Shown one piece after another: positions 1-64,000 of a DNA stretch of 64,000 nucleotides. This stretch comes from Gottschalkia acidurici 9a (GTDB lineage Bacteria > Bacillota > Clostridia > Tissierellales > Gottschalkiaceae): positions 248,001 through 312,000 of the forward strand of contig NC_018664.1 of the NCBI RefSeq assembly GCF_000299355.1, read 5' to 3'. The notes below the pieces were generated by a model that saw nothing but the letters and a program-made list of their open reading frames with translations, made no database searches and had not been told where the DNA came from. How positions within the stretch are numbered: the stretch's first letter is position 1; every line of letters begins with the position of its first letter. The translations under genes were made by a program, and so were the position numbers.

Positions 1-1212
1 AGATACAGTATCTTTAGTCAAGTTGAAAGCATAATAAATGAAAAAGGTCAAATAAATGACAAGGTAACAGGAGGACTAGCAAAAACAATGGATGACTTCT
101 GGAAGTCATGGGATGAACTAGCCAAAGATCCAAGTAACTTAACAGTAAGAGGAGTTCTAAAAGAAAGCTCCGAAGGATTTGTTACTGTTGTAAGACATAT
201 GTATGACCAGTTAGATACATTACAAAAAAACTTAAACACAGAAGTAATAGATTTAGTAGATGAAACTAATAAGATAGCTAGAGAAATAGCAGATTTAAAC
301 AAAAAAATAGTATCAGGGGAAGCAAGTGGAGTAAAGGCAAATGACTATAGAGATCAAAGAAATGGACTAATAGATAGATTATCTCAGATAGTAGATATAT
401 CAGTAAGTGAAGATTCAAAAGGATATGTGAATGTAGCCATAGCTGGAACTCATATAGTACTTGAAGGGTCAGCTAAAGAACTAGAGTATAAAACACCTAT
501 GCCACCTGATAAAGGACACCTAGTAAATGTACATTGGAAAGATGAAAAAGATCCTCTAGTTCTAGGAAAGGACTTAAAGGGTGGAGAATTACTAGCAGTA
601 TTGCAGGCTAGGGGGAGCGGAGAAGGAAAAAAGCCAAATCCTAATTCAGGTGAATTTATAGAAGTAATACCTACTATGAAAGAAAAATTAAATGAACTCG
701 TAAGGATTATAGCAACAGCTATAAATGAACAACAAACAAATGGATATACATTGGATAGTGTAGAAGGAGATCCTAAGACGGATAAATTATTTTTTATTTC
801 TGAGGATGGAGGAGATATAGATGCGAGTAATATAAGATTAAATATAGAGAGTTTAAATGATATAGCAGCATCCGATCAAGCTGGAGTAAAGGGAAATAGC
901 AAGAATGCAGAAGCAATCCTTAAAATTAGAAAACAACTACTATATAATAGTGGAAAGTTAAATATAGATGATTATTATAGAGACGTAATATCAGACTTCG
1001 GAATAGGCGGAGAAGCAGCATACAATATGATGGAGTCACATGGAAGAATAATAATAGAATTAGACAATAAGAAACAATCTATATCAGCAGTTTCACTAGA
1101 TGAAGAAATGTCAGATATGCTAAAGTTTCAGCATGCGTATTCGGCAAATACAAGGTTTATAAATGCAATAGATGAAATGTTAGATGTGATAATTAATAGA
1201 ATGGGAAGATAA
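1..1212 (+). CDS. flgK: Flagellar hook-associated protein 1 FlgK, first copy (5' end cut off by window)
   Basis: The reading frame is open from base 1, so the N-terminus lies outside the window; the first ATG at 88 is internal. FlgK forms the first ring of the hook-filament junction and is exported by the flagellar type III system. The C-terminal 45 residues carry the typical FlgK ending: a VSLDEEMSDMLKFQ motif followed by an amphipathic helix ending in INRMGR. The visible 404 codons contain a coiled-coil stretch and the central domain. A second complete flgK starts 17 bases downstream, so this is one of a tandem pair. The two proteins share layout (for example the NDLRDQR/NDYRDQR motif and the following LSQIVDI) but differ widely elsewhere. 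The family call is firm; which copy is the main junction protein cannot be told. Confidence 0.9.
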   Translation, partial: RYSIFSQVESIINEKGQINDKVTGGLAKTMDDFWKSWDELAKDPSNLTVRGVLKESSEGFVTVVRHMYDQLDTLQKNLNTEVIDLVDETNKIAREIADLNKKIVSGEASGVKANDYRDQRNGLIDRLSQIVDISVSEDSKGYVNVAIAGTHIVLEGSAKELEYKTPMPPDKGHLVNVHWKDEKDPLVLGKDLKGGELLAVLQARGSGEGKKPNPNSGEFIEVIPTMKEKLNELVRIIATAINEQQTNGYTLDSVEGDPKTDKLFFISEDGGDIDASNIRLNIESLNDIAASDQAGVKGNSKNAEAILKIRKQLLYNSGKLNIDDYYRDVISDFGIGGEAAYNMMESHGRIIIELDNKKQSISAVSLDEEMSDMLKFQHAYSANTRFINAIDEMLDVIINRMGR

Positions 1213-1229
1213 AATAGGGGGGATGAGTT

Positions 1230-3215
1230 TTGGCTTGGTTAGGACTTAATACGGCGGTATCAGGATTGTTTGGAAGTCAGAGAAAGTTGTATACAGTAAA
1301 TCATAATGTAGCAAATGCAAGTAGAGAGGGTTATTCGAGACAAAAAGTAAATGAAAGTTCGAGTATACCTAGACATATAACAGGAATGGGATATATAGGA
1401 ACAGGGGTAAGCATAAATTCAGTAGATAGGATAAGAGATATATATCTAGATAAAAAGTACAGAACAGAAAGTGCATCTCTTGGAGAATGGAACATAAAGC
1501 AATTAGGATTAAGTGAAATAGAAAATGTACTAAGAGGAAGTCAAGAAGAAGGTATAAATGTAAATATAGATGAATTTTTTAAGGCAATAGGAGATCTTAG
1601 TACAGATCCAAGTGATATGTCACGTAGAACTGCATTCAGAGAAAAGACAAATACACTTAATGTTACTATAAATGAAACAGTTAAAAGATTATATAAACAA
1701 CAAAAAGATATAAACTTTGAAGTAAAAACGAAAGTTAAAGAAATAAATGATTTAGCAGATCAAATAAAGTCTCTAAATGATCAAATATTCGTGATGGAAG
1801 TGGATGGCCATAAAGCGAATGATTTAAGAGATCAAAGAGATATTATAGTAGATAAATTATCACAAATAGTAGATATAGAAGTAGAAGAAAAAGTAGTAAA
1901 TTTAGAAGAGAGCAAACAAAAAGGAAAAATAGAAGTAAGGCAATTTGAAGTACGAATAGGAGGAATGACTTTAGTAGACCATAATAGAACTAGTAAATTA
2001 AAATATCCTCCAGACGTAATGCAGAATACATTAAATCCAGAAGAACCACTATATAAGGTAGAATGGGCAAGTGGTGGAGAAGTGAAACTTAAAAGTGGTG
2101 AGTTAAAGGGACTATTACAGATAAGAGACGGAGGGTATGAAGCCTCAGATGAGATAGCTGGTGATAATATAAAGAATACTTCAGATGCTAAATATCAATT
2201 TAAAGGGTATAACGGGATACCTTATTATATAAAAAGATTAGATGAGTTTGCTAGTGGATTTGCTAGTAAAATAAATGAAATTCACAGTAAAGGTATAAAT
2301 TTAAATAAAGGTACTGGAGTCCTTCTGTTTGATGTAGATGATAGTATAAAACAAAAATATGGAAATATATTAATAGATACTACTGGAAATATAAAAATAA
2401 GAGATGAAAATGGAAAAATACTGGGGACAATCAATGAAGATGGAGAAATAGTAGATGCGAATAATAAAAACTGGGGAGTTCCAGATGCTGATGGTAAACT
2501 AGTAGATGTAGATGGAAATGTACTAGGGACTATCTCAAGTGATGTTAAGATTATAAAAAATGGGGATGGCAATGTAGAAATAACTCTAGGGACAGGTGCT
2601 GATGAATATAAGTTAGTGAAGAAAACAGACGGGAACATCGTTAAACTTAATTCTGATGGAACAGAAACCACTATAATGGATAAGGATGGAGATGTAAAGG
2701 GTTCATCGGATAACTTTACGAAAGACTCAGCAGGAAACCTACTTATAAGTAATACGTCATATGAAAAATTTGTGAAGGAAAATATGAGAGCTGATAATAT
2801 TAAATTATCAGATGATATAATAAATGACTTGAACAATATAGCTACTATAGACTCTGAGGATAGCGAAAATATAGAAGACAATAAAATTTTAAAAGAAATA
2901 TTAGAAGCAAGAGAAAGCACAACATTTTTTGATAGAACAGCTAAATATCAAGGTAGGCCAGAGGACTTCATGACATCTATATTTTCAACACTAGGAACAG
3001 ATTCTCAGCAAAGCAATAGGATGAGTGGAATTCAAAAATCGATAGTTAATGGAGTAATAAAAAATAGGCTCTCAGTTTCGGGAGTAGATTTAGACGAGGA
3101 AATGGCAGATATGTTGAAGTTTCAACAATTATATAATGCATCAGCAAGAATGATAACAACATTTGATCAAATATATGAAACTACTATAAATAGATTAGGA
3201 ATAGTAGGTAGGTAA
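1230..3215 (+). CDS. flgK: Flagellar hook-associated protein 1 FlgK, second copy, enlarged
   Basis: Complete 661-residue FlgK with a TTG start placed by the GGGGGGATGAG ribosome binding site at 1216-1226. The N-terminus has the flagellar rod/hook signature (LNTAVSGLFGSQRKLYTVNHNVANAS) and the C-terminus has VDLDEEMADMLKFQQLYNAS. Most FlgK proteins are about 450-550 residues. The extra length is an insertion at roughly residues 385-510, made of short D-G-N/D-G-D turn repeats such as DENGKILG, DADGKLVD, DVDGNVLG and NSDGTE. This looks like a surface-exposed beta-rich domain at the same position where flagellins vary. The gene sits 17 bases after the first flgK and is probably co-transcribed with it. 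Function as a junction protein is established for the family; a special role of the insert is inference. Confidence 0.93.
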   Translation: MAWLGLNTAVSGLFGSQRKLYTVNHNVANASREGYSRQKVNESSSIPRHITGMGYIGTGVSINSVDRIRDIYLDKKYRTESASLGEWNIKQLGLSEIENVLRGSQEEGINVNIDEFFKAIGDLSTDPSDMSRRTAFREKTNTLNVTINETVKRLYKQQKDINFEVKTKVKEINDLADQIKSLNDQIFVMEVDGHKANDLRDQRDIIVDKLSQIVDIEVEEKVVNLEESKQKGKIEVRQFEVRIGGMTLVDHNRTSKLKYPPDVMQNTLNPEEPLYKVEWASGGEVKLKSGELKGLLQIRDGGYEASDEIAGDNIKNTSDAKYQFKGYNGIPYYIKRLDEFASGFASKINEIHSKGINLNKGTGVLLFDVDDSIKQKYGNILIDTTGNIKIRDENGKILGTINEDGEIVDANNKNWGVPDADGKLVDVDGNVLGTISSDVKIIKNGDGNVEITLGTGADEYKLVKKTDGNIVKLNSDGTETTIMDKDGDVKGSSDNFTKDSAGNLLISNTSYEKFVKENMRADNIKLSDDIINDLNNIATIDSEDSENIEDNKILKEILEARESTTFFDRTAKYQGRPEDFMTSIFSTLGTDSQQSNRMSGIQKSIVNGVIKNRLSVSGVDLDEEMADMLKFQQLYNASARMITTFDQIYETTINRLGIVGR

Positions 3216-3329
3216 TTGATAAATAGAATAAATTATTTTTTCGAATTATATTAGTCGTTTATTTAATATCTGTAAGTACTGTAGTCCTCTTACAATCATG
3301 AAGAGATATGATAGAAAGGAGCGAGAAAT

Positions 3330-4841
3330 TTGAGAATAACTAATGGAATGCTTATAAATAATATGATGCAAAATCTAAACAGCAACTTAAATAGAATGGA
3401 GAGGTATCAACGACAGATAGCATCAGGAAGAAAATTTGAGAGACCATCAGAAGACCCTATAGGTATGTCTAAGAGCTTAAAACTTTATACAGATGTATCT
3501 AAAACAGAACAATATGAAAGAAACTTAAGAGATGCAACTTCATGGATGCATAGTACAGAAAATGCCTTTATAGAACTTGGAGAAATATTGCAAAGAACTA
3601 GGGAACTATGTGTTGATGCTGCAAATGGACCGAAAACACCAGAAGATACACAAAAAATATCAGAGGAAATAAAACAACTAAGAGAGCAAATTATAAAACT
3701 GGCTAATAGTAGACATGCAGGGAGAAGTATCTTTACAGGATTTAAAACAGACAAAGACCTTTTGGATAAGGATGGAAACTATATTATAGACTTAAATAGC
3801 ACTGATACTTCAATATATAACGTAGGAATATCAGAAAGCATAGAAGTTAATACAGTAGGAATAAAAGTGTTTGGGGTATTGTCAAATAGTAAAATAAAAA
3901 GCGATAATTTAGATATGATTAAAGGAAAGTTAACAGAGGCTGGAATAACTATAAACGGAGATCCAAAGACACTTGCAGAGTTAGCTATTAGTGTAGATGC
4001 TTCTGCTTTTAATAAAGTTGTAAATGAACTAAATAATTCGGGAATAGAGATAGTTGGAACACAGACAACACTTGCAGGACTAGTAGACAATATTACTCTT
4101 CCATCTGTTCCTGATGATAAACTTGGTGAGCTTAAAACTAGCTTAAAGAACTCAGGAATAACTATAAAAGAAGATTCAACAACACTTAGAGAACTAGTAG
4201 ATAGTATGAATCCTCCTAATTTTGATGCATTTAAATCTAGTTTAAAAGAGGTAGGAGTAAGCGTACAAGGAGATCCTAAAACACTTACTGAATTAGTAGA
4301 TAACTTTGCACTTTCAAATGACTATGATGTAATTAAAAGTGAGCTAGAATCTGCAAATATAAAAACTGGAGATGCAACAAACTTTGGTGAATTGTGGAAC
4401 AATATGATAGAAGAATATGGAGAAGTTGACATAACAGACTTAGGATTTTCTAAAGATAAAGTCCAAGTAGATGATATATCTACAGAAGGAAATGATGAAA
4501 GTTCAAAGAGTGCTCTAGTTCAAGTTTTTGACAACTTAATTAAAAACTTAGAAAAAGGTGAACATGAAAAAATAAGTAGTATGATAGAAGATGTAGATAA
4601 AGTTAAAGAGAGTGTACTTGCAATAAGGGCAGAAATAGGTGCAAAGACTAATAGACTTGAAATGACTGAAAATAGACTATCATCAGAAAAGCTAAACTTT
4701 AAGAAAGTTCTTTCATTAAATGAAGATGTAGATGAAGCAGAGGTTATAATGGAAGCTAAAATGGCAGAAGCAGTATATAATGCTTCATTAGCAGTTGGAA
4801 GTAAGATTATACAACCTACACTTGTAGACTTCTTGAGATAG
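3330..4841 (+). CDS. flgL: Flagellar hook-associated protein 3 FlgL with repeat insertion
   Basis: 503-residue FlgL, the second ring of the hook-filament junction. The start is TTG, after the site GAAAGGAGCGAG at 3315-3326. The N-terminal 150 residues match the flagellin-like D0/D1 region (RITNGMLINNMMQNLNSNLNRM, then SRHAGRSIFTG) and the C-terminal 100 residues match the returning helix (GAKTNRLEMTENRLSSEKLNFK). Typical FlgL is near 300 residues. The extra 200 include about five degenerate repeats of 33-37 residues between residues 195 and 360, each with a core like GITIxGDPKTLxELVD. The next gene overlaps or abuts the stop codon, so flgL leads an operon with the DUF6470 gene, fliW and csrA. 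The 115 bases before it hold no clear promoter. Confidence 0.93.
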   Translation: MRITNGMLINNMMQNLNSNLNRMERYQRQIASGRKFERPSEDPIGMSKSLKLYTDVSKTEQYERNLRDATSWMHSTENAFIELGEILQRTRELCVDAANGPKTPEDTQKISEEIKQLREQIIKLANSRHAGRSIFTGFKTDKDLLDKDGNYIIDLNSTDTSIYNVGISESIEVNTVGIKVFGVLSNSKIKSDNLDMIKGKLTEAGITINGDPKTLAELAISVDASAFNKVVNELNNSGIEIVGTQTTLAGLVDNITLPSVPDDKLGELKTSLKNSGITIKEDSTTLRELVDSMNPPNFDAFKSSLKEVGVSVQGDPKTLTELVDNFALSNDYDVIKSELESANIKTGDATNFGELWNNMIEEYGEVDITDLGFSKDKVQVDDISTEGNDESSKSALVQVFDNLIKNLEKGEHEKISSMIEDVDKVKESVLAIRAEIGAKTNRLEMTENRLSSEKLNFKKVLSLNEDVDEAEVIMEAKMAEAVYNASLAVGSKIIQPTLVDFLR

Positions 4842-4851
4842 GATGATAAAT

Positions 4852-5406
4852 ATGAATAACCTTAGTATAACAACTGTAAAAGGTCAGATAGGTATAGACA
4901 CAGCAAGAGGTAGTTATAGTATAAGACAACCTAAGGGAGAGCAAAGTATAACTCAAAAATCTGCAAAAATGAATATAGATAAACAAGCTCCTAAAGTAAT
5001 AATAGACCAATACGACTGTTTTGCGGAGGTAGGTTTAAAAAATAATATAGATTTTATAACAGAAGTGGCCCAATTAGGTAAGCAAGCGGCAATAAAAGCT
5101 ATAGGAAGAATAGTAGAGGATGGAAATCGTATGGCTATGATACAGAAAAGAATGCCGCCAGCCATACCAGAGCTAGCAGAAAAAAACTCTAGACCAACTC
5201 AGTACGAGTTTAATTTTAAGTTGATACCAACTAGTAGACCAAAGATAGATGTAGAAGGATACCTGAATATAAATTGGGAACTGGGAGGAGCAGAAATAAG
5301 TTATTCTCCTAAAAAACATGAAATTGATTATAACTTAGGAAAAGTGAATATATATATGAAACAGTACCCAGAAATAAAATATCAATATATAGATGATAAA
5401 ATATAA
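4852..5406 (+). CDS. DUF6470 family protein (YviE-like)
   Basis: Protein of 184 residues related to B. subtilis YviE, which sits in the same place between flgL and fliW; its biochemical role is not known. ATG 4852 is preferred because the GATAGGATG purine stretch at 4836-4844 is correctly spaced from it; an in-frame ATG at 4843 would add three residues but would sit inside that site. The N-terminus is rich in S/T/Q (LSITTVKGQIGIDTARGSY), the middle is helical, and the C-terminus has a conserved-looking IDVEGYLNINWELGGAEISYSP stretch. No signal peptide or membrane segment is visible. Synteny (flgL - this gene - fliW - csrA) supports a flagellar role. Family assignment is from recognised sequence and gene order. 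Confidence 0.75.
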   Translation: MNNLSITTVKGQIGIDTARGSYSIRQPKGEQSITQKSAKMNIDKQAPKVIIDQYDCFAEVGLKNNIDFITEVAQLGKQAAIKAIGRIVEDGNRMAMIQKRMPPAIPELAEKNSRPTQYEFNFKLIPTSRPKIDVEGYLNINWELGGAEISYSPKKHEIDYNLGKVNIYMKQYPEIKYQYIDDKI

Positions 5407-5435
5407 AAAATCTACTAAGTTGGAGAGTGAATAAA

Positions 5436-5876
5436 ATGAATGCTATAGCAAAGATTGATGATGAACAGGAAGCTATTGAGGATAAAAAAATAAAGTTTAT
5501 AGACGGAATACCGGGATTTGTTGAATATAAAAACTATATAATAGAACTAAATGAAGACAGCGAAAATCCATTTCATAAATTACAATCAGTAGATGAGCCA
5601 GAGCTTTCATTTATTATAGTAAATCCTTTTTTATTTAAGGAAGACTATGAATTTGATATACCTAAATCAGCTATAGAAAGACTAGAAATACGGGACAAAA
5701 GCGATATATTAGTATACTCAATAGTAGTAGTGCCAGAAGATTATACAAAAATGACAGCGAACTTACAAGCACCTATCATAATAAACACTAAAAATATGAT
5801 AGGTAAACAAGTAATACTTAATGAAAATATATATACTACGAAGCACTATATACTAGAAGAAATGAACAAAGAATAG
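5436..5876 (+). CDS. fliW: Flagellar assembly factor FliW
   Basis: FliW binds flagellin in the cytoplasm and, when released, binds and inhibits CsrA, linking flagellin translation to secretion (established in B. subtilis). The protein shows the family's FIDGIPGF motif near its N-terminus and the NPFLFKEDYEFDIP and NLQAPIIINTKN segments. ATG 5436 is chosen because TGGAGAG at 5421-5427 is about ten bases upstream; the in-frame GTG at 5427 is inside that site. The length, about 146 residues, is normal. It is followed at 12 bases by csrA and then by fliC, so the three partners of the regulatory switch are contiguous. Confidence 0.95.
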   Translation: MNAIAKIDDEQEAIEDKKIKFIDGIPGFVEYKNYIIELNEDSENPFHKLQSVDEPELSFIIVNPFLFKEDYEFDIPKSAIERLEIRDKSDILVYSIVVVPEDYTKMTANLQAPIIINTKNMIGKQVILNENIYTTKHYILEEMNKE

Positions 5877-5888
5877 GAGACTAAGTAT

Positions 5889-6218
5889 ATGCTTATATTG
5901 AGTAGAAAAAAAGGTGAAAGCATAATAATAAATGGAAATATAGAAATAACTATAGCTGATATACAGGATGGAAAAGTAAGAATTGGAATAGAAGCACCTA
6001 AGGATGTAGATATACATAGACGTGAAGTTTATGAAGCAATACAAAAAGAAAATAAAGAAGCTATAAGTAATAAGAATGTAAACTTAAATATATTTAAGGA
6101 GATTTTCAAAAAAATTAAAAATATATTAAAGATACTTTTTAAAACACCGATAAGTATATTAAGAAGGCAAGGAAGCCTTCAAAATAAAATTCAAGGAGGA
6201 AATTACAATGAGAATTAA
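5889..6218 (+). CDS. csrA: Carbon storage regulator CsrA with C-terminal extension
   Basis: RNA-binding translational repressor. Residues 1-60 are a typical CsrA ([20 protein letters not shown], then [23 protein letters not shown]). The family is usually 60-75 residues; this one has 109. The extra C-terminal part is a basic amphipathic stretch ([20 protein letters not shown]) and a tail that reads through the fliC promoter, the fliC leader hairpin and the fliC ribosome binding site, overlapping the start of fliC by 11 bases. The extension may therefore be largely a by-product of packing fliC control signals into the gene, although the amphipathic helix could have its own role. The preceding fliW stop is 12 bases upstream; co-transcription is likely. 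Confidence 0.94.
6127..6153 (+). promoter_or_regulatory. Sigma-D (sigma-28) type promoter of fliC, inside csrA
   Basis: TAAA at 6127-6130, exactly 15 bases, then ACCGATAA at 6146-6153, one base off the GCCGATAA consensus of sigma-D promoters. The predicted transcript would begin near 6160, giving a leader of about 48 bases before the fliC ATG at 6208. The whole promoter is within the csrA coding sequence. Confidence 0.75.
6163..6200 (+). promoter_or_regulatory. CsrA binding region in fliC leader: GGA-loop hairpin plus GGA-containing Shine-Dalgarno
   Basis: GAAGGC at 6163-6168 pairs perfectly with GCCTTC at 6175-6180, presenting AAGGAA in the loop; a GGA in a hairpin loop is the classic high-affinity CsrA site. 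A second site overlaps the Shine-Dalgarno AAGGAGGA (6193-6200). The two-site layout matches the hag leader known in B. subtilis. CsrA binding here would block flagellin translation. The structure is read from sequence; binding is inferred. Confidence 0.7.
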
Positions 6219-7914
6219 TAACAACTTATTAGCTATGAATACTCATAGACAAATGGGTATAACAGGTACAAATCAATCGAAATCAATGGAGAAATTATCT
6301 TCAGGATTTAAAATCAACAGAGCTGGAGATGACGCAGCAGGATTAGCGATCTCTGAAAAAATGAGAGGACAAATCAGAGGTTTAAACATGGCTTCTAAAA
6401 ACTCTCAAGACGGTATATCTCTTATCCAAACAGCAGAAGGTGCATTAAACGAAACTCACGCAATCCTTCAAAGAATGAGAGAGCTTGCAGTTCAAGCAGC
6501 GAACGATACTAACGTAACTCAAGATAGAGGAGAAATCCAAAAAGAGATCAACCAATTAACTTCAGAAATCAACAGAATCGGAAATACTACAGAGTTCAAT
6601 ACAATGAAACTAGTAGATGGTAGCAGATCAAAAGATTATGAAGTAAATGCTGCAGTAACTACACCTGGAAAAACTGTTTCAGTAACAAAAGCTGTAGATC
6701 AAACAGTTCTAGTTGGAGATGAGCCAGTTGCATGGAGTAATGATACTTCACAATCAAAATTTGATGTAAAAATTAGTGGTAATGGAGACAATGGATTTGA
6801 CTGGTCTACACTTGACGCAACTGGTACAAATAAAATAGTTGTGTCACGTTCAGGTGATGACTTTACAGTTGACTTTGATGGAAAAGATGGAAGTGGTAAA
6901 ACTTTAAAAATTGATGCCGAAAAAATGGTGTTTGATGCTTCTACTTCAACATATTCATATAAAAACCAAGGAGTTGAATTCTCTTTCACTGCAGAAGATG
7001 TTGCAAATTGGGCAAACACAGATTCATTTACATTAGATTTAAATACTATTGGTGCTGATGCAACAGGAACACATACTTCTGTTGCTCAAAAGGTGGCTTT
7101 AACAGTAACTGATCCTGATACAACTACTTCAAGCATGTCATCAATAACTGTAACAGAAGCTGCTGCACTTCAAGATGTTGCTAAACTTGATATAGCTTGG
7201 GATGAGGCAGCAGGAAAATTCACAGCAACTTCATATGACGGTGCAGGGACTCAAGTTTCTAAAACAGAATTTTCACTAGCTGCAGGAGAGACTTTAAACT
7301 ATAATGAAAATGGAATTTCTTTCACATTTAATGCTGTTGCAGGTGCAACTAACGCAGCTACTGTTAATGGATCATTTGAACTTAAAACTGAAACTAAAGA
7401 TGTAGTGAGTGAACCAACAGTAACTACACCAGCTGATACAGAAGATCGTTCACTTACATTCCAAGTTGGAGCTAACGAAAATCAAGCAATGTCATTAGAC
7501 ATAAATGATATGAGATCTGTAGCTCTTGGAATATCTTCAGCAAAAGCTGGAGCAGGTTTTGCTAGTGATAAATCTGTTACTGACGGAACTGACAATACAG
7601 CTGCAGAATATTCACTAGACGTATCAAGCCATAAAGCAGCAGCAGCATCTGTAACAGTTATCAACAATGCTATAGAAAAAGTTTCAGCAGAAAGATCTAA
7701 GCTTGGAGCTGTTCAAAATAGATTAGAGCATACTATCAAAAACTTAGATACTTCAGCAGAAAACTTACAAGCTGCAGAATCAAGAATTAGAGACGTAGAT
7801 ATGGCTAAAGAAATGATGAATTTAACAAAACAAAACATACTACAGCAAGCTGCTCAAGCAATGCTTGCGCAAGCAAACCAAGCTCCACAAGGAGTACTTC
7901 AATTATTAAGATAA
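6208..7914 (+). CDS. fliC: Flagellin, filament subunit
   Basis: 568-residue flagellin. Residues 1-145 are the conserved D0/D1 segment ([58 protein letters not shown]) and about residues 465-568 are the returning conserved helices ending in [19 protein letters not shown]. The centre (about 150-450) is a variable Thr/Ala/Asp-rich beta domain exposed on the filament. There is no signal peptide and no cysteine, as expected. The start is ATG with a strong AAGGAGGA site at 6193-6200. Codon use is richer in C-ending codons in the conserved ends than in neighbouring genes, consistent with high expression. Control is likely by sigma-D and CsrA/FliW (see the leader features). The fliB gene just downstream suggests lysine methylation of the surface. 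Confidence 0.97.
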
Positions 7915-7940
7915 TTGAATCTTTATATATAAAGATAGAA

Positions 7941-7970
7941 AGTCAGGGGATTTTTCCTCTGGCTTTTTTA
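7941..7970 (+). terminator. Rho-independent terminator of fliC
   Basis: AGTCAGGGGA (7941-7950) pairs with TCCTCTGGCT (7955-7964), with two G-T wobbles, followed by a T-rich tail. It lies 27 bases after the fliC stop and separates fliC from the fliB promoter. Confidence 0.85.
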
Positions 7971-7971
7971 T

Positions 7972-7999
7972 TAAACAATTTATATAAATATGTCGATAT
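7972..7999 (+). promoter_or_regulatory. Sigma-D type promoter of fliB
   Basis: TAAA at 7972-7975, 16 bases, then GTCGATAT at 7992-7999, 37 bases before the fliB start. The spacing is one base longer than the usual 15. Confidence 0.55.
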
Positions 8000-8035
8000 C
8001 AAAGATACAGAAAGTTTGAGGGAGGAAAAAATCCT

Positions 8036-9277
8036 ATGTCATATAAAAAAAGAAATGTACTACAACCAGAGTATATGAAGTCATTTAGTTGCATTGGACA
8101 AGAATGTGAGGATAGCTGTTGCATAGGTTGGAGAGTAGATTTAGATAAAGAAACTTATTTAAAGTATAAGAAAGTTCAAGATAAAGATTTAAAATCTATA
8201 TTTGATAAAATGGTAAATAGAAAGCATAATGAAAAAAATGATATTTCTCATGGAAAAATAAGGATGAAGTCAGATGGGAAATGTCCATTTCTAGATGAAC
8301 AAAGTTTGTGTTATATACATAGTAAACTAGGAGAGGACTACTTATCAAATACTTGTGCACTATATCCACGTTACCTGAATAAAGTAGATGGAAAATTTGA
8401 AAGAAGTTCCACTGTGTCATGTCCAGAAATAGCAAGATTAGTATTATTAAATCTAGATGGAATAGGTTTTGAACAAATAGAAGAAGATGCAGATATAAGA
8501 ATAAAGATACATAATGTTTTTGATACTGAAGGGCATCTATACTTAAATAGACCTCAAAGATATTTTTGGGAAATTAGATTATTTGGTCTTTCACTATTAC
8601 AAAATAGGGATTATAACTTAGGAGAAAGACTTATAATTTTAGGCATGGTATATAAAAAGCTAGAAGAATTATCAACAAGTAATTTATCAAAAGATATACC
8701 TGATTTTTTGACAAAGATGAACGAAATTATAGAATCGGGGAGTTTAAAGAAGGAGCTAGAAAAGATTCCTACAAATACTCAAATACAGATGAGATTAGCA
8801 AAAGAATTAACAGATAGAAAAGTAGTTCAGGGAATAATGAGTAATAGATATCTAGAGTGTTTAAAAGAAACTTTATTAGGTATAGGATATATAGAAGGAG
8901 AAGACCTAAAAAAAGTGATACAAAAATATGATGAAAATTATAGTAAATATTTGGCTTCATATTTAGAAGAGAAAGAATATATTTTAGAAAATTACTTAGT
9001 AAATGAGTATTTTAAAGAATTAATGCCTTTTGGAAGTTATAAGTCTATATGGGATTCATATATATTCTTATGTGTGCTATATAGTATGGTAAAGCTACAT
9101 CTAATAGGAATGGCAGGATACAATGATGGGTTAAATGACGATATAACTATAAAGCTTATACAGTCTTTTTCGAAAGTAGTTCTTCACAATAGTGCTTATA
9201 TACAAGGCATTATAAAATTATTAAAAGACAATGGATATGATAGTTTAGCTTACATGTCAATACTAGTAAAAAATTAA
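8036..9277 (+). CDS. fliB: Flagellin lysine-N-methylase FliB
   Basis: Enzyme family that methylates lysine residues of flagellin. The 413-residue protein has the diagnostic cysteine clusters: a CIGQECEDSCCIGWRVDLD motif at residues 19-37 and CPFLDEQSLCYIHSKLG followed by LSNTCALYPR near residues 83-112. The cysteines probably hold a metal centre (the region resembles the YkgJ-type CxxxCxxCC family). The C-terminal half is helical with no recognised motif. ATG 8036 follows GAGGGAGG at 8018-8025. The gene sits directly after fliC with its own sigma-D-like promoter, which fits a substrate-modifier pair. Methylation as the activity is family knowledge, not visible in the sequence. Confidence 0.9.
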   Translation: MSYKKRNVLQPEYMKSFSCIGQECEDSCCIGWRVDLDKETYLKYKKVQDKDLKSIFDKMVNRKHNEKNDISHGKIRMKSDGKCPFLDEQSLCYIHSKLGEDYLSNTCALYPRYLNKVDGKFERSSTVSCPEIARLVLLNLDGIGFEQIEEDADIRIKIHNVFDTEGHLYLNRPQRYFWEIRLFGLSLLQNRDYNLGERLIILGMVYKKLEELSTSNLSKDIPDFLTKMNEIIESGSLKKELEKIPTNTQIQMRLAKELTDRKVVQGIMSNRYLECLKETLLGIGYIEGEDLKKVIQKYDENYSKYLASYLEEKEYILENYLVNEYFKELMPFGSYKSIWDSYIFLCVLYSMVKLHLIGMAGYNDGLNDDITIKLIQSFSKVVLHNSAYIQGIIKLLKDNGYDSLAYMSILVKN

Positions 9278-9350
9278 GAAAGAAACTTTAATATTTAAAT
9301 TAAGTATATGAAAAATTATAGCTGTAAGAATATAGATATAATTAAAGTAG

Positions 9351-9498
9351 ATTACTCTAAACGAAAAATAGTATATTCTCAGTAGCTACACAGCTTACAA
9401 AAGTAAGTTATATTTCATATGTGAGAATATAGAACTATCTTAAAATATCGAACTTATGCTTTTGTGAGTTCGTATATGATTATTATCTTTAGAGTAAT
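9351..9498. other. Structured intergenic element with nested inverted repeats (candidate small RNA or MITE-like element)
   Basis: In the 375-base gap after fliB. ATTACTCTAAA at 9351-9361 and its exact reverse complement TTTAGAGTAAT at 9488-9498 enclose further pairings: ATAGTATATTCTCA (9368-9381) with TGAGAATATAGAACTAT (9422-9438, three-base bulge); an inner hairpin CTTAC-AAAA-GTAAG (9394-9407); and a separate hairpin 9449-9456/9465-9472. This folds as a closed multibranch structure. I see no open reading frame and no transposase. What it does is unknown. Confidence 0.5.
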
Positions 9499-9651
9499 AT
9501 GCATTTAAATTCTTAACTGTTTTTTATTATATTATTTTTTACTTATATCTATAAATATTTTTATGCTTTGAAGAGAAATACTTTTATTTAAGTTTAGATT
9601 ATGTAGCTATTTTATAAATATAGTTGTTTTATTTTAAGGAGTAAACTCATT

Positions 9652-10344
9652 ATGAAGGATTTTTTAAAGAATCGTCAACATTCTAGAAGTGAAGGCTTAA
9701 TAGTTGATTTAAATGAAAGGTTGTTTTACTACTTGGGAAAAATATCCTTATTCACCTTACTTAGAAGAAACAGAAAAATAAAAGATATGCATAACTTTGT
9801 AGACTCATGGGTTATTAGCAACATATTACTTTCTATAATAATGTCATATCTTATTGTTAAGTTTATCAACAATAAAGTAATATTATCATTAGCATTTTTT
9901 TATGCATTCCTGCGTGTTTTTGAAATTATTGTTTATCAAATTAATGTAAATCTATTTGATAGATATCGGAGCAAATTAAGGAACAAAGACTATAGAATAA
10001 AGTCACCTACTCGCACTGTGATTTTATTATTATATAACTATATAGAAATTATCTTTTGGTATGTTATTATGATAGTTGCTATATTAAAGTTATCAAATTG
10101 TAAGGACATATCAAGATATAAGTATTATATTGAATCTAGTTTTCTTTGCTTGACTACCTTGAACTATGAGCTTGTGGCTAGTATGGCTAAAAGTCAGTAT
10201 CAAGTGCTATCTAGTATAGCTATACTTGAAGTTGTTTCAGGCTTAGTAATGACAATTATATCATTAGCTAATTTTATAGGTAAATTACCTAGTGAATACC
10301 GAAAAGAATTTAACAAAAAAATTACTAAAAAAAGAAATTCATAA
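9652..10344 (+). CDS. Membrane protein resembling a two-helix ion-channel pore domain with a degenerate filter
   Basis: 230 residues with about four hydrophobic segments (roughly residues 53-72, 77-98, 119-147 and 183-208). The last part reads IESSFLCLTTLNYELV, then a linker, then SSIAILEVVSGLVMTIISLANFIG. This has the layout of the bacterial potassium-channel pore (Ion_trans_2: a pore helix, TTLGYGD filter, linker, then an inner helix beginning AILE). Here the filter positions read TTLNYE, lacking both filter glycines, so potassium selectivity is unlikely. ATG 9652 follows AAGGAG at 9637-9642. It lies between fliB and a sigma-D-driven unit, so a link to motility is possible but unproven. It could also simply be an unrelated membrane protein. 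Confidence 0.55.
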   Translation: MKDFLKNRQHSRSEGLIVDLNERLFYYLGKISLFTLLRRNRKIKDMHNFVDSWVISNILLSIIMSYLIVKFINNKVILSLAFFYAFLRVFEIIVYQINVNLFDRYRSKLRNKDYRIKSPTRTVILLLYNYIEIIFWYVIMIVAILKLSNCKDISRYKYYIESSFLCLTTLNYELVASMAKSQYQVLSSIAILEVVSGLVMTIISLANFIGKLPSEYRKEFNKKITKKRNS

Positions 10345-10522
10345 TTATGCTTGAATGCTAATTATATAAGTATATATAGTGAACTTAAGCATAGTTAATA
10401 GTGTAAGAAGATTACTATGAAATGTACAAAAAATAGACATGAAGATAGGATATTTGCATAAAAGTAAATAGGAGAAATAAAAATTAAACATCATACTACT
10501 TGCTAAAAGTAAATGGAAAAGA

Positions 10523-10549
10523 TAAATAAATCCGTAATTTTGTCGATAT
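10523..10549 (+). promoter_or_regulatory. Sigma-D type promoter upstream of the 10587 gene
   Basis: TAAA at 10523-10526, exactly 15 bases, then GTCGATAT at 10542-10549, 37 bases before the next start codon. It puts the following two genes in the late flagellar regulon. Confidence 0.7.
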
Positions 10550-10586
10550 TATTAATACAAAAAGTTATGTTAATTGGAGGAATAAA

Positions 10587-11195
10587 ATGAAAATTTATAT
10601 ACTAGATAAAGAAGTAGTACTTGAAAACAAACTAGAATCTATAGAGACAATCTTTAATATGATAAATGAAGCATTGTATGAAAATGAAAAAGATTATAAT
10701 TTTAGCTATATGATAATAGATGGTAAAGATATATATGATGAATTTGAATATTATATAGAAGATAATATCAAGAATATAAGTGAAATAAAAGTAATAGTGC
10801 TAACATTGAAAGAGCTTATACAAGATAATATAGTTACTACAAAGGATTATATAGATAGAGCTATACCATCTTTAAACAAGTTATCAGAAAGATTTCATAC
10901 AGAACCTAGAGAAGAGGACTGGCACGAGATAGGAGATTTATTCGAAGGTGTAGGTTGGCTTTTAGAGTCATATCAAAATATAGACAGTCTTGAGGATCTT
11001 AATAATATAATTTCTAGCTATGAAATTTGGAATGAATATGTTAAAGAAGTACGCTCATTAAATGACCTTCTAATAGAAATTGAACAAGCTATGAAAAATA
11101 ATAATATTACAAACATTGGAGATTTATTATCACAAAAAATAGTTCCTATATTTAAGAAAATGAATGAAAAATTAGAATCTTTATTAATCATATAG
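10587..11195 (+). CDS. Uncharacterised protein of the flagellar regulon
   Basis: 202 residues, acidic, mostly helical, no signal peptide, no membrane segment. I do not recognise the family. The N-terminal 70 residues look like a small alpha/beta domain (MKIYILDKEVVLENKLESIE, then a YMIIDGKDIYDEFEYYIED region); the remainder is helical with a WHEIGDLFEGVGWLLESYQNID stretch. The start ATG 10587 follows TTGGAGGAA. A near-perfect sigma-D promoter lies directly upstream, and a YjfB-type motility protein gene follows 15 bases downstream, so it is probably expressed with the filament genes. A chaperone or cytoplasmic assembly factor would fit its size and composition, but this is a guess. Confidence 0.7.
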   Translation: MKIYILDKEVVLENKLESIETIFNMINEALYENEKDYNFSYMIIDGKDIYDEFEYYIEDNIKNISEIKVIVLTLKELIQDNIVTTKDYIDRAIPSLNKLSERFHTEPREEDWHEIGDLFEGVGWLLESYQNIDSLEDLNNIISSYEIWNEYVKEVRSLNDLLIEIEQAMKNNNITNIGDLLSQKIVPIFKKMNEKLESLLII

Positions 11196-11210
11196 AATGG
11201 AGCTGATATT

Positions 11211-11408
11211 ATGGATATAGCAGCATTATCAATAGGATTAAGCCAAATAAAGATAGCTCAACAGGCTAATCTTTCGATAATGAAAATGGCTATGGATTCA
11301 GTTAAGATACAGACATCAGATTTAACGCAAATGATGGATATTAATACTAAAATGATGGAACAATCAGTAAATCCTCATATTGGAGGAAGTATAGATATTA
11401 AGCTATAG
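11211..11408 (+). CDS. YjfB family putative motility protein
   Basis: 65-residue protein matching the YjfB family, small proteins found in sigma-D regulons of Firmicutes with unknown function. Visible family features: an N-terminal MDIAALSIGLSQIKIAQQAN, a helical MAMDSVK centre, and a short tail. ATG 11211 follows TGGAGCTGAT at 11198-11207. It shares the sigma-D promoter at 10523 with the gene before it, and a terminator follows at 11427. Confidence 0.8.
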   Translation: MDIAALSIGLSQIKIAQQANLSIMKMAMDSVKIQTSDLTQMMDINTKMMEQSVNPHIGGSIDIKL

Positions 11409-11426
11409 AAATAAATAAACGATAAT

Positions 11427-11459
11427 AGTCTAGACTAAATAAATTCTAGACTTGTTTTG
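11427..11459 (+). terminator. Terminator after yjfB-like gene
   Basis: AGTCTAGA (11427-11434) pairs exactly with TCTAGACT (11445-11452), followed by TGTTTTG. The stem is short but the placement is right. Confidence 0.65.
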
Positions 11460-11528
11460 TCTTACAGATTATATTAAATGGTATAATGTTTGTATACTAA
11501 TCTATAAGACGAATGGGAGATGAATAAT

Positions 11529-11876
11529 ATGGCATATAAGATTTGCAAAAAATGCCAAAGGTTTTTTAGTGAAAATGGAAAAAGTTATTGCGATGAGTGT
11601 GATGAAAAGCTAAACGTTTCTCATAGTAAGATAAAAGAGTACTTAGAAGAATTTCCAAACTCATCTATTTTGGAAATAGTTAACAATACTGGAGTCAAAC
11701 TAAAAGATGTGAACATATTTTTAGCAGAAGGTGGAGCAACTTATAGTGAGGTTTTTAATGAAAATATATCTTTAAATTTAAGAGAAGAAGAAATAAATAA
11801 AGAAATAGATAAATTTAATAAAAAAGAAAGAGCAAAAATAAGAAATAAATTTGTCCCTAGAAGTTTAAGGAGATAA
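11529..11876 (+). CDS. YvyF-like flagellar operon protein (zinc ribbon plus helix-turn-helix), first copy
   Basis: 115 residues. The first 30 have a four-cysteine ribbon (CKKCQRFF, then YCDECDEK), followed by a predicted helix-turn-helix (SILEIVNNTGVKLKDVNIFLAEGG). This matches the YvyF family that precedes flgM in B. subtilis. ATG 11529 is preferred over ATG 11520, because GGGAG at 11515-11519 is nine bases before it. An extended -10 promoter (TGGTATAAT ending at 11487) lies upstream, so this pair may use the vegetative sigma factor rather than sigma-D. The next gene is a paralogue. A regulatory role by DNA or RNA binding is likely, but nothing is shown. Confidence 0.75.
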   Translation: MAYKICKKCQRFFSENGKSYCDECDEKLNVSHSKIKEYLEEFPNSSILEIVNNTGVKLKDVNIFLAEGGATYSEVFNENISLNLREEEINKEIDKFNKKERAKIRNKFVPRSLRR

Positions 11877-11931
11877 TATAAGGTTATATATTACATATAA
11901 TGTCTACAGCATATAATAGGGAGTGATTTTT

Positions 11932-12261
11932 ATGAGCCGACAGGTATGCAAGAGGTGCAATCGTATTTTTGATGGAAATAAGGTAGGATACTGTGATAAA
12001 TGTTACGATAAGAATGAAAAAGAATATAATTTAATACTAGAGTACCTGAAGAAAAATCCAGATGCAATAGTGCTAGAGATTATAGATAAAACAGGAGTAT
12101 CACTAAAAACACTTAATAGATTTGTAGAAGAAGGTGGATTGAGCTATACTGAAAGCAATATTAAGCCTGAAGATATAGAGTCAGGTGAGTATCTTAAAAT
12201 TATAAGTAGGATACTAAAAGGAAGAGGTAAATTTCATACAAGTATTACGGATGATTGGTAA
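11932..12261 (+). CDS. YvyF-like flagellar operon protein, second copy
   Basis: 109 residues, paralogue of the preceding gene: the same four-cysteine ribbon (CKRCNRIFDG, then YCDKCYDK), the same helix-turn-helix core (IVLEIIDKTGVSLKTLNRFVEEGG), and a shorter divergent tail. ATG 11932 follows AGGGAG at 11918-11923; an in-frame GTG at 11923 lies within that site. The two copies are 55 bases apart and probably share a transcript that ends at the 12279 terminator. The most conserved part between the copies is the helix-turn-helix, suggesting related targets. Confidence 0.75.
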   Translation: MSRQVCKRCNRIFDGNKVGYCDKCYDKNEKEYNLILEYLKKNPDAIVLEIIDKTGVSLKTLNRFVEEGGLSYTESNIKPEDIESGEYLKIISRILKGRGKFHTSITDDW

Positions 12262-12278
12262 TATAAGCGGATAAAGAG

Positions 12279-12310
12279 ACTCAGTAATTGCTTTACTGAG
12301 TTTATTTTTA
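12279..12310 (+). terminator. Terminator after the yvyF-like pair
   Basis: ACTCAGTAA (12279-12287) pairs exactly with TTACTGAGT (12293-12301), five-base loop, then TTATTTTTA. Confidence 0.85.
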
Positions 12311-12319
12311 TAAATAAAT

Positions 12320-12346
12320 TTAAGCTTTAATATGATCTGACGATAT
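12320..12346 (+). promoter_or_regulatory. Sigma-D-like promoter upstream of the CBS-domain gene
   Basis: TTAA at 12320-12323, 15 bases, then GACGATAT at 12339-12346. The -10 element fits well, the -35 is weaker than at the other sites. Confidence 0.5.
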
Positions 12347-12397
12347 TATATGCATATAAATAACTGAATTTAAATATAGAACTAGGGAGGAAGGAAT

Positions 12398-12781
12398 ATG
12401 CTAATAAAAGATATTATGACTAAACCGGCTATTACAGTTAGTGCTAATGATACTATAGGAGACATTTTATATATAATGAGTAAAAATAACATAAACGGAG
12501 CTCCAGTAATAGATAAAGAAAATAGTTTGATAGGAATGATTGTTAAAGCAGATATATATAGATTTATGATAGAACCAGGACATATAGCAGATTGTCCAGT
12601 AGACTGGGTTATGAGTAAGAGTCCCATAACTTGTGAATCGGAAGAATATATAGATGAGGTTGCTAGAAGACTAAGAGAAAATAATATAGTTGCTATGCCA
12701 GTGTTAGAAGATAAGAAAGTTGTAGGGGTTATATCTTTTGAAGATATAATAGATCATTTTTTAGAAAGTTATAGCAAATAA
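12398..12781 (+). CDS. CBS-domain pair protein
   Basis: 127 residues made of two CBS domains and nothing else: residues 1-55 (DIMTKPAITVSANDTIGDIL, NGAPVIDKENSLIGMI) and 68-125 (DWVMSKSPITCESEEYIDEV, AMPVLEDKKVVGVIS). CBS pairs bind adenine nucleotides or S-adenosylmethionine and usually act as sensors. ATG 12398 follows AGGGAGGAAGG at 12384-12394. It stands alone between the yvyF-like pair and flaG, with a sigma-D-like promoter, so it is probably made late in flagellar assembly. What ligand or partner it has is not visible. Confidence 0.85.
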   Translation: MLIKDIMTKPAITVSANDTIGDILYIMSKNNINGAPVIDKENSLIGMIVKADIYRFMIEPGHIADCPVDWVMSKSPITCESEEYIDEVARRLRENNIVAMPVLEDKKVVGVISFEDIIDHFLESYSK

Positions 12782-12796
12782 AAATATAGTTTAGCT

Positions 12797-12822
12797 TAAA
12801 AAAAGTATTATTATGCCGATAT
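12797..12822 (+). promoter_or_regulatory. Sigma-D type promoter of flaG-fliD-fliS
   Basis: TAAA at 12797-12800, 14 bases, then GCCGATAT at 12815-12822 (with TTAA at 12796 the spacing is 15). The -10 fits the consensus closely. It is 38 bases before the flaG start. Confidence 0.65.
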
Positions 12823-12859
12823 AAATTACATAAAACAGAGCTTAAAGGAGGGATGGGAT

Positions 12860-13222
12860 ATGAATATTTCAAACTCAGTGACTTACGAACAATCACAACA
12901 CTCTGTAGGAGATATAAGTGTTATAGCAGATAGTACTGATAAAGAAATAGATTTACAACTTAGAGATAGCATAGAAAGAAATAAAGAAAAAGATATAAAT
13001 ATAGAACAGATAGAGTCTATACTAAACAAATCTAATAAGCAAATGCTTATGTACGACAGAAGATTAGATATATCGATACATGAGAAAACAAAACAAATAA
13101 TGGTGAAAGTCATAGATGTGAATACGGATGAAGTTATAAGAGAAATACCACCAGAAAAAGTGTTAGATATTGTTGCTAAAAGAAAAGAAACGCTAGGATT
13201 ACTGATGGATAAAAAAATATAG
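12860..13222 (+). CDS. flaG: FlaG family flagellar protein
   Basis: 120 residues. The C-terminal half is the FlaG domain: helix MLMYDRRLDISIHEKTKQ, then IMVKVIDVNTDEVIREIPPEKVLDIVAKRKETLGLLMDKKI. In other bacteria FlaG affects filament length. The N-terminal half is variable and polar. ATG 12860 follows AAAGGAGGGATGG. It begins the flaG-fliD-fliS-chaperone operon behind a sigma-D promoter; the fliD ribosome binding site starts at its stop codon. Confidence 0.9.
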   Translation: MNISNSVTYEQSQHSVGDISVIADSTDKEIDLQLRDSIERNKEKDINIEQIESILNKSNKQMLMYDRRLDISIHEKTKQIMVKVIDVNTDEVIREIPPEKVLDIVAKRKETLGLLMDKKI

Positions 13223-13237
13223 GAAGAGGTGATCGAT

Positions 13238-15070
13238 ATGGCTTTGAGATTATCAGGGCTTGCATCTGGTATTGATACAGATAGTATGGTAAAAGAGCTT
13301 ATGAAAGCTGAAAGAGTAAAAGTAGATAGAGTAGAACAGCAAAAACAGACATTATTATGGAAAACAGAGATATACAATTCTTTGAATAAAAGTTTTGCAA
13401 ACTTTATACTAAATGCTAGAAAAGATTTTGGATACAGTGGAGTAAGATCTAGTGGAATTAGTTGGCATAAGAAAGCTATGTCTTCAAATGAGAATATAGC
13501 TACTGCAAGTGCTAAGCTAGGAACAATAACAGGAAAACATGATATAAATGTCGAACGAATAGCTGAAGGCATTTCTGCTGTAAGTAAGAGTGACATATCA
13601 AAAGTTAAAGATGGTAAAAAACTTACAGGTAATGTTAAAGAACAGTTTGGTTTAGAGTCTAACGATGTTATAGACTTTAAAATAACTACTGATAAAGGTA
13701 CAGTTAGATTTGTATTTGGAGAGACAACTATAGACGGACTTGAAGATGGAAAAGTGAATGGAGTAGATACCATACACATAAACAAGTCTTTAGACGAGTT
13801 AAAATTAAGTGATATAGTAAGTACTATAAATAGTGCAAGCATAAAGGATGATAAAGGAACTGTATTATCTGGACTAGGAATGAAAACTAGCTATGATAGT
13901 GGAATAGATAGGTTTTTTATGCAAACTACATCTACAGGATCAGATGCTAGTTTGAGTATAGAAGCTGAAGCGGGAAAACCAGCAGAGACTTTTTTCAATG
14001 CTCTTAATTTAAATGTAAAAAGCTATGAGTATGATTCAAATAATGAACTTATATATGATAATGTTAATGGTGAGGAAATACCAAGAAAGCTAGAAGGATC
14101 TCTAGTATTAAATACTGGGATATATAAGGGTATAAATGCAAAACTGAGTTATAATGGAGTAGATAACATAGAAAAACAGTCCAATAACTTTGAAATAAAC
14201 GGTGTTGTTTTCAACATAAAAGATAAAGGTCAATTTTCTGTAAATGTAACTACAGATGCAGACACTATAGTAGAAAAAGTTAAAAACTTTATAGATGAAT
14301 ACAATAAAATAATAGAAAAAGCAGGATCTCTTTTAGTTGAAAAGGTTGACAGGAATTATAAACCCCTTACTTCTGAAGAAAAAGAAGCTATGACTGAGAA
14401 GGATATAGAACTATGGGAAAAGAAAGCTAGAAATGGAATTCTACGCAATGATAATACATTAAATAATACACTATCTGGCATGAGGAGCGATATATACGAA
14501 AAGGTGGAAACAAGTAGTGGTGTATTTAAGCTACTAACTGATATAGGTATATCCACACAGAAATACTCGTCTGGATCAACAGGTGGAAAGCTAGAGCTTA
14601 ATGAAGAGGCACTAAGAGCAGCAATAGATAGAGATGCAGATGGTGTTATGGAAATGTTATTTAAGGAAAGTGACGAATATTTCTATAGTGACGATACTAA
14701 ATTATCTGAAACTCAACTTAAAGAGAAAAGAGCTAATAGTGGTATAGTTACTAGAATATTTGATAACTTGACTCTTGGAATAAAAGATTTAGTTGATAGA
14801 GCAGGAACAGGTAGTGAACCTGATCTTTTTAGACAGGTAAAAAGCAATTTACTAATAGATTTTGTTACTGGTACTAATAATCTATCTAAAAAGGGTAGTG
14901 TAGGTTACTTAGAGGATGAAGTACTTAAACTTGAAAAAAGAATAGATGATTTAAATACAATTTTATATAGAAGAGAGATGTCTTATTATTCAAGATTTAC
15001 TGCAATGGAAAAAGCTATGCAGCAGATGAATTCTCAAAGCTCATGGTTAGCACAACAGCTAGGTGGGTGA
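13238..15070 (+). CDS. fliD: Filament cap protein FliD
   Basis: 610-residue hook-associated protein 2, the cap under which flagellin monomers fold. The N-terminus has LRLSGLASGIDTDSMVKELMKAERVKVDRVEQQKQ, diagnostic of FliD; the C-terminus has the typical coiled-coil (LEKRIDDLNTILYRREMSYYSRFTAMEKAMQQMNSQ, with SSWLAQQLGG last). A start at ATG 13238 is supported by AGGAAGAGG at 13221-13229; an upstream GTG at 13229 is inside that site. The protein is longer than many FliDs (about 450-500), with the extra length in the variable outer domains. It is 15 bases after flaG. Confidence 0.95.
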   Translation: MALRLSGLASGIDTDSMVKELMKAERVKVDRVEQQKQTLLWKTEIYNSLNKSFANFILNARKDFGYSGVRSSGISWHKKAMSSNENIATASAKLGTITGKHDINVERIAEGISAVSKSDISKVKDGKKLTGNVKEQFGLESNDVIDFKITTDKGTVRFVFGETTIDGLEDGKVNGVDTIHINKSLDELKLSDIVSTINSASIKDDKGTVLSGLGMKTSYDSGIDRFFMQTTSTGSDASLSIEAEAGKPAETFFNALNLNVKSYEYDSNNELIYDNVNGEEIPRKLEGSLVLNTGIYKGINAKLSYNGVDNIEKQSNNFEINGVVFNIKDKGQFSVNVTTDADTIVEKVKNFIDEYNKIIEKAGSLLVEKVDRNYKPLTSEEKEAMTEKDIELWEKKARNGILRNDNTLNNTLSGMRSDIYEKVETSSGVFKLLTDIGISTQKYSSGSTGGKLELNEEALRAAIDRDADGVMEMLFKESDEYFYSDDTKLSETQLKEKRANSGIVTRIFDNLTLGIKDLVDRAGTGSEPDLFRQVKSNLLIDFVTGTNNLSKKGSVGYLEDEVLKLEKRIDDLNTILYRREMSYYSRFTAMEKAMQQMNSQSSWLAQQLGG

Positions 15071-15117
15071 AATTAACACTTAATAAGATATGTAAATGAA
15101 AGGATGAGTAATTGAAT

Positions 15118-15516
15118 ATGGCTATAAATAATCCTTATAATCAATATAAACAAAATTCAGTAACAACAGCTTCACCAGAAGAACTCACTCTTATGCTTTA
15201 CAATGGTGCTATAAAATTTGTAAATATAGCTAAAATAGAGATGGAAGCAAAAAATATAGAAAGAACTAATGAAGCTATAGTTAGATCTCAAGATATAATT
15301 CGAGAATTAAATGGATCATTAAATATGAATTATCCTATATCAGAAAATCTAAGAACATTATACACATTTATACTAGAGAAATTAATAGATGCGAATATAC
15401 AAAAAGATATTAAGATAATAGAAGAAATCCTTCCTATAATAGAAGAAATGAGAGATACTTGGAAGCTTGTTATAGAAGAAGTAAAGAGACAGAAGTTTGC
15501 TCAGGGTGCGAGATAA
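15118..15516 (+). CDS. fliS: Flagellin export chaperone FliS
   Basis: 133 residues. FliS binds the C-terminal helix of flagellin before export. Family features are YNQYKQNSVTTASPEELTLMLYNGAIKFV at the N-terminus and the following four-helix pattern. ATG 15118 is better spaced from AAGGATGAG (15100-15108) than the TTG at 15112. It lies 47 bases after fliD and ends one base before the next gene. Confidence 0.95.
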   Translation: MAINNPYNQYKQNSVTTASPEELTLMLYNGAIKFVNIAKIEMEAKNIERTNEAIVRSQDIIRELNGSLNMNYPISENLRTLYTFILEKLIDANIQKDIKIIEEILPIIEEMRDTWKLVIEEVKRQKFAQGAR

Positions 15517-15517
15517 T

Positions 15518-15964
15518 ATGGAAAAAAATATTTTAAATGAACTAATGATGTTGGTAGATAAGAAACTAAATTATTTAGAGGAAATTTTGTCTATAACAAG
15601 TCAGCAAAAACAAGCTATAACAGATGAAGATGTTGAAAGATTATCATCTCTTTTAGATAAAAAAGATATTTTGATACGGAATATAGATGAAATAGACAGT
15701 ATATATAAAGAAAAAAGCTTAAACAAACTATTAGAAGATGATATTTTAACAGAAAAGTTAAAAATTATTCAAGCTTTACTGAACAATATAAAGTTAGTAG
15801 ACGATGAAAACAATAAAAATCTAAATAGAGCTATAGAAGATATGGGTGGAAAATTAAAAGAAGTTAGACAAGGTCAAAGAGCTATGAAAGGCTATAGTAA
15901 TAGTGATCCTTATGCATCATTTACTGCACAAGGTGGAACACTATTTATAGATCAAGATTCTTAA
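15518..15964 (+). CDS. FlgN/FliT-type flagellar export chaperone
   Basis: 148 residues, all helical, with the FlgN-like pattern: leucine-rich first helix (ILNELMMLVDKKLNYLEEIL), then ITDEDVERLSSLLDKKDILIRNIDEID. By position after fliS it corresponds to FliT, chaperone of the cap protein; by sequence it looks like FlgN, chaperone of FlgK and FlgL. No other FlgN is visible in the window. ATG 15518 lies one base after the fliS stop; an upstream in-frame TTG would extend it into fliS. Translational coupling is likely, as the ribosome binding site is weak. Confidence 0.75.
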   Translation: MEKNILNELMMLVDKKLNYLEEILSITSQQKQAITDEDVERLSSLLDKKDILIRNIDEIDSIYKEKSLNKLLEDDILTEKLKIIQALLNNIKLVDDENNKNLNRAIEDMGGKLKEVRQGQRAMKGYSNSDPYASFTAQGGTLFIDQDS

Positions 15965-16032
15965 GTAGAGAATAAAGTATTTTTAACATTCAATATTAAA
16001 TTATTAGACAATTAAAGAAATATAATAAAGAA

Positions 16033-16086
16033 AAGCACTGTCAATTATTGAGGTTAACTCTAATAATGCTGACAGTGCTTTTTTGA
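16033..16086 (+). terminator. Terminator of the flaG-fliD-fliS operon
   Basis: AAGCACTGTCA (16033-16043) pairs exactly with TGACAGTGCTT (16070-16080). The interior ATTATTGAG/CTCTAATAAT also pairs with a one-base bulge. It ends in TTTTTT. Confidence 0.9.
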
Positions 16087-16129
16087 ATAACTATAATTAC
16101 ATAGTGCAATGAGTAACATTATAAACAAC

Positions 16130-16261
16130 TTGTCCAAAATGTATACACAATATTTCCACATGAATACTTGTCCATTATACAATTGTCCACAGAGTTATTA
16201 ACATTATCCACAGAAATGAGCATATACTATCCACATATACACTTCACAGCTATGTGGACAA
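16130..16261. other. Cluster of DnaA-box-like sequences
   Basis: Within 132 bases there are TTGTCCACA at 16183, a consensus TTATCCACA at 16204, CTATCCACA at 16227, and a reverse-strand TTGTCCACA at 16253-16261, plus weaker ATTTCCACA at 16152, TTGTCCATT at 16168 and TTGTCCAAA at 16130. The DnaA consensus is TTATNCACA. No dnaA gene or AT-rich unwinding repeat is recognised nearby, so this is more likely a DnaA-titrating or regulatory cluster than oriC. Binding is inferred. Confidence 0.6.
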
Positions 16262-16269
16262 ACTATTGT

Positions 16270-16734
16270 AATTATATTCATATGAACGAATAATAAAACA
16301 AATAGCCAATGTTATTTCGACATATTATATTTAGAATAAACATCTCAGGTAATCCAACTATGAAAGTAATTTGACAAAAGATATTATATTTTGGTGTTTT
16401 AATGTATAACATAAGTTTATAGAAATGCAACAAAAATTGAGAAGATTTTTGAAAAAGTATAAATTCAGATAATATAATATCAACAGTTGAGGATAAATAT
16501 GTAGATAAGTAGAGAGTAAAAGAGAATGAAGTTTTTTATGAAAAGATTTGTGATAAATCTTCTGGAATTATGCTATCAAATTAGAGAAACTAAGATATTA
16601 AAATCTAAATATGTTGTAAGTGATATAGGTGCTCAATACATATCTATTGTATTTTATTATTGTTTAGTACTAAATTTTAGTATATACTGGTTGTAATAGA
16701 ACTAGAAAATATTTTAGTTAGCGAGGTGATTACT
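16270..16734. other. Long AT-rich intergenic stretch without a recognised gene
   Basis: About 465 bases with stop codons in all frames. The only structure noted is a small hairpin AAGATTT-GTGAT-AAATCTT near 16542-16560, which has no T-tail. It may hold the promoter of the heptad-repeat gene. Nothing else is seen. Confidence 0.4.
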
Positions 16735-17178
16735 GTGACTAATGAAGAGTTTCAAAGAATAGTAATAGAGAAACTAGAAAACTTAGAGATAGGACAAAAA
16801 AGTCTTGAAACAAGACAGAGAAACTTAGAAGATGGGCAGAAAAGTCTTGAAGCAAGACAAAAGAACCTGGAAGAAGGACAAAAAAATCTTGAAACAAGAC
16901 AAAAGAATTTAGAAGAGGGACAGAAGAGTCTTGAAACAAGGCAGGGGAGCTTGGAAGTAGGACAGAAGAACTTAGAGACAAGACAGAAGAGCTTAGAAGA
17001 AGGACAAGAAGAAATAATAAGTAAATTGAATTGTGTTATAAATCAAACTGCTGATTTAACAGAATTTAGAGAAGAAGTAAAAGAAGAACTTAAGAATATT
17101 AAGTCAACTATATCAAGAATTGAAATAAATACTGCTGATAATTGGAGCGATATAGCGAAGCTTAAAGCAGCAAGATAG
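16735..17178 (+). CDS. Heptad-repeat coiled-coil protein
   Basis: 147 residues. Residues 15-95 are a run of near-exact heptads, alternating LETRQKN and LEEGQKS, about five and a half units of 14 residues (42 bases). This predicts one long two- or three-stranded coiled coil. The C-terminal 45 residues are a second, less regular helix (LTEFREEVKEELKNIKSTISRIEINT) ending in NWSDIAKLKAAR. GTG 16735 is favoured because GAGGTGAT at 16723-16730 is ideally spaced; GTG 16726 is inside that site. There is no signal peptide, membrane segment or enzyme motif. The family is common in clostridia but has no assigned function that I know. It is flanked by the DnaA-box cluster and hpf. Confidence 0.75.
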   Translation: MTNEEFQRIVIEKLENLEIGQKSLETRQRNLEDGQKSLEARQKNLEEGQKNLETRQKNLEEGQKSLETRQGSLEVGQKNLETRQKSLEEGQEEIISKLNCVINQTADLTEFREEVKEELKNIKSTISRIEINTADNWSDIAKLKAAR

Positions 17179-17376
17179 AATGGCGCGTGTGGTCTAGGGT
17201 AGAAGAATATACTTTAGACTATTTTTTTACTCTTTATCATGTCTAGAGGCTTATAAAAAATAGTTCAAAAAAAATGTTAGTAATAGAAATCACGGGGTAT
17301 CATATAATTAAGATAAAGTTAAATTTTTATTAACAAATGGTAAAGTCACCAAACACATTGAGAGGGGATGTATTAT

Positions 17377-17907
17377 ATGAAACTAACTATTAGTGGAAAA
17401 CAAATGGAAGTAACTGATGCCTTAAAGGTTGTTATAGATGAAAAATTCGAAAGATTAGATAAATATTTCCACAAGGAGATTCCAGTGAATGTTACATTAA
17501 GTGTTCAGAAAGGAAGACAAATAGTTGAGGCTACGATTCCTTTTTCAGGTGCAATGTTAAGAGCAGAAGAAGCAACTCCAGACATGTATGCTTCTATAGA
17601 TAAAGTTATAGATGTATTAGAAAGACAAGTGAGAAAGCATAAAACTAAATTACAAAGAAGAACTAAAGCTGGAGAGACTATAAGATTTGAAAACATCCAA
17701 GTACTTCCATATAATGAAGATGAAGAGTCAAAAATAGTAAAAACTAAAAAGTTTACAATAAAACCAATGGATGAAGAAGAAGCTATTCTTCAAATGGAGT
17801 TACTTAGACATAACTTTTTCGTATATATAGATGGACAGACAGATGAAGTAAAAGTAGTATACAAAAGAAAAGATGGAAACTATGGCCTAATAGAGCCACA
17901 GTATTAA
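17377..17907 (+). CDS. hpf: Long-form ribosome hibernation promoting factor
   Basis: 176 residues. The N-terminal 100 residues are the HPF/YfiA domain (MKLTISGKQMEVTDALKVVI, VEATIPFSGAMLRAEEATPDMYASIDKVIDVLERQVRKHKTK); residues 120-176 are the dimerising C-terminal domain (TKKFTIKPMDEEEAILQMELLRHNFFVYID, GLIEPQY). Long HPF joins two 70S ribosomes into inactive 100S particles in resting cells. ATG 17377 is well spaced from AGAGGGGATG; an in-frame ATG at 17368 lies in that site. The order flagellar genes - hpf - secA - prfB matches that of B. subtilis. Confidence 0.95.
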   Translation: MKLTISGKQMEVTDALKVVIDEKFERLDKYFHKEIPVNVTLSVQKGRQIVEATIPFSGAMLRAEEATPDMYASIDKVIDVLERQVRKHKTKLQRRTKAGETIRFENIQVLPYNEDEESKIVKTKKFTIKPMDEEEAILQMELLRHNFFVYIDGQTDEVKVVYKRKDGNYGLIEPQY

Positions 17908-17958
17908 ACTTAAAAAAGCCCTATTAACCCTTTTAATAAATTTAAAATATAGTGTGTG

Positions 17959-17999
17959 AAATATCGGATATAAGTGTAAAAGCTTATATCCGATATTTT
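17959..17999 (+). terminator. Terminator after hpf
   Basis: A perfect 16-base stem: 17959-17974 pairs with 17983-17998, eight-base loop, then TTTT. The stem contains CGATAT-like text but is a terminator, not a sigma-D promoter. Confidence 0.85.
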
Positions 18000-18105
18000 T
18001 ATGTGATATTTCATGTATAAATAGTTGATATATATCATATTAAAGAGGAATATTTAAAACATAAAGTTAAAAATTTTATGCACATTTGAAGTATTTTCCC
18101 AGCAC

Positions 18106-18134
18106 TTGTAACTCAAAAACATTAATGATAAAAT
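18106..18134 (+). promoter_or_regulatory. Vegetative promoter of secA
   Basis: TTGTAA at 18106-18111, exactly 17 bases, TAAAAT at 18129-18134, 34 bases before the secA start codon. Confidence 0.6.
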
Positions 18135-18168
18135 AGAGTAATGATAAAATGTTATGAGGTGGGGAAAA

Positions 18169-20901
18169 TTGAAAACATTCTTAGAAAAGATATTTGGAAG
18201 CCACAGTGATAGAGAAATAAAAAGAATAGAGCCTATAGTAAACAAAATAGAAAGCTTAGATAGTGAGATGCAAAAACTATCAGATGAGCAACTTAGGGGA
18301 AAGACTGACGAGTTTAGGGAAAGGCTGTCAGGAAGTGAATGTTGTCTAGACGATATATTACCAGAAGCTTTCGCGGTTATGAGAGAAGCAGCTTACAGAG
18401 TACTTGGAATGAAACATTACAGAGTGCAGTTAATAGCTGGTATAGTTCTTCACCAAGGAAGAATAGCAGAGATGAAAACAGGTGAAGGTAAAACGCTTAT
18501 GGCTACATTACCAGTATATTTAAATGCACTTTCAGGAAAAGGTGTACATGTTGTAACTGTAAATGATTACTTAGCGGAGAGAGATAAAGAGCAGATGGGA
18601 AAAGTCTATGAGTTTTTAGGACTTTCTGTAGGTTGCATACTAAATAGCATGGACAGTTCGGAAAGAAGAATAGCATACGGTGCAGATATAACTTATGGTA
18701 CTAATAATGAATTTGGCTTTGATTATCTAAGAGACAATATGGTCATATATAAACATGAGATGGTTCAGAGAGACTTAAACTATTGTATAGTTGATGAGGT
18801 AGACAGTATCTTAGTAGATGAAGCGAGAACGCCTCTTATAATCTCAGGAATGGGGGATAAATCTACCAAACTTTATAGTATTGCAGACCATTTTGTTAAG
18901 ACTCTAAAAGGTAGATCAATGGATCCAAATGAAAAGAAAGATATGTTTGATCGTGAATATGTAGTAGAAACAGTAGATTTTGTTATAGATGAAAAAGCAA
19001 AAACAGTAACACTTACTGAAGTTGGTGTAGAGAAGGCAGAAAAATATTTCTCAGTAGAGAATCTTTCAGACCCTACAAATATGGAAATTTTACATCATAT
19101 AAATCAAGCTTTAAAAGCACAAAACACAATGAAAAGAGATATAGACTATGTAGTTAAAGACGGAGAAATCCTTATAGTTGATGAATTTACAGGTAGACTT
19201 ATGCATGGTAGAAGATATAGTGAGGGATTACACCAAGCTATAGAAGCTAAAGAGGGATTAGAAGTAAATAGAGAATCTAAAACTTTGGCTACTATCACAT
19301 TCCAAAACTACTTTAGAATGTATAAAAAGCTATCTGGTATGACTGGTACTGCAAAAACAGAAGAGGCCGAGTTTAGAGAAATATATAATGTTGATGTTAT
19401 AGAGATTCCAACTAACAAACCAATTATAAGAGAAGATAATCCAGATGCAGTTTATAAAACTTTAGAAGCTAAATTAAACGCAGTAGTTAATGACATAAAA
19501 GAAAAAAATGAGAAAGGTCAACCAGTTTTAGTAGGTACTATTTCTATAGAGATGTCAGAAGTTTTAAGCAAACTTTTAAAAAGAGTTAATGTAAAGCATG
19601 AAGTTTTAAATGCTAAGCAACATGATAGAGAGGCAGAAATAGTAGCTCAAGCTGGTAGATTTGGTGGAGTTACTATAGCTACTAATATGGCTGGTCGTGG
19701 TACTGATATAGTTTTAGGTGGTAATCCTGAATTTGTAGCTAAAGTAGAGATGAGAAAAAAAGGATACAGTGAAGAATTAATAACAGAAGTAGATAGCTTT
19801 GTAGACACAGAAGATGAAGAAATATTAGAAGCAAGAAAAGTATATAGAGAAACGTTAGAAAAAGTTAAAGTACAAACTGATGAAGAAAATAAAAAAGTAA
19901 TAGAAGCTGGTGGACTTCACATAATTGGTACAGAAAGACATGAATCTAGACGTATAGATAATCAGTTAAGAGGTCGTTCTGGTCGTCAAGGAGATCCAGG
20001 TTCATCAAGATTCTTTGTATCTCTTGAAGATGATCTTATGAGACTATTCGGTGGAGATAGAGTAAAAAGTATGATAGAGTCACTTGGAATGCCAGATGAT
20101 GAAGCATTAGAACATAGAATGTTATCTAAATCTATAGAAAATGCTCAAAAGAAAATAGAGGGTAATAACTTTAGTATAAGAAAGCATGTACTTCAATATG
20201 ACGACGTTATGAACAAACAAAGAGAAGTTATATATGCTGAGAGAAGAAGAGTTTTAGAAGGTGAAAACCTAAAAGAGCATGTAATGAGTATGGTTGAGGG
20301 CTTCTTACAAAGTGGAATAGATATATATACTAAAGATGAAAAATATCCTGAGGAATGGGATTTTGCTGGACTTGAAAACTATATAAATAATGTAATACCA
20401 ATGGGTGAACTTAATATAGAGAATGTAGAAAGTTTAACTAAAGAAAGCTTAGTTGATACATTAAAAGAAAAGGCTAGACTACTGTATGAACAAAAAGAAG
20501 AAGAAGTAGGAGAAGAAGCTTTAAGAGAACTTGAAAGAGTTATTCTTCTTAGAATGGTTGATACTAAGTGGATGGATCATATAGATGCTATGGATCAATT
20601 AAAACAAGGTATAGGTTTAAGAGCTATGGGACAACAGGACCCTGTTCGTGCATATCAAACAGAAGGATTTGATATGTTTGAAGAAATGATAAATAGTATT
20701 CAGGAAGATACTCTTAAAAATCTTTATCACCTACAAAGAGCAGAAAATATAGAAAGAGAAAGAGTAGCAGAACCTATCTCTACAAGTCATGGAGATGAGG
20801 AAGTTAAAAAGAAACCTGTGGTAGTTAAAGAAAAGATAGGAAGAAATGATCCATGCCCTTGCGGAAGTGGTAAAAAATATAAAGTTTGTTGTGGGAAATA
20901 A
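18169..20901 (+). CDS. secA: Preprotein translocase ATPase SecA
   Basis: 910-residue motor of the Sec pathway. Landmarks: Walker [12 protein letters not shown] near residue 103, [15 protein letters not shown] near 208, the preprotein crosslinking region, motif [17 protein letters not shown] near 605, the helical scaffold/wing domains, and a C-terminal zinc-binding tail [15 protein letters not shown]. The start is set at TTG 18169 because GAGGTGGGG (18156-18164) precedes it and the resulting [20 protein letters not shown] aligns with known SecA N-termini; ATG 18154 would add five residues but lies before that site. It is followed at 30 bases by prfB. The full length and intact zinc tail mark it as the general SecA rather than an accessory SecA2. 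Confidence 0.98.
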
Positions 20902-20931
20902 CAGGTTATAGACTAAAAGGAGCTGAACCTT

Positions 20932-22045
20932 TTGTTAATAGAACTGGAAACTTATAAAGAAATGATAAATTCCGTTAAAGAGACTTTAGAAGAAATCAGG
21001 GTTTCTCTTTGACATAGATGAGTTAAATAAAGAACTTTGTGAACTAGAGGATAACACTATGAAACCAGACTTCTGGAATGATAGTGAAAATGCTCAAAAG
21101 ATATTGCAAGAGATTAAATTTAAAAAAGATAAAGTAACTGAATATGATGAAATAGTAAACTCTATAGAAGAGGTAGAGTTTACTATAGAGTTATTAAATG
21201 AATGTGAAGATGATGATATATGTAAAGAGCTTGAGAGAAAAATATCTTTTTTAGAAAAAAGAGTAGATAATTTTAAGATAGCTACTCTTCTAAGTGGAGA
21301 CTATGATTCAAACAATGCTATACTCTCTATACACTCAGGAGCAGGTGGATTAGAAGCACAAGATTGGGCGGAAATGCTTTTAAGAATGTATACGAGATGG
21401 GCTGATCATAGAGAATATACTGTCGAGACCTTAGATATACTTCCAGATACTGAAGGGGGTATAAAGAGTGTTACTATACTAGTTAAAGGTATAAATGCAT
21501 ATGGATACCTAAAAAGTGAAAAAGGTGTTCATAGATTAGTAAGAATATCTCCATTTGATTCATCAGGAAGAAGGCATACTTCATTTGCATCAGTAGATAT
21601 ATTCCCAGAGTTAGATGAAAACGTAGAAGTTGATATAAATCCAAATGATTTAAGGATAGATACCTACAGATCTGGTGGTGCTGGTGGGCAACATGTAAAC
21701 ACTACAGATTCAGCAATTAGGATAACTCATATACCTACAGGGGTAGTAGTTCAGTGTCAAAATGAAAGGTCACAACACTCTAATAAAGCTACAGCTATGA
21801 GAATGTTAATGGCAAAGCTAATAGAGCTTAAAGAAACAGAAAGAAAAGAAACGATAGAAGACCTACAAGGCACCTATAATCAGATATCTTGGGGATCTCA
21901 AATAAGAAGTTATGTATTTCACCCATATAATTTAGTAAAGGATCACAGAACTAATGCAGAGGTAGGAAACACAGACAGAGTTATGGATGGTAGTATAGAT
22001 ATTTTTATGAATGAATATCTAAAATATAGATCAAAAAACATATAG
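20932..22045 (+). CDS. prfB: Peptide chain release factor 2, programmed +1 frameshift
   Basis: RF2 releases peptides at UGA and UAA. Frame 1 begins at TTG 20932 (site AAAGGAG at 20916-20922) and runs 26 codons to an in-frame TGA at 21010-21012 in the context CTT TGA C; shifting +1 there continues in the frame that ends at 22045, for about 370 residues. The slippery CTT-TGA with an upstream AGGG is the well-known RF2 autoregulation site. The protein has the SPF anticodon-like motif (RISPFDSSGRRHTSF, near residue 205) and the catalytic GGQ (GGAGGQHVNTTDSA, near residue 251). Annotators that use only the longest open frame would wrongly start it at 21059. The product ends in the usual basic tail. 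Confidence 0.97.
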
Positions 22046-22100
22046 ATTGATGATATATCAATAAGTTAGAGGATTTTTATATGGTTTTGCCGAATAGATA

Positions 22101-22135
22101 AAGAGAATTAATCATTAAGATTGGTTCTCTTTTTT
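22101..22135 (+). terminator. Terminator after prfB
   Basis: AAGAGAA (22101-22107) and ATC pair with GAT and TTCTCTT (22119-22131) with a small internal loop; a run of T follows. Confidence 0.75.
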
Positions 22136-22217
22136 CTATCTTAAATCATATATAAAATAAAATTTAAAAGCTAAAATAACTTTAGTCTAAGAAAATTTAT
22201 ATATAAGGGGTGCAACT

Positions 22218-24374
22218 ATGAATATAAACGAAATACTAATAAAAGAATTTAACATAAAAAAGTTCCAGGTAGAAAATACTATAAAGCTTATAGATGAGGG
22301 AAATACCATACCATTCATAGCGCGATATAGAAAGGAACAAACAGGGGAGCTTAGCGACGTAGTACTTCGTGAACTTTATGAAAGACTTATATATTTAAGA
22401 AACTTAGAGTCTAGAAAGGAAGAAGTAATTAGACTCATAGAAGAACAAGGCAAACTTACAGAAGAATTAAAAAAAGATATATGGAGTGCGAATACATTAC
22501 AAAAAATAGATGACTTATACAGACCATTTAGACCAAAGAGAAGGACTAGAGCAACTATAGCCAAAGAAAAAGGATTGGAACCATTAGCAGATATTATACT
22601 GGATCAAAGTCTGACAGAAGGAGACATAAAAGATATAGCGTCTAAGTACATAAATGATGAAAAAGAAGTAAATTCAGTGGAAGATGCACTTACAGGAGCA
22701 ATGGATATCATAGCAGAGATTATCTCTGACAATGCAGGGTATAGAGAAACTATAAGAAACAGATTATATAATAAAAGCGATATATTAACTCAAGCTGTAG
22801 ATGATAAAGAAAAGTCAGTATATGAGATGTATTATGAATATAGTGAACCCGTTAGAAATATAGCTAACCATAGAATATTAGCTATAAATAGGGGTGAGAA
22901 GGAAAAGTTTATAAGAGTAAAAATAGACAGCTTAGACGAGGACATAGTAAGTATATTAAACAGTAAAGTTATAGTAAATAAAGATGCTATAACTACAGAA
23001 TACTTATTATCAAGTATAGAAGATAGTTATAAAAGATTAATATTCCCATCCATAGAAAGAGAAATAAGAAACATATTGACTGAACGAGCTGAAGAACACG
23101 CTATAAAAGTGTTTGGAAAAAATTTAAGTCCTCTCTTAATGCAATCACCTATAAAAGGAAAAGTAGTAATGGGATTTGATCCTGGATTTAGAACCGGATG
23201 CAAGGTTGCGGTAGTTGACGATACTGGAAAACTACTAGACTTTACTACTGTCTATCCTACAGAACCTCAAAATAAAGTAGAAGAAACTAAAAAAGAACTT
23301 ATAAACCTTATAAATAAGTATGATATAGACATGATAGCAATAGGAAATGGAACTGCATCTAGAGAATCTGAGACAATAATAGCCGATATGATAAAAGAGA
23401 TAGATAAAAAAGTGTATTTCACTATAGTAAGTGAGGCTGGAGCATCTATTTATTCTGCCTCAAAGGTAGCAAATGAGGAATACCCAGATATAAATGTATC
23501 TATAAGAGGTGCTATATCTATAGCCAAAAGACTTCAAGATCCACTAGCTGAGCTTGTAAAAATCGATCCAAAACATGTAGGAGTAGGTCAATATCAACAT
23601 GATTTAAATCAGGGCAAATTAGATGAAACATTAAAGGGTGTAGTAGAAGACTGTGTAAATAGTGTCGGAATAGATTTAAATACGGCATCAGTGTCACTAT
23701 TAAGCTACGTATCTGGTATATCACCAAGTGTTGCTAAAAATATTGTAAGCTATAGGGAAGAAGCAGGAAGATTTAAAAATAGAAAAGAACTACTAAAAGT
23801 TAAAAGGCTAGGACAAGCCACATACACTCAATGTGCAGGTTTCTTAAGGCTAGCAGATAGTGAGAATCCACTAGATAACACTTCTGTACATCCTGAAAGT
23901 TATGATGTGACTCTAAAATTAGTGGAGAAATTAGGATATAGTAAAGAAGATATAAAAGGGGGTAAACTTAAGAGTATAGACAGTAAAGTATCTACCGAAG
24001 AAAGTTTAGAAGCTATAGCCCAAGAGTTGGAAACGGGGGTACCAACACTTAGGGACATAGTTCAAGAGATAAAAAAACCGGGAAGAGATCCAAGAGAAGA
24101 TATGCCGATACCAGTATTTAGAAGTGATGTTCTGAAAATAGAGGATTTAAAGGAAGATATGATTTTGACTGGTACAGTTAGAAATGTAGTAGACTTCGGA
24201 GCCTTTATAGATATAGGCGTAAAAGAAGATGGACTAGTTCATATATCTAATTTAAGTGATAAATTTGTAAAGAATCCTATGGATATAATATCTGTAGGAG
24301 ATATAGTTAAAGTAAAAATAATAGAGGTAGATATTCCTAAAGGAAGAATAGCTTTGAGTATGAAGGGTATATAG
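22218..24374 (+). CDS. tex: Tex-family RNA-binding transcription accessory protein
   Basis: 718 residues with the full Tex layout: N-terminal helical region with FIARYRKEQTGELSDVVLRELYERL (residues 33-57), RuvC-like YqgF domain beginning GFDPGFRTGCKVAVVDDTGK near residue 319, helix-hairpin-helix region (YVSGISPSVAKNIVSYREE, then LLKVKRLGQATYTQCAGFLR) near 495-545, and a C-terminal S1 domain (LTGTVRNVVDFGAFIDIGVKEDGLVHISNLSD) near residues 648-715. Tex binds nucleic acid and influences transcription and stress or virulence phenotypes in several bacteria. ATG 22218 follows AAGGGGTG. Monocistronic by context, with the prfB terminator upstream. Confidence 0.95.
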   Translation: MNINEILIKEFNIKKFQVENTIKLIDEGNTIPFIARYRKEQTGELSDVVLRELYERLIYLRNLESRKEEVIRLIEEQGKLTEELKKDIWSANTLQKIDDLYRPFRPKRRTRATIAKEKGLEPLADIILDQSLTEGDIKDIASKYINDEKEVNSVEDALTGAMDIIAEIISDNAGYRETIRNRLYNKSDILTQAVDDKEKSVYEMYYEYSEPVRNIANHRILAINRGEKEKFIRVKIDSLDEDIVSILNSKVIVNKDAITTEYLLSSIEDSYKRLIFPSIEREIRNILTERAEEHAIKVFGKNLSPLLMQSPIKGKVVMGFDPGFRTGCKVAVVDDTGKLLDFTTVYPTEPQNKVEETKKELINLINKYDIDMIAIGNGTASRESETIIADMIKEIDKKVYFTIVSEAGASIYSASKVANEEYPDINVSIRGAISIAKRLQDPLAELVKIDPKHVGVGQYQHDLNQGKLDETLKGVVEDCVNSVGIDLNTASVSLLSYVSGISPSVAKNIVSYREEAGRFKNRKELLKVKRLGQATYTQCAGFLRLADSENPLDNTSVHPESYDVTLKLVEKLGYSKEDIKGGKLKSIDSKVSTEESLEAIAQELETGVPTLRDIVQEIKKPGRDPREDMPIPVFRSDVLKIEDLKEDMILTGTVRNVVDFGAFIDIGVKEDGLVHISNLSDKFVKNPMDIISVGDIVKVKIIEVDIPKGRIALSMKGI

Positions 24375-24429
24375 TAAGAATGGGCATAAAATAACACATT
24401 ATGTAATTTGGGAATAGAGGGGGATCAAA

Positions 24430-25170
24430 ATGGAAAAATCTAAAGACTTTTTTTCAATGGATAAAGATTTTAGATATCAACGATTAAGTACACTAGGGGA
24501 GTTAGCTGGAGAAATATCTCATGACTTTAATAATTCACTTACGACCATATTAGGATTTACACAAATTATTATGAATGATAAGAGGTTAGATAAAGATTTA
24601 AAGAGCTATATGGAAATGATATATGAATCAGCATTAGATGGAGAAGCCATAGTAAGTAGAATAAAGAATTTTAGTAAAAATGAAAAAAGTGATAATATGT
24701 CCCTTGTAGAAGTTAATGATGTAGTTGAAAGTACAATTAAAATGGCAAGTATCAAATGGAAGAATATCAATGAGAAAAAGGGTGTAAAGATAGAAGTTAT
24801 AGAAAATCTTCAATCTAAAAGCAAAATAAATTGTAATGCTAGAGAAATAAGAGAGATTACCCTTAATATAATTTTGAATGCCATAGACTCTTTAGAAAGT
24901 GGTGGACAGTTAAAAATAGAAACATATGATGAGGGTGACAAAGTAGTAATAAAAGTACAAGATACTGGTATTGGTATGGATGAAGAAACTATGTCTAATA
25001 TATTTGAACCATTCTTTAGTACAAAAGGTGAAAAAGGAACAGGGCTAGGACTTAGCATATGTAAGAAAATAATTGAGAAGCATAACGGTACTATCGAAGT
25101 AGACAGTAAGATAGGAGTAGGAACAACATTTAAGATTTACATGAAAAGATATAGAACGGACATAGTATAA
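24430..25170 (+). CDS. Soluble orphan histidine kinase
   Basis: 246 residues with no membrane segment and no recognisable input domain: only a dimerisation helix with the phospho-accepting His31 (GELAGEISHDFNNSLTTILGFTQII) and an HATPase domain (NIILNAIDSLESGG, VQDTGIGMDEETMSNIFEPFFSTK, GTGLGLSICKKIIEKHNGTI). The HDFNN form of the H-box is typical of NtrB-like and other soluble kinases. No response regulator gene is adjacent, so the partner is elsewhere. An amidohydrolase gene follows 31 bases downstream and may share the transcript. Start ATG 24430 follows AGAGGGGGAT. Confidence 0.88.
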   Translation: MEKSKDFFSMDKDFRYQRLSTLGELAGEISHDFNNSLTTILGFTQIIMNDKRLDKDLKSYMEMIYESALDGEAIVSRIKNFSKNEKSDNMSLVEVNDVVESTIKMASIKWKNINEKKGVKIEVIENLQSKSKINCNAREIREITLNIILNAIDSLESGGQLKIETYDEGDKVVIKVQDTGIGMDEETMSNIFEPFFSTKGEKGTGLGLSICKKIIEKHNGTIEVDSKIGVGTTFKIYMKRYRTDIV

Positions 25171-25201
25171 CAGTTTATGTACTATTACGGAGGAAAAACA
25201 A

Positions 25202-26362
25202 ATGATACTTATAAAAAATGCAAAAATATATACAATGCAAGAAGAAGTAATAGAAAATGGAAGCATCTTAATAAAGGAAGGTAAGATAAAAGAGATAATA
25301 AAGAAGGAAGCGTATTCTAAAGGCATAGATGACTTAGATGGGGTAGAAATAATCGATGCAAATGACTGTATAGTCATGCCTGGAATTATAGATGCCCACT
25401 GCCATCTTGGAATGATAGAGGATGGAATGGGATTTGAAGGGGATGATACCAATGAGATGTCAGATCCAGTCACTCCTGAGTTAAGAGCAATAGATGGAAT
25501 AAATCCTATGGATAGAGGTTTTGAAGAAGCATATCAGAATGGAATTACTACTGTAGCTACAGGACCAGGAAGTTCAAATGTAATCTGTGGTCAATTTGCA
25601 GCCATAAAAACTTATGGGAAAAGAATAGATGATATGATAATAAAAGAACCTGTAGCCATGAAAGTAGCACTTGGAGAAAACCCAAAGACTATATACGGTA
25701 AAGAAAAACGATATCCAATGACTAGAATGGCAACAGCCGCTATACTGAGGGAAACTTTATTCAAAGCTAGGGAGTATATGAATTCTGAAAAACCAAATTT
25801 TGATATGAAGATGGAAGCGATGGCAAAAGTACTAACAAAAGAGATACCGCTAAAAGTTCATGCCCATAGAACTGACGATATATTTACAGCGCTTAGGATA
25901 GCGAAGGAATTCGATGTAGAAATAACGTTGGATCACTGTACAGAAGGTCACTTAATTTCTGAGTATATAAAACAAGAAGGTAAATATGCTATAGTTGGAC
26001 CATCTTTATCAGATAGATCAAAAATTGAGCTTAGAAATTTAACTTTTGAAACACCAGGTGTATTACATAATGCTGGAGTGAAAATAGCAATAATGACAGA
26101 CTCTCCAGAAACACCTGTATACTATCTACCACTATGTGCAGGCCTAGCAGTAAAATCAGGATTAGATGAGATGGAGGCACTAAAAGCCATAACAATAAAT
26201 CCAGCTGAGATACTAGGAATAGATGAAAGAGTTGGAAGTATAGAAGTAGGAAAAGATGCGGATATAGTAATATTTGATGGACACCCACTAAGAGATATTA
26301 TGTGTAAAGTGCTTATGACTATTATAGATGGAAAGATTGTTTATAATCAGATAGACGGCTAA
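25202..26362 (+). CDS. Amidohydrolase family metal-dependent hydrolase (imidazolonepropionase-like)
   Basis: 386 residues of the amidohydrolase superfamily. Near residue 60 is the metal-binding PGIIDAHCHLG (HxH). A second metal/substrate region is LKVHAHRTDDIFTA (about 218-232) and DHCTEGH (about 243-249); the active-site Asp lies in IAIMTDSPETPV. The C-terminal NPAEILGIDERVGSIEVGKDADIVIFDGHPL is the family's beta-sandwich signature. The substrate cannot be told from sequence; members act on cyclic amides, amino-acid derivatives and related compounds. It lies 31 bases after the orphan kinase and before the FMN riboswitch. ATG 25202 follows CGGAGGAAAAAC. Confidence 0.88.
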   Translation: MILIKNAKIYTMQEEVIENGSILIKEGKIKEIIKKEAYSKGIDDLDGVEIIDANDCIVMPGIIDAHCHLGMIEDGMGFEGDDTNEMSDPVTPELRAIDGINPMDRGFEEAYQNGITTVATGPGSSNVICGQFAAIKTYGKRIDDMIIKEPVAMKVALGENPKTIYGKEKRYPMTRMATAAILRETLFKAREYMNSEKPNFDMKMEAMAKVLTKEIPLKVHAHRTDDIFTALRIAKEFDVEITLDHCTEGHLISEYIKQEGKYAIVGPSLSDRSKIELRNLTFETPGVLHNAGVKIAIMTDSPETPVYYLPLCAGLAVKSGLDEMEALKAITINPAEILGIDERVGSIEVGKDADIVIFDGHPLRDIMCKVLMTIIDGKIVYNQIDG

Positions 26363-26372
26363 AAAATTAGCA

Positions 26373-26401
26373 TTGACATAATATTTTTAATATGAAATAA
26401 T
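26373..26401 (+). promoter_or_regulatory. Promoter of the FMN riboswitch-ribU unit
   Basis: TTGACA at 26373-26378, 17 bases, AATAAT at 26396-26401, placed about 22 bases before the riboswitch begins. Confidence 0.6.
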
Positions 26402-26428
26402 ATTGATAACAATTAAATATATTTTAAA

Positions 26429-26536
26429 TCTTCAGGGCAGGGTGTAATTCCCGACCGGTGGTAAAGTCCACGAGCTGCTAATGCAGTTGACTTGGTGAAA
26501 TTCCAAGACCGACAGTAAAGTCTGGATGAAAGAAGA
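26429..26536 (+). ncRNA. FMN riboswitch (RFN element)
   Basis: Shows the conserved RFN blocks in order: closing stem TCTTC/GAAGA (26429-26433 with 26532-26536), CAGGGCAGGGTG, CCCGACCGGTGGTAAAGTCC, a hairpin GAGCTGC/GCAGTTG, then GGTGAAATTCCAAGACCGAC and AGTCTGGATG. It binds flavin mononucleotide. A terminator follows about 100 bases on (26635-26663), so it most likely lowers ribU transcription when FMN is plentiful. Confidence 0.95.
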
Positions 26537-26634
26537 AAAATCCATCTTATAATTTATATTATATGAATAATACTTATTATATAGTTATTATTTCAGAAAA
26601 TATATTTTAAAAGTGGATATAATTAATGAATGGC

Positions 26635-26663
26635 ACCCTGATATGAAATATCAGGGTTTTTTA
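26635..26663 (+). terminator. Riboswitch-controlled terminator before ribU
   Basis: ACCCTGATAT (26635-26644) pairs exactly with ATATCAGGGT (26648-26657), three-base loop, then a run of T. It sits between the RFN element and the ribU start. Confidence 0.9.
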
Positions 26664-26713
26664 TATTGCATAATCCCTGGAGTTACAAAACACAGACTAA
26701 AAGGAGTGGTATA

Positions 26714-27301
26714 ATGAGTAAAAGATTGTCATTATCAACATTAGTAAAAGTATCACTTTTGGGGGCTATATCATTTATCATAATGATGGTTGAATTTCCA
26801 TTATGGTTTGCACCTGAATTTTATAAAATAGACTTTAGTGACTTACCAGCACTGATAGGAGCACTTTCATTAGGCCCAGTAGCAGGAATAATGATTGAAC
26901 TTATAAAAAATCTATTAAATGTAGTATTTACAGGAAGCATAACAGGTGGTATAGGAGAATTCGCTAACTTTTTAATTGGAGCATTATATGTAGGGATAGC
27001 AGGATATATATATAATAAAAATAAAACAAAATCGACTGCTATAAAGGGAATGATATTAGGAACTATAGTAATGTCTATAATTGGTTCACTTCTAAACTAC
27101 TATGTCTTGTTACCAATTTATAGTAAAGTGATGCCAGTAGAAGAAATATTACAGTGGGCTAAAGCAGTAAATTCATTGGTGGTTGATTTAAAAACACTTG
27201 TTATATTTGCAGTACTGCCATTTAACTTATTAAAGGGTGCAGTAGTATCTATAATAACCTTACCTATATATAAAAGATTGTCTGCAATATTACACAAGTA
27301 A
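26714..27301 (+). CDS. ribU: Riboflavin transporter, ECF S-component RibU
   Basis: 195-residue membrane protein with about six hydrophobic helices and the RibU signature region (VKVSLLGAISFIIMMVEFPL, then YKIDFSDLPALIGALSLGPVAGIMIELIKNLLNVVFTG). It captures riboflavin and works with the shared EcfAA'T energy-coupling module, which is not in this window. ATG 26714 follows AAAGGAGTGG; earlier in-frame starts would lie within the riboswitch expression platform. The upstream FMN riboswitch independently supports the substrate. Confidence 0.94.
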   Translation: MSKRLSLSTLVKVSLLGAISFIIMMVEFPLWFAPEFYKIDFSDLPALIGALSLGPVAGIMIELIKNLLNVVFTGSITGGIGEFANFLIGALYVGIAGYIYNKNKTKSTAIKGMILGTIVMSIIGSLLNYYVLLPIYSKVMPVEEILQWAKAVNSLVVDLKTLVIFAVLPFNLLKGAVVSIITLPIYKRLSAILHK

Positions 27302-27316
27302 AGTAAATCGTAAGAA

Positions 27317-27348
27317 GAAATTCCTATTTAAGTAGGGATTTCTTTTTT
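27317..27348 (+). terminator. Terminator after ribU
   Basis: GAAATTCCTA (27317-27326) pairs with TAGGGATTTC (27333-27342), one wobble pair, then TTTTTT. Confidence 0.85.
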
Positions 27349-27483
27349 ATTTTGAAATTTTTTTACTCATAAAACTCTAAAAAATGATATCATTATATAT
27401 AATAAGATATAGATAAATTTTTTTAAAAAGAAAAATATTTGAAATAAACATTCAAAAGATTATCATTTGAAAGGATGAAAAAA

Positions 27484-27942
27484 TTGTTGAAGATTAGCAC
27501 TAAAAGTCCTGAAGAAACTGAAGAAATAGGATATAATATAGGAAAATCACTTAGTGGTGGAGAGATAATTTGTATGGTAGGGGATTTAGGAGCGGGAAAA
27601 ACCACTATGACAAAATCATTAGCAAGAGGACTTGAAATAGAAGACTATATAACTAGTCCTACATTTACTATAGTTAATGAATACGAAGGTAGACTAAAAC
27701 TATATCACTTCGATGTATATAGAATAGGAGACGTAGAAGAAATGTATGACCTAGGATATGAAGAATACTTTTATTCAGATGGAGTATGCATAATAGAATG
27801 GTCAAACTTGATAGAGGATATACTACCTAAGGAAAGAATCACTATAGAAATAAAAAGAGGAATAGATGATAACACGAGGGATATTATAATAGATGGAACA
27901 GGTCAAAAGTACGAAGACTTAATTAAGGAGTTGAATTATTAG
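27484..27942 (+). CDS. tsaE: tRNA t6A biosynthesis ATPase TsaE
   Basis: About 152 residues. TsaE is the ATPase that resets the TsaB-TsaD complex during N6-threonylcarbamoyladenosine formation on ANN-decoding tRNAs. Visible features are Walker A GDLGAGKTTMTKSLARGL, SPTFTIVNEYEGR, and LYHFDVYRI, with IIEWSNLIEDILP after. The start is uncertain: ATG 27475 lies within the purine-rich site, so TTG 27484 (or 27487), about eight bases after AAAGG, fits better. Its stop codon overlaps the GTG of tsaB by one base, giving tight coupling tsaE-tsaB-rimI, the usual order. Confidence 0.93.
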   Translation: MLKISTKSPEETEEIGYNIGKSLSGGEIICMVGDLGAGKTTMTKSLARGLEIEDYITSPTFTIVNEYEGRLKLYHFDVYRIGDVEEMYDLGYEEYFYSDGVCIIEWSNLIEDILPKERITIEIKRGIDDNTRDIIIDGTGQKYEDLIKELNY

Positions 27943-28645
27943 TGAAAGTGTTAGCAATAGATACATCAAGTACCGTAGCTAGTTGTGCCATAATGGATGA
28001 TGAAAAACTTTTAGGAGAAGTTATATTAAACGATAAGACTACCCATTCACAAAAACTTCTACCTATGATAAAGCAAGTATTAGAAAATTGTAAGTTGAAA
28101 CCTGAAGATATAGATATATATGGAGCAGCAATTGGTCCAGGATCATTTACAGGGCTTAGAATAGGAGTTGCTACTATCAAGAGTTTAGCACACGCTGTGG
28201 AAAAAAGAGTAGTTGGAGTATCTTCACTAGAAGCACTTGCACTAAATATTCCATTTAGTCAAAGTTTAATAGTACCAATAATGGATGCAAGAAGAGATAG
28301 GGTATTTACAGCTATATACAAATGGGAAACTGAAGAACTTAAAACTATTATGGAACCAGATGTTATAGAACTTAGTGAACTCATAACTATTTTAAAAGAA
28401 AAAGAGAATCTGCTGTATTTAATGGAGATGGAACTTTAGTATATAAGGATATTTTAATACAGGAACTAGAGGAGATAGCGAGTTTTGCCCCGAAAAGTTC
28501 TAATGCTGCAAGAGCATCTTCTGTAGCAGACATAGTAATGGAAAAAGCAAAAAATGGAGAAACACAAAGCTACTTTGATCTAGTACCAGAATATTTAAGA
28601 GAATCTCAGGCTCAAAGAGAGTATGATGAAAAGACGAGAGCATAA
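27942..28645 (+). CDS. tsaB: t6A biosynthesis protein TsaB, interrupted by a -1 frame change
   Basis: TsaB is the partner of TsaD in t6A synthesis and is normally essential. Residues 1-150 read in one frame from GTG 27942 (VLAIDTSSTVASCAIMDDEK, AIGPGSFTGLRIGVATIKSLA, PIMDARRDRVFTAIY). That frame stops at 28439. From about 28400 the family's C-terminal part continues in the -1 frame (KRESAVFNGDGTLVYKDIL, SNAARASSVADIVMEKAKNG, VPEYLRESQAQREYDE) to a stop at 28643-28645, three bases before rimI. One extra A in the A5 run at 28399-28403 would restore a normal 234-residue TsaB. A sequencing error, a true mutation or ribosomal slippage could each explain it; an essential gene makes a real loss least likely. 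Confidence 0.85.
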
Positions 28646-28647
28646 TT

Positions 28648-29091
28648 ATGAACGATATAATAGTTAAGGAAATGAGTTATGAAGACATAGATGGAGTTGT
28701 GGAAGTAGAAAACATGTCATTTGTGACACCATGGTCAAAAGAATCTTTTGAGAATGAACTAAAAAATAAGTTAGCAGTATATGTAGTTGCTAAGGATGAT
28801 GATAGGGTTGTAGCTTATGGAGGCGTATGGCTTATAATAGATGAAGGTCATGTTACTAATATCGCAGTACATACTCAATATAGAGGAAAAGAAATAGGAA
28901 GCCTTATCTTAGATGAACTTATAAGATTGTGTAAACAGAAAAATATGACAAGTATGACTTTAGAAGTTAGAAAATCTAATGAAGCAGCTAAAAATCTTTA
29001 TAAAAAATTTAATTTTGAAGAAATAGGAATAAGACCTAAATATTATTCAGATAATAACGAAGATGCAATTATAATGTGGTTGACATTCTAA
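28648..29091 (+). CDS. rimI: GNAT N-acetyltransferase, RimI family
   Basis: 147 residues of the GNAT fold. The acetyl-CoA loop is IAVHTQYRGKEIGSLILDELI near residues 72-92; the C-terminus LEVRKSNEAAKNLYKKFNFEEIGIRPKYY is typical of RimI, which acetylates the N-terminal alanine of ribosomal protein S18. The N-terminus has the expected MSYEDIDGVVEVENMSFVTPWSKESFENEL. Position directly behind tsaB (two bases after its stop) is the common arrangement in Firmicutes. Confidence 0.92.
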   Translation: MNDIIVKEMSYEDIDGVVEVENMSFVTPWSKESFENELKNKLAVYVVAKDDDRVVAYGGVWLIIDEGHVTNIAVHTQYRGKEIGSLILDELIRLCKQKNMTSMTLEVRKSNEAAKNLYKKFNFEEIGIRPKYYSDNNEDAIIMWLTF

Positions 29092-29155
29092 TGAGAATAG
29101 ATAATAATACTTATTATATGCAACTGAATAAAATAGAAGACTGAGGAATGATTTT

Positions 29156-30112
29156 ATGCAAGCTAATTATATGTGTATAGACTTAATGAATAGATTAGAT
29201 AACGGTGATCATCTGGAAGGAAATATATCATCTGTATATAAATGTTTATTTACGGTAATTACTGAAGATAATGATTTAATCTATTTTTTAAATAATAAAA
29301 AGTATATAGCACCAATGTCTGTAGTATTAGAGGATATAGGAAGTTTTAAGGACTTAAATCTTACTCAAGATACTAAAGTTCTTTTTAACAAAGATAAAAT
29401 CACAATCGACTCTCATAAGATAGAGATAGAGATAGATAACTGTTTACCATGGGATGCTAGCCCATCTTTACCATCGAAAGAAACTTCTGAAGAAATTATT
29501 AAAAATAATTTGCTAACCCTTGAAGAAGGTATCTTCAAACATGGCAAACATGAAGGGATAGCTCCACTCATATTTAATATAGGGGAATATATAGAAGAGT
29601 TAAAGCCCTTGTCAGAAATGAATATACATAATAATTTGTATAGCTCATTTATATCCAATAGAATAATCGAGTTTATATTTGAAATTGTAGATAAAGATAT
29701 TGAGAATATATCTAATACTGTTAAAGAATTTATAGGATTTGGACCTGGAGTAACTCCATCTTCTGATGATTTTCTTTGTGGATTTATGAATTCACTAGTA
29801 TATATCGGTATGTACTATAATCTAGATTTAGAAAAAATATATAAGCTTAATAAAGACATGATTAGTAAGATAGAGATAAATAAAGAGGAAATAAGCCATG
29901 ATTTACTCATAAGCTCAGCAGAAGGTAAAGCTCAAAAAATGATAATAAATCTTATACACAGTGTTATATATGAAGAAGATAAAGAAGAAGTTTGTCAATC
30001 AATAAGAGAAGCAATTAGCTTCGGGGATATGTCAGGAACGGATATGGTGTGTGGAATTTATTTAGGAATAAGACTTATTACAAATAATAACATAAGAGAT
30101 ATGTTTATATAG
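29156..30112 (+). CDS. DUF2877 domain protein (AllH-like)
   Basis: 318 residues. The diagnostic motif is FGPGVTPSSDDFLCGFMNSL near residues 197-216, the DUF2877 signature, with a further SFGDMSGTDMVCGIYLGIRL near the C-terminus. DUF2877 proteins include AllH, a subunit linked to oxamate carbamoyltransferase in purine (allantoin) breakdown, but here the gene is alone, with no fdrA, ureidoglycolate or carbamate kinase gene nearby. Function is thus not assigned. It has its own terminator at 30129. ATG 29156 follows TGAGGAATG. Confidence 0.8.
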   Translation: MQANYMCIDLMNRLDNGDHLEGNISSVYKCLFTVITEDNDLIYFLNNKKYIAPMSVVLEDIGSFKDLNLTQDTKVLFNKDKITIDSHKIEIEIDNCLPWDASPSLPSKETSEEIIKNNLLTLEEGIFKHGKHEGIAPLIFNIGEYIEELKPLSEMNIHNNLYSSFISNRIIEFIFEIVDKDIENISNTVKEFIGFGPGVTPSSDDFLCGFMNSLVYIGMYYNLDLEKIYKLNKDMISKIEINKEEISHDLLISSAEGKAQKMIINLIHSVIYEEDKEEVCQSIREAISFGDMSGTDMVCGIYLGIRLITNNNIRDMFI

Positions 30113-30128
30113 ATTTTAGGATAGAAAA

Positions 30129-30165
30129 TAGAAGGTATCTAATTAATTAGATACCTTCTATTTTT
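30129..30165 (+). terminator. Terminator after the DUF2877 gene
   Basis: A perfect palindrome from 30129 to 30160 (TAGAAGGTATCTAATT and its reverse complement), followed by TTTTTA. Confidence 0.9.
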
Positions 30166-30189
30166 ACATATATAAGGACAAAAATAAAG

Positions 30190-30203
30190 TTACAATATTG
30201 TAA
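30190..30203 (+). promoter_or_regulatory. BceR-type binding site (TTACA-N4-TGTAA) upstream of the MacAB-like operon
   Basis: The inverted repeat TTACA ATAT TGTAA fits the TNACA-N4-TGTAA motif that I recall as conserved for BceR-like response regulators. It starts 59 bases before a TATAAT -10 at 30249-30254. The same sequence plus the following GATAT recurs at 51812 before bceA. Binding is inferred. Confidence 0.6.
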
Positions 30204-30317
30204 GATATGATATAAAAGGTATTTGAAGGAATTCTCATGATATTATAGTATAATAAAATAAGACAAGCATTAAATATAATAATATAATATATATTTTAAT
30301 AAAGGAGGAAAAAAATT

Positions 30318-31691
30318 TTGAAATTTAATAAAAAGATTGTCGGAATAACAGCTGGTATTATTCTAAGTACTTCACTTATTGGACTAGGGGTTGCCAAATC
30401 TAAAAATCAGGCTAAATCATCTGATATGGTAGTTGAAACTGTAAAGGTGGAAAGTGCAAAAGACTTTAGCTCTACTCTTGATATAGATGGAGTTATAAAG
30501 TCTAAAGAAGAAGTAAGTATAACAACAGATATCCCATCTAAAGTCATAGAGGTACTTGTTAAAGAAGGAGATGTAGTAAAAAAAGGAGATATAATTGCTA
30601 AACTTGAAACACAAGATATAGTAAGTAAAATATCTAGTGCTGAAGTAAATCTAAATTTAGAAAAAGAAAGACTTAAAAGCTTACAAACAGACTTAGCAAG
30701 AGCGTCTAAACCTAGTAATACATTAGAGTTAGAGAAAAATATAGAGAATGCAAGAATAGATTATTCAGGTGCTAAAAATGATTATGAAACTTCAAAACAG
30801 TTGTTTGAATCAGGAGCTGTTAGTAAAGAAAAAATGGATTCAGATGAGAGGAAAATGCTTAGTGCTAAAAATACACTAGAAATTACAGAAAGTAGATTAA
30901 GAGAAGTAAGAGAAAATGGAGATAGTAATGGAAGAAGTAAGGATGAAATACAAGGTAGTATAGAGGTTCAAAAGAAGACTATAGAACTTCAGGAGATAAA
31001 TTTAAAGAAAGAAAGAGAGTCTTTAGATAATGCAGTAATAAAAAGCCCTATAGACGGAACTATAACATTATCAAATACAAAAGTAGGTATACTAGCTACA
31101 ACTGCTAATCCACTATTTACAATAAGTAATACTGATAAGCTTGAAGTAGAGGTTGAAGTAGGGGAATACGATATATCTAGTATCCGACTAGGTCAAAAAA
31201 CGGAAATAACAGGGGATGCTTTTAAAGATAAAAAACTATCTGGAACAGTTTCATATATAGCTCCAAGTGCAGGCGATATAGTTGCTGCATCGACAAATAA
31301 TCAAGCTTCTGGCGGATCGAAAGAATCTAAAGTAACAGTAAAAATTGATTTAGAGGGAAACACAAAAGGTCTTAAGCCAGGATATAATGCAAATACTGTT
31401 ATAAGTACTTCCCATAAAGACAAAGCATTAGTAGTTCCTTATGAATCTATATACAAAAAACAAGATGGTAAAGATGTTGTATTTTTAGTGGGCAAAGACA
31501 ATGTAGTAAAAGAGATAAGTGTTAGAACAGGTATATCAGGAGATATAAAACAAGAAATAATAAGTGATAAGATTAAAGCAGGAGATAAAATAATATTGGC
31601 TCCAAATGAAAGTACTAAAAGCGGTATGAAAGTTAATGTGATAGAAGACTCTGAAAATAATAAGAAGAATGATGAAAAAAAGAGTAAATAA
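30318..31691 (+). CDS. Efflux periplasmic-adaptor-type protein (MacA-like, HlyD/RND family)
   Basis: 457 residues: N-terminal membrane anchor (residues 7-26, GITAGIILSTSLIGLGVAKS), lipoyl-like half motifs (SKVIEVLVKEGDVVKKGDIIAKLE), a long coiled coil (about 105-240), the returning lipoyl half (VIKSPIDGTITLSNTKVGI), and beta-barrel domains with ITGDAFKDKKLSGTVSYIAP. In Gram-positive bacteria such adaptors work with MacB-type ABC permeases to export peptides, antibiotics or lipids. The start is TTG 30318 after AAAGGAGGAA. It is first in an operon with the ATPase and permease genes. A BceR-type site lies upstream, suggesting induction by antimicrobial peptides. Confidence 0.9.
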   Translation: MKFNKKIVGITAGIILSTSLIGLGVAKSKNQAKSSDMVVETVKVESAKDFSSTLDIDGVIKSKEEVSITTDIPSKVIEVLVKEGDVVKKGDIIAKLETQDIVSKISSAEVNLNLEKERLKSLQTDLARASKPSNTLELEKNIENARIDYSGAKNDYETSKQLFESGAVSKEKMDSDERKMLSAKNTLEITESRLREVRENGDSNGRSKDEIQGSIEVQKKTIELQEINLKKERESLDNAVIKSPIDGTITLSNTKVGILATTANPLFTISNTDKLEVEVEVGEYDISSIRLGQKTEITGDAFKDKKLSGTVSYIAPSAGDIVAASTNNQASGGSKESKVTVKIDLEGNTKGLKPGYNANTVISTSHKDKALVVPYESIYKKQDGKDVVFLVGKDNVVKEISVRTGISGDIKQEIISDKIKAGDKIILAPNESTKSGMKVNVIEDSENNKKNDEKKSK

Positions 31692-31715
31692 TACTGAAAG
31701 TAAGTAGGTGATCTT

Positions 31716-32420
31716 ATGATAAAGATAGAAAATTTAGATAAAGTATATAAAAATGGAGCTATAGAGCTAAGAGCTTTAAAAGATATTAATTTGAGTATTG
31801 GTAACAAGGAATTTGTATCTATAATGGGACCGTCTGGATCTGGAAAGTCTACGTTTATGAATGTATTAGGTTGCTTAGATAGCTTAACTTCAGGAAAATA
31901 TATATTAGATGGAGTAGACGTTCAAGACTTAAAAGAGGATGAGCTAGCAGTAGTGAGAAATAAAAAAATTGGGTTTGTATTTCAATCGTTTAACTTGCTT
32001 CCTCGTATCTCTACTTTAAAAAATGTTGAACTCCCAATGATGTATGCTGGAGTTTCACCTAAAGAAAGAAGAGAAAAAGCTATAGAGGTTTTAGAAAAAG
32101 TAGGACTTGGAAATAGGATAGAACATAAGCCAAATGAACTTTCAGGGGGACAAAGACAAAGGGTTGCAATAGCTAGAGCATTAGTAAATAATCCATCTAT
32201 ATTATTAGCTGATGAACCAACGGGAAATCTAGATAGTAAATCTGGTGATGAAGTTATGGGAATATTTCAACAGTTAAATAATGAAGGGGTTACTATAGTG
32301 CTCGTAACACATGAACTGGAGATAGCAGAGTATACAAAAAGAATAGTAGTGTTTAGAGACGGCGAAATAATAGAAGATAGATTAGTAGAAAACAGAACTA
32401 TAAGAGGTGAAGTGATTTGA
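31716..32420 (+). CDS. ABC transporter ATPase, MacB/LolD type
   Basis: 234 residues with all ABC ATPase motifs: Walker [11 protein letters not shown] (about 38-47), Q-loop [11 protein letters not shown], signature [15 protein letters not shown], Walker [14 protein letters not shown] and the H-loop VTHE. These match the MacB/LolD/FtsE-type ATPases that drive mechanotransmission rather than pore translocation. It is 24 bases after the adaptor gene, and its stop overlaps the start of the permease gene by four bases, so the three proteins form one complex. ATG 31716 follows TAGGTGATCTT. Confidence 0.95.
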
Positions 32421-33634
32421 ATTTCTTAGAATGTATAAAAGTTGCTTTATCTAGCTTGTGGGGAAATAAAATGAGATCTTTTTTAACTATGCTGGGAATA
32501 ATAATAGGAATATCTTCTGTTATAACTATAGTATCTTTAGGTCAAGTGAGTCAATCACAGATAGGAAGCGAGTTTGAGCAATTCGGAACTAATACTACAA
32601 TTATATATGTTGGTGGTAGTGATGAGGTTAGAGAAGAAGATTTTATGACTGTGAATGATATGGAAGCTATAAAAGATAAATTTGCAACAGAGATAAATGC
32701 TATAAGTCCTCAGTTATGGGAATCTGGAGAAGCTGTACATGAAAATGAAAAGAGCAGCTTATATCTACAGCCAGTAAGTGATGAATTTAATAAGATACAA
32801 TCTATAAATATGATAAAAGGAAGATTCTTATTAGAATCGGATGTAAGAAGCGGTAGAAATGTAATAATTATAGATAAAAAATTAGCAGAGAAGTTATATA
32901 AAACAACAGATGTACTAGGAGAAAAGCTAACAGTTAATATATCTGGTGAAAAGAAAAAGTTTACTATAGTAGGTATTTATGAGAACAAGCCAGGATTGTT
33001 TGAAAGCATGGGTGGAGGTAATAGGGATACAACAACCAGCTATATACCATATTCATATATGAAAAATTTAGGCTGGGACGGTAGTATGTACAACTTATGG
33101 ATATCTGTTAAGGATAACTCAAAGATAGATGAAGTAGCTGAAAAGATTATAGACTTTATAGAAATTAGACACAAAAATGCTGACAAGGGAGTATACGGTA
33201 GTGAGAGTGCAAAACAACAATTAGACATGGTAAATGGAGTTTTAGGAATAGTATCAACAGTAATAGGTGCTATAGCTGCTATATCTCTAGTAGTTGGAGG
33301 AATTGGAGTAATGAATATAATGTTAGTTTCTGTAACAGAAAGAACTAGGGAAATAGGTATAAGAAAAGCTATAGGTGCCACTAGAAAAGACATATTAGTT
33401 CAATTTTTAATAGAGTCAGTTATAATATCTGGAACGGGTGGACTTATAGGAACTATTTTAGGAATAAGTATCCAATTAGTTATAACTACAATACTAGGTG
33501 TAAAACCGTCTATATCTATATCTACCATACTTATAGCAGTTGGATTTTCAAGTATAGTAGGAGTGTTTTTTGGAATCTATCCTGCAAATAAGGCTGCAAA
33601 ACTAGATCCTATTGAAGCTTTAAGATATGAGTAG
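32417..33634 (+). CDS. ABC transporter permease, MacB type
   Basis: 405 residues. N-terminal TM (about 18-40, SFLTMLGIIIGISSVITIVSLG), a large extracytoplasmic MacB_PCD domain (about 45-260), then the FtsX-like block of three helices (IVSTVIGAIAAISLVVGGIGVMNIMLVSVTERTREIGIRKAIGATRKDIL, and two further). It ends NKAAKLDPIEALRYE, the standard family ending. The TTG start at 32417 overlaps the ATPase stop. Substrate is not predictable; the peptide-type promoter site upstream of the operon suggests a role against cell-envelope stress. Confidence 0.94.
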   Translation: MNFLECIKVALSSLWGNKMRSFLTMLGIIIGISSVITIVSLGQVSQSQIGSEFEQFGTNTTIIYVGGSDEVREEDFMTVNDMEAIKDKFATEINAISPQLWESGEAVHENEKSSLYLQPVSDEFNKIQSINMIKGRFLLESDVRSGRNVIIIDKKLAEKLYKTTDVLGEKLTVNISGEKKKFTIVGIYENKPGLFESMGGGNRDTTTSYIPYSYMKNLGWDGSMYNLWISVKDNSKIDEVAEKIIDFIEIRHKNADKGVYGSESAKQQLDMVNGVLGIVSTVIGAIAAISLVVGGIGVMNIMLVSVTERTREIGIRKAIGATRKDILVQFLIESVIISGTGGLIGTILGISIQLVITTILGVKPSISISTILIAVGFSSIVGVFFGIYPANKAAKLDPIEALRYE

Positions 33635-33666
33635 AGTAGTAAAAAAATAAGGAGTTAACTAAATTA

Positions 33667-34222
33667 TTGAAAAATGCAAACAGAGTGTTTGAAGACATAA
33701 AAAAATCCCAACCTTGCACTACCAATTGTAATAATTTAGATAGTTTCTATTATAGGACTAGTAATAGAATTTACAATGCCAAATCCCGAAATTACTGAAA
33801 GTTATAGGTAATTTAACTATAATAGCCACTATTAGAATTATAATTGGTGCAAAATCACTACAAGTATTTATTATAAACTTATCAGCAACTTTTTCAGTGG
33901 ACAACAAACTGAATTAGAAAGAGTATTATCAGGTTGTTATATACTACCTGTCGGCATATATAGGTGAAGTGATATTATTACTCATAGAATTTGAAATAGG
34001 AGAAATTTAACCTATAAATGCATCTTTTTCAGTATTAATGCTAGAATCTATGAGCAAAATTTTTATTTATATAGTATTAAATCAAATATTTATATTTTCA
34101 ATATGGAATTAAATACTTAATATATAGGGACTTCTAAAGTCAATTTGATATCAAAAAATTTTACTATATTAGTATTACCAATCTAGTTAGTTGCTATACT
34201 TATAGCAAGTGCAAGTACTTAA
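33667..34222 (+). pseudogene. Decayed YIP1-family-like membrane protein gene
   Basis: After an intact-looking site (AAGGAG) and a TTG at 33667, a readable membrane-protein sequence is broken by stops and frame changes: ANRVFEDIKK in the first frame, then KNPNLALPIVII, stop, IVSIIGLVIEFTMPNPEITESYR, stop, and further hydrophobic pieces in changing frames up to about 34222. The opening VFEDI-KNP-hydrophobic pattern resembles YIP1-family proteins, which often follow MacAB-like operons. Several independent lesions indicate true decay rather than one sequencing error. Confidence 0.65.
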
Positions 34223-34262
34223 TTTCAATTAACAAATCAGTTAGATTATAAAGAATAAAATT

Positions 34263-34306
34263 CTCCTTTTAGCCAAATAATATGTGTGTATCATATTAAA
34301 AGGAGG
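34263..34306 (+). promoter_or_regulatory. Hairpin that masks the Shine-Dalgarno of the 34315 gene
   Basis: CTCCTTTTA (34263-34271) is an exact complement of TAAAAGGAG (34297-34305), which contains the ribosome binding site AAAGGAGG. An inner stem ATATG/CATAT (34280-34284 with 34292-34296) closes a seven-base loop. With the site paired, translation should be blocked until the hairpin opens, for example by heat, a ligand or a protein. This is inferred from pairing alone. Confidence 0.55.
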
Positions 34307-34314
34307 TAATAAAA

Positions 34315-34521
34315 ATGAAGAATAAAAACTATGTAGAAACTAAAGAAGATTTAATAAATATAGCAAATAATTGTACTGGATATAACTACGAAGGTAAAGA
34401 TAATTTCACATCATCTCTGAGTGCACCAGAAGGTACAAAAAGTTGTATAAACTGTGCACACTTATATAAAGATAGATGTCAAGTTGATCTAATGCGTGTA
34501 GTATGGTCTTCAATTAACTAA
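34315..34521 (+). CDS. Small cysteine-containing protein of unknown function
   Basis: 68 residues, not recognised. No signal peptide or membrane helix. It has four cysteines: one at about residue 20 (NNCTGYNYEG) and three in a C-terminal CINCAHLYKDRC stretch (about 43-54), which could bind a metal. The ATG follows a strong AAAGGAGG site that is buried in a hairpin (34263-34306). It stands alone between the YIP1-like pseudogene and tsaD, with its own terminator at 34552. A metal- or redox-linked role is a guess from the cysteines. Confidence 0.7.
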   Translation: MKNKNYVETKEDLINIANNCTGYNYEGKDNFTSSLSAPEGTKSCINCAHLYKDRCQVDLMRVVWSSIN

Positions 34522-34551
34522 AAAAATTTATGAAAAAGTGTGAATATAATA

Positions 34552-34586
34552 AAAATCTCCTATATATTAAATTAGGAGATTTTTTG
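34552..34586 (+). terminator. Terminator after the small cysteine protein gene
   Basis: AAAATCTCCTA near 34552-34562 pairs with TAGGAGATTTT near 34573-34583, followed by further T. Confidence 0.85.
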
Positions 34587-34661
34587 CTTATATATTAACA
34601 AAACATTACTATGCTGAGTTATAATAAGAATATTAGTTTTACTTGATTTGGAGGGATAGGA

Positions 34662-35693
34662 TTGAAAATTAATGAAAAACAAATAATAACTTTAGCTATA
34701 GAAACTTCTTGTGATGAGACATCAGTAGCTGTAGTTAAAAATGGTAGAGAAGTTTTGTCTAATGTGATTTCATCTCAGATAGATATACACAAGAAATTTG
34801 GGGGAGTAGTCCCAGAAGTTGCTTCAAGAAAACATATTGAGAGTATAAATAGAATAATACAAAGTGCATTAGATGAAGCTAAAGTTACTTTAGACGATAT
34901 AGATAATATAGGAGCAACTTATGGACCAGGACTGGTTGGGGCACTATTGGTTGGATTATCTAGTGCTAAAGCATTAGCATTTGGAAAAGGAATTCCCTTA
35001 GTACCTGTAAATCATATAGAAGGACATATATTTGCTAACTTTATAGAGCACAAGGAACTAGAGCCTCCGTTTACATGTTTAATAGTATCTGGTGGACATA
35101 CTCATCTGGTATACGTAAAAGACTATGGGCAATATCAATTACTTGGAAGAACTCGTGATGATGCTGCTGGTGAAGCTTTTGATAAAGTAGCAAGAACAAT
35201 GGGATTAGGATATCCAGGAGGACCTATTATAGATAAATTAGCTAAAGAAGGAGATAAGGATGCTATAAAATTCCCGAGAGTTTTTTTAGATGATGATACT
35301 TATGATTTTAGTTTTAGTGGTTTAAAGTCAGCAGTACTAAACTACATAAATAGTGCGAAACAAAAGGGTTTGAATATAAAAGTAGAAGATATAGCAGCAA
35401 GTTTTCAGCAAGCAGTTGTTGATGTATTAGTAGAAAAAACTATAAAAGCTGGAAAAGAAAATGGAACTAAGACTATAGCAATAGCAGGTGGAGTTGCTTC
35501 TAATGAGGGACTGAGAAGTGCACTAGAAGAAAGATGTAAGTCTGAAAACTTAACATTAAAATATCCATCTAGAATATTATGTACAGATAATGCCGCTATG
35601 ATAGGATGTGTAGCATACTATAATTATATTAGAGGAAAAGTTGCAGATTTAGACTTAAATGCAGTACCAAACGACAATATTTTTGAAAAATAA
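34662..35693 (+). CDS. tsaD: tRNA N6-adenosine threonylcarbamoyltransferase TsaD
   Basis: 343 residues. TsaD transfers threonylcarbamoyl to A37 of ANN-decoding tRNAs. Motifs: [15 protein letters not shown], the metal-binding [12 protein letters not shown] (HxxxH), [33 protein letters not shown], and the C-terminal [14 protein letters not shown] and [11 protein letters not shown]. Full length and intact. TTG 34662 follows TGGAGGGATAGGA. tsaE and tsaB are 7 kb upstream in a separate unit. The stretch after its stop holds the second DnaA-box cluster. Confidence 0.97.
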
Positions 35694-35716
35694 CTTATAA
35701 TTTTACAGATTTCATC

Positions 35717-35856
35717 TTGTCCACAAATAAACAGACTGCTTATCAACAGATATGTTGATAATGTGGAAATGTACTAATAAACTACATTATAAAAGGGAAA
35801 TATATGTTGATAAAGTTGTGGATAATGTTGATATCATTGTTGATAACTGTGGATAA
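35717..35856. other. Dense DnaA-box cluster between tsaD and the lipoprotein gene
   Basis: In 140 bases: TTGTCCACA at 35717, TTATCAACA at 35740, TGTTGATAA at 35753, TGTGGAAAT at 35763, TGTTGATAA at 35805, TGTGGATAA at 35817, TGTTGATAT at 35826, TGTTGATAA at 35838 and TGTGGATAA at 35848. The last forms are reverse-strand TTATCCACA or TTATCAACA. Most are one base or less from the DnaA consensus. No dnaA is nearby. The location in the tsaD(gcp)-ydiF interval matches one of the DnaA-bound regions that I recall from B. subtilis. Confidence 0.75.
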
Positions 35857-35969
35857 TAGTATTTTAACCATTTTGTAACTTATTTTATGCTTAAATATTA
35901 TTATAATTATGATAGTATATTATTTTACTAATTAAGTTTTCCTTGTCTATTAAGAAAGGGGATAAATTT

Positions 35970-36638
35970 ATGATAAAAAAATTACTGACCATAATTTTAA
36001 CTTTAATTTCTACGACAACAATAATGGTAGGATGTAGTAAGAATGCATCTAATACTGAGATATATAATATGGCTAAAGATAATGATATTGATTTAAAAGA
36101 CATAGAACACTTTATAGACGGAAAACTATCACAAGACATAAGTATAGAGGAAAATGTTAAAACTATAGATTTAGATGGGGACGGACAAGATGAATGTATA
36201 ATAAATTACAAAGTTAAGACTAAGAAAGAACCACTCAGAATTTTAGTTCTCTCTAAAGAAAAAGATAACTGGATTGTAAAAAATGAAATAAAGAATGTAG
36301 GGCAAAGCTTTGATAAGATATTGTACAAGGATATTACTGGTGATGGAAACTTAGAAATAGTTGCAGGATTTAAAGTAGGAGAAAATACTAGTAAGGGATT
36401 AAGTATATATAGATACAAAGACGGAAAGACAGAGGAGATATTTGAAGACTATTATTCTAAGTATGTTGTAGAAGATGTAGATAGCGATGGGAAACAAGAA
36501 GTTATTCTTATAAAAGATGATGAGAGAGAAGGTAAATCTATAGCACAACTTTACAAATGGAAAAATAATAATCTTAGTAAAATAAAAGAAGTAACAATAA
36601 AGCCTAATGAAAATGTTAGGGAAAAGCTAAAAGAGTAA
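35970..36638 (+). CDS. Lipoprotein with calcium-loop-like repeats
   Basis: 222 residues. Signal peptide with lipobox TIMVGC (Cys at about residue 22), so it is predicted to be anchored on the outer face of the membrane. The mature part carries three D-x-D/T-x-D-G motifs spaced about 55 residues apart: DLDGDGQDECI, DITGDGNLEIV and DVDSDGKQEVI, each followed by a hydrophobic strand. This is like VCBS/FG-GAP beta-propeller blades with calcium-type loops. ATG 35970 follows AAGAAAGGGGAT; an in-frame TTG at 35943 precedes that site. No neighbour suggests a role. Family not firmly recognised. Confidence 0.75.
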   Translation: MIKKLLTIILTLISTTTIMVGCSKNASNTEIYNMAKDNDIDLKDIEHFIDGKLSQDISIEENVKTIDLDGDGQDECIINYKVKTKKEPLRILVLSKEKDNWIVKNEIKNVGQSFDKILYKDITGDGNLEIVAGFKVGENTSKGLSIYRYKDGKTEEIFEDYYSKYVVEDVDSDGKQEVILIKDDEREGKSIAQLYKWKNNNLSKIKEVTIKPNENVREKLKE

Positions 36639-36762
36639 ATCAAATACTTATTAGATAGAAAGATAAGTATCTTTTACGAGCAAAGCAAGCTCTAAAATAT
36701 TTAGAATATTATTTACACATAAAGATTATTTTTCAGCTCACTTTGCTCAAAGATAAATTTAG

Positions 36763-38688
36763 TTATACATTTTCACCTTCAGTAAGTTCCATCCACTGAA
36801 GATAAAGTTCTTCAAGTTTAGTTTTTAGATTGAGTGTTTTTTCATGTATTTCCTGACTTTTTTCATGATCCGAATAAACTTCGGGACTACACATAAGTTC
36901 CTCAAGACTAGAAATTTCTTCTTCAAGATTAGCAATGTTTTCTTCAAGTTTTTTAATGTTTTTTCTTACTTGTCTTTCTGCCCTATCCCTATCTTTTTCT
37001 TTTCTACGGTCTGCTTTGATTTGAGTTTTGGTTACAGAAGATGTATCATCTTCATCATCTAGTAAAGGTGCGTTTTTCTTTTCTAAATAATAGCTATAGT
37101 TTCCAAGATATTCTGTTACACCATCTTGAGATAAGTCTAGAATTTTATCTGTAACTTTATTCAAAAAATATCTATCATGAGATATTACTAGTAAAGTGCC
37201 GTCATAATTTAGTAGAGCGTCTTCTAAAACTTCCTTAGAATCAATATCTAAGTGGTTTGTAGGCTCATCCATAAGTAAAAAGTTTGCTTTAGAGAGCATA
37301 AGTTTTAAAAGTGCAACTCTAGATTTCTCTCCACCACTTAGGTCGGAAATATCTTTAAATATATCATCACCAATAAATAGAAATTGAGCTAAGAGAGTTC
37401 TTATCTGATAATGATCTAAATAAGGGTGATCATCCCATATTTCATCTACTATAGTTTTATCACTATTCAGATTAGACTGTTCCTGATCATAATATCCTAT
37501 ATTTACTTGGTGACCTAAAGTTGATTTTCCACCAGAAGGTTCTATGCTATTCATTATTATTTTAAAAAGAGTAGTTTTACCTATTCCATTTGGACCTATT
37601 AGACCAACTCTTTCTCCTTTATATATATTAAAACTTATATTTTTAAAAAGTTCACTATCTTCAAACTGTTTGCCGATATCTACAACAGACAACACATCTC
37701 TACCACTTTGAATTTGTGGTTCAAATCTTAGTTTAGATTTTTTAGATGAAATAGCACTACTTTCTATTTTATTCATTTTATCAAGCATTTTTTGTCTACT
37801 TTTAGCTTGTCTAGCAAACTTCTCTCCACCATTGGATATAAATCTTCTTATAATATCCTCTTGTCTTGAGATTTCTTTCTGTTGCTCTTCATACTTTTTC
37901 TCAAGTAACTCTAACTCATCTTTTCTCTTTTTCATAAACTTAGTGTAGTTTCCTGTATATATATTAAGTTTAGAGTTTTCTAAATAAAATATTTTAGATA
38001 CAGTGTTATCTAAGAAATATCTATCATGAGAAATTATAATTGCTGCGCCTTTATACTCCCTAATATATTTTTCAAGCCAATCTATAGCTTCTATATCTAA
38101 ATGATTGGTAGGCTCGTCTAATAAAAGTATATCAGGTTTTTCTAGTAAGATTTTTGCTAAAGCTACTCTTGCTTTTTGTCCACCACTAAGTTTCTCCAGA
38201 GGGGTATCAAACTGTTCCTCAGAAAAGCCTAGTCCTTTTAATACGCCTTTTATTTCACTTTTAAATCCATATCCATTTGAGTCTTGAAATTCCTCCGAAA
38301 CTTTTGAATATTCATCCATTAGAGTCTGTAATCGTTTAGAATCTTGATTCTGTCCTTCTATACTTATTTCCTGCTCTAAAGATCTGAGTTTATTTTCCAT
38401 ATCAAATAATGGTTTAAATACTTCCAGTACTTCTTCAAATATAGTGTTTTCAGTTTCTATTCCAGTTTGTTGCTCTAAATATCCTAACTTGCAATCTTTA
38501 GAAATATATATGTTTCCACTATCTTGAGAAAGTTCACCAATTAATATATTAAAAAGTGTAGATTTGCCGGCTCCATTAAGCCCAACTAGTCCAACTTTTT
38601 CATCATGATTTATAGAAAAATTAATATCATCAAGAATTTTATCGACTATATAACTTTTGGATATATTACTACATGATAAAACTATCAT
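36763..38688 (-). CDS. ABC-F family ATPase (YdiF-like)
   Basis: 641 residues on the minus strand, the only convincing minus-strand gene here. Two ABC domains without membrane parts: Walker A GLNGAGKSTLF and GPNGIGKTTLF, signatures LSGGQKARVALAK and LSGGEKSRVALLK, Walker B LLLDEPTNHLD and LLMDEPTNHLD. Between them lies a charged linker (about 245-320, KKRKDELELLEKKYEEQQKE) that in ABC-F proteins reaches the ribosomal P-site tRNA; the C-terminus is a coiled coil (about 555-635). ABC-F proteins act in translation and some give resistance to ribosome-targeting antibiotics; this layout fits the housekeeping YdiF type more than known resistance types. It lies between tsaD and rex as in B. subtilis. 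Confidence 0.93.
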   Translation of the reverse strand: MIVLSCSNISKSYIVDKILDDINFSINHDEKVGLVGLNGAGKSTLFNILIGELSQDSGNIYISKDCKLGYLEQQTGIETENTIFEEVLEVFKPLFDMENKLRSLEQEISIEGQNQDSKRLQTLMDEYSKVSEEFQDSNGYGFKSEIKGVLKGLGFSEEQFDTPLEKLSGGQKARVALAKILLEKPDILLLDEPTNHLDIEAIDWLEKYIREYKGAAIIISHDRYFLDNTVSKIFYLENSKLNIYTGNYTKFMKKRKDELELLEKKYEEQQKEISRQEDIIRRFISNGGEKFARQAKSRQKMLDKMNKIESSAISSKKSKLRFEPQIQSGRDVLSVVDIGKQFEDSELFKNISFNIYKGERVGLIGPNGIGKTTLFKIIMNSIEPSGGKSTLGHQVNIGYYDQEQSNLNSDKTIVDEIWDDHPYLDHYQIRTLLAQFLFIGDDIFKDISDLSGGEKSRVALLKLMLSKANFLLMDEPTNHLDIDSKEVLEDALLNYDGTLLVISHDRYFLNKVTDKILDLSQDGVTEYLGNYSYYLEKKNAPLLDDEDDTSSVTKTQIKADRRKEKDRDRAERQVRKNIKKLEENIANLEEEISSLEELMCSPEVYSDHEKSQEIHEKTLNLKTKLEELYLQWMELTEGENV

Positions 38689-38854
38689 AAAGAATCCTCC
38701 TTTACCTACATACTAAATAAATGAATTTTTAATATTCATTTATGTATATAATTTTATCAAAAAATCATACTAAAAGAAATAAGGTGAAAATATAAAAGGT
38801 CTATACAGTATTTTGTATACTAATGGAACCTTGAAAAACTCTTGTTTACTTGAA

Positions 38855-38883
38855 TTGACAGGTATTTAAGTTAATGATAAAAT
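38855..38883 (+). promoter_or_regulatory. Vegetative promoter of rex
   Basis: Consensus TTGACA at 38855-38860, 17 bases, TAAAAT at 38878-38883, 72 bases before the rex start. Confidence 0.75.
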
Positions 38884-38954
38884 AACATACAACAAGTACA
38901 TAAGATTAACCGTATAGAATTAGTGGGAATAAATTAAGTGGGTGAATAAAAAAT

Positions 38955-39590
38955 ATGAATAAATATGAAAATGTATCTATGGCAGTTATAAGAAGATTAC
39001 CAAAGTATTATAGATATATAAACGAATTGATAGAAAAAGACGTGTCAAGAATATCTTCATATGAATTAAGTAAACTTACAGGGTTCACAGCCTCTCAAAT
39101 TAGACAAGACTTAAACAACTTTGGAGGTTTTGGACAACAAGGGTACGGCTATAGTGTAGAAGTACTTAAAGATGAGCTAGCTAAAATACTAGGACTAGAT
39201 AAAGGTTATAGTGCTATAATAGTTGGTGCGGGAAACTTAGGGCAAGCAATTGCAAACTATAGGAGCTTTGAGGATAGAGGGTTTAGAACCTTAGCACTTT
39301 TTGAAAAGAATCCTAAACTTATAGGATTAAAAATTAGGGACATAGAAATTAAGGACTTGGACGATATAGAAAAGTTCACTAGAGAAAATGAAATAGATAT
39401 AGCTATAATAACTACTCCTAAAGAACAGGCACAAGATGTGGCAGATAAGGTAGTGAGTTGTGGTATAAGAGCTATATGGAACTTTGCACCTATAGATTTA
39501 AAAGTTGATAAAGATATAATAGTAGAAAACGTAGACTTAAATGAGAGTTTATATACTTTATCATTTCTACTAAAACAAAATATAAAATAA
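38955..39590 (+). CDS. rex: Redox-sensing transcriptional repressor Rex
   Basis: 211 residues. The N-terminal winged helix (AVIRRLPKYYRYINELIEKDVSRISSYELSKLTGFTASQIRQDLNNFG) binds operators, and the Rossmann domain (IIVGAGNLGQAIANY, near residue 93) senses NADH/NAD+. Rex represses fermentation and butyrate-type genes when NADH is low. The domain-swapped C-terminal helix is present (NESLYTLSFLLKQ). ATG 38955 follows AAGTGGGTGAAT. I did not find a Rex operator (TTGTTAANNNNTTAACAA) in this window. Confidence 0.95.
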   Translation: MNKYENVSMAVIRRLPKYYRYINELIEKDVSRISSYELSKLTGFTASQIRQDLNNFGGFGQQGYGYSVEVLKDELAKILGLDKGYSAIIVGAGNLGQAIANYRSFEDRGFRTLALFEKNPKLIGLKIRDIEIKDLDDIEKFTRENEIDIAIITTPKEQAQDVADKVVSCGIRAIWNFAPIDLKVDKDIIVENVDLNESLYTLSFLLKQNIK

Positions 39591-39610
39591 AGAGCTTAAA
39601 TATTACATAT

Positions 39611-39665
39611 AAAGATCTTGAAGATTCATAATATATAGATTATGACTATTCAAGGTCTTTATATT
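39611..39665 (+). terminator. Terminator after rex
   Basis: AAAGATCTTGAA (39611-39622) pairs with TTCAAGGTCTTT (39649-39660), one G-T pair; an inner TCATAAT/ATTATGA stem extends it. Confidence 0.75.
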
Positions 39666-39694
39666 TATGTTTAATTATTCAACATTTAAATAAT

Positions 39695-39706
39695 AAAAAC
39701 GTTTTC
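39695..39706 (+). promoter_or_regulatory. CcpA cre-like site before the first chemoreceptor gene
   Basis: AAAAACGTTTTC is close to GAAAANGTTTTC, the core of the clostridial CcpA motif as I recall it. It lies 63 bases before the start. Its partner in the next chemoreceptor promoter is at 41905. Confidence 0.4.
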
Positions 39707-39768
39707 TATCCATATATAAGGGTATATTATCTAGAACTAAAATATTATGGATGTAGGAGGCTGTTAAG

Positions 39769-41769
39769 TTGAGAAAAATTAAATTAAATATTAGAAATAA
39801 AATTATAGGAATTATGGTATTAGTAATAATTATACCTATAACTTCCTTGGGACTAAGTTCTTACAATACGTCTTCTAAAGTAATGACTAAACAATATAGA
39901 GAACTAGGAGAGGTTATAGGAAATGAAGTTCGTTACATATTAGAAGAGCGAATAGACAATATTGAACGAGCAGCAAACTATATAAGTTCATCACCAAGTA
40001 TAGTTAACTTGCTAGATAACCCAGAAGAAATAGATATGATGAGAGATGTACTTAGAAGGTCACTAGAAAACTATAACCTTGAAAACATATACTTTGGAAC
40101 TAAAGAAGGTAACATGTATACAGAATCCATAAAAGAATCAACAAATAACAATTTAAATCCTTTAGAGAGAGACTGGTATAAAAGTGCAGTTGAGAAAAAT
40201 GATATAGTATGGAGTGATGTATATCTAGACGAAATAGCGGGAATACAGGCTGTTACATTAAGTAAACCTGTATATAAAGGAGACGAGTTCTTAGGTGTAA
40301 TAGGAATGGATATATCCTTAGAAAGTTTTATAGAAATTATGAGTAAGATAAAGATTTCAGAAAAAGGCTATCCTATGCTTATAGATAAAAATGGAGTTGT
40401 AATTGGTCACAAAGACAAATCTAGACTAGGAAAAGAGTTTCAGCCCAAAGAAGAAGCAATAAATCTGAAATCAGGAACAAAGTTATTAGAATATACTTTT
40501 GTAGATAAACAGAATGGAGTAGAGGAAAAAGAACTTATAGTCTTGACGAATATAGAAAAGACGGGTTGGAAAACGGCATCTATACTTTCACTAGACTCAA
40601 TAGTAGAAAGTAAAAACAGTATAATTAAAAATATCATAGTTGTAGGATTAATAGCATGTATTGCAGGAGTTATAGTATCGGTTATCTTTGGAAGAGGTAT
40701 ATCTATATCTATAAATAAGGTGTTAGAAGTTTTAAGAAAAATGGAAAAAGGAGACTTAACATCAAGAATTGATATAAAAAGTGAGGATGAATTTGGAGAA
40801 GTCAGAGATAGTTTTAATACAATGATAGTCACGCTTGGATCACTTATAAAGAACATCAAAGAAGTCTCAATAAATCTAGGAGAGCATTCAGGAAACTTAG
40901 CAGCCATATCTGAAGAAGTTAGCGCAGCTTCGCTTGAAGTATCATCAACGGCTGAGGAAATAGCAAGAGGAGCATCAGAACAAGCATCAGATACAGAAAA
41001 AGGTGTAGGTATAATAAATAAACTATCAGAAGAACTTTTAGAATTAGACAATTCTTCAAGAGAAATGTTAGGGCTAGTAGATAATATTAGAAAAACTAGC
41101 CAAGATAGTTTCCAAGTAGTAGAAGAACTTAAAGAAAAGACAGAAATGAATAATATGAGTACTGATAGAGTTCAGCAAGAAATTATAACTTTAGATGAAA
41201 AAATTAGTCAAGTGTCCAACATACTATCTACAATAGATGCTATCGCTGAGCAGACAAATTTACTAGCATTAAATGCATCAATAGAAGCAGCAAGAGCAGG
41301 AGAATATGGAAAAGGATTCGCAGTTGTAGCAGAAGAAATAAGAAAGCTTGCTCAGGAATCTAAAGAATCATCTAATAATATAAAAGACATAATAAGTAAC
41401 GTACAGGCTGAAAGTAAAGTGACAGTGGATGTAGTTAAAGACGTAAAAGAGAGAAGTGAAGATCAAGCCGAAGCAGTTTATAAAGTTAATGAGTCGTTTG
41501 ACACTATAAGTAAGCTTATAGAAGATATTGTATCAAAGATAAATAATATTGGAGAACAATCAGATAAAATGAATAGAGATAGAAATAATATAGTAGATTC
41601 AATGCAAAATATTTCTGCAGTTTCGGAAGAAACAGCAGCTGCATCTGAGGAAGTAACAGCCTCAATTCAACAGCAGACAGCTGCTACGGAAGATGTAGCA
41701 AATTCAGCTAATAAACTAAATGAGCTTGCAAATACTCTTGGTGAAGAAATAAATATATTCAAGATATAA
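39769..41769 (+). CDS. Methyl-accepting chemotaxis protein, first of three
   Basis: 666 residues: TM1 (about 12-32), extracellular double-Cache (dCache) ligand domain (about 35-275) with [26 protein letters not shown] and [18 protein letters not shown]2 (about 287-307), HAMP (about 308-360, [24 protein letters not shown]), and the cytoplasmic signalling hairpin with the near-invariant tip [19 protein letters not shown] near residues 499-517. dCache domains often bind amino acids or organic acids; the ligand is not predictable here. TTG 39769 follows TAGGAGG. It has its own terminator at 41776, so it is transcribed apart from the next two. No CheW, CheA or methyltransferase gene is in the window. 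Confidence 0.95.
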
Positions 41770-41775
41770 ACTTAT

Positions 41776-41815
41776 AAAAGCTAATGGGTGAATCATCACC
41801 TATTAGCTTTTTTTT
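41776..41815 (+). terminator. Terminator after the first chemoreceptor gene
   Basis: AAAAGCTAATGGGTGA (41776-41791) pairs with TCACCTATTAGCTTTT (41796-41811) with one G-T pair, then more T. Confidence 0.9.
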
Positions 41816-41898
41816 GCATATAGTATTAAAAATAATAATATTACTATTGTTCATACGACATGTAAAAGTCTGTGCATGTAGTTTTTCGCTGAGTTTTG

Positions 41899-41928
41899 TT
41901 GACAGAAAACGTTTCTTTTCTATATAAT
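41899..41928 (+). promoter_or_regulatory. Promoter of the second chemoreceptor gene with embedded cre-like site
   Basis: TTGACA at 41899-41904, 18 bases, TATAAT at 41923-41928. The spacer contains GAAAACGTTTCT (41905-41916), close to a clostridial CcpA site, so bound CcpA would block RNA polymerase. Confidence 0.6.
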
Positions 41929-41993
41929 TACTTACAGATGAAGAATATACTAACTATAGCAATATATAAATTTAAGGGAAGGGAAGTGAGGGG

Positions 41994-43994
41994 TTGAAAT
42001 TTTTCAATTTAAGAATAAAGCAAAAAATAGTAGCTATGATGATATTTATAGTAGTTGTTCCAATACTTATACTTGGAAGTATATCCTATCTATTCTCCTC
42101 AAAATCTATGGAATATCAATATAAAGAGTTAGGTAAGACTATTGGAGAGGAGACAAAGCGTACTATAGAAAATCAAATAAACGAGATAGAGAAAGAAGTG
42201 GAATTTCTAGCTAGCTCAAATAATGTACATATGATTATAGAAAATCCAGAAGTAAGTAGCATTTTATTAGATGAACTTAGAAGATTTAAAGATACTTATG
42301 AAATTGAAAATGCATATTTAGCCACTGTTAATGGAGATCTTTATGTGTATCCTAATGTGAACTTACCGTCAGACTATAATCCATTAGACAGAGATTGGTA
42401 TAAAGATGCTATTAAAAAAGATAGCATATCATGGAGTAATGTATATATGGATGAAGCAAGTAAAGAAAATCTTGTGACTGTAAGCAAACCTGTATATAAA
42501 GATAGCCAACTAGTTGGGGTTATAGGAATAGACATTCCATTTTCAATATTTAGTAACAGTATAAAAGAAACATATGAGGGAACAGCGGATTATCCAATAT
42601 TAGTTGATAGAAATGGAAAAGTAATTACTTATAAAGACAATTCATTTATAGGAAAAGACTTTGAAGGAAAAGAAATGTTTATGAATATGACTGAAGAAAA
42701 TAAAATAATAGAAAAGGAATATGAGAATAATGGAATAGTTGAAAGACAATTAGTAATAGTAAATAATATGAAAAATGTAGGATGGAAAGTTATAAATATA
42801 ATACCTATAGATAATATCAAGTCAAACTCAAGTCGTATTATGATTAATACCATTATCACAGGGGTTATAACTACGATAGCGGGATTAATTATTGCCATAA
42901 TATTTGCTAGAACTATATTAAAACCTATAGGCAGAACATTAAAAAGTGTAAGAAAGATGGAAGAGGGGGACTTTACAGCAAGACTTGATATAAAAAATGA
43001 AGATGAATTTGGTGAAGTTAGAAATGGCTTTAATAGTATGATGGATAAATTAAGCACAATGATATTAAATATTCAAGATATTGCAAGACAAGTAAGTGGA
43101 GAATCAGAAACATTGGCAGCAATGTCTGAGGAAACAAGTGCATCCTCTGAGGAAGTATCGACAACAGTAAAAGAAATAGCGAAAGGCTCTTTAGAACAAG
43201 CAAAAGATATAGAATTAGGTGTAAACCTTATAGAAGGACTATCCGATAAATTAATAGAGCTCGATAATAATTCAGAAGTAATGCTAAGATCTGTTGAAGA
43301 AGTAAAACAAACAAGTGAAGATAGTATTGGTATCGTAGGAAATCTTTTAGAAAAGGCTGAAACTAATAATACGAATACATGCAAAGTAGAAGAAGAAATA
43401 ATAAATTTAGATAATAAAATTGGTGAGATAGGTAATATACTATTTACAATAGATCAAATAGCAGAGCAGACAAACTTACTAGCACTAAATGCATCAATAG
43501 AAGCAGCAAGAGCTGGAGAACATGGAAAAGGATTCGCTGTAGTGGCAGAAGAGATAAGAAAACTTGCAGGTGAATCTAAATTATCATCTGACAATATAAA
43601 GGATATAATAACTAATGTTCAGTTAGAGAGTAAAAAAACTGTGGAAGTAATGAAAAATGTAAAAGAGATGAACCAAGAGCAAACAGATATAGTGTTTAAA
43701 GTAAATGAGTCATTTAGAAACATAAACAACCTTATAGAAGACATAACAGTCAAAATAGAAAGCATAGGTAAATATATACATGATATAAATGAAGATAAAA
43801 ATAAAGTAGTAAATTCAATTGAAGATATATCTGCGATATCAGAGCAAACTGCAGCATCATCAGAATCTGTAGTAACATCAGTAGTAGATCAAACAACAGC
43901 AACTGAAGAAGTATCACGATATGCAGAAAAGCTTAATGAATTAGCTAATGCTTTAAATGAAAAACTAGGTGAATTTAAAGTGAACTTAAAGTAA
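41994..43994 (+). CDS. Methyl-accepting chemotaxis protein, second of three
   Basis: 666 residues with the same plan as the preceding gene: TM1 (about 12-32), dCache ectodomain with [28 protein letters not shown] and [18 protein letters not shown]2 (about 284-306), HAMP ([24 protein letters not shown]) and signalling tip [23 protein letters not shown]. The ectodomain differs from both neighbours, while the signalling half is close to the third copy even at the DNA level. TTG 41994 follows GGGAAGTGAGGGG. No terminator separates it from the third gene (60 bases), so they are probably co-transcribed from the promoter at 41899. Confidence 0.95.
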
Positions 43995-44054
43995 ATTAAA
44001 ATTAGATATAAATTAGTTGAATTTTGTCTAGACAGAAGAGGGGAGAAAAGGCGG

Positions 44055-46034
44055 ATGTTTAAACTAAAAGTTAAAGCCAAGATAATCATCATCATGCTAA
44101 TACTAATTGTAACCCCAATAAGTATAGTAGGGGGTATATCTTATAAATTATTTTCAAACATGATGACGAACCAGTATAGAGATTTAGGACAAACCATTGG
44201 AACTGAAATAACTCGCGGGACACAGGTTAAGATTAGTGAGATTGAAAAAGGTCTAGAATACTTATCTTCATCAGGTGCTATAAGTAGTATAGTTACAGAA
44301 CCAGAAAACTCTCAGGTTATGTTAGCGGAATTTGGAAGATTTATAGATAAATATAAATTAAAGAGTATATACTTTGTAACTGAACAGGGAGAGATATACG
44401 CTCAATCGAATGATGGTAATGAGTTCAATAATACTCAAAATGAATGGTATAATAATGCCATAGAAAAAAATGAAACAGTGTGGAGTAACATAAAAAAAGA
44501 CAACTCTAATGGATCATGGTACTTGACTACTAGTAAACCTGTATATTCAGGAGATAAATTAATAGGAGTACTAGGTATAGACGTTTCAATAGACTTATTC
44601 GATGAAGTATTATCTAAAATCAGAATAGGTGGAAGAGGATTCCCAATACTTGTTGATAGTAATGGAGTAAAGATAGCTCTTAAAGATACTGATCAAATAG
44701 GAACTGAATTCAATGGAAAAGAAAACTTTGTAGGAATGACTGAGAAAAATAAAGTCATAAGAAATGTATATAAAAATAATGATAAAGTTCAAGAACAATT
44801 TACGATTATTAATAATATAGAAAAGTTAGACTGGAAACTAATAACTATAGTTCCTATTGACAATGTTAAAGAAGGAACTAAGTTGATGCTACAAAATACA
44901 AGTTTAATAGGAATATTAACTATGATAGTAGGGGTTATAATATCAATCCTATTTGCTAGAACTATTACAAAACCTATATATAGAGTCTTAGAAAGTATAA
45001 AGAAAATGGAAAGTGGAGACTTTACAGAAAGACTTAGTATAAAAAATAATGATGAGTTCGGTGAGGTAAGAGATATATTTAATAATATGATGATTAAATT
45101 AAGTGAACTTATCTCAAACATTAAAGATATCTCAAGTGAAGTAAGTTCATCATCAGGCCTATTAGCAGCAACATCGCAACAAACAAGTGCATCTTCAGAA
45201 GAGGTGTCTAGAGCTATAGATGAAATAGCTAGGGGATCATCAGAACAAGCCAATGATACAGAAGAAGGCGTACAACTTATTGCAAGTTTATCTGATAAGC
45301 TATTAGAGCTTAATAACAACTCAGAAGTTATGTTAAATTCAGTTGAAGAAGTAAGACATACGAGTATAGAAAGCACTAAAATAGTAGAAGATCTTAAGGA
45401 AAAGACTGAAATAAATAATGAAAATACAAATAAAGTAGAAGAAGAAATAGTAAAATTAGATAATAAGATTGGTGAAATAGGAAATATACTATTTACAATA
45501 GATCAAATAGCAGAGCAGACAAATTTACTAGCACTAAATGCGTCAATAGAAGCAGCAAGAGCTGGAGAACATGGAAAAGGATTCGCTGTAGTAGCAGAAG
45601 AGATAAGAAAACTTGCAAGTGAGTCTAAGCTATCATCTGACAATATAAAGGATATAATAACTAATGTTCAATTAGAAAGTAAAAAGACAGTAGAAGTAAT
45701 GAAAGATGTGAAAGACCGAAATCAAGAACAAAATGATATAGTAATGCAAGTAAATGAATCATTTAATAACATAAATAACCTAATAGAAGATATAACTGCT
45801 AAGATAGAGAGTATAGGCAAGTATATATATGAAATAAACGAAGATAAAGATAAAGTGGTAAGTTCAATGGAGAATATATCTGCCGTATCAGAAGAGACAG
45901 CAGCAGCGTCAGAAGAAGTGGTAGCATCTATACAACAGCAGACATCAGCAACACAAGAAGTAGCAAAGTCAGCAGAAGTGCTTAATGAGCTTGCAGATAA
46001 GTTGAGTGAAGAGATGAGCAAGTTTAAAATATAA
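44055..46034 (+). CDS. Methyl-accepting chemotaxis protein, third of three
   Basis: 659 residues: TM1 (about 10-30), dCache ectodomain with [37 protein letters not shown] divided by a short insertion and [18 protein letters not shown]2, HAMP ([24 protein letters not shown]), and signalling tip identical to that of the second copy. In the ectodomain the family DRDWY motif is reduced to QNEWY, so ligand specificity probably differs. ATG 44055 follows GAGGGGAGAAAAGG. Bases around 45487-45700 are nearly the same as 43441-43650 in the second copy. A terminator follows at 46048. Confidence 0.94.
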
Positions 46035-46047
46035 TAAGTAAAACTAT

Positions 46048-46097
46048 AAAGACCACCAAGAAGTATTAATCTTAAGCATACTTTTTAGTGGTCTTTA
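46048..46097 (+). terminator. Terminator after the third chemoreceptor gene
   Basis: AAAGACCAC (46048-46056) pairs exactly with GTGGTCTTT (46088-46096), with an inner AAGTAT/ATACTT stem. It ends just before the ribosome binding site of the next gene. Confidence 0.75.
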
Positions 46098-46114
46098 TAA
46101 TAGGAGTTGAGAGT

Positions 46115-46927
46115 ATGCGTGTAGTAAGTTTAGTAGGTCAAAGTGGAAGTGGTAAAAGCTATAAAGCTATAATGTTAGCTAAAGATTTAGATATTGAATA
46201 TATAATAGATGATGGATTACTCATACAAGGAAACAAGATAATTGCTGGTAAATCTGCAAAAGGAGAAAGCACAACTATAAGTGCAGTTAAAAGGGCAGTA
46301 TTTACAGATTATAATCATAGAAAAGAAGTAAAAGACGTAATTAGAATTTTAAGTCCTAATAGTATATTGATACTTGGAACTTCAGACAAAATGATAGAGA
46401 GAATAACTGAAGAACTAGATTTACCTAAAATACAAGAACGAATATATATACAAGAAATATCTTCGGAAGAAGAAATAAGAATCGCTAGTGAAGAAAGAAA
46501 GAAGCAAGGAAAGCACGTGATACCAGTACCAACTTTTGAAGTGAAAAAAGATTTTTCAGGATACTTCCTAGATACATTGAAAATACTTCGAAAAAGAGAT
46601 AGTATAAAAGAGCATGTATATGAAAAAACTGTAGTTAGACCTACTTTCAGTTACCTAGGGAAGTATACTATATCAGATAGTGTAATAAAGGATATAATTA
46701 AATATGTTACAAGAAAAGTAGACGGACTACATAAAGTTTCAAATATATATATTAGGAACTATAAAGAAGGACTATTCATAAATATAGAAGTAAGTATGGT
46801 TTATGGATATAGTATATTAGATACAGTAAAATATATGCAGAAAAGGATAGCTAGTGAAATAGAGAACATGACTTCTTTAAATATACTAGGCATAAATGTA
46901 ACTGTAAAAAAATTAATTGTAAAATAG
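46115..46927 (+). CDS. P-loop NTPase fused to an Asp23/Gls24-like domain
   Basis: 270 residues. The N-terminal half is a P-loop domain with Walker A LVGQSGSGKSYKAIMLAKDL at residues 5-24 and ILILGTSDKMIERI farther on. The C-terminal 100 residues read PTFSYLGKYTISDSVIKDIIKYVTRKVDG and the following strands, like Asp23/Gls24 (YloU-type) envelope proteins. ATG 46115 follows ATAGGAG at 46100-46106; an upstream GTG lies in the terminator stem. Asp23 proteins sit at the membrane and affect the cell envelope; a nucleotide-driven version would be a switchable form. No operon partner: a chemoreceptor terminator precedes it and a promoter for the next gene follows. Function unknown. Confidence 0.8.
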   Translation: MRVVSLVGQSGSGKSYKAIMLAKDLDIEYIIDDGLLIQGNKIIAGKSAKGESTTISAVKRAVFTDYNHRKEVKDVIRILSPNSILILGTSDKMIERITEELDLPKIQERIYIQEISSEEEIRIASEERKKQGKHVIPVPTFEVKKDFSGYFLDTLKILRKRDSIKEHVYEKTVVRPTFSYLGKYTISDSVIKDIIKYVTRKVDGLHKVSNIYIRNYKEGLFINIEVSMVYGYSILDTVKYMQKRIASEIENMTSLNILGINVTVKKLIVK

Positions 46928-46961
46928 CGTGTTAAAATTCAATATAATGAATAAGAATTAG

Positions 46962-46990
46962 TTGATTTTTTTGGATTTTAAAAATATAAT
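46962..46990 (+). promoter_or_regulatory. Promoter of the glutamate dehydrogenase gene
   Basis: TTGATT at 46962-46967, exactly 17 bases, consensus TATAAT at 46985-46990; the ribosome binding site AAAAGGAGA follows about 17 bases later. Confidence 0.75.
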
Positions 46991-47020
46991 ATAAAATAAA
47001 ATAAAAAAGGAGACGAAAAC

Positions 47021-48364
47021 ATGACAAACTATATAGAAGAAGTTCTTGAAAAAGTTAAAAAAAGAGATGAGCATGAACCTGAATTTATACAAGCAGTGGA
47101 AGAGGTTCTACATTCTTTAAGCCCAGTTATAGAAAAGCATCCTGAATATGTAGATACAAACATATTAGAAAGAATTTGTGAACCTGAAAGAGTTATAATG
47201 TTTAAAGTACCATGGGATGATGACAATGGAAAAGTTCACGTAAGTCGTGGATTTAGAGTTCAATTTAATGGTTCTATAGGGCCATATAAAGGTGGACTGA
47301 GATTTCACCCAACAGTAAACTTAAGTGTATTAAAATTCTTAGGTTTTGAACAAACTTTTAAAAACTCACTTACAGGACTTCCAATAGGTGGAGGAAAAGG
47401 TGGTTCAGACTTCGATCCTAGAGGGAAGTCTGATAGCGAAATAAGAAGATTTTGTGAAAGCTTCATGACAGAACTATATAGACATATAGGTCCAGATGTT
47501 GACGTTCCAGCAGGAGATATAGGAGTAGGGGCTAGAGAAATAGGATATTTATATGGATACTATAGAAGACTTAGAGGAGCTTTTGAGAACGGAGTATTGA
47601 CAGGTAAAGGACTATCTTATGGTGGAAGTTTGATAAGACCAGAAGCTACAGGATATGGAGTTACTTACTTCTGTAATGAGATACTTAAGCATGAGGGAGA
47701 TTCAATAGAGGGAAAAACTGTATCAGTTTCAGGATTCGGTAATGTTGCTTGGGGAGTATGTATAAAAGTAAGTGAATTAGGCGGAAAAGTAGTTACACTA
47801 TCAGGTCCAGATGGATATATATACGATCCAGACGGAGTATCTGGAGAAAAGATAGATTATATGGTAGAGATGAGACTATCAGGTAGAGATAAAGTTAAAG
47901 ACTATGCTGACAAATTTGGAGTAGAATTCTTTGAAGCTCAAAAACCATGGGGAGTTAAAGTAGATATAGCTATTCCATGTGCTACTCAAAATGAAATAGG
48001 AATGGAAGAAGCTAAGAAATTAGTAGATAACAGAGTAAAATATTTAGTTGAAGCTGCTAACATGCCTACAAGTAATGAAGCTATAAAATACCTTCAAGAT
48101 AATAACACAATAATAGGACCTGCAAAAGCAGCTAATGCTGGTGGAGTAGCTACTTCAGCATTAGAAATGACTCAGAACAGCATGCGACTCGCTTGGACAG
48201 AAGAAGAAGTTGATGAAAAGCTTCATCAAATAATGATAAATATTCATAATAGTGCTATGAAAGCAGCAGAAGATTATGGATTCGGATATAATTTAGTTGC
48301 AGGAGCTAATATAGCAGGATTCTTAAAAGTAGCAGAAGCTATGTATGCACAAGGAATATACTAG
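47021..48364 (+). CDS. gdhA: Glutamate dehydrogenase, hexameric small type
   Basis: 447 residues. Interconverts glutamate and 2-oxoglutarate plus ammonia. Motifs: KGGLRFHPTVNLSVLKFLGFEQTFKNSLT with the substrate-binding lysine, GGGKGGSDFDP, DVDVPAGDIGVGAREIGYLYG, and the nucleotide-binding VSGFGNVAWG. The sequence resembles the NAD-dependent enzyme of Clostridium symbiosum (about 450 residues) closely along its length, so NAD use in amino-acid fermentation is likely. The shorter Clostridioides-type enzyme is a different subgroup. A single-gene unit: strong promoter at 46962 and terminator at 48400. Confidence 0.95.
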   Translation: MTNYIEEVLEKVKKRDEHEPEFIQAVEEVLHSLSPVIEKHPEYVDTNILERICEPERVIMFKVPWDDDNGKVHVSRGFRVQFNGSIGPYKGGLRFHPTVNLSVLKFLGFEQTFKNSLTGLPIGGGKGGSDFDPRGKSDSEIRRFCESFMTELYRHIGPDVDVPAGDIGVGAREIGYLYGYYRRLRGAFENGVLTGKGLSYGGSLIRPEATGYGVTYFCNEILKHEGDSIEGKTVSVSGFGNVAWGVCIKVSELGGKVVTLSGPDGYIYDPDGVSGEKIDYMVEMRLSGRDKVKDYADKFGVEFFEAQKPWGVKVDIAIPCATQNEIGMEEAKKLVDNRVKYLVEAANMPTSNEAIKYLQDNNTIIGPAKAANAGGVATSALEMTQNSMRLAWTEEEVDEKLHQIMINIHNSAMKAAEDYGFGYNLVAGANIAGFLKVAEAMYAQGIY

Positions 48365-48399
48365 AAAAAGTATAATTAAAATATAATATAAAGTTGTAT

Positions 48400-48460
48400 A
48401 AAACCCTAAAGTTGAAGTTATATTTAATGAATGAACTGTCAAACTTTAGGGTTTTATTTT
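48400..48460 (+). terminator. Terminator after glutamate dehydrogenase
   Basis: AAAACCCTAAAGTT (48400-48413) pairs exactly with AACTTTAGGGTTTT (48442-48455), then ATTTTG. Confidence 0.85.
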
Positions 48461-48773
48461 GCTTTAATATATACTACACAAACGATTCAAAGTATCAAAT
48501 GTTTTCCTAGAGAAATTTTTAGTTACAATATACAATTGTCAAAAATAACAAATTAGAGTATACTTTTATTTCGTTGTAGAAAATATTTTAAATGTTAAAT
48601 ACTAATGAGTAAATTGAGATAAATGCAATGGGTGTAATAAAACCAAGTAAATATACGGGATAAATAAGAATAAGTTAACTTAATATTTACTAAAGCATAA
48701 TTTTCATATAACAAAATAGTAGTATATTTTTAATAGAGAACTTTATAAATTATAGTTATTGGGGGTAATGGGA
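48461..48773. other. AT-rich intergenic stretch
   Basis: About 310 bases between the glutamate dehydrogenase terminator and the next small gene. I see no open frame, no repeat and no clear promoter; it presumably contains the promoter of the small gene at 48774. Confidence 0.4.
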
Positions 48774-48941
48774 TTGGAAGATAAAAAAACAATTTTAATA
48801 ATAGCACTATCAACTTTATTAGCAATTGGTATAACTGTTTATGGAGAAAGAACATCAGCAGGGAAATTAGAAAAAGAAAACACTATATATAAAAGTGAAC
48901 TATATCTTAACACTAACTTGAATAGTTTAAACAATGAATAA
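48774..48941 (+). CDS. Small single-helix membrane protein
   Basis: 55 residues: short charged N-terminus (MEDKKT), one hydrophobic helix ILIIALSTLLAIGITVYG (residues 7-24), then a polar charged tail rich in K, E, N and L. TTG 48774 is chosen because GGGGGT at 48761-48766 sits eight bases before it; an ATG at 48768 is too near. Not recognised. It is followed by a strong terminator at 48976, so it is a short transcript on its own. Confidence 0.55.
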   Translation: MEDKKTILIIALSTLLAIGITVYGERTSAGKLEKENTIYKSELYLNTNLNSLNNE

Positions 48942-48975
48942 TATAAAATAAATAATATTAATTTTGTTTATAGGT

Positions 48976-49030
48976 AAGAATCTTAATATACAAAGAAATG
49001 GGGGATCTTTGTATATCGAGATTCTTTTTT
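48976..49030 (+). terminator. Strong terminator before the DNA glycosylase gene
   Basis: AAGAATCT and ATATACAAAG (48976-48995) pair with CTTTGTATAT and AGATTCTT (49007-49028) around a two-base internal mismatch, then a T-run. Confidence 0.9.
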
Positions 49031-49132
49031 GTTTTTGAAGATTAATTGAAACAAAAGGGTATTAAGTATACTGCTAAAAGTGTAAGATATAGTTAGCTTG
49101 TTATACAATAGATATTGAAAGGAGAAATTAAT

Positions 49133-50017
49133 TTGAAGTACAATACTTATGAAAAAGACGGAAAAGTGATAATAGAAAATGTAAAAGATTTTGAACCTAA
49201 ACATATATTTGAATGTGGACAATGTTTTAGATGGAATGATGAAGGTGACGGTAGTTTTACAGGAGTTGCTTTTGGTAAGGTTGTAAATATAAAAAAAGAA
49301 GAAGATAATATAATAATATCTAACACTAATATAAAAGAGTTTGAAGATATATGGTACGATTATTTAGACTTAGGTAGGAATTATGGTGAAGTTAAAGAGA
49401 AATTAAGCAATGATCCAATACTAAAAGAGGCTATAAAATTTGGAGAAGGGATAAGGATATTAAGACAAGACGAGTGGGAAATCTTAATTTCATTTATAAT
49501 ATCAGCAAATAATAGAATACCTATGATAAAAAAGGCAATAGATATATTAAGTGAAAAGTACGGTGAGTTTATAGGTGAGTTTAATGGGAAAAAGTATTAT
49601 GCATTTCCAACACCAGAAAACTTAAAAGATGCATCTATAGAGGACATAGAAAACTGTAAAACAGGTTTCAGAGCTAAGTATATATCAGCTGCCATAAATA
49701 GAGTTTTAGATAAGGAGATAGACATATATAAATTAGAAAATCTTTCTACAGAAGAAGCTAGAGAAGAACTTATGACTTTTTCGGGAGTTGGGCCTAAAGT
49801 TTCTGATTGTATAATGCTATTTTCCATGGGAAAAGCAGATGCATTTCCTATAGATGTGTGGGTGAAAAGAATTATGGAACATTTTTACTTAGAAGAAGAT
49901 ACAAAATTAAATGACATACAGAAATATGCAGGAGATAAATTCAGAGAATTAGCTGGATTTGCACAGCAGTACTTATTTTACTATGCTAGGGAACTAGGAA
50001 TAGGTAAGAAAAAATAG
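49133..50017 (+). CDS. 8-oxoguanine DNA glycosylase / AP lyase (OGG1 type)
   Basis: 294 residues. Removes oxidised guanine from DNA. N-terminal OGG domain (FECGQCFRWNDEGDGSFTGVAFGKVV), then the helix-hairpin-helix-GPD domain: SFIISANNRIPMIKKAID, LMTFSGVGPKVSDCIMLFSMGKADAFPIDVWVKRIM, in which the GPK lysine is the expected catalytic residue and PIDVW carries the catalytic aspartate. TTG 49133 follows AAAGGAG at 49118-49124 (TTG 49115 precedes that site). It is 15 bases before the response regulator gene, so the two may be co-transcribed although unrelated in function. Confidence 0.92.
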   Translation: MKYNTYEKDGKVIIENVKDFEPKHIFECGQCFRWNDEGDGSFTGVAFGKVVNIKKEEDNIIISNTNIKEFEDIWYDYLDLGRNYGEVKEKLSNDPILKEAIKFGEGIRILRQDEWEILISFIISANNRIPMIKKAIDILSEKYGEFIGEFNGKKYYAFPTPENLKDASIEDIENCKTGFRAKYISAAINRVLDKEIDIYKLENLSTEEAREELMTFSGVGPKVSDCIMLFSMGKADAFPIDVWVKRIMEHFYLEEDTKLNDIQKYAGDKFRELAGFAQQYLFYYARELGIGKKK

Positions 50018-50032
50018 GGAGTAAGATAATTT

Positions 50033-50725
50033 ATGTATAAAATTCTAGTTGTTGAAGACGATGAGAAATTGATAGATCTTATAAAAGAGAGACTAAAAAG
50101 ATATGGATATGAAGTTGTTACTGTTAAAGACTACTCTAATATTAGAGGAGAGTTTATATCAGAAAAGCCACATCTAGTACTATTAGATATTAACTTACCA
50201 AACTTTGATGGTTTTTTCTGGTGTAGAGAGATAAGAAGTATATCTAAAGTTCCTATTATATTCATCTCAGCTAGATTCTCTGATATGGATCAAGTTATGG
50301 CAATAGAAAATGGTGGAGACGATTATATTATAAAACCATTTTCTTTTGATCTTCTCTTGGCAAAAATTAAAGGTGTTATTCGAAGAAGTTATGGGGAATA
50401 TGCTGAAAGTGAATCAAAGGATATATATGAATGTAAAGGAGTTTATTTATATATAAAGCAAAATATAGTTGAGTATAATGAAAAAAAGATAGAGCTTAGT
50501 AAAAAAGAGTTCGCTTTGTTATATATACTTATAGCTAACTTAAATGAAATAGTACCTAGAGAATCTATTTTAGCAGAGTTATGGGACGATGTAGAATTTG
50601 TAGACGATAATACTCTATCAGTAAATATTGCTAGACTTAGAAAGAGACTAGAAGAGATAGGAATTTATGATTCGATTCAAACAAAAAGAGGTCAAGGCTA
50701 TATTATGACTAAAACTTGGGATTAG
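50033..50725 (+). CDS. Response regulator, OmpR/PhoB family, BceR-like
   Basis: 230 residues. Receiver domain with phospho-acceptor Asp in VLLDINLPNFDGFFWCREIR (about residue 54), switch Thr/Ser position IFISAR and Lys in DDYIIKPFS; C-terminal winged helix with KIELSKKEFALLYILI, DNTLSVNIARLRKRLEEIG and the final IQTKRGQGYIM. It is followed eight bases later by a BceS-type kinase and then by the BceAB-like transporter, so it should be the regulator of this module. Its probable target sites, TTACA-N4-TGTAA, lie at 51812 and at 30190. Confidence 0.93.
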   Translation: MYKILVVEDDEKLIDLIKERLKRYGYEVVTVKDYSNIRGEFISEKPHLVLLDINLPNFDGFFWCREIRSISKVPIIFISARFSDMDQVMAIENGGDDYIIKPFSFDLLLAKIKGVIRRSYGEYAESESKDIYECKGVYLYIKQNIVEYNEKKIELSKKEFALLYILIANLNEIVPRESILAELWDDVEFVDDNTLSVNIARLRKRLEEIGIYDSIQTKRGQGYIMTKTWD

Positions 50726-50733
50726 GTGAAGAA

Positions 50734-51803
50734 ATGAATTTAAGATTCTATTTAAAAGATAGGTTAATATATATATTACTTTACTTTTTAAGCTCAGCTT
50801 TAACTATAATTATAATGATGTTAGATCTGATAATTATAAAAGAAAAATAATGATAGAGAATATAATTTATTCTTTTATATTGGTATTTGTATTATTGGTA
50901 TTTGCAATAATTTTAGACTATATGAAGAAGAAAAGTGTTTATGATTCTATAAATTATGGATTAGATGCAGAATATGATATGGGACATATATTTAATATTC
51001 CAGATAACATTAGCCATGAGCATGATATTTTTAAAAAACTATTAGTCAATAATTATATGAACTATGAAGATACACTAGAAAAATATAAGAAAAACTATAA
51101 AACTCAAATGGACTTTAAAAGTAGATGGATACATCAAATGAAGACACCTGTATCAGTTATAAAACTTATGCTTGAAAATGAAAAGGATAAGACTACGGAG
51201 AAAAGCACCAGAAGAAGTTATGAAAGTATAGAAGAAGAGATAGAAAAGCTATCTCATGGGCTTGAAATGGCATTATACACTTTAAGAGTAAATGATTTTG
51301 AGCTAGACTTTAAAGTAGAGGAAGTAGAAATACTAGATGTAGTAAGAGGAATTATAAATGAAAATAAAAATACTTTTATAATGAACTCAATTTATCCTAA
51401 AATAACTTCAAGTGAAAATATAAAAGTAAAGAGTGATAAAAAGTGGATTAAATTTGTTTTAAGCCAAATTATATGTAATAGTATAAAATACTCTAAAGTA
51501 AAGAAAAGTGATAATAAAGCTATAAAGATAAGTTTAGATAGATCAAGTGATAGAACGATACTTTCAGTAGCGGATCAAGGGGTAGGAATACCTAAAGAAG
51601 ATATAGGAAGAGTGTTTAATTCTTTTTACACAGGTAAAAATGGAAGAAAATATAAAGAATCTACGGGTATGGGACTATATCTTGCAAAAGATGTATGCGA
51701 TAAACTAGGACATGATATAAGTGTAGAATCTATAGAAGGAGAATGGACAAGAGTAAATATAACTTTTTACGATGGAAAAAGTATTTATAATATAAGTGAG
51801 TAG
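50734..51803 (+). CDS. BceS-type sensor histidine kinase, frame break after first membrane helix
   Basis: ATG 50734 starts MNLRFYLKDRLIYILLYFLS and reads one membrane helix, stopping at 50848-50850. The rest (317 residues from ATG 50850, overlapping TAATG) starts with the second helix YSFILVFVLLVFAIILDY, then the H-box SRWIHQMKTPVSVIKLML and HATPase motifs (GVGIPKEDIGRVFNSFYTGKNG, STGMGLYLAKDVC). Together they make a normal short intramembrane-sensing kinase of about 355 residues. One more A in the A5 run at 50843-50847 would join them. Either a homopolymer sequencing error, a real mutation, or two translationally coupled pieces. BceS kinases sense through the transporter, so no large extracellular domain is expected. 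Confidence 0.8.
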
Positions 51804-51811
51804 TGCTATCA

Positions 51812-51825
51812 TTACAATATTGTAA
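51812..51825 (+). promoter_or_regulatory. BceR-type binding site (TTACA-N4-TGTAA) upstream of bceA
   Basis: The inverted repeat TTACA ATAT TGTAA, identical with the site at 30190 including the following GATAT. A TATAAT element is at 51880-51885, 68 bases after the start of the site, as the probable bceA -10. Confidence 0.65.
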
Positions 51826-51845
51826 GATATAACTATTAAATTGAA

Positions 51846-51877
51846 AGAGAAATCAATACTATGATTTCTCTTGTTTT
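51846..51877 (+). terminator. Terminator after the kinase gene
   Basis: AGAGAAATCA (51846-51855) pairs exactly with TGATTTCTCT (51862-51871), then TGTTTT. It lies between the BceR-type site and the probable bceA -10. Confidence 0.8.
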
Positions 51878-51941
51878 ATTATAATCTTTATGAAGCAAAG
51901 ATTGATTTCTAAAGATTATATTTTATATAGGGGGTAATATC

Positions 51942-52709
51942 GTGTTAGTTTTAGAAACTAAAGAATTGTCTAAAGTTTATGGTAGTAAGGGAAAAGGAAT
52001 AGTTGTAAAAGCATTAGATAATTTTAATATGAACATAAAAGAGGGAGAATTTGTAGGGGTAATGGGTCCATCGGGAAGCGGAAAGACTACTCTTTTGAAC
52101 ATTCTTGCCACTATAGATTCACCATCATCGGGAGAGGTTCTAATAGGGGGACAAAATCCTCATAAATTAAATGAAGATAAATTAGCACTGTTTAGAAGAC
52201 AAAATCTGGGTTTTATATTTCAGGACTTTAACCTTTTAGATACTCTTTCAATAAAAGAAAATATAATACTTCCATTAGTGCTAGAGGGAGCAAAAAATAC
52301 AGAAATAGAAGAAAAGTTGCAAGAAATATCATCTGTATTGAATATAAAAGAAATATTGAATAAAAGAACTTATGAAGTTTCAGGGGGTCAACAACAAAGA
52401 ACTGCTTGTGCAAGGGCACTTATAAATAAGCCATCTATGATATTGGCAGATGAGCCTACTGGGAATTTAGACTCAAAGTCATCTTATGACTTAATGGAAT
52501 CATTAGAAAAGATAAATGCAGAAAAGAAAGCTACTATAGTAATGGTAACTCATGATGCTTTTGCTGCAAGCTTCTGTAATAGAATAATAATGATAAAAGA
52601 CGGAAAGTTCTTTTTAGAAATAAATAAAAGTTCTAGTAGGCAAGTGTTTTTTAAAGAGATATTAGACGCATTATCCCTTCTCGGAGGTGGGTATAATGAA
52701 AATATCTAA
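51942..52709 (+). CDS. BceA-type ABC transporter ATPase
   Basis: 255 residues: Walker A GPSGSGKTTLLN (about 44-55), Q-loop FQDFNLLDTLS, signature VSGGQQQRTACARALI, Walker [14 protein letters not shown] and H-loop VTHD. Partner of the large BceB permease; such pairs remove or detoxify bacitracin-, lantibiotic- or defensin-like peptides and also signal to the kinase. GTG 51942 follows AGGGGGTAAT. The gene overlaps the permease start by 14 bases. Confidence 0.94.
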   Translation: MLVLETKELSKVYGSKGKGIVVKALDNFNMNIKEGEFVGVMGPSGSGKTTLLNILATIDSPSSGEVLIGGQNPHKLNEDKLALFRRQNLGFIFQDFNLLDTLSIKENIILPLVLEGAKNTEIEEKLQEISSVLNIKEILNKRTYEVSGGQQQRTACARALINKPSMILADEPTGNLDSKSSYDLMESLEKINAEKKATIVMVTHDAFAASFCNRIIMIKDGKFFLEINKSSSRQVFFKEILDALSLLGGGYNENI

Positions 52710-54668
52710 TATAGCTATAAATAATGTGAAGGGGAACTTATATAGATATATAATGTATTATTTAAGCAATTCCTTTGCAGTAAGTGCATTTTTTTATTTG
52801 CTAATTTCATATTTCATCCATCTTTAACCAGCGATACTATTGCTCAAAGTGAAACTATTAAGCTAGGAGCCGTACAGGGTATGATAGCTAGTCAAATCAT
52901 AATAGTAATATTTTCAATACTATTTGTAAGCTATTCTACATCTATATTTATAAAGTCAAGGGGAAAAGAGTTTGGACTTCTATCATTGTTTGGAATGACT
53001 AAAAGTCAAATAAGAAAATATGTTTTAATAGAAAATACTATAATATCTATATTATCTTTAGTAACAGGATTAGTGACAGGAGTTATTTTTCTAAAATTGT
53101 TTCTTATGATAATGGAGGTATTTTTAGATGCAGAAATGCTGTTTAATGTATCATTAAAAGCAGTAGGAATTACTTCTCTGATATTCTTAGCTCTATTTGA
53201 AATAATAAGTGCCATCATGACTTTTCAAATAAAGGGAAAAGAAATATCTCAACAATTAAAGTCTGATAAAGTACCTAAAGTAGTACCTGAGTTTTCTAAA
53301 ACGAAAGCAATATTAGGAATAGCACTTATAGTAGTTGGATATATAGTAGCCTGGAATGCATATGATGTAGTTGTGATAATAGCTATGTTACCAGTAATAT
53401 TTATAGTGTCCATAGGAACGTATTTTACATTTACTCAGCTTAGCATAGCAGTTGCCAATAAAATTCTTAAAAGCAAAAAAGTACTATATAATAAAATAAA
53501 TATTGTTGCTTTTTCTCAAATGATATTTAAACTTCAAGATACAGCGAAAGTACTTTTTTTAGCATCCATATTAGGAGCTATTACAGTTACAGCTACGGAA
53601 ACAATGTACTCTCTTTTACAAGAAGCAACTATGATGACTGAAGAGGTTGGCAATCAAGATATTACCTTATTTAGAGAAAAAGAAAATGTAAGAGATAAAC
53701 AATCTATAGTAATGATAGAAGAGATACTTAAAAAGCATAAAGTAAGTATAATGGAGTCTAGAGAAGTAGAAGGTATTATAGCTAAGAATGAAACTGCACA
53801 AGAAATAAAGGGAAATAACTCTAGAGAAACTATAGAGAATTTTCTTTTAATATCTAACTCAAAATATAATGAGCTTGCTAAATCACTAGGAAAAGAGCAA
53901 ATAAAAGTTAACGAAAATGAAGTGGTTTACAACTATCCATATAAATATTTATCAGGAGTAGAATTAAATGAAAAAAATAAGATATTTAAAAATAATAAAC
54001 TAAAAATAAATCTAAATGGCGAGTCAAAGGAATTTAATCTGGATAAAGAGATATATGAAAATCTTAGTAGACTAAGCATGAAAGGATATAGTCATATTCT
54101 TGTGATGAATGATTCTGAGTTTAACGATATATCTCAGAAAACTAAAGATGAAAATAAAGTCTTATATAATGAGATAAAGTTAGATAACTGGAGACAGTCT
54201 TACAATGCTTCAAAAGAAATAGGAGAAGTATTAGGAGAAAAGTATCAGGATAATTATTATTCAAAATCTATAGTATATAGAATGATAAGAAATAGTTTTG
54301 GAATGAGTTTATTTATAGGATTCTTTATAGCATTCTTATTCCTTATTGCGGCAGGAAGTATAATATACTTTAAGTTATTTAATGAGTTAAAACAAGATAG
54401 TATGGAATACAATATTTTAAGAAAAATAGGAACTACTAGAAGTGAGATAAATAGAATTATAACTAAACAAATAGCAGTTATTTTCTTCCTACCATTTTTA
54501 GTAAGTACATCACACTCACTATTTGCATTAAAATCATTATCAAATTTAATGGGCAGAAATCTTTTTACTAATGGAATTTTAGTAGCAATAGGATATTTAG
54601 TTTTTCAGATAGGATATTTTTTCATAATAAGAGGCATGTATATAAAAAGAATAAAATGTATGGAGTAG
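52696..54668 (+). CDS. BceB-type ABC transporter permease, frame break near the N-terminus
   Basis: ATG 52696 (after CGGAGGTGGG) begins MKISNIAINNVKGNLYRYIM and runs into a stop at 52828-52830; the family continues in another frame from about 52790 (NFIFHPSLTSDTIAQSE, then QIIIVIFSILFVSYSTSIFIKSRGKEFGLLSLFGMTK) to 54668. One extra T in the T7 run at 52789-52795 would fuse them into a protein of about 657 residues, the normal BceB length, with ten helices: a FtsX-like block of four near the N-terminus, a large extracellular domain between TM7 and TM8 (about 290-520), and final helices. The full protein is probably made if the shift is a sequencing error. Confidence 0.82.
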
Positions 54669-54718
54669 AATATATCTGTCGCTGTAGAATAAAACTACAG
54701 TGGCAGATATATTTTTTA
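54669..54718 (+). terminator. Terminator after bceB-like gene
   Basis: ATATATCTGTCGCTGTAG (54670-54687) pairs with CTACAGTGGCAGATATAT (54695-54712), with one or two wobble pairs, then TTTTT. Confidence 0.92.
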
Positions 54719-54783
54719 TTAATTTTGCTTATAATAACAAATCATTTATAATATAGATATATTAAATACAAGGAGTTGTTAAG

Positions 54784-55200
54784 ATGAAGGATGCAGGAAT
54801 AGAAGTCGCAAAAGCGGCTATAAAAATAGCTATGTCAACTAGAGGAGAAGAAGTTGAACTTATAAAAGAGTTTAAGAAACAAAATATTTTAGGTGCAGGA
54901 GTAGATATTGGAGGAGATTTGGTAGCTTCTATACCTAAGATAATAGAGAGAGCTGTAGTTGCTTCAAGACGTAGTGGAGTAACAAAGGAGTGCTTTGTAC
55001 ATGATGGAGCAGTAGCAGGGGCTACAAGAGAAGCTATAATACAAGTATCTTCTAAGACTATAGGTCTAAATATAGGCGGTAAAATAGGTATAGCTAGATG
55101 CAAAGGACATCTAACAGTATGTATTTTTCTAAGCGTTGGATTACTTCATTTAGATGAAGTGGTAGTAGGAATAGGTCATAGGTCAATATCAGATAATTAG
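54784..55200 (+). CDS. hutP: HutP family RNA-binding antiterminator
   Basis: 138 residues with the family core ECFVHDGAVAGATREAIIQVSSKTIGLNIGGKIGIARCKGHLTV followed by VGLLHLDEVVVGIGHRSI. In B. subtilis HutP binds histidine and Mg2+ as a hexamer and recognises NAG triplets in hut mRNA, letting transcription proceed. Here no hut gene lies next to it; instead a structured leader with UAG repeats and an ABC transporter follow. The conserved histidines of the ligand site appear kept (FVHDGAV, HLDEV). ATG 54784 follows AAGGAGTTGTT. Confidence 0.92.
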   Translation: MKDAGIEVAKAAIKIAMSTRGEEVELIKEFKKQNILGAGVDIGGDLVASIPKIIERAVVASRRSGVTKECFVHDGAVAGATREAIIQVSSKTIGLNIGGKIGIARCKGHLTVCIFLSVGLLHLDEVVVGIGHRSISDN

Positions 55201-55277
55201 TTATTTTGAAGAATCTGGGAAAGGCGTGCCGTATATTGACTTGCAAAGGTTTTTTATATATAATTTCAGGTATATAA

Positions 55278-55355
55278 AAAGTACGGTGGGATAGGTAGCG
55301 ACCCTGTACTTTATCACTTTATAGTGATAAAAATTGTAGTATTGTAGTATAGTAG
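55278..55355 (+). promoter_or_regulatory. Structured leader with UAG triplets before the ABC transporter operon
   Basis: Two hairpins: AAAGTAC (55278-55284) with GTACTTT (55306-55312), enclosing GGG/CCC pairing; and TTATCACT (55311-55318) with AGTGATAA (55323-55330). They overlap by two bases, so they may compete. Right after come three TAG triplets spaced eight bases apart (55337, 55345, 55353). No T-run follows, so this is not a plain terminator. UAG arrays are the type of site used by HutP; the link is inference. Confidence 0.45.
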
Positions 55356-55390
55356 GTTTCAAAATAAAAATATTTAGGAGTGACGGTAGA

Positions 55391-56437
55391 ATGGTAAATA
55401 AGTTTAAAAGACTAGGAAAAAAAGCTGTAGCACTAGCCCTAACATCAGCCCTAGCTGGAACTATGTTGGTAGGGTGTGGAAATGGAAGCACAGATACTAG
55501 TGAAAAAGCATCAAATAATAATGCACAAGATAAAGTGATAAAGATAGGTATATCTCAAGTCATATCACACGGTGCTCTAGATTCTACTAGAGAGGGATTT
55601 GTGGCAGCACTTGAGGAAAAAGGATACAGGGATGGAGAAAAAATAAAAATAGATTTGCAAAATGCTCAAGGAGATTCAGCGACTATGCAAACTATAGCAC
55701 AAAACTTTGTAGCAGATAAAAAAGATTTGCTATTAGGTATAGGTACACCTTCAGCACAAGCGTTATACAATGCAACTAAGGACACACCAATTCTTATAAC
55801 AGCAGTAACTGATCCAGTAGGAGCTGGACTTACAAAATCAATGGAAAAACCTGAGACTAATGTTACAGGAACTTCAGATGCATTAGATTTAAAATTACAA
55901 TTTGAACTACTTAAAAAGCTAGCACCAAATGCTAAGAATATAGGAGTACTATATACTACTAGTGAATCAAACTCAGAAGTACAATTAAAAGAAATAAAAG
56001 CAAAAGCGCCTGAATTTGGTTTTAAAATAGTTGAGGCTGGTGTTGCAACTACTAATGATGTAGCACAATCATTAGAACATATAATAGGAAAAATAGATGC
56101 TATGTATATACCAACAGACAATATCATAGTTAATTCAATGCCTTTAATATACTCTAAAACTATAGATAAAAAAATACCTATAATAGGATCAGAAAAAGGT
56201 CAAGTAGAGAATGGAGCGTTAGCTACGGAAGGAATTGACTACTATAAACTAGGATATCAAACAGGACTTATGGCAGTAGAAATATTAGAAGGAAAGAAAC
56301 CAGCTGATATGCCTGTTCAAACAGCTAATGAATATATATTAAATGTTAATAAAGAAACTTTAGGAAAATTATCAATAGAATTACCTGAAGAATTAAAAGC
56401 AAAAGCAGAAATGATAGGAAGTGTGAAAGGTGATTAG
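55391..56437 (+). CDS. ABC transporter substrate-binding lipoprotein (PF04392 type)
   Basis: 348 residues. Lipoprotein signal with lipobox GTMLVGC (Cys about residue 29), then a two-lobed periplasmic-binding fold: IKIGISQVISHGALDSTREGFVAALEEKGY, LLLGIGTPSAQALYNATKDTPILITAVTDPVGAGL, NIGVLYTTSESNSEVQLKEIK and YIPTDNIIVNS. This is the ABC_sub_bind family; members transport tryptophan or other small compounds (TrpX in streptococci). ATG 55391 follows TAGGAG. It overlaps the permease gene by eight bases. A leader with hairpins precedes it. Confidence 0.9.
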   Translation: MVNKFKRLGKKAVALALTSALAGTMLVGCGNGSTDTSEKASNNNAQDKVIKIGISQVISHGALDSTREGFVAALEEKGYRDGEKIKIDLQNAQGDSATMQTIAQNFVADKKDLLLGIGTPSAQALYNATKDTPILITAVTDPVGAGLTKSMEKPETNVTGTSDALDLKLQFELLKKLAPNAKNIGVLYTTSESNSEVQLKEIKAKAPEFGFKIVEAGVATTNDVAQSLEHIIGKIDAMYIPTDNIIVNSMPLIYSKTIDKKIPIIGSEKGQVENGALATEGIDYYKLGYQTGLMAVEILEGKKPADMPVQTANEYILNVNKETLGKLSIELPEELKAKAEMIGSVKGD

Positions 56438-57344
56438 TTATTTATTAAGCACATTAGAGCAAGGACTTATATTTGGAATAATGGTTCTTGGAGTATATAT
56501 AACCTATAAAATATTAGACTTTCCAGACTTATCAGTTGATGGAAGCTTCCCTTTGGGAGCTTCCGTTACTGCTTATTGTCTTACACAAGGAATGAATCCT
56601 TTTTTAGCAATAATATTATCTATAATGGCAGGAGTAATAGCAGGATATGTAACTGGATTTCTTCATGTTAGATTAAGAATTACAAATTTATTATCTGGAA
56701 TTATAGTTATGACAGGGCTTTATTCTATAAATTTAAGAATAATGGGTAAACCAAATACATCGTTATTTAATGTTAAGAGTATTTTTTCATATGACCTTCC
56801 TTCAATAGACTTTCTAGGATATAACATAGTTCCACTTATAATAATCTTGGTAATTGTAGCTGTAGTTAAGATTCTACTAGACTTATATTTATCTACAAAG
56901 TCTGGATTTGTATTAAGAGCTACAGGAGACAACCCTCAGTTGGTAACTTCTTTAGGAGTAGATATCGGAAAGGCTAAAATATTAGGAGTTGCAATTTCAA
57001 ATGGACTAGTTGCATTATCTGGATCAATACTTGCTCAAAGGAATAGCTTTGCAGATGTTGGAATGGGAACAGGTGTTATAGTTATAGGACTAGCTTCTAT
57101 AATTATAGGAGAGGCTATGTTTAGTAGACTTAGAGCTGTAAAAATCACTATGGCAGTACTAGTAGGATCTATCGTATATAAATACTGTATAGCTTTAGCA
57201 CTTAAATTAGGATTTGATGCTAATGATTTAAAACTTATTACTGCGATAATAGTTATAATACTTCTAGGAATTAATAATAGAGGAGATATATTTAAAGGAC
57301 TCTTTAAGAAATCTGCTAAAAGTAGAGGTGAGTCTAATGCTTAA
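56430..57344 (+). CDS. ABC transporter permease (branched-chain/TrpY type)
   Basis: 304 residues, about nine hydrophobic helices, of the BPD_transp_2 type. Family stretches: GLIFGIMVLGVYITYKILDFPDLSVDGSFPLGASVTA and the loop TKSGFVLRATGDNPQLVTSLGVDIGKAKILGVAISNGLVALSG broken by usual variation, then VGMGTGVIVIGLASIIIGEA. GTG 56430 overlaps the end of the binding protein gene, and the ATPase gene starts eight bases before its stop, so the three genes are one operon. Confidence 0.93.
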   Translation: MISYLLSTLEQGLIFGIMVLGVYITYKILDFPDLSVDGSFPLGASVTAYCLTQGMNPFLAIILSIMAGVIAGYVTGFLHVRLRITNLLSGIIVMTGLYSINLRIMGKPNTSLFNVKSIFSYDLPSIDFLGYNIVPLIIILVIVAVVKILLDLYLSTKSGFVLRATGDNPQLVTSLGVDIGKAKILGVAISNGLVALSGSILAQRNSFADVGMGTGVIVIGLASIIIGEAMFSRLRAVKITMAVLVGSIVYKYCIALALKLGFDANDLKLITAIIVIILLGINNRGDIFKGLFKKSAKSRGESNA

Positions 57345-58128
57345 AGTAAATAATCTTGTAAAAGTATTCAATAAAAATACTGTGAATGAAAATGTAATAT
57401 TCAATAATTTTTCAATAGAAATAAATAAGGGTGACTTTATTACTATAATAGGAAGTAATGGAGCGGGAAAATCTACTCTTTTAAATGTAATTTCAGGTGT
57501 ACTTTCAATGGATGAAGGGACGTTAATATTAGATGGGAAGGATATAACTAATCTTCCGGAGTACAAACGAACTAGACAAATCGCTAGAGTATTTCAAGAT
57601 CCATCTAAAGGAGTTTCTCCTTCAATGAGTATACTTGAAAATATGTCTATGGCATATAATAAGGGTAAAACTTTTGGATTAACTAGAGGTGTAAGTAAAA
57701 AAAATATAGGCTTATTTAAAGAGTTAGTTTCAACTTTAAATTTAGGATTAGAAAATAAGATGGATGAAAAGGTAGGATTGCTATCTGGAGGACAAAGACA
57801 ATCACTATCGTTAATAATGTCTACGATGTGCAGACCTAAAGTTCTTCTATTAGATGAGCATACAGCAGCATTAGACCCTAAAACTTCAGCTAGAATAATA
57901 GAGCTTACATCTGAAATAGTAAATAGAGACAATATTACTACAATGATGGTTACTCATGATTTAAGTCATGTTACTAAGCTTGGTAATAGAGTAATAATGA
58001 TGCATAGGGGAAATGTTGTATTAGATATTAGAGGGGAAGAAAAGAAAGCATTGACTGTAGAAAAACTACTTTCTAGCTTTGATGATGTTCAAGGAATGCT
58101 ATCAGACAGAACTTTATTATCTAAGTAG
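57337..58128 (+). CDS. ABC transporter ATPase (TrpZ type)
   Basis: 263 residues. Walker A GSNGAGKSTLLNVISG, Q-loop FQDPSKGVSPSMSILENM, signature LLSGGQRQSLSLIMSTM, Walker B VLLLDEHTAALDPKT, H-loop VTHD. The DEHTAALDP form instead of DEPT is common for this subfamily. ATG 57337 is well spaced from AGAGGTG at 57324-57330, while GTG 57328 is inside that site. It closes the three-gene transporter unit; a terminator follows at 58180. Confidence 0.94.
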   Translation: MLKVNNLVKVFNKNTVNENVIFNNFSIEINKGDFITIIGSNGAGKSTLLNVISGVLSMDEGTLILDGKDITNLPEYKRTRQIARVFQDPSKGVSPSMSILENMSMAYNKGKTFGLTRGVSKKNIGLFKELVSTLNLGLENKMDEKVGLLSGGQRQSLSLIMSTMCRPKVLLLDEHTAALDPKTSARIIELTSEIVNRDNITTMMVTHDLSHVTKLGNRVIMMHRGNVVLDIRGEEKKALTVEKLLSSFDDVQGMLSDRTLLSK

Positions 58129-58179
58129 CCAAAAAGAAGTAAAGTTTCTTACAAGTAAAGTTAAATTTATTCATTATGA

Positions 58180-58228
58180 GGCACTATATGTATTAATAAA
58201 ATCAACATGCATATAGTGTCTTTATTAT
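58180..58228 (+). terminator. Terminator after the ABC transporter operon
   Basis: GCACTATATG (58181-58190) pairs with CATATAGTGT (58210-58219) with one G-T pair, then CTTTATTATG. Moderately strong. Confidence 0.7.
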
Positions 58229-58273
58229 GTTTATGTTAATATATTATATAAACTTAAAATTGGGAGGAAAAAA

Positions 58274-58954
58274 ATGTTAGGAGTCATAGTAAATGTCTTA
58301 GCAATTATTGTAGGAGGAACTTTGGGTCTTATATTTAAAAGATTTATAAAAGAATCTTATAAAGAGACTATTATGAACGGATTAGGGCTTTCGGTAATAA
58401 TAATGGGTATTATGAGTGCCATTAAATCTAAAGAGTTCTTATTAGTAATAGTGAGTATCGTACTTGGAAGTTTAATAGGTGAAATACTAGATATAGAAGG
58501 AAAACTTAATAAACTTGGAGAGTTTATGGGTAGTAAATTTAGCAAAGATAGCTCTAATGACTCTAGTTTTTCAAAAGCATTTGTGACAACTTCACTTATA
58601 TTTTGTGTAGGAGCTATGGGTATCTTGGGTTCTCTTGAAAGTGGATTGTCTGGAAACCATCAAACTTTATATGCTAAATCTATTTTAGATGGAGTTTCAT
58701 CTACTATATTTAGTTCCACTCTAGGGATAGGAGTATTATTTTCAACTATACCAGTACTGATATATCAAGGGTCAATAGTACTTGCTGCATCACTTATAAA
58801 GGGTTTTCTAACAGACCCAATGATAACGGAAATATCAGCAGTAGGTGGAATACTTATAATAGCCATAGGACTTAATGTACTAAATATAAAAAATATAAAA
58901 ATAGGAAATATGTTGCCGTCTATATTAATACCTGTAATATATTTTATGTTCTAA
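58274..58954 (+). CDS. DUF554 membrane protein (YdfK-like)
   Basis: 226 residues with about seven hydrophobic segments and the DUF554 hallmarks VIVNVLAIIVGGTLGLIFKR at the N-terminus, a central FVTTSLIFCVGAMGILGSLESGL and GVLFSTIPVLIYQG, and the last ISAVGGILIIAIGLNVLNI. The family is common in Firmicutes; its function is unknown, transport having been proposed. ATG 58274 follows TGGGAGGAAA. Single gene with a strong terminator behind. Confidence 0.92.
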   Translation: MLGVIVNVLAIIVGGTLGLIFKRFIKESYKETIMNGLGLSVIIMGIMSAIKSKEFLLVIVSIVLGSLIGEILDIEGKLNKLGEFMGSKFSKDSSNDSSFSKAFVTTSLIFCVGAMGILGSLESGLSGNHQTLYAKSILDGVSSTIFSSTLGIGVLFSTIPVLIYQGSIVLAASLIKGFLTDPMITEISAVGGILIIAIGLNVLNIKNIKIGNMLPSILIPVIYFMF

Positions 58955-59015
58955 AGTATACTTATACTAAATTCATTCATTAAAGAAAGTTAACTATAAA
59001 AATCCATAGATATAA

Positions 59016-59050
59016 TAAAAATCCCTCAATTTAAATTGAGGGATTTTTAT
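59016..59050 (+). terminator. Terminator after the DUF554 gene
   Basis: A near-perfect palindrome centred at about 59032 (AAAATCCCTCAATTT with its reverse complement), with A-run before and T-run after, so it could end transcripts in both directions. Confidence 0.9.
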
Positions 59051-59113
59051 TTTCGTCTAAAATAACTTGAATAATATGAAATGGATTAAATAACTTATAT
59101 AGAAACAAAAGTA

Positions 59114-59152
59114 AAATTGTTCAGAAATTGTTCAGATGGGTTTTGGTAGAAT
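59114..59152 (+). promoter_or_regulatory. Adhesin promoter region with 11-base direct repeat
   Basis: AATTGTTCAGA occurs at 59115-59125 and again at 59126-59136, directly repeated with a period of 11 bases. It overlaps the place of the -35 for a TAGAAT -10 at 59147-59152. PhoB/OmpR-type regulators bind such 11-base repeats on one DNA face and replace the -35. No regulator is identified. Confidence 0.5.
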
Positions 59153-59289
59153 TTAGATAACAATTTAAAAAGGAGGGGACAAAGCTTCATAAGGTTAAGG
59201 GTTTGTCTTGAATAAGTTACTTTATAATCATAGAAATAATCATAACTATAAACCTGTAGATGCTAACTAATATATAAAGGAGGATTGAA

Positions 59290-62200
59290 TTGAAGTTTAT
59301 TAAAAATAAGAGGTTTAACCTGCATATTATTATCATGATTATAGCGCTAGTACTCCAACTAGTAGCTCCTACTTTTAGTTACAATTCATTTGCAGAATCA
59401 GTAAATTCTGAAGTTAACGAGTCTAATGATAACTTAGACTTAGAGGAAGAAGATGTAGCTAAAGATACGGAGATTGATAATTCAGAACTAGAAAGTGAAC
59501 CACCAGAAGGTGAGGATGATTCAGAAGAATCTACAGTGGGGAAATTTACAAGTGAAGAGTATAGTGAAGAAGAAACTATAGAAGAAAAGGATATTCAAGT
59601 TCCAAATGACTTGGGTTTAATGAACTATGATATCAATAGCTTATTAGAATCCCCGAAGTATATTGATTCTATAAAGAACGTAAAGTTAAGCTATTATAGC
59701 AATGGCAAGGAAATAGTGCTAAATCCAGATGAACCTTTAGATCAGAATGTAGAAGTTAAAATATCGTATATTTGGGAACTATCAGATCAAGAAAAAGTTA
59801 ATGATGGTGACTATACAGAGGTTAAACTACCAGATATATTTGAAATCTACAATGAAGTGAATGGACGGCTTTCTGTATCAGGTGGAGAGTCTGCCGGAAC
59901 TTATAAGCTTAGCAAAGATGGAACTCTTAGACTGACATTTAATGATTACGCAGATAATTTATATGGCGTGGAGGGGTACGTAAACTTTGAGACTTCTTTT
60001 GATAGAGGAAACTTAAAAGGAGAAAATCCTAAGGTAATAAAGTTTCCAATAAATGAATCTCAAACTACAGGTATTACAATTAAATTTAAACCCAATAATG
60101 TATCTGGGCCGGTGCAAAAATCAGGAGTACCTAATAAAACTGTAAATGCTAATGAGATAACTTGGACTATAGATGTAAATAAGTCTTTAAATGGGGTTAA
60201 AAATGCATTAATAGAAGATACATTTGATACAGGTATGAGTTTCAAAACAGGCTCCATGAGAATTAATAAATTAAAAGTGGACTTAGATGGAAAGGCTACA
60301 CTAGGAGAGGAAATCTCAGGATTGACTCCGCAGATATCTGGAGATGGATTTACCTTAAATCTCGGAGATATAAGTGATGCATACAGAATAGAGTACAAAA
60401 CGGAAATAGAAGATTTTGAAAAGACCAGTTTCAAAAATGTTGCAAAGTTTAATGGTGGATCATCTAGTCCTACAGTAACTATAAATAGGGGTAGTGTGAT
60501 AGAGAAAAATGGAGAGACAGACAGAAGTTTTAATGCTGATAAGATTACATGGACGGTGTATGTAAACAAATCAGAATCTAAAATAAATAGTGGTGTTCTT
60601 ACAGATATTTATGGAGAAGGACTAAAATTAAATGAAAGTACTGTGAAAGTTTATGAACTAACTTTAGACAACAATGGTAATGAGAATAGTGCGAATCAAA
60701 TAACTACAGGATTCACTAAAAATCATTATGAAAATGAAAAGAAACTTGAAATAGAATTCGGTGGAGAAATAAATAAGGCATATAAGATAATATACGAGAC
60801 TGAAATAATAGATAAAGAAAAAACATCATTTAAAAACAATGCAGAATTTGAGGGTGGAAAAGTTTCTAAGACTATAAATATAAGTATAGGTGAGAAACTG
60901 AAAAAATCAGGAACTGCAAATATAAGCTACAATGATGCGAAGTATATTAATTGGACTATTGATATGAACGGAAGAGAGCTTTCTATAAACGATGCACAAC
61001 TTATCGATATTATAGGAAATGGTCTAGAATTAGTACCAGGAACAATAACAGTTAAAGAAATAAGTTATTCTAGTAATGGGAGTGTAAATGTCGGAAGTAA
61101 CGTTACTACTAGCTTTACAATAAATGAAAATAGTGATAAGAAGGGATTTAACCTAAAGCTAGGAGATATAAATAAGGCATATAGGATAGAATATGAAACA
61201 AAAATTACAGATCATGATAGTTTATCTATATATGAAAATGATGTTAATTTAAGTGGAGTTGGTATAGGGATAGACAAGAAAGCTACAGTAACACCAACTA
61301 TACAAAACACTTTTGAAAAGAGTGGAAGAGGCATAGATTATTCAAATAATACTATGTCATGGAGAATTAGAGTAAATCCTACTAAGGTTGGTATAAAAGG
61401 ACTTACTATAACGGATACATTCCCCAAAGATGGTCTTAAGATGTTAGAAGATACTCTGATTGTTAAAAAAGGAAGCACTACTCTTACTGAAGGGACAGAA
61501 TATACTATTGAGGCTACAGATGATGATTGGAAGAAAGGTTTTATATTGAAATTTAACAACTATGAAGTAAATGAAGCAATATATGAAATAACATATAAAA
61601 CTGAATTTGATCGTCCTTCACATAAAGATTATAGGGAGAATGCACTAAACGGAAAGTTAAGATATGAGAATACTGCAAGCTTTGCATGGGAAGGTGGTTC
61701 AACATCTAGAAATGCAAATCAAACTATAATTGACGTAGCAGGAAATAATGGTGAAAAATCAGGTAGGCTTATGAGTCGTGAATCTAAAGAGATTGAGTGG
61801 ACTGTAGATCTTAACTATTTGTCTGAAAATTTAGGCTCAATAACTTTAAATGATAATATATCAGATGATCAAGAATTGATTACTGACTCTATAGAAATCT
61901 ATGAATATAGTGTTGTCAGTACTGGAGACAGGACTCGTGGAAATTCAGTAGATAAAAGTGAATATGAAATAAATACTAACAATAAAAAAGGTTTTGATAT
62001 TACATTTAAAGACGTAAATAAGCCTTATAGAGTAGTGTTTAAGACTAAAATTATCAAATCTATAACACAAAGTAATTATGAGAATACTGCTAATGTAGGT
62101 AATATTGGATATTCAGCTTCAGTAAGCTACAATGATTCAGAAAAGTTTGTAGAAAAGTCAGGAAAGCAAAATGGTAAAAATATAGATTGGAAAATTGATG

Positions 62201-64000
62201 TTAATAAGAGTTTGTCTAGGATACAAGATGCAACACTAATAGATGAATCAACAGGTGGACATTTAGTAAAAGAAGATAGCTTTAAAGTTTACGAAACTAA
62301 GAATCCAACAAAAATTCTTGAAAAAGGAGTAGACTATAATCTAGATGTCAGTGAAGAGGTATGGACAGATACATCAAAGACTCAAAATTTTGAATTAAAC
62401 TTTACAAATACAATAGATACTATGTACACAGTTGAATATCAAACAGAGATTATAGTGCTAGAAAACGGTACAAATCTTACAAATAAGGTTTATTTTAAAG
62501 GTGAAGGGCAAAATCAGCTAGGTAGTCCAGACCAAGGTAATGTACAAATTCGTTTAACAAGTGGAGATGGCTCTGCCATAGGCGAGTTTGGAAGTTTAAC
62601 TATAAATAAAGTTGACGGACATGATGAAACTGCTTTAGAAGGAGTAGAATTCACTATATATAACTCAAGAGGAAAAAGCATGAAGACGCTTAACACTAAT
62701 AATAAGGGAGTCATATACTTACCGAGTCTTTTTTACGGTGAATACACTTTAAGAGAAACTAAAATGATAGATGGATATCAAGCTCTCGAAGAAGATATAA
62801 AAGTAACTATAAATAAAAAGGATACAGAGCAAACAATTAAAAACTATAAATTAGGAGTATTAGAAGTTCTAAAAATAGATGGTAGAGATGATACTAAACT
62901 TTCAGGAGGTGAATTTGAAGTTAAGGATTCTGAAGGAAATGTTATAGGTACAATAACTACAGGTATTGATGGAAAGGCTACCCTAGACGGTCTAGAGTTT
63001 GGAACATATACGGTAAAGGAGACAAAATCACCACAAGGCTATGAGCTAGATACTAAAGAATATACTATAGAAGTGACAAAAGAAAAGGTGAATAAACCTA
63101 TATTGCTAGAGGTAAAGAACTATAGCCAAGTTTCACTAGAGATTTTAAAAGTAGATAGCGAAGATGAAAGTAAATTACTATCAGGCGCGGTATTTGAAGT
63201 TAGAGATTTAGGTGGAAAAAGAGTAGGATCTGTTATTACTGATACGAATGGTAAAGGTAAGATAGATAACTTATCACTAGGAAAATATACATTTATAGAG
63301 ACAAAAGCACCTAGTGGATACAAGTTAGATACTACAAGATATGAACTAAATGTAGATGAAAATAGTTCGAAATTAATTGAACTAAAAATACAGAACGAAA
63401 AAAGACCAGAGACACCACAGAATCCAGAAAGTGAATTTGGTAAATTAAAAATAATTAAAGTAGACAGTGAAGACATAGACATAAAACTACAAGGAGCACA
63501 ATTTGAGGTTAGAAACTCTAGTGGTAAACTTATAAAAACAGTGGTTACAGATATGAATGGAATGGCCATTATAGAAAACTTACCATTTGGAGAATATCTA
63601 ATAAAGGAAACAAAGGCACCAAATCTATATAAGATGGATGATACAGAGTACACTGTAACTATAGATAGAAGTAATGTTACTGATGCACTTGAAATTGAAT
63701 TGAAAAACTTTAAGAAATCACAAGACAGCGTTGGAAGACTAAAGATAACTAAGGTAGACAGTAAAGACCTTGCAACGTTTTTATTCGGAGCAGTATTCGA
63801 GATTAGAGATTCTGATGGATATTTAATACAAACATTGATTACAGATAATGATGGAGTAGCCATATCAGAAGAGTTGTCATTTGGAAATTATACAGTAGTA
63901 GAGACAAAAGCACCTATTGGATATAAGCTAAATACCACTAAACATAATGTAACTATAAACGGCACTAATATTGATAAGATAGCTTTATTAGAAGTAAAAA
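59290..64000 (+). CDS. Large Cna/SpaA-type surface adhesin (3' end beyond window)
   Basis: TTG 59290 follows AAAGGAGG, and the frame stays open for 1570 codons to the end of the window. Signal peptide about residues 1-35 (LHIIIMIIALVLQLVAPTF, then NSFA), then an acidic Glu/Ser-rich stretch (about 38-115), an adhesin-like beta domain (about 115-270), six Cna-type collagen-binding units of about 130-150 residues, each opened by a KSG...WTIDVN motif (first near residue 277), and five SpaA-type units of about 90-100 residues starting near bases 62590, 62851, 63127, 63436 and 63733. Each SpaA unit has a lysine in a xxKVD/KID motif and an ETKxPxGY motif, the pattern that forms internal Lys-Asn isopeptide bonds. 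A sorting signal is expected beyond base 64000 but is not visible. Probable role: attachment to host or surface ligands; the ligand is not known. Confidence 0.9.
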   Translation, partial: MKFIKNKRFNLHIIIMIIALVLQLVAPTFSYNSFAESVNSEVNESNDNLDLEEEDVAKDTEIDNSELESEPPEGEDDSEESTVGKFTSEEYSEEETIEEKDIQVPNDLGLMNYDINSLLESPKYIDSIKNVKLSYYSNGKEIVLNPDEPLDQNVEVKISYIWELSDQEKVNDGDYTEVKLPDIFEIYNEVNGRLSVSGGESAGTYKLSKDGTLRLTFNDYADNLYGVEGYVNFETSFDRGNLKGENPKVIKFPINESQTTGITIKFKPNNVSGPVQKSGVPNKTVNANEITWTIDVNKSLNGVKNALIEDTFDTGMSFKTGSMRINKLKVDLDGKATLGEEISGLTPQISGDGFTLNLGDISDAYRIEYKTEIEDFEKTSFKNVAKFNGGSSSPTVTINRGSVIEKNGETDRSFNADKITWTVYVNKSESKINSGVLTDIYGEGLKLNESTVKVYELTLDNNGNENSANQITTGFTKNHYENEKKLEIEFGGEINKAYKIIYETEIIDKEKTSFKNNAEFEGGKVSKTINISIGEKLKKSGTANISYNDAKYINWTIDMNGRELSINDAQLIDIIGNGLELVPGTITVKEISYSSNGSVNVGSNVTTSFTINENSDKKGFNLKLGDINKAYRIEYETKITDHDSLSIYENDVNLSGVGIGIDKKATVTPTIQNTFEKSGRGIDYSNNTMSWRIRVNPTKVGIKGLTITDTFPKDGLKMLEDTLIVKKGSTTLTEGTEYTIEATDDDWKKGFILKFNNYEVNEAIYEITYKTEFDRPSHKDYRENALNGKLRYENTASFAWEGGSTSRNANQTIIDVAGNNGEKSGRLMSRESKEIEWTVDLNYLSENLGSITLNDNISDDQELITDSIEIYEYSVVSTGDRTRGNSVDKSEYEINTNNKKGFDITFKDVNKPYRVVFKTKIIKSITQSNYENTANVGNIGYSASVSYNDSEKFVEKSGKQNGKNIDWKIDVNKSLSRIQDATLIDESTGGHLVKEDSFKVYETKNPTKILEKGVDYNLDVSEEVWTDTSKTQNFELNFTNTIDTMYTVEYQTEIIVLENGTNLTNKVYFKGEGQNQLGSPDQGNVQIRLTSGDGSAIGEFGSLTINKVDGHDETALEGVEFTIYNSRGKSMKTLNTNNKGVIYLPSLFYGEYTLRETKMIDGYQALEEDIKVTINKKDTEQTIKNYKLGVLEVLKIDGRDDTKLSGGEFEVKDSEGNVIGTITTGIDGKATLDGLEFGTYTVKETKSPQGYELDTKEYTIEVTKEKVNKPILLEVKNYSQVSLEILKVDSEDESKLLSGAVFEVRDLGGKRVGSVITDTNGKGKIDNLSLGKYTFIETKAPSGYKLDTTRYELNVDENSSKLIELKIQNEKRPETPQNPESEFGKLKIIKVDSEDIDIKLQGAQFEVRNSSGKLIKTVVTDMNGMAIIENLPFGEYLIKETKAPNLYKMDDTEYTVTIDRSNVTDALEIELKNFKKSQDSVGRLKITKVDSKDLATFLFGAVFEIRDSDGYLIQTLITDNDGVAISEELSFGNYTVVETKAPIGYKLNTTKHNVTINGTNIDKIALLEVK

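Follow-up and report, generated by a model that had tools for sequence, protein, structure and literature searches.

The window, by which we mean the whole stretch of 64,000 nucleotides that was analysed, carries the gene order fliW-csrA-fliC, with fliW and csrA adjoining the flagellin gene according to Pfam. As sequenced, csrA and fliC overlap by 11 bases, the fliC ATG being at 6208. The genes and the features around the overlap were as follows.

5427–5876, forward strand: fliW (CsrA antagonist), 149 aa as listed; Pfam FliW 1.1e-42
5889–6218, forward strand: csrA as sequenced, 109 aa; Pfam CsrA 5.2e-25, with the domain covering residues 1–52 only
Residues 76–109 of CsrA, forward strand: private extension (CsrA has 56–83 aa at the 88 other loci of the order)
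6108–6114, forward strand: A7 run needed for the extension (CsrA would have 76 aa with A8 and 79 aa with A6)
6127–6152, forward strand: sigma-D-type promoter motif TAAA-N16-CCGATA, from the sequence; a similar motif stands in the leaders of relatives
6163–6180, forward strand: predicted first CsrA site (BS1-like), a 6-bp hairpin with loop AAGGAA; found in 19 of 20 leaders
6193–6199, forward strand: Shine-Dalgarno AAGGAGG, from the sequence, and predicted second CsrA site (BS2-like)
6208–7914, forward strand: fliC (flagellin), 568 aa; Pfam Flagellin_N 3.8e-46 and Flagellin_C 1.3e-30

The csrA product belongs to the CsrA family (PF02599), with 87.6 bits against a Pfam cut-off of 27. The flagellar gene row also includes, directly before fliW, a gene of the uncharacterised DUF6470 family (4843–5406). 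An earlier note on this DNA had placed a promoter, a hairpin and a Shine-Dalgarno within the csrA frame. Its coordinates were right, and every element is present in the sequence.

The promoter motif consists of TAAA (6127–6130) and CCGATA (6147–6152), separated by 16 nt. The hairpin stem is formed by GAAGGC (6163–6168) and GCCTTC (6175–6180), and its loop AAGGAA (6169–6174) has GGA inside. A second GGA site overlaps the Shine-Dalgarno. The RNA from 6158 to 6225 folded with −9.9 kcal/mol versus −3.41 kcal/mol (sd 1.83) in shuffles, which is 3.55 sd better, and none of 200 shuffles was as good. When the 48-nt leader was shuffled by mononucleotides 20,000 times, a perfect stem of at least six pairs around a GGA loop arose 15 times. 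Synonymous recoding of the extension was the stricter test, and here a comparable stem appeared in 566 of 20,000 recodings (~3%). Searching Rfam at E values up to 10 gave three matches, all far under the family cut-offs, which were taken as chance.

The conservation of the leader was checked in the order. Searching the proteins of 249 genomes gave 89 with a CsrA, counting that of the window, and one csrA locus was taken from each. Loci in which fewer than 320 bases separate csrA from a flagellin downstream made up the leader set, 20 in all with the window counted. In 19 of these leaders a hairpin presents GGA in its six-base loop, which ends 29–38 nt before the flagellin ATG, and the Shine-Dalgarno (CAAGGAGG or CAGGGAGG) was likewise present in 19. 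One locus (L205, genome G193) has a divergent CsrA of 63 residues and a flagellin 88 nt downstream, and it lacks a GGA-loop hairpin in the expected position. A looser sigma-D pattern was found by script in 18 of the 20 csrA-fliC leaders. The two misses were L205 and the window, whose search range had been clipped by its csrA stop; by sequence, the window also has the motif. This conservation among relatives supports a sigma-D-type promoter before fliC.

Base pairs were counted by script after L205 and one duplicate stem had been left out, which reduced the 20 leaders to 19 and then to 18 distinct stems. The three inner pairs form in all 18, with a T-G wobble in a single case. Pair 3 is G-C in 16 stems and A-T in 2, and pair 4 forms in nine stems with six pair types. 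In total, 75 stem pairs were counted, whereas shuffling the 3' arms 10,000 times gave 66.9 on average. Only 26 of the 10,000 shuffles reached this total, a figure that is not a true probability because the sequences are related. By these comparisons, the order of the window can be added to the known range of the two-site CsrA flagellin leader, and the predicted stem shows compensating changes. The earlier proposal that fliC has a CsrA leader with two sites and, going by the position of the motif, a candidate sigma-D-type promoter is supported. In six loci (L085, L086, L091, L092, L101 and L108) the leader is longer and has an extra GC-rich inverted repeat, e.g. CGGCCG or CTGGCCAG as read by eye, downstream of the sigma-D motif and before the CsrA hairpin. 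This repeat is absent from the window's leader.

In Bacillus subtilis, the gene order is also fliW-csrA-flagellin, the flagellin has a sigma-D promoter and the hag leader is intergenic. The window resembles the Hag-FliW-CsrA homeostasis system in having two predicted CsrA sites, one of them over the Shine-Dalgarno, as described for the hag leader (PMC7652899). It differs in that its leader apparently lies inside the csrA frame. For the fliC 5'UTR of Clostridioides difficile, BS1 (TGACAAGGATGT) and BS2 (CTAAGGAGGG) have been predicted (PMC8523840), and the window is similar in the two-site layout, the BS1 core and the Shine-Dalgarno. The overlap reported for C. difficile is one of 10 bp between fliW and csrA (PMC8523840), whereas the apparent overlap of the window is between csrA and fliC. 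The nearest of the relatives compared (G003, locus L002) shares TTAAAG-N15-CCGATA, the GGCAAGGATGCC hairpin, CAAGGAGG and identical first fliC codons with the window. In contrast to the window, its CsrA has 75 aa, and 112 nt separate csrA from fliC.

By homology with these systems, a sigma-D RNA polymerase would start a transcript near 6160. Its short leader would carry the CsrA hairpin (BS1) and the GGA-containing Shine-Dalgarno (BS2), and a CsrA dimer sitting on both sites would block ribosome binding. FliW is described as releasing CsrA as flagellin is exported (PMC6529632). Free FliW, released by flagellin export, would likewise be expected to remove CsrA from this leader. The earlier note had also proposed that CsrA may limit csrA through the site. 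This found no support because the site lies, judging by its position, at the far end of csrA and not at its ribosome-binding site.

Our reading as a whole (confidence roughly 0.83) is that the stretch is an ordinary CsrA-controlled fliC leader; its nesting in csrA is more likely a homopolymer undercall than real. The earlier claim that the leader is coding DNA of csrA holds insofar as the frame is open from 5889 to 6218 as sequenced; it hangs on the length of a single A run. The part of the note that took the nesting for a regulatory design is not supported by the comparison with relatives.

In the order, a CsrA of 109 residues occurs in the window only, and the commonest length is 76 residues (22 of 89). 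A flagellin was found behind csrA at 26 loci; at the other 63, the fetched stretch contained no flagellin, and several of these stretches stop at a contig end. The gap was at least 88 nt in 25 of the 26 loci, and the window alone showed an overlap. Among 80 loci of a wider collection, 43 had a flagellin within 400 nt; the smallest gap was 93 nt, there was no overlap and the longest CsrA had 95 aa. In a sample of the class, CsrA was found in 135 of 393 genomes, and 43 loci were examined: the 30 best matches and 13 with a long open frame (98–124 residues), one of which duplicates one of the 30. A flagellin was found at 21 of the 43 loci, with a smallest gap of 134 nt and no overlap. A CsrA of ~104 aa from elsewhere in the class (L238) was considered as a second case of nesting and rejected, as no flagellin was found beside its csrA with a profile that was made from the flagellins already collected and can miss divergent ones.

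DNA in dual use would show a coding frame that is conserved or constrained over the element. The extension was found in none of the 88 relatives, a comparison in which the genus is represented by the window's genome alone. The earlier note had held that a variable hairpin beside a conserved extension would count against its idea; the opposite was seen, the hairpin being conserved and the extension not. A literature search for a promoter inside csrA or a csrA-hag overlap found nothing pertinent among the entries it listed. As far as the compared sequences go, the nesting is a private feature of a single assembly.

The extension depends on the A7 run. The csrA genes of two family relatives close with a TAA after ...FKK and ...LKK; at this point the window has TTC AAA AAA ATT. 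With A8, csrA ends in ...FKKN at 76 residues and leaves a spacer of 89 bases, which is close to those of the family relatives (96 and 112). With A6, CsrA has 79 residues. Of the run lengths A5–A10, the frame continues into fliC with A7 and A10 only.

The design reading also rests on this A7 in a genome sequenced by 454 that has other frame breaks at A/T runs. Gottschalkia acidurici 9a, formerly placed in Clostridium (PMC5737214), was sequenced with 454 Titanium, with manual editing of the assembly and Sanger reads for the remaining gaps, and has replicons of 3,105,335 and 2,913 bp (PMC3519856). A 400-kb sample of this genome was set against 320 kb from a relative in the same family. Conserved frames were broken in three distinct places among 185 ORFs of the window's genome and in none among 186 ORFs of the relative; four rows of the comparison reduce to three places, as two paralogous queries matched one of them. 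The places are G000:C2:206504–206540, 215648–215684 and 300776–300809, the last being 52776–52809 of the window. Judged by the relative's copies, the broken genes encode an ATP synthase delta subunit, an FtsX-type permease and an M23 peptidase. Each break falls on an A/T run of 6–7 bases. One base more in the run led to a single continuous match, and one base less did not; at one of the places, either of two A6 runs would restore the frame. The broken genes are probably due to undercalled runs, though they could in principle be real pseudogenes. Undercalled homopolymers have also been described in a finished clostridial genome, that of another species sequenced with PacBio (PMC4687164). In the compared coding DNA, run errors would amount to ~2 of 70 A7/T7 runs (~3%, from two events) and 1 of 238 A6/T6 runs, with approximate denominators in both cases.

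Because this error rate per run is low, a real loss of the csrA stop is a serious rival. On this account, the stop was truly lost by slippage in the A run or by a small deletion, and CsrA has 109 residues with a tail that is merely translated leader, harmless and unselected. It opposes only the undercall and is compatible with the leader part of our reading. It takes the sequence as deposited, and it fits a spacer that differs from the nearest relative's by deletions at the same place. A natural event at the spacer is plausible because these deletions lie there. Moreover, leader frames are fairly often open by chance: over the same length, no stop interrupted 10 of 57 leader frames in relatives or 51 of 576 intergenic frames in the window's genome. 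Open reading through the window's leader is therefore not remarkable, and a single InDel would suffice for the stop-loss. The CsrA of L238 shows that a similar length occurs elsewhere in the class with no flagellin found beside it. Against the stop-loss stand the lack of a long CsrA in all 88 others of the order and the short A/T runs that break other genes in the same assembly. With a spacer changed by deletion and a frame that happens to be open, real stop-loss is too frequent to dismiss.

As to the run itself, we lean towards A7 being a one-base undercall of A8, with a real CsrA of 76 residues that ends 89 bases before fliC. A real and recent stop-loss of whatever consequence is given rather less credence, and a selected function is a small part of that. 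Both weightings are judgements, not computed odds. The stop-loss in the specific form set out above, with a harmless tail, is a possible but clearly less probable account than the undercall. If the nesting is real, it is most likely a by-product and not a conserved design.

The idea that the nesting is both real and functional is a good deal weaker, and we regard it as quite improbable. Extending the idea of the earlier note, it says that ribosomes completing csrA are coupled to fliC, that they disturb the hairpin, and that the tail, lying near the FliW-binding C-terminus, alters FliW control. The overlap of csrA stop and fliC start as sequenced would suit such coupling, but the extension is absent from the 88 relatives. 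Most fliC mRNA would moreover be expected to lack csrA because fliC has its own sigma-D-type promoter.

The codon score of the extension was 0.083 per codon, a value inside the coding range, as 8.6% of coding chunks score no higher. This appears to favour a functional tail but is no better than the score of open intergenic frames of the genome. A score as high was reached by 26 of the genome's own 51 open intergenic frames and by ~3 of 57 leader frames of relatives, the latter scored with the codon table of the window's genome. Stop-free off-frame pieces of genes never reached it (0 of 107). These pieces had hinted at a coding tail and were rejected as the wrong null, since open intergenic frames score as high in half of the cases. 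The score is undecisive because these frames, judged the fairest null, score so high; it gives no clear indication that the tail is old and functional. Nothing was found in favour of a conserved function of the extension.

The weakest alternative, that the hairpin is a chance product of csrA codons with no role in CsrA binding, can draw on the ~3% of recodings with a comparable stem but is hardly tenable, as 18 relatives have such a hairpin in the equivalent position, where it lies outside csrA and shows compensating changes.

The undercall, if it is one, means that one homopolymer call in an AT-rich pyrosequenced genome can mimic an overlapping-gene design. It is unlikely that the 109-residue CsrA is real in the sense that its C-terminus, near the FliW grip, is encoded by the very leader that CsrA represses, with csrA termination coupled to fliC initiation. 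Were the 109-residue CsrA real, a mutation of the RNA switch would alter the protein too, and real nesting would make CsrA an unusual regulator whose tail and target site share bases.

The strict sigma-D pattern was also searched genome-wide. It gave six matches, as did the reversed pattern (no excess), and the motif was used as positional evidence only. Three of the six matches stand before flagellar genes and three elsewhere, with gene names assigned by eye. Besides fliC, the flagellar matches are L250 (G000:C2:246801), a sigma-D-type motif before an FlgM-like ORF that lies 1.2 kb to the left of the window, and L249 (G000:C2:217500), which lies before basal-body-rod-like genes and behind an mreB-like gene.
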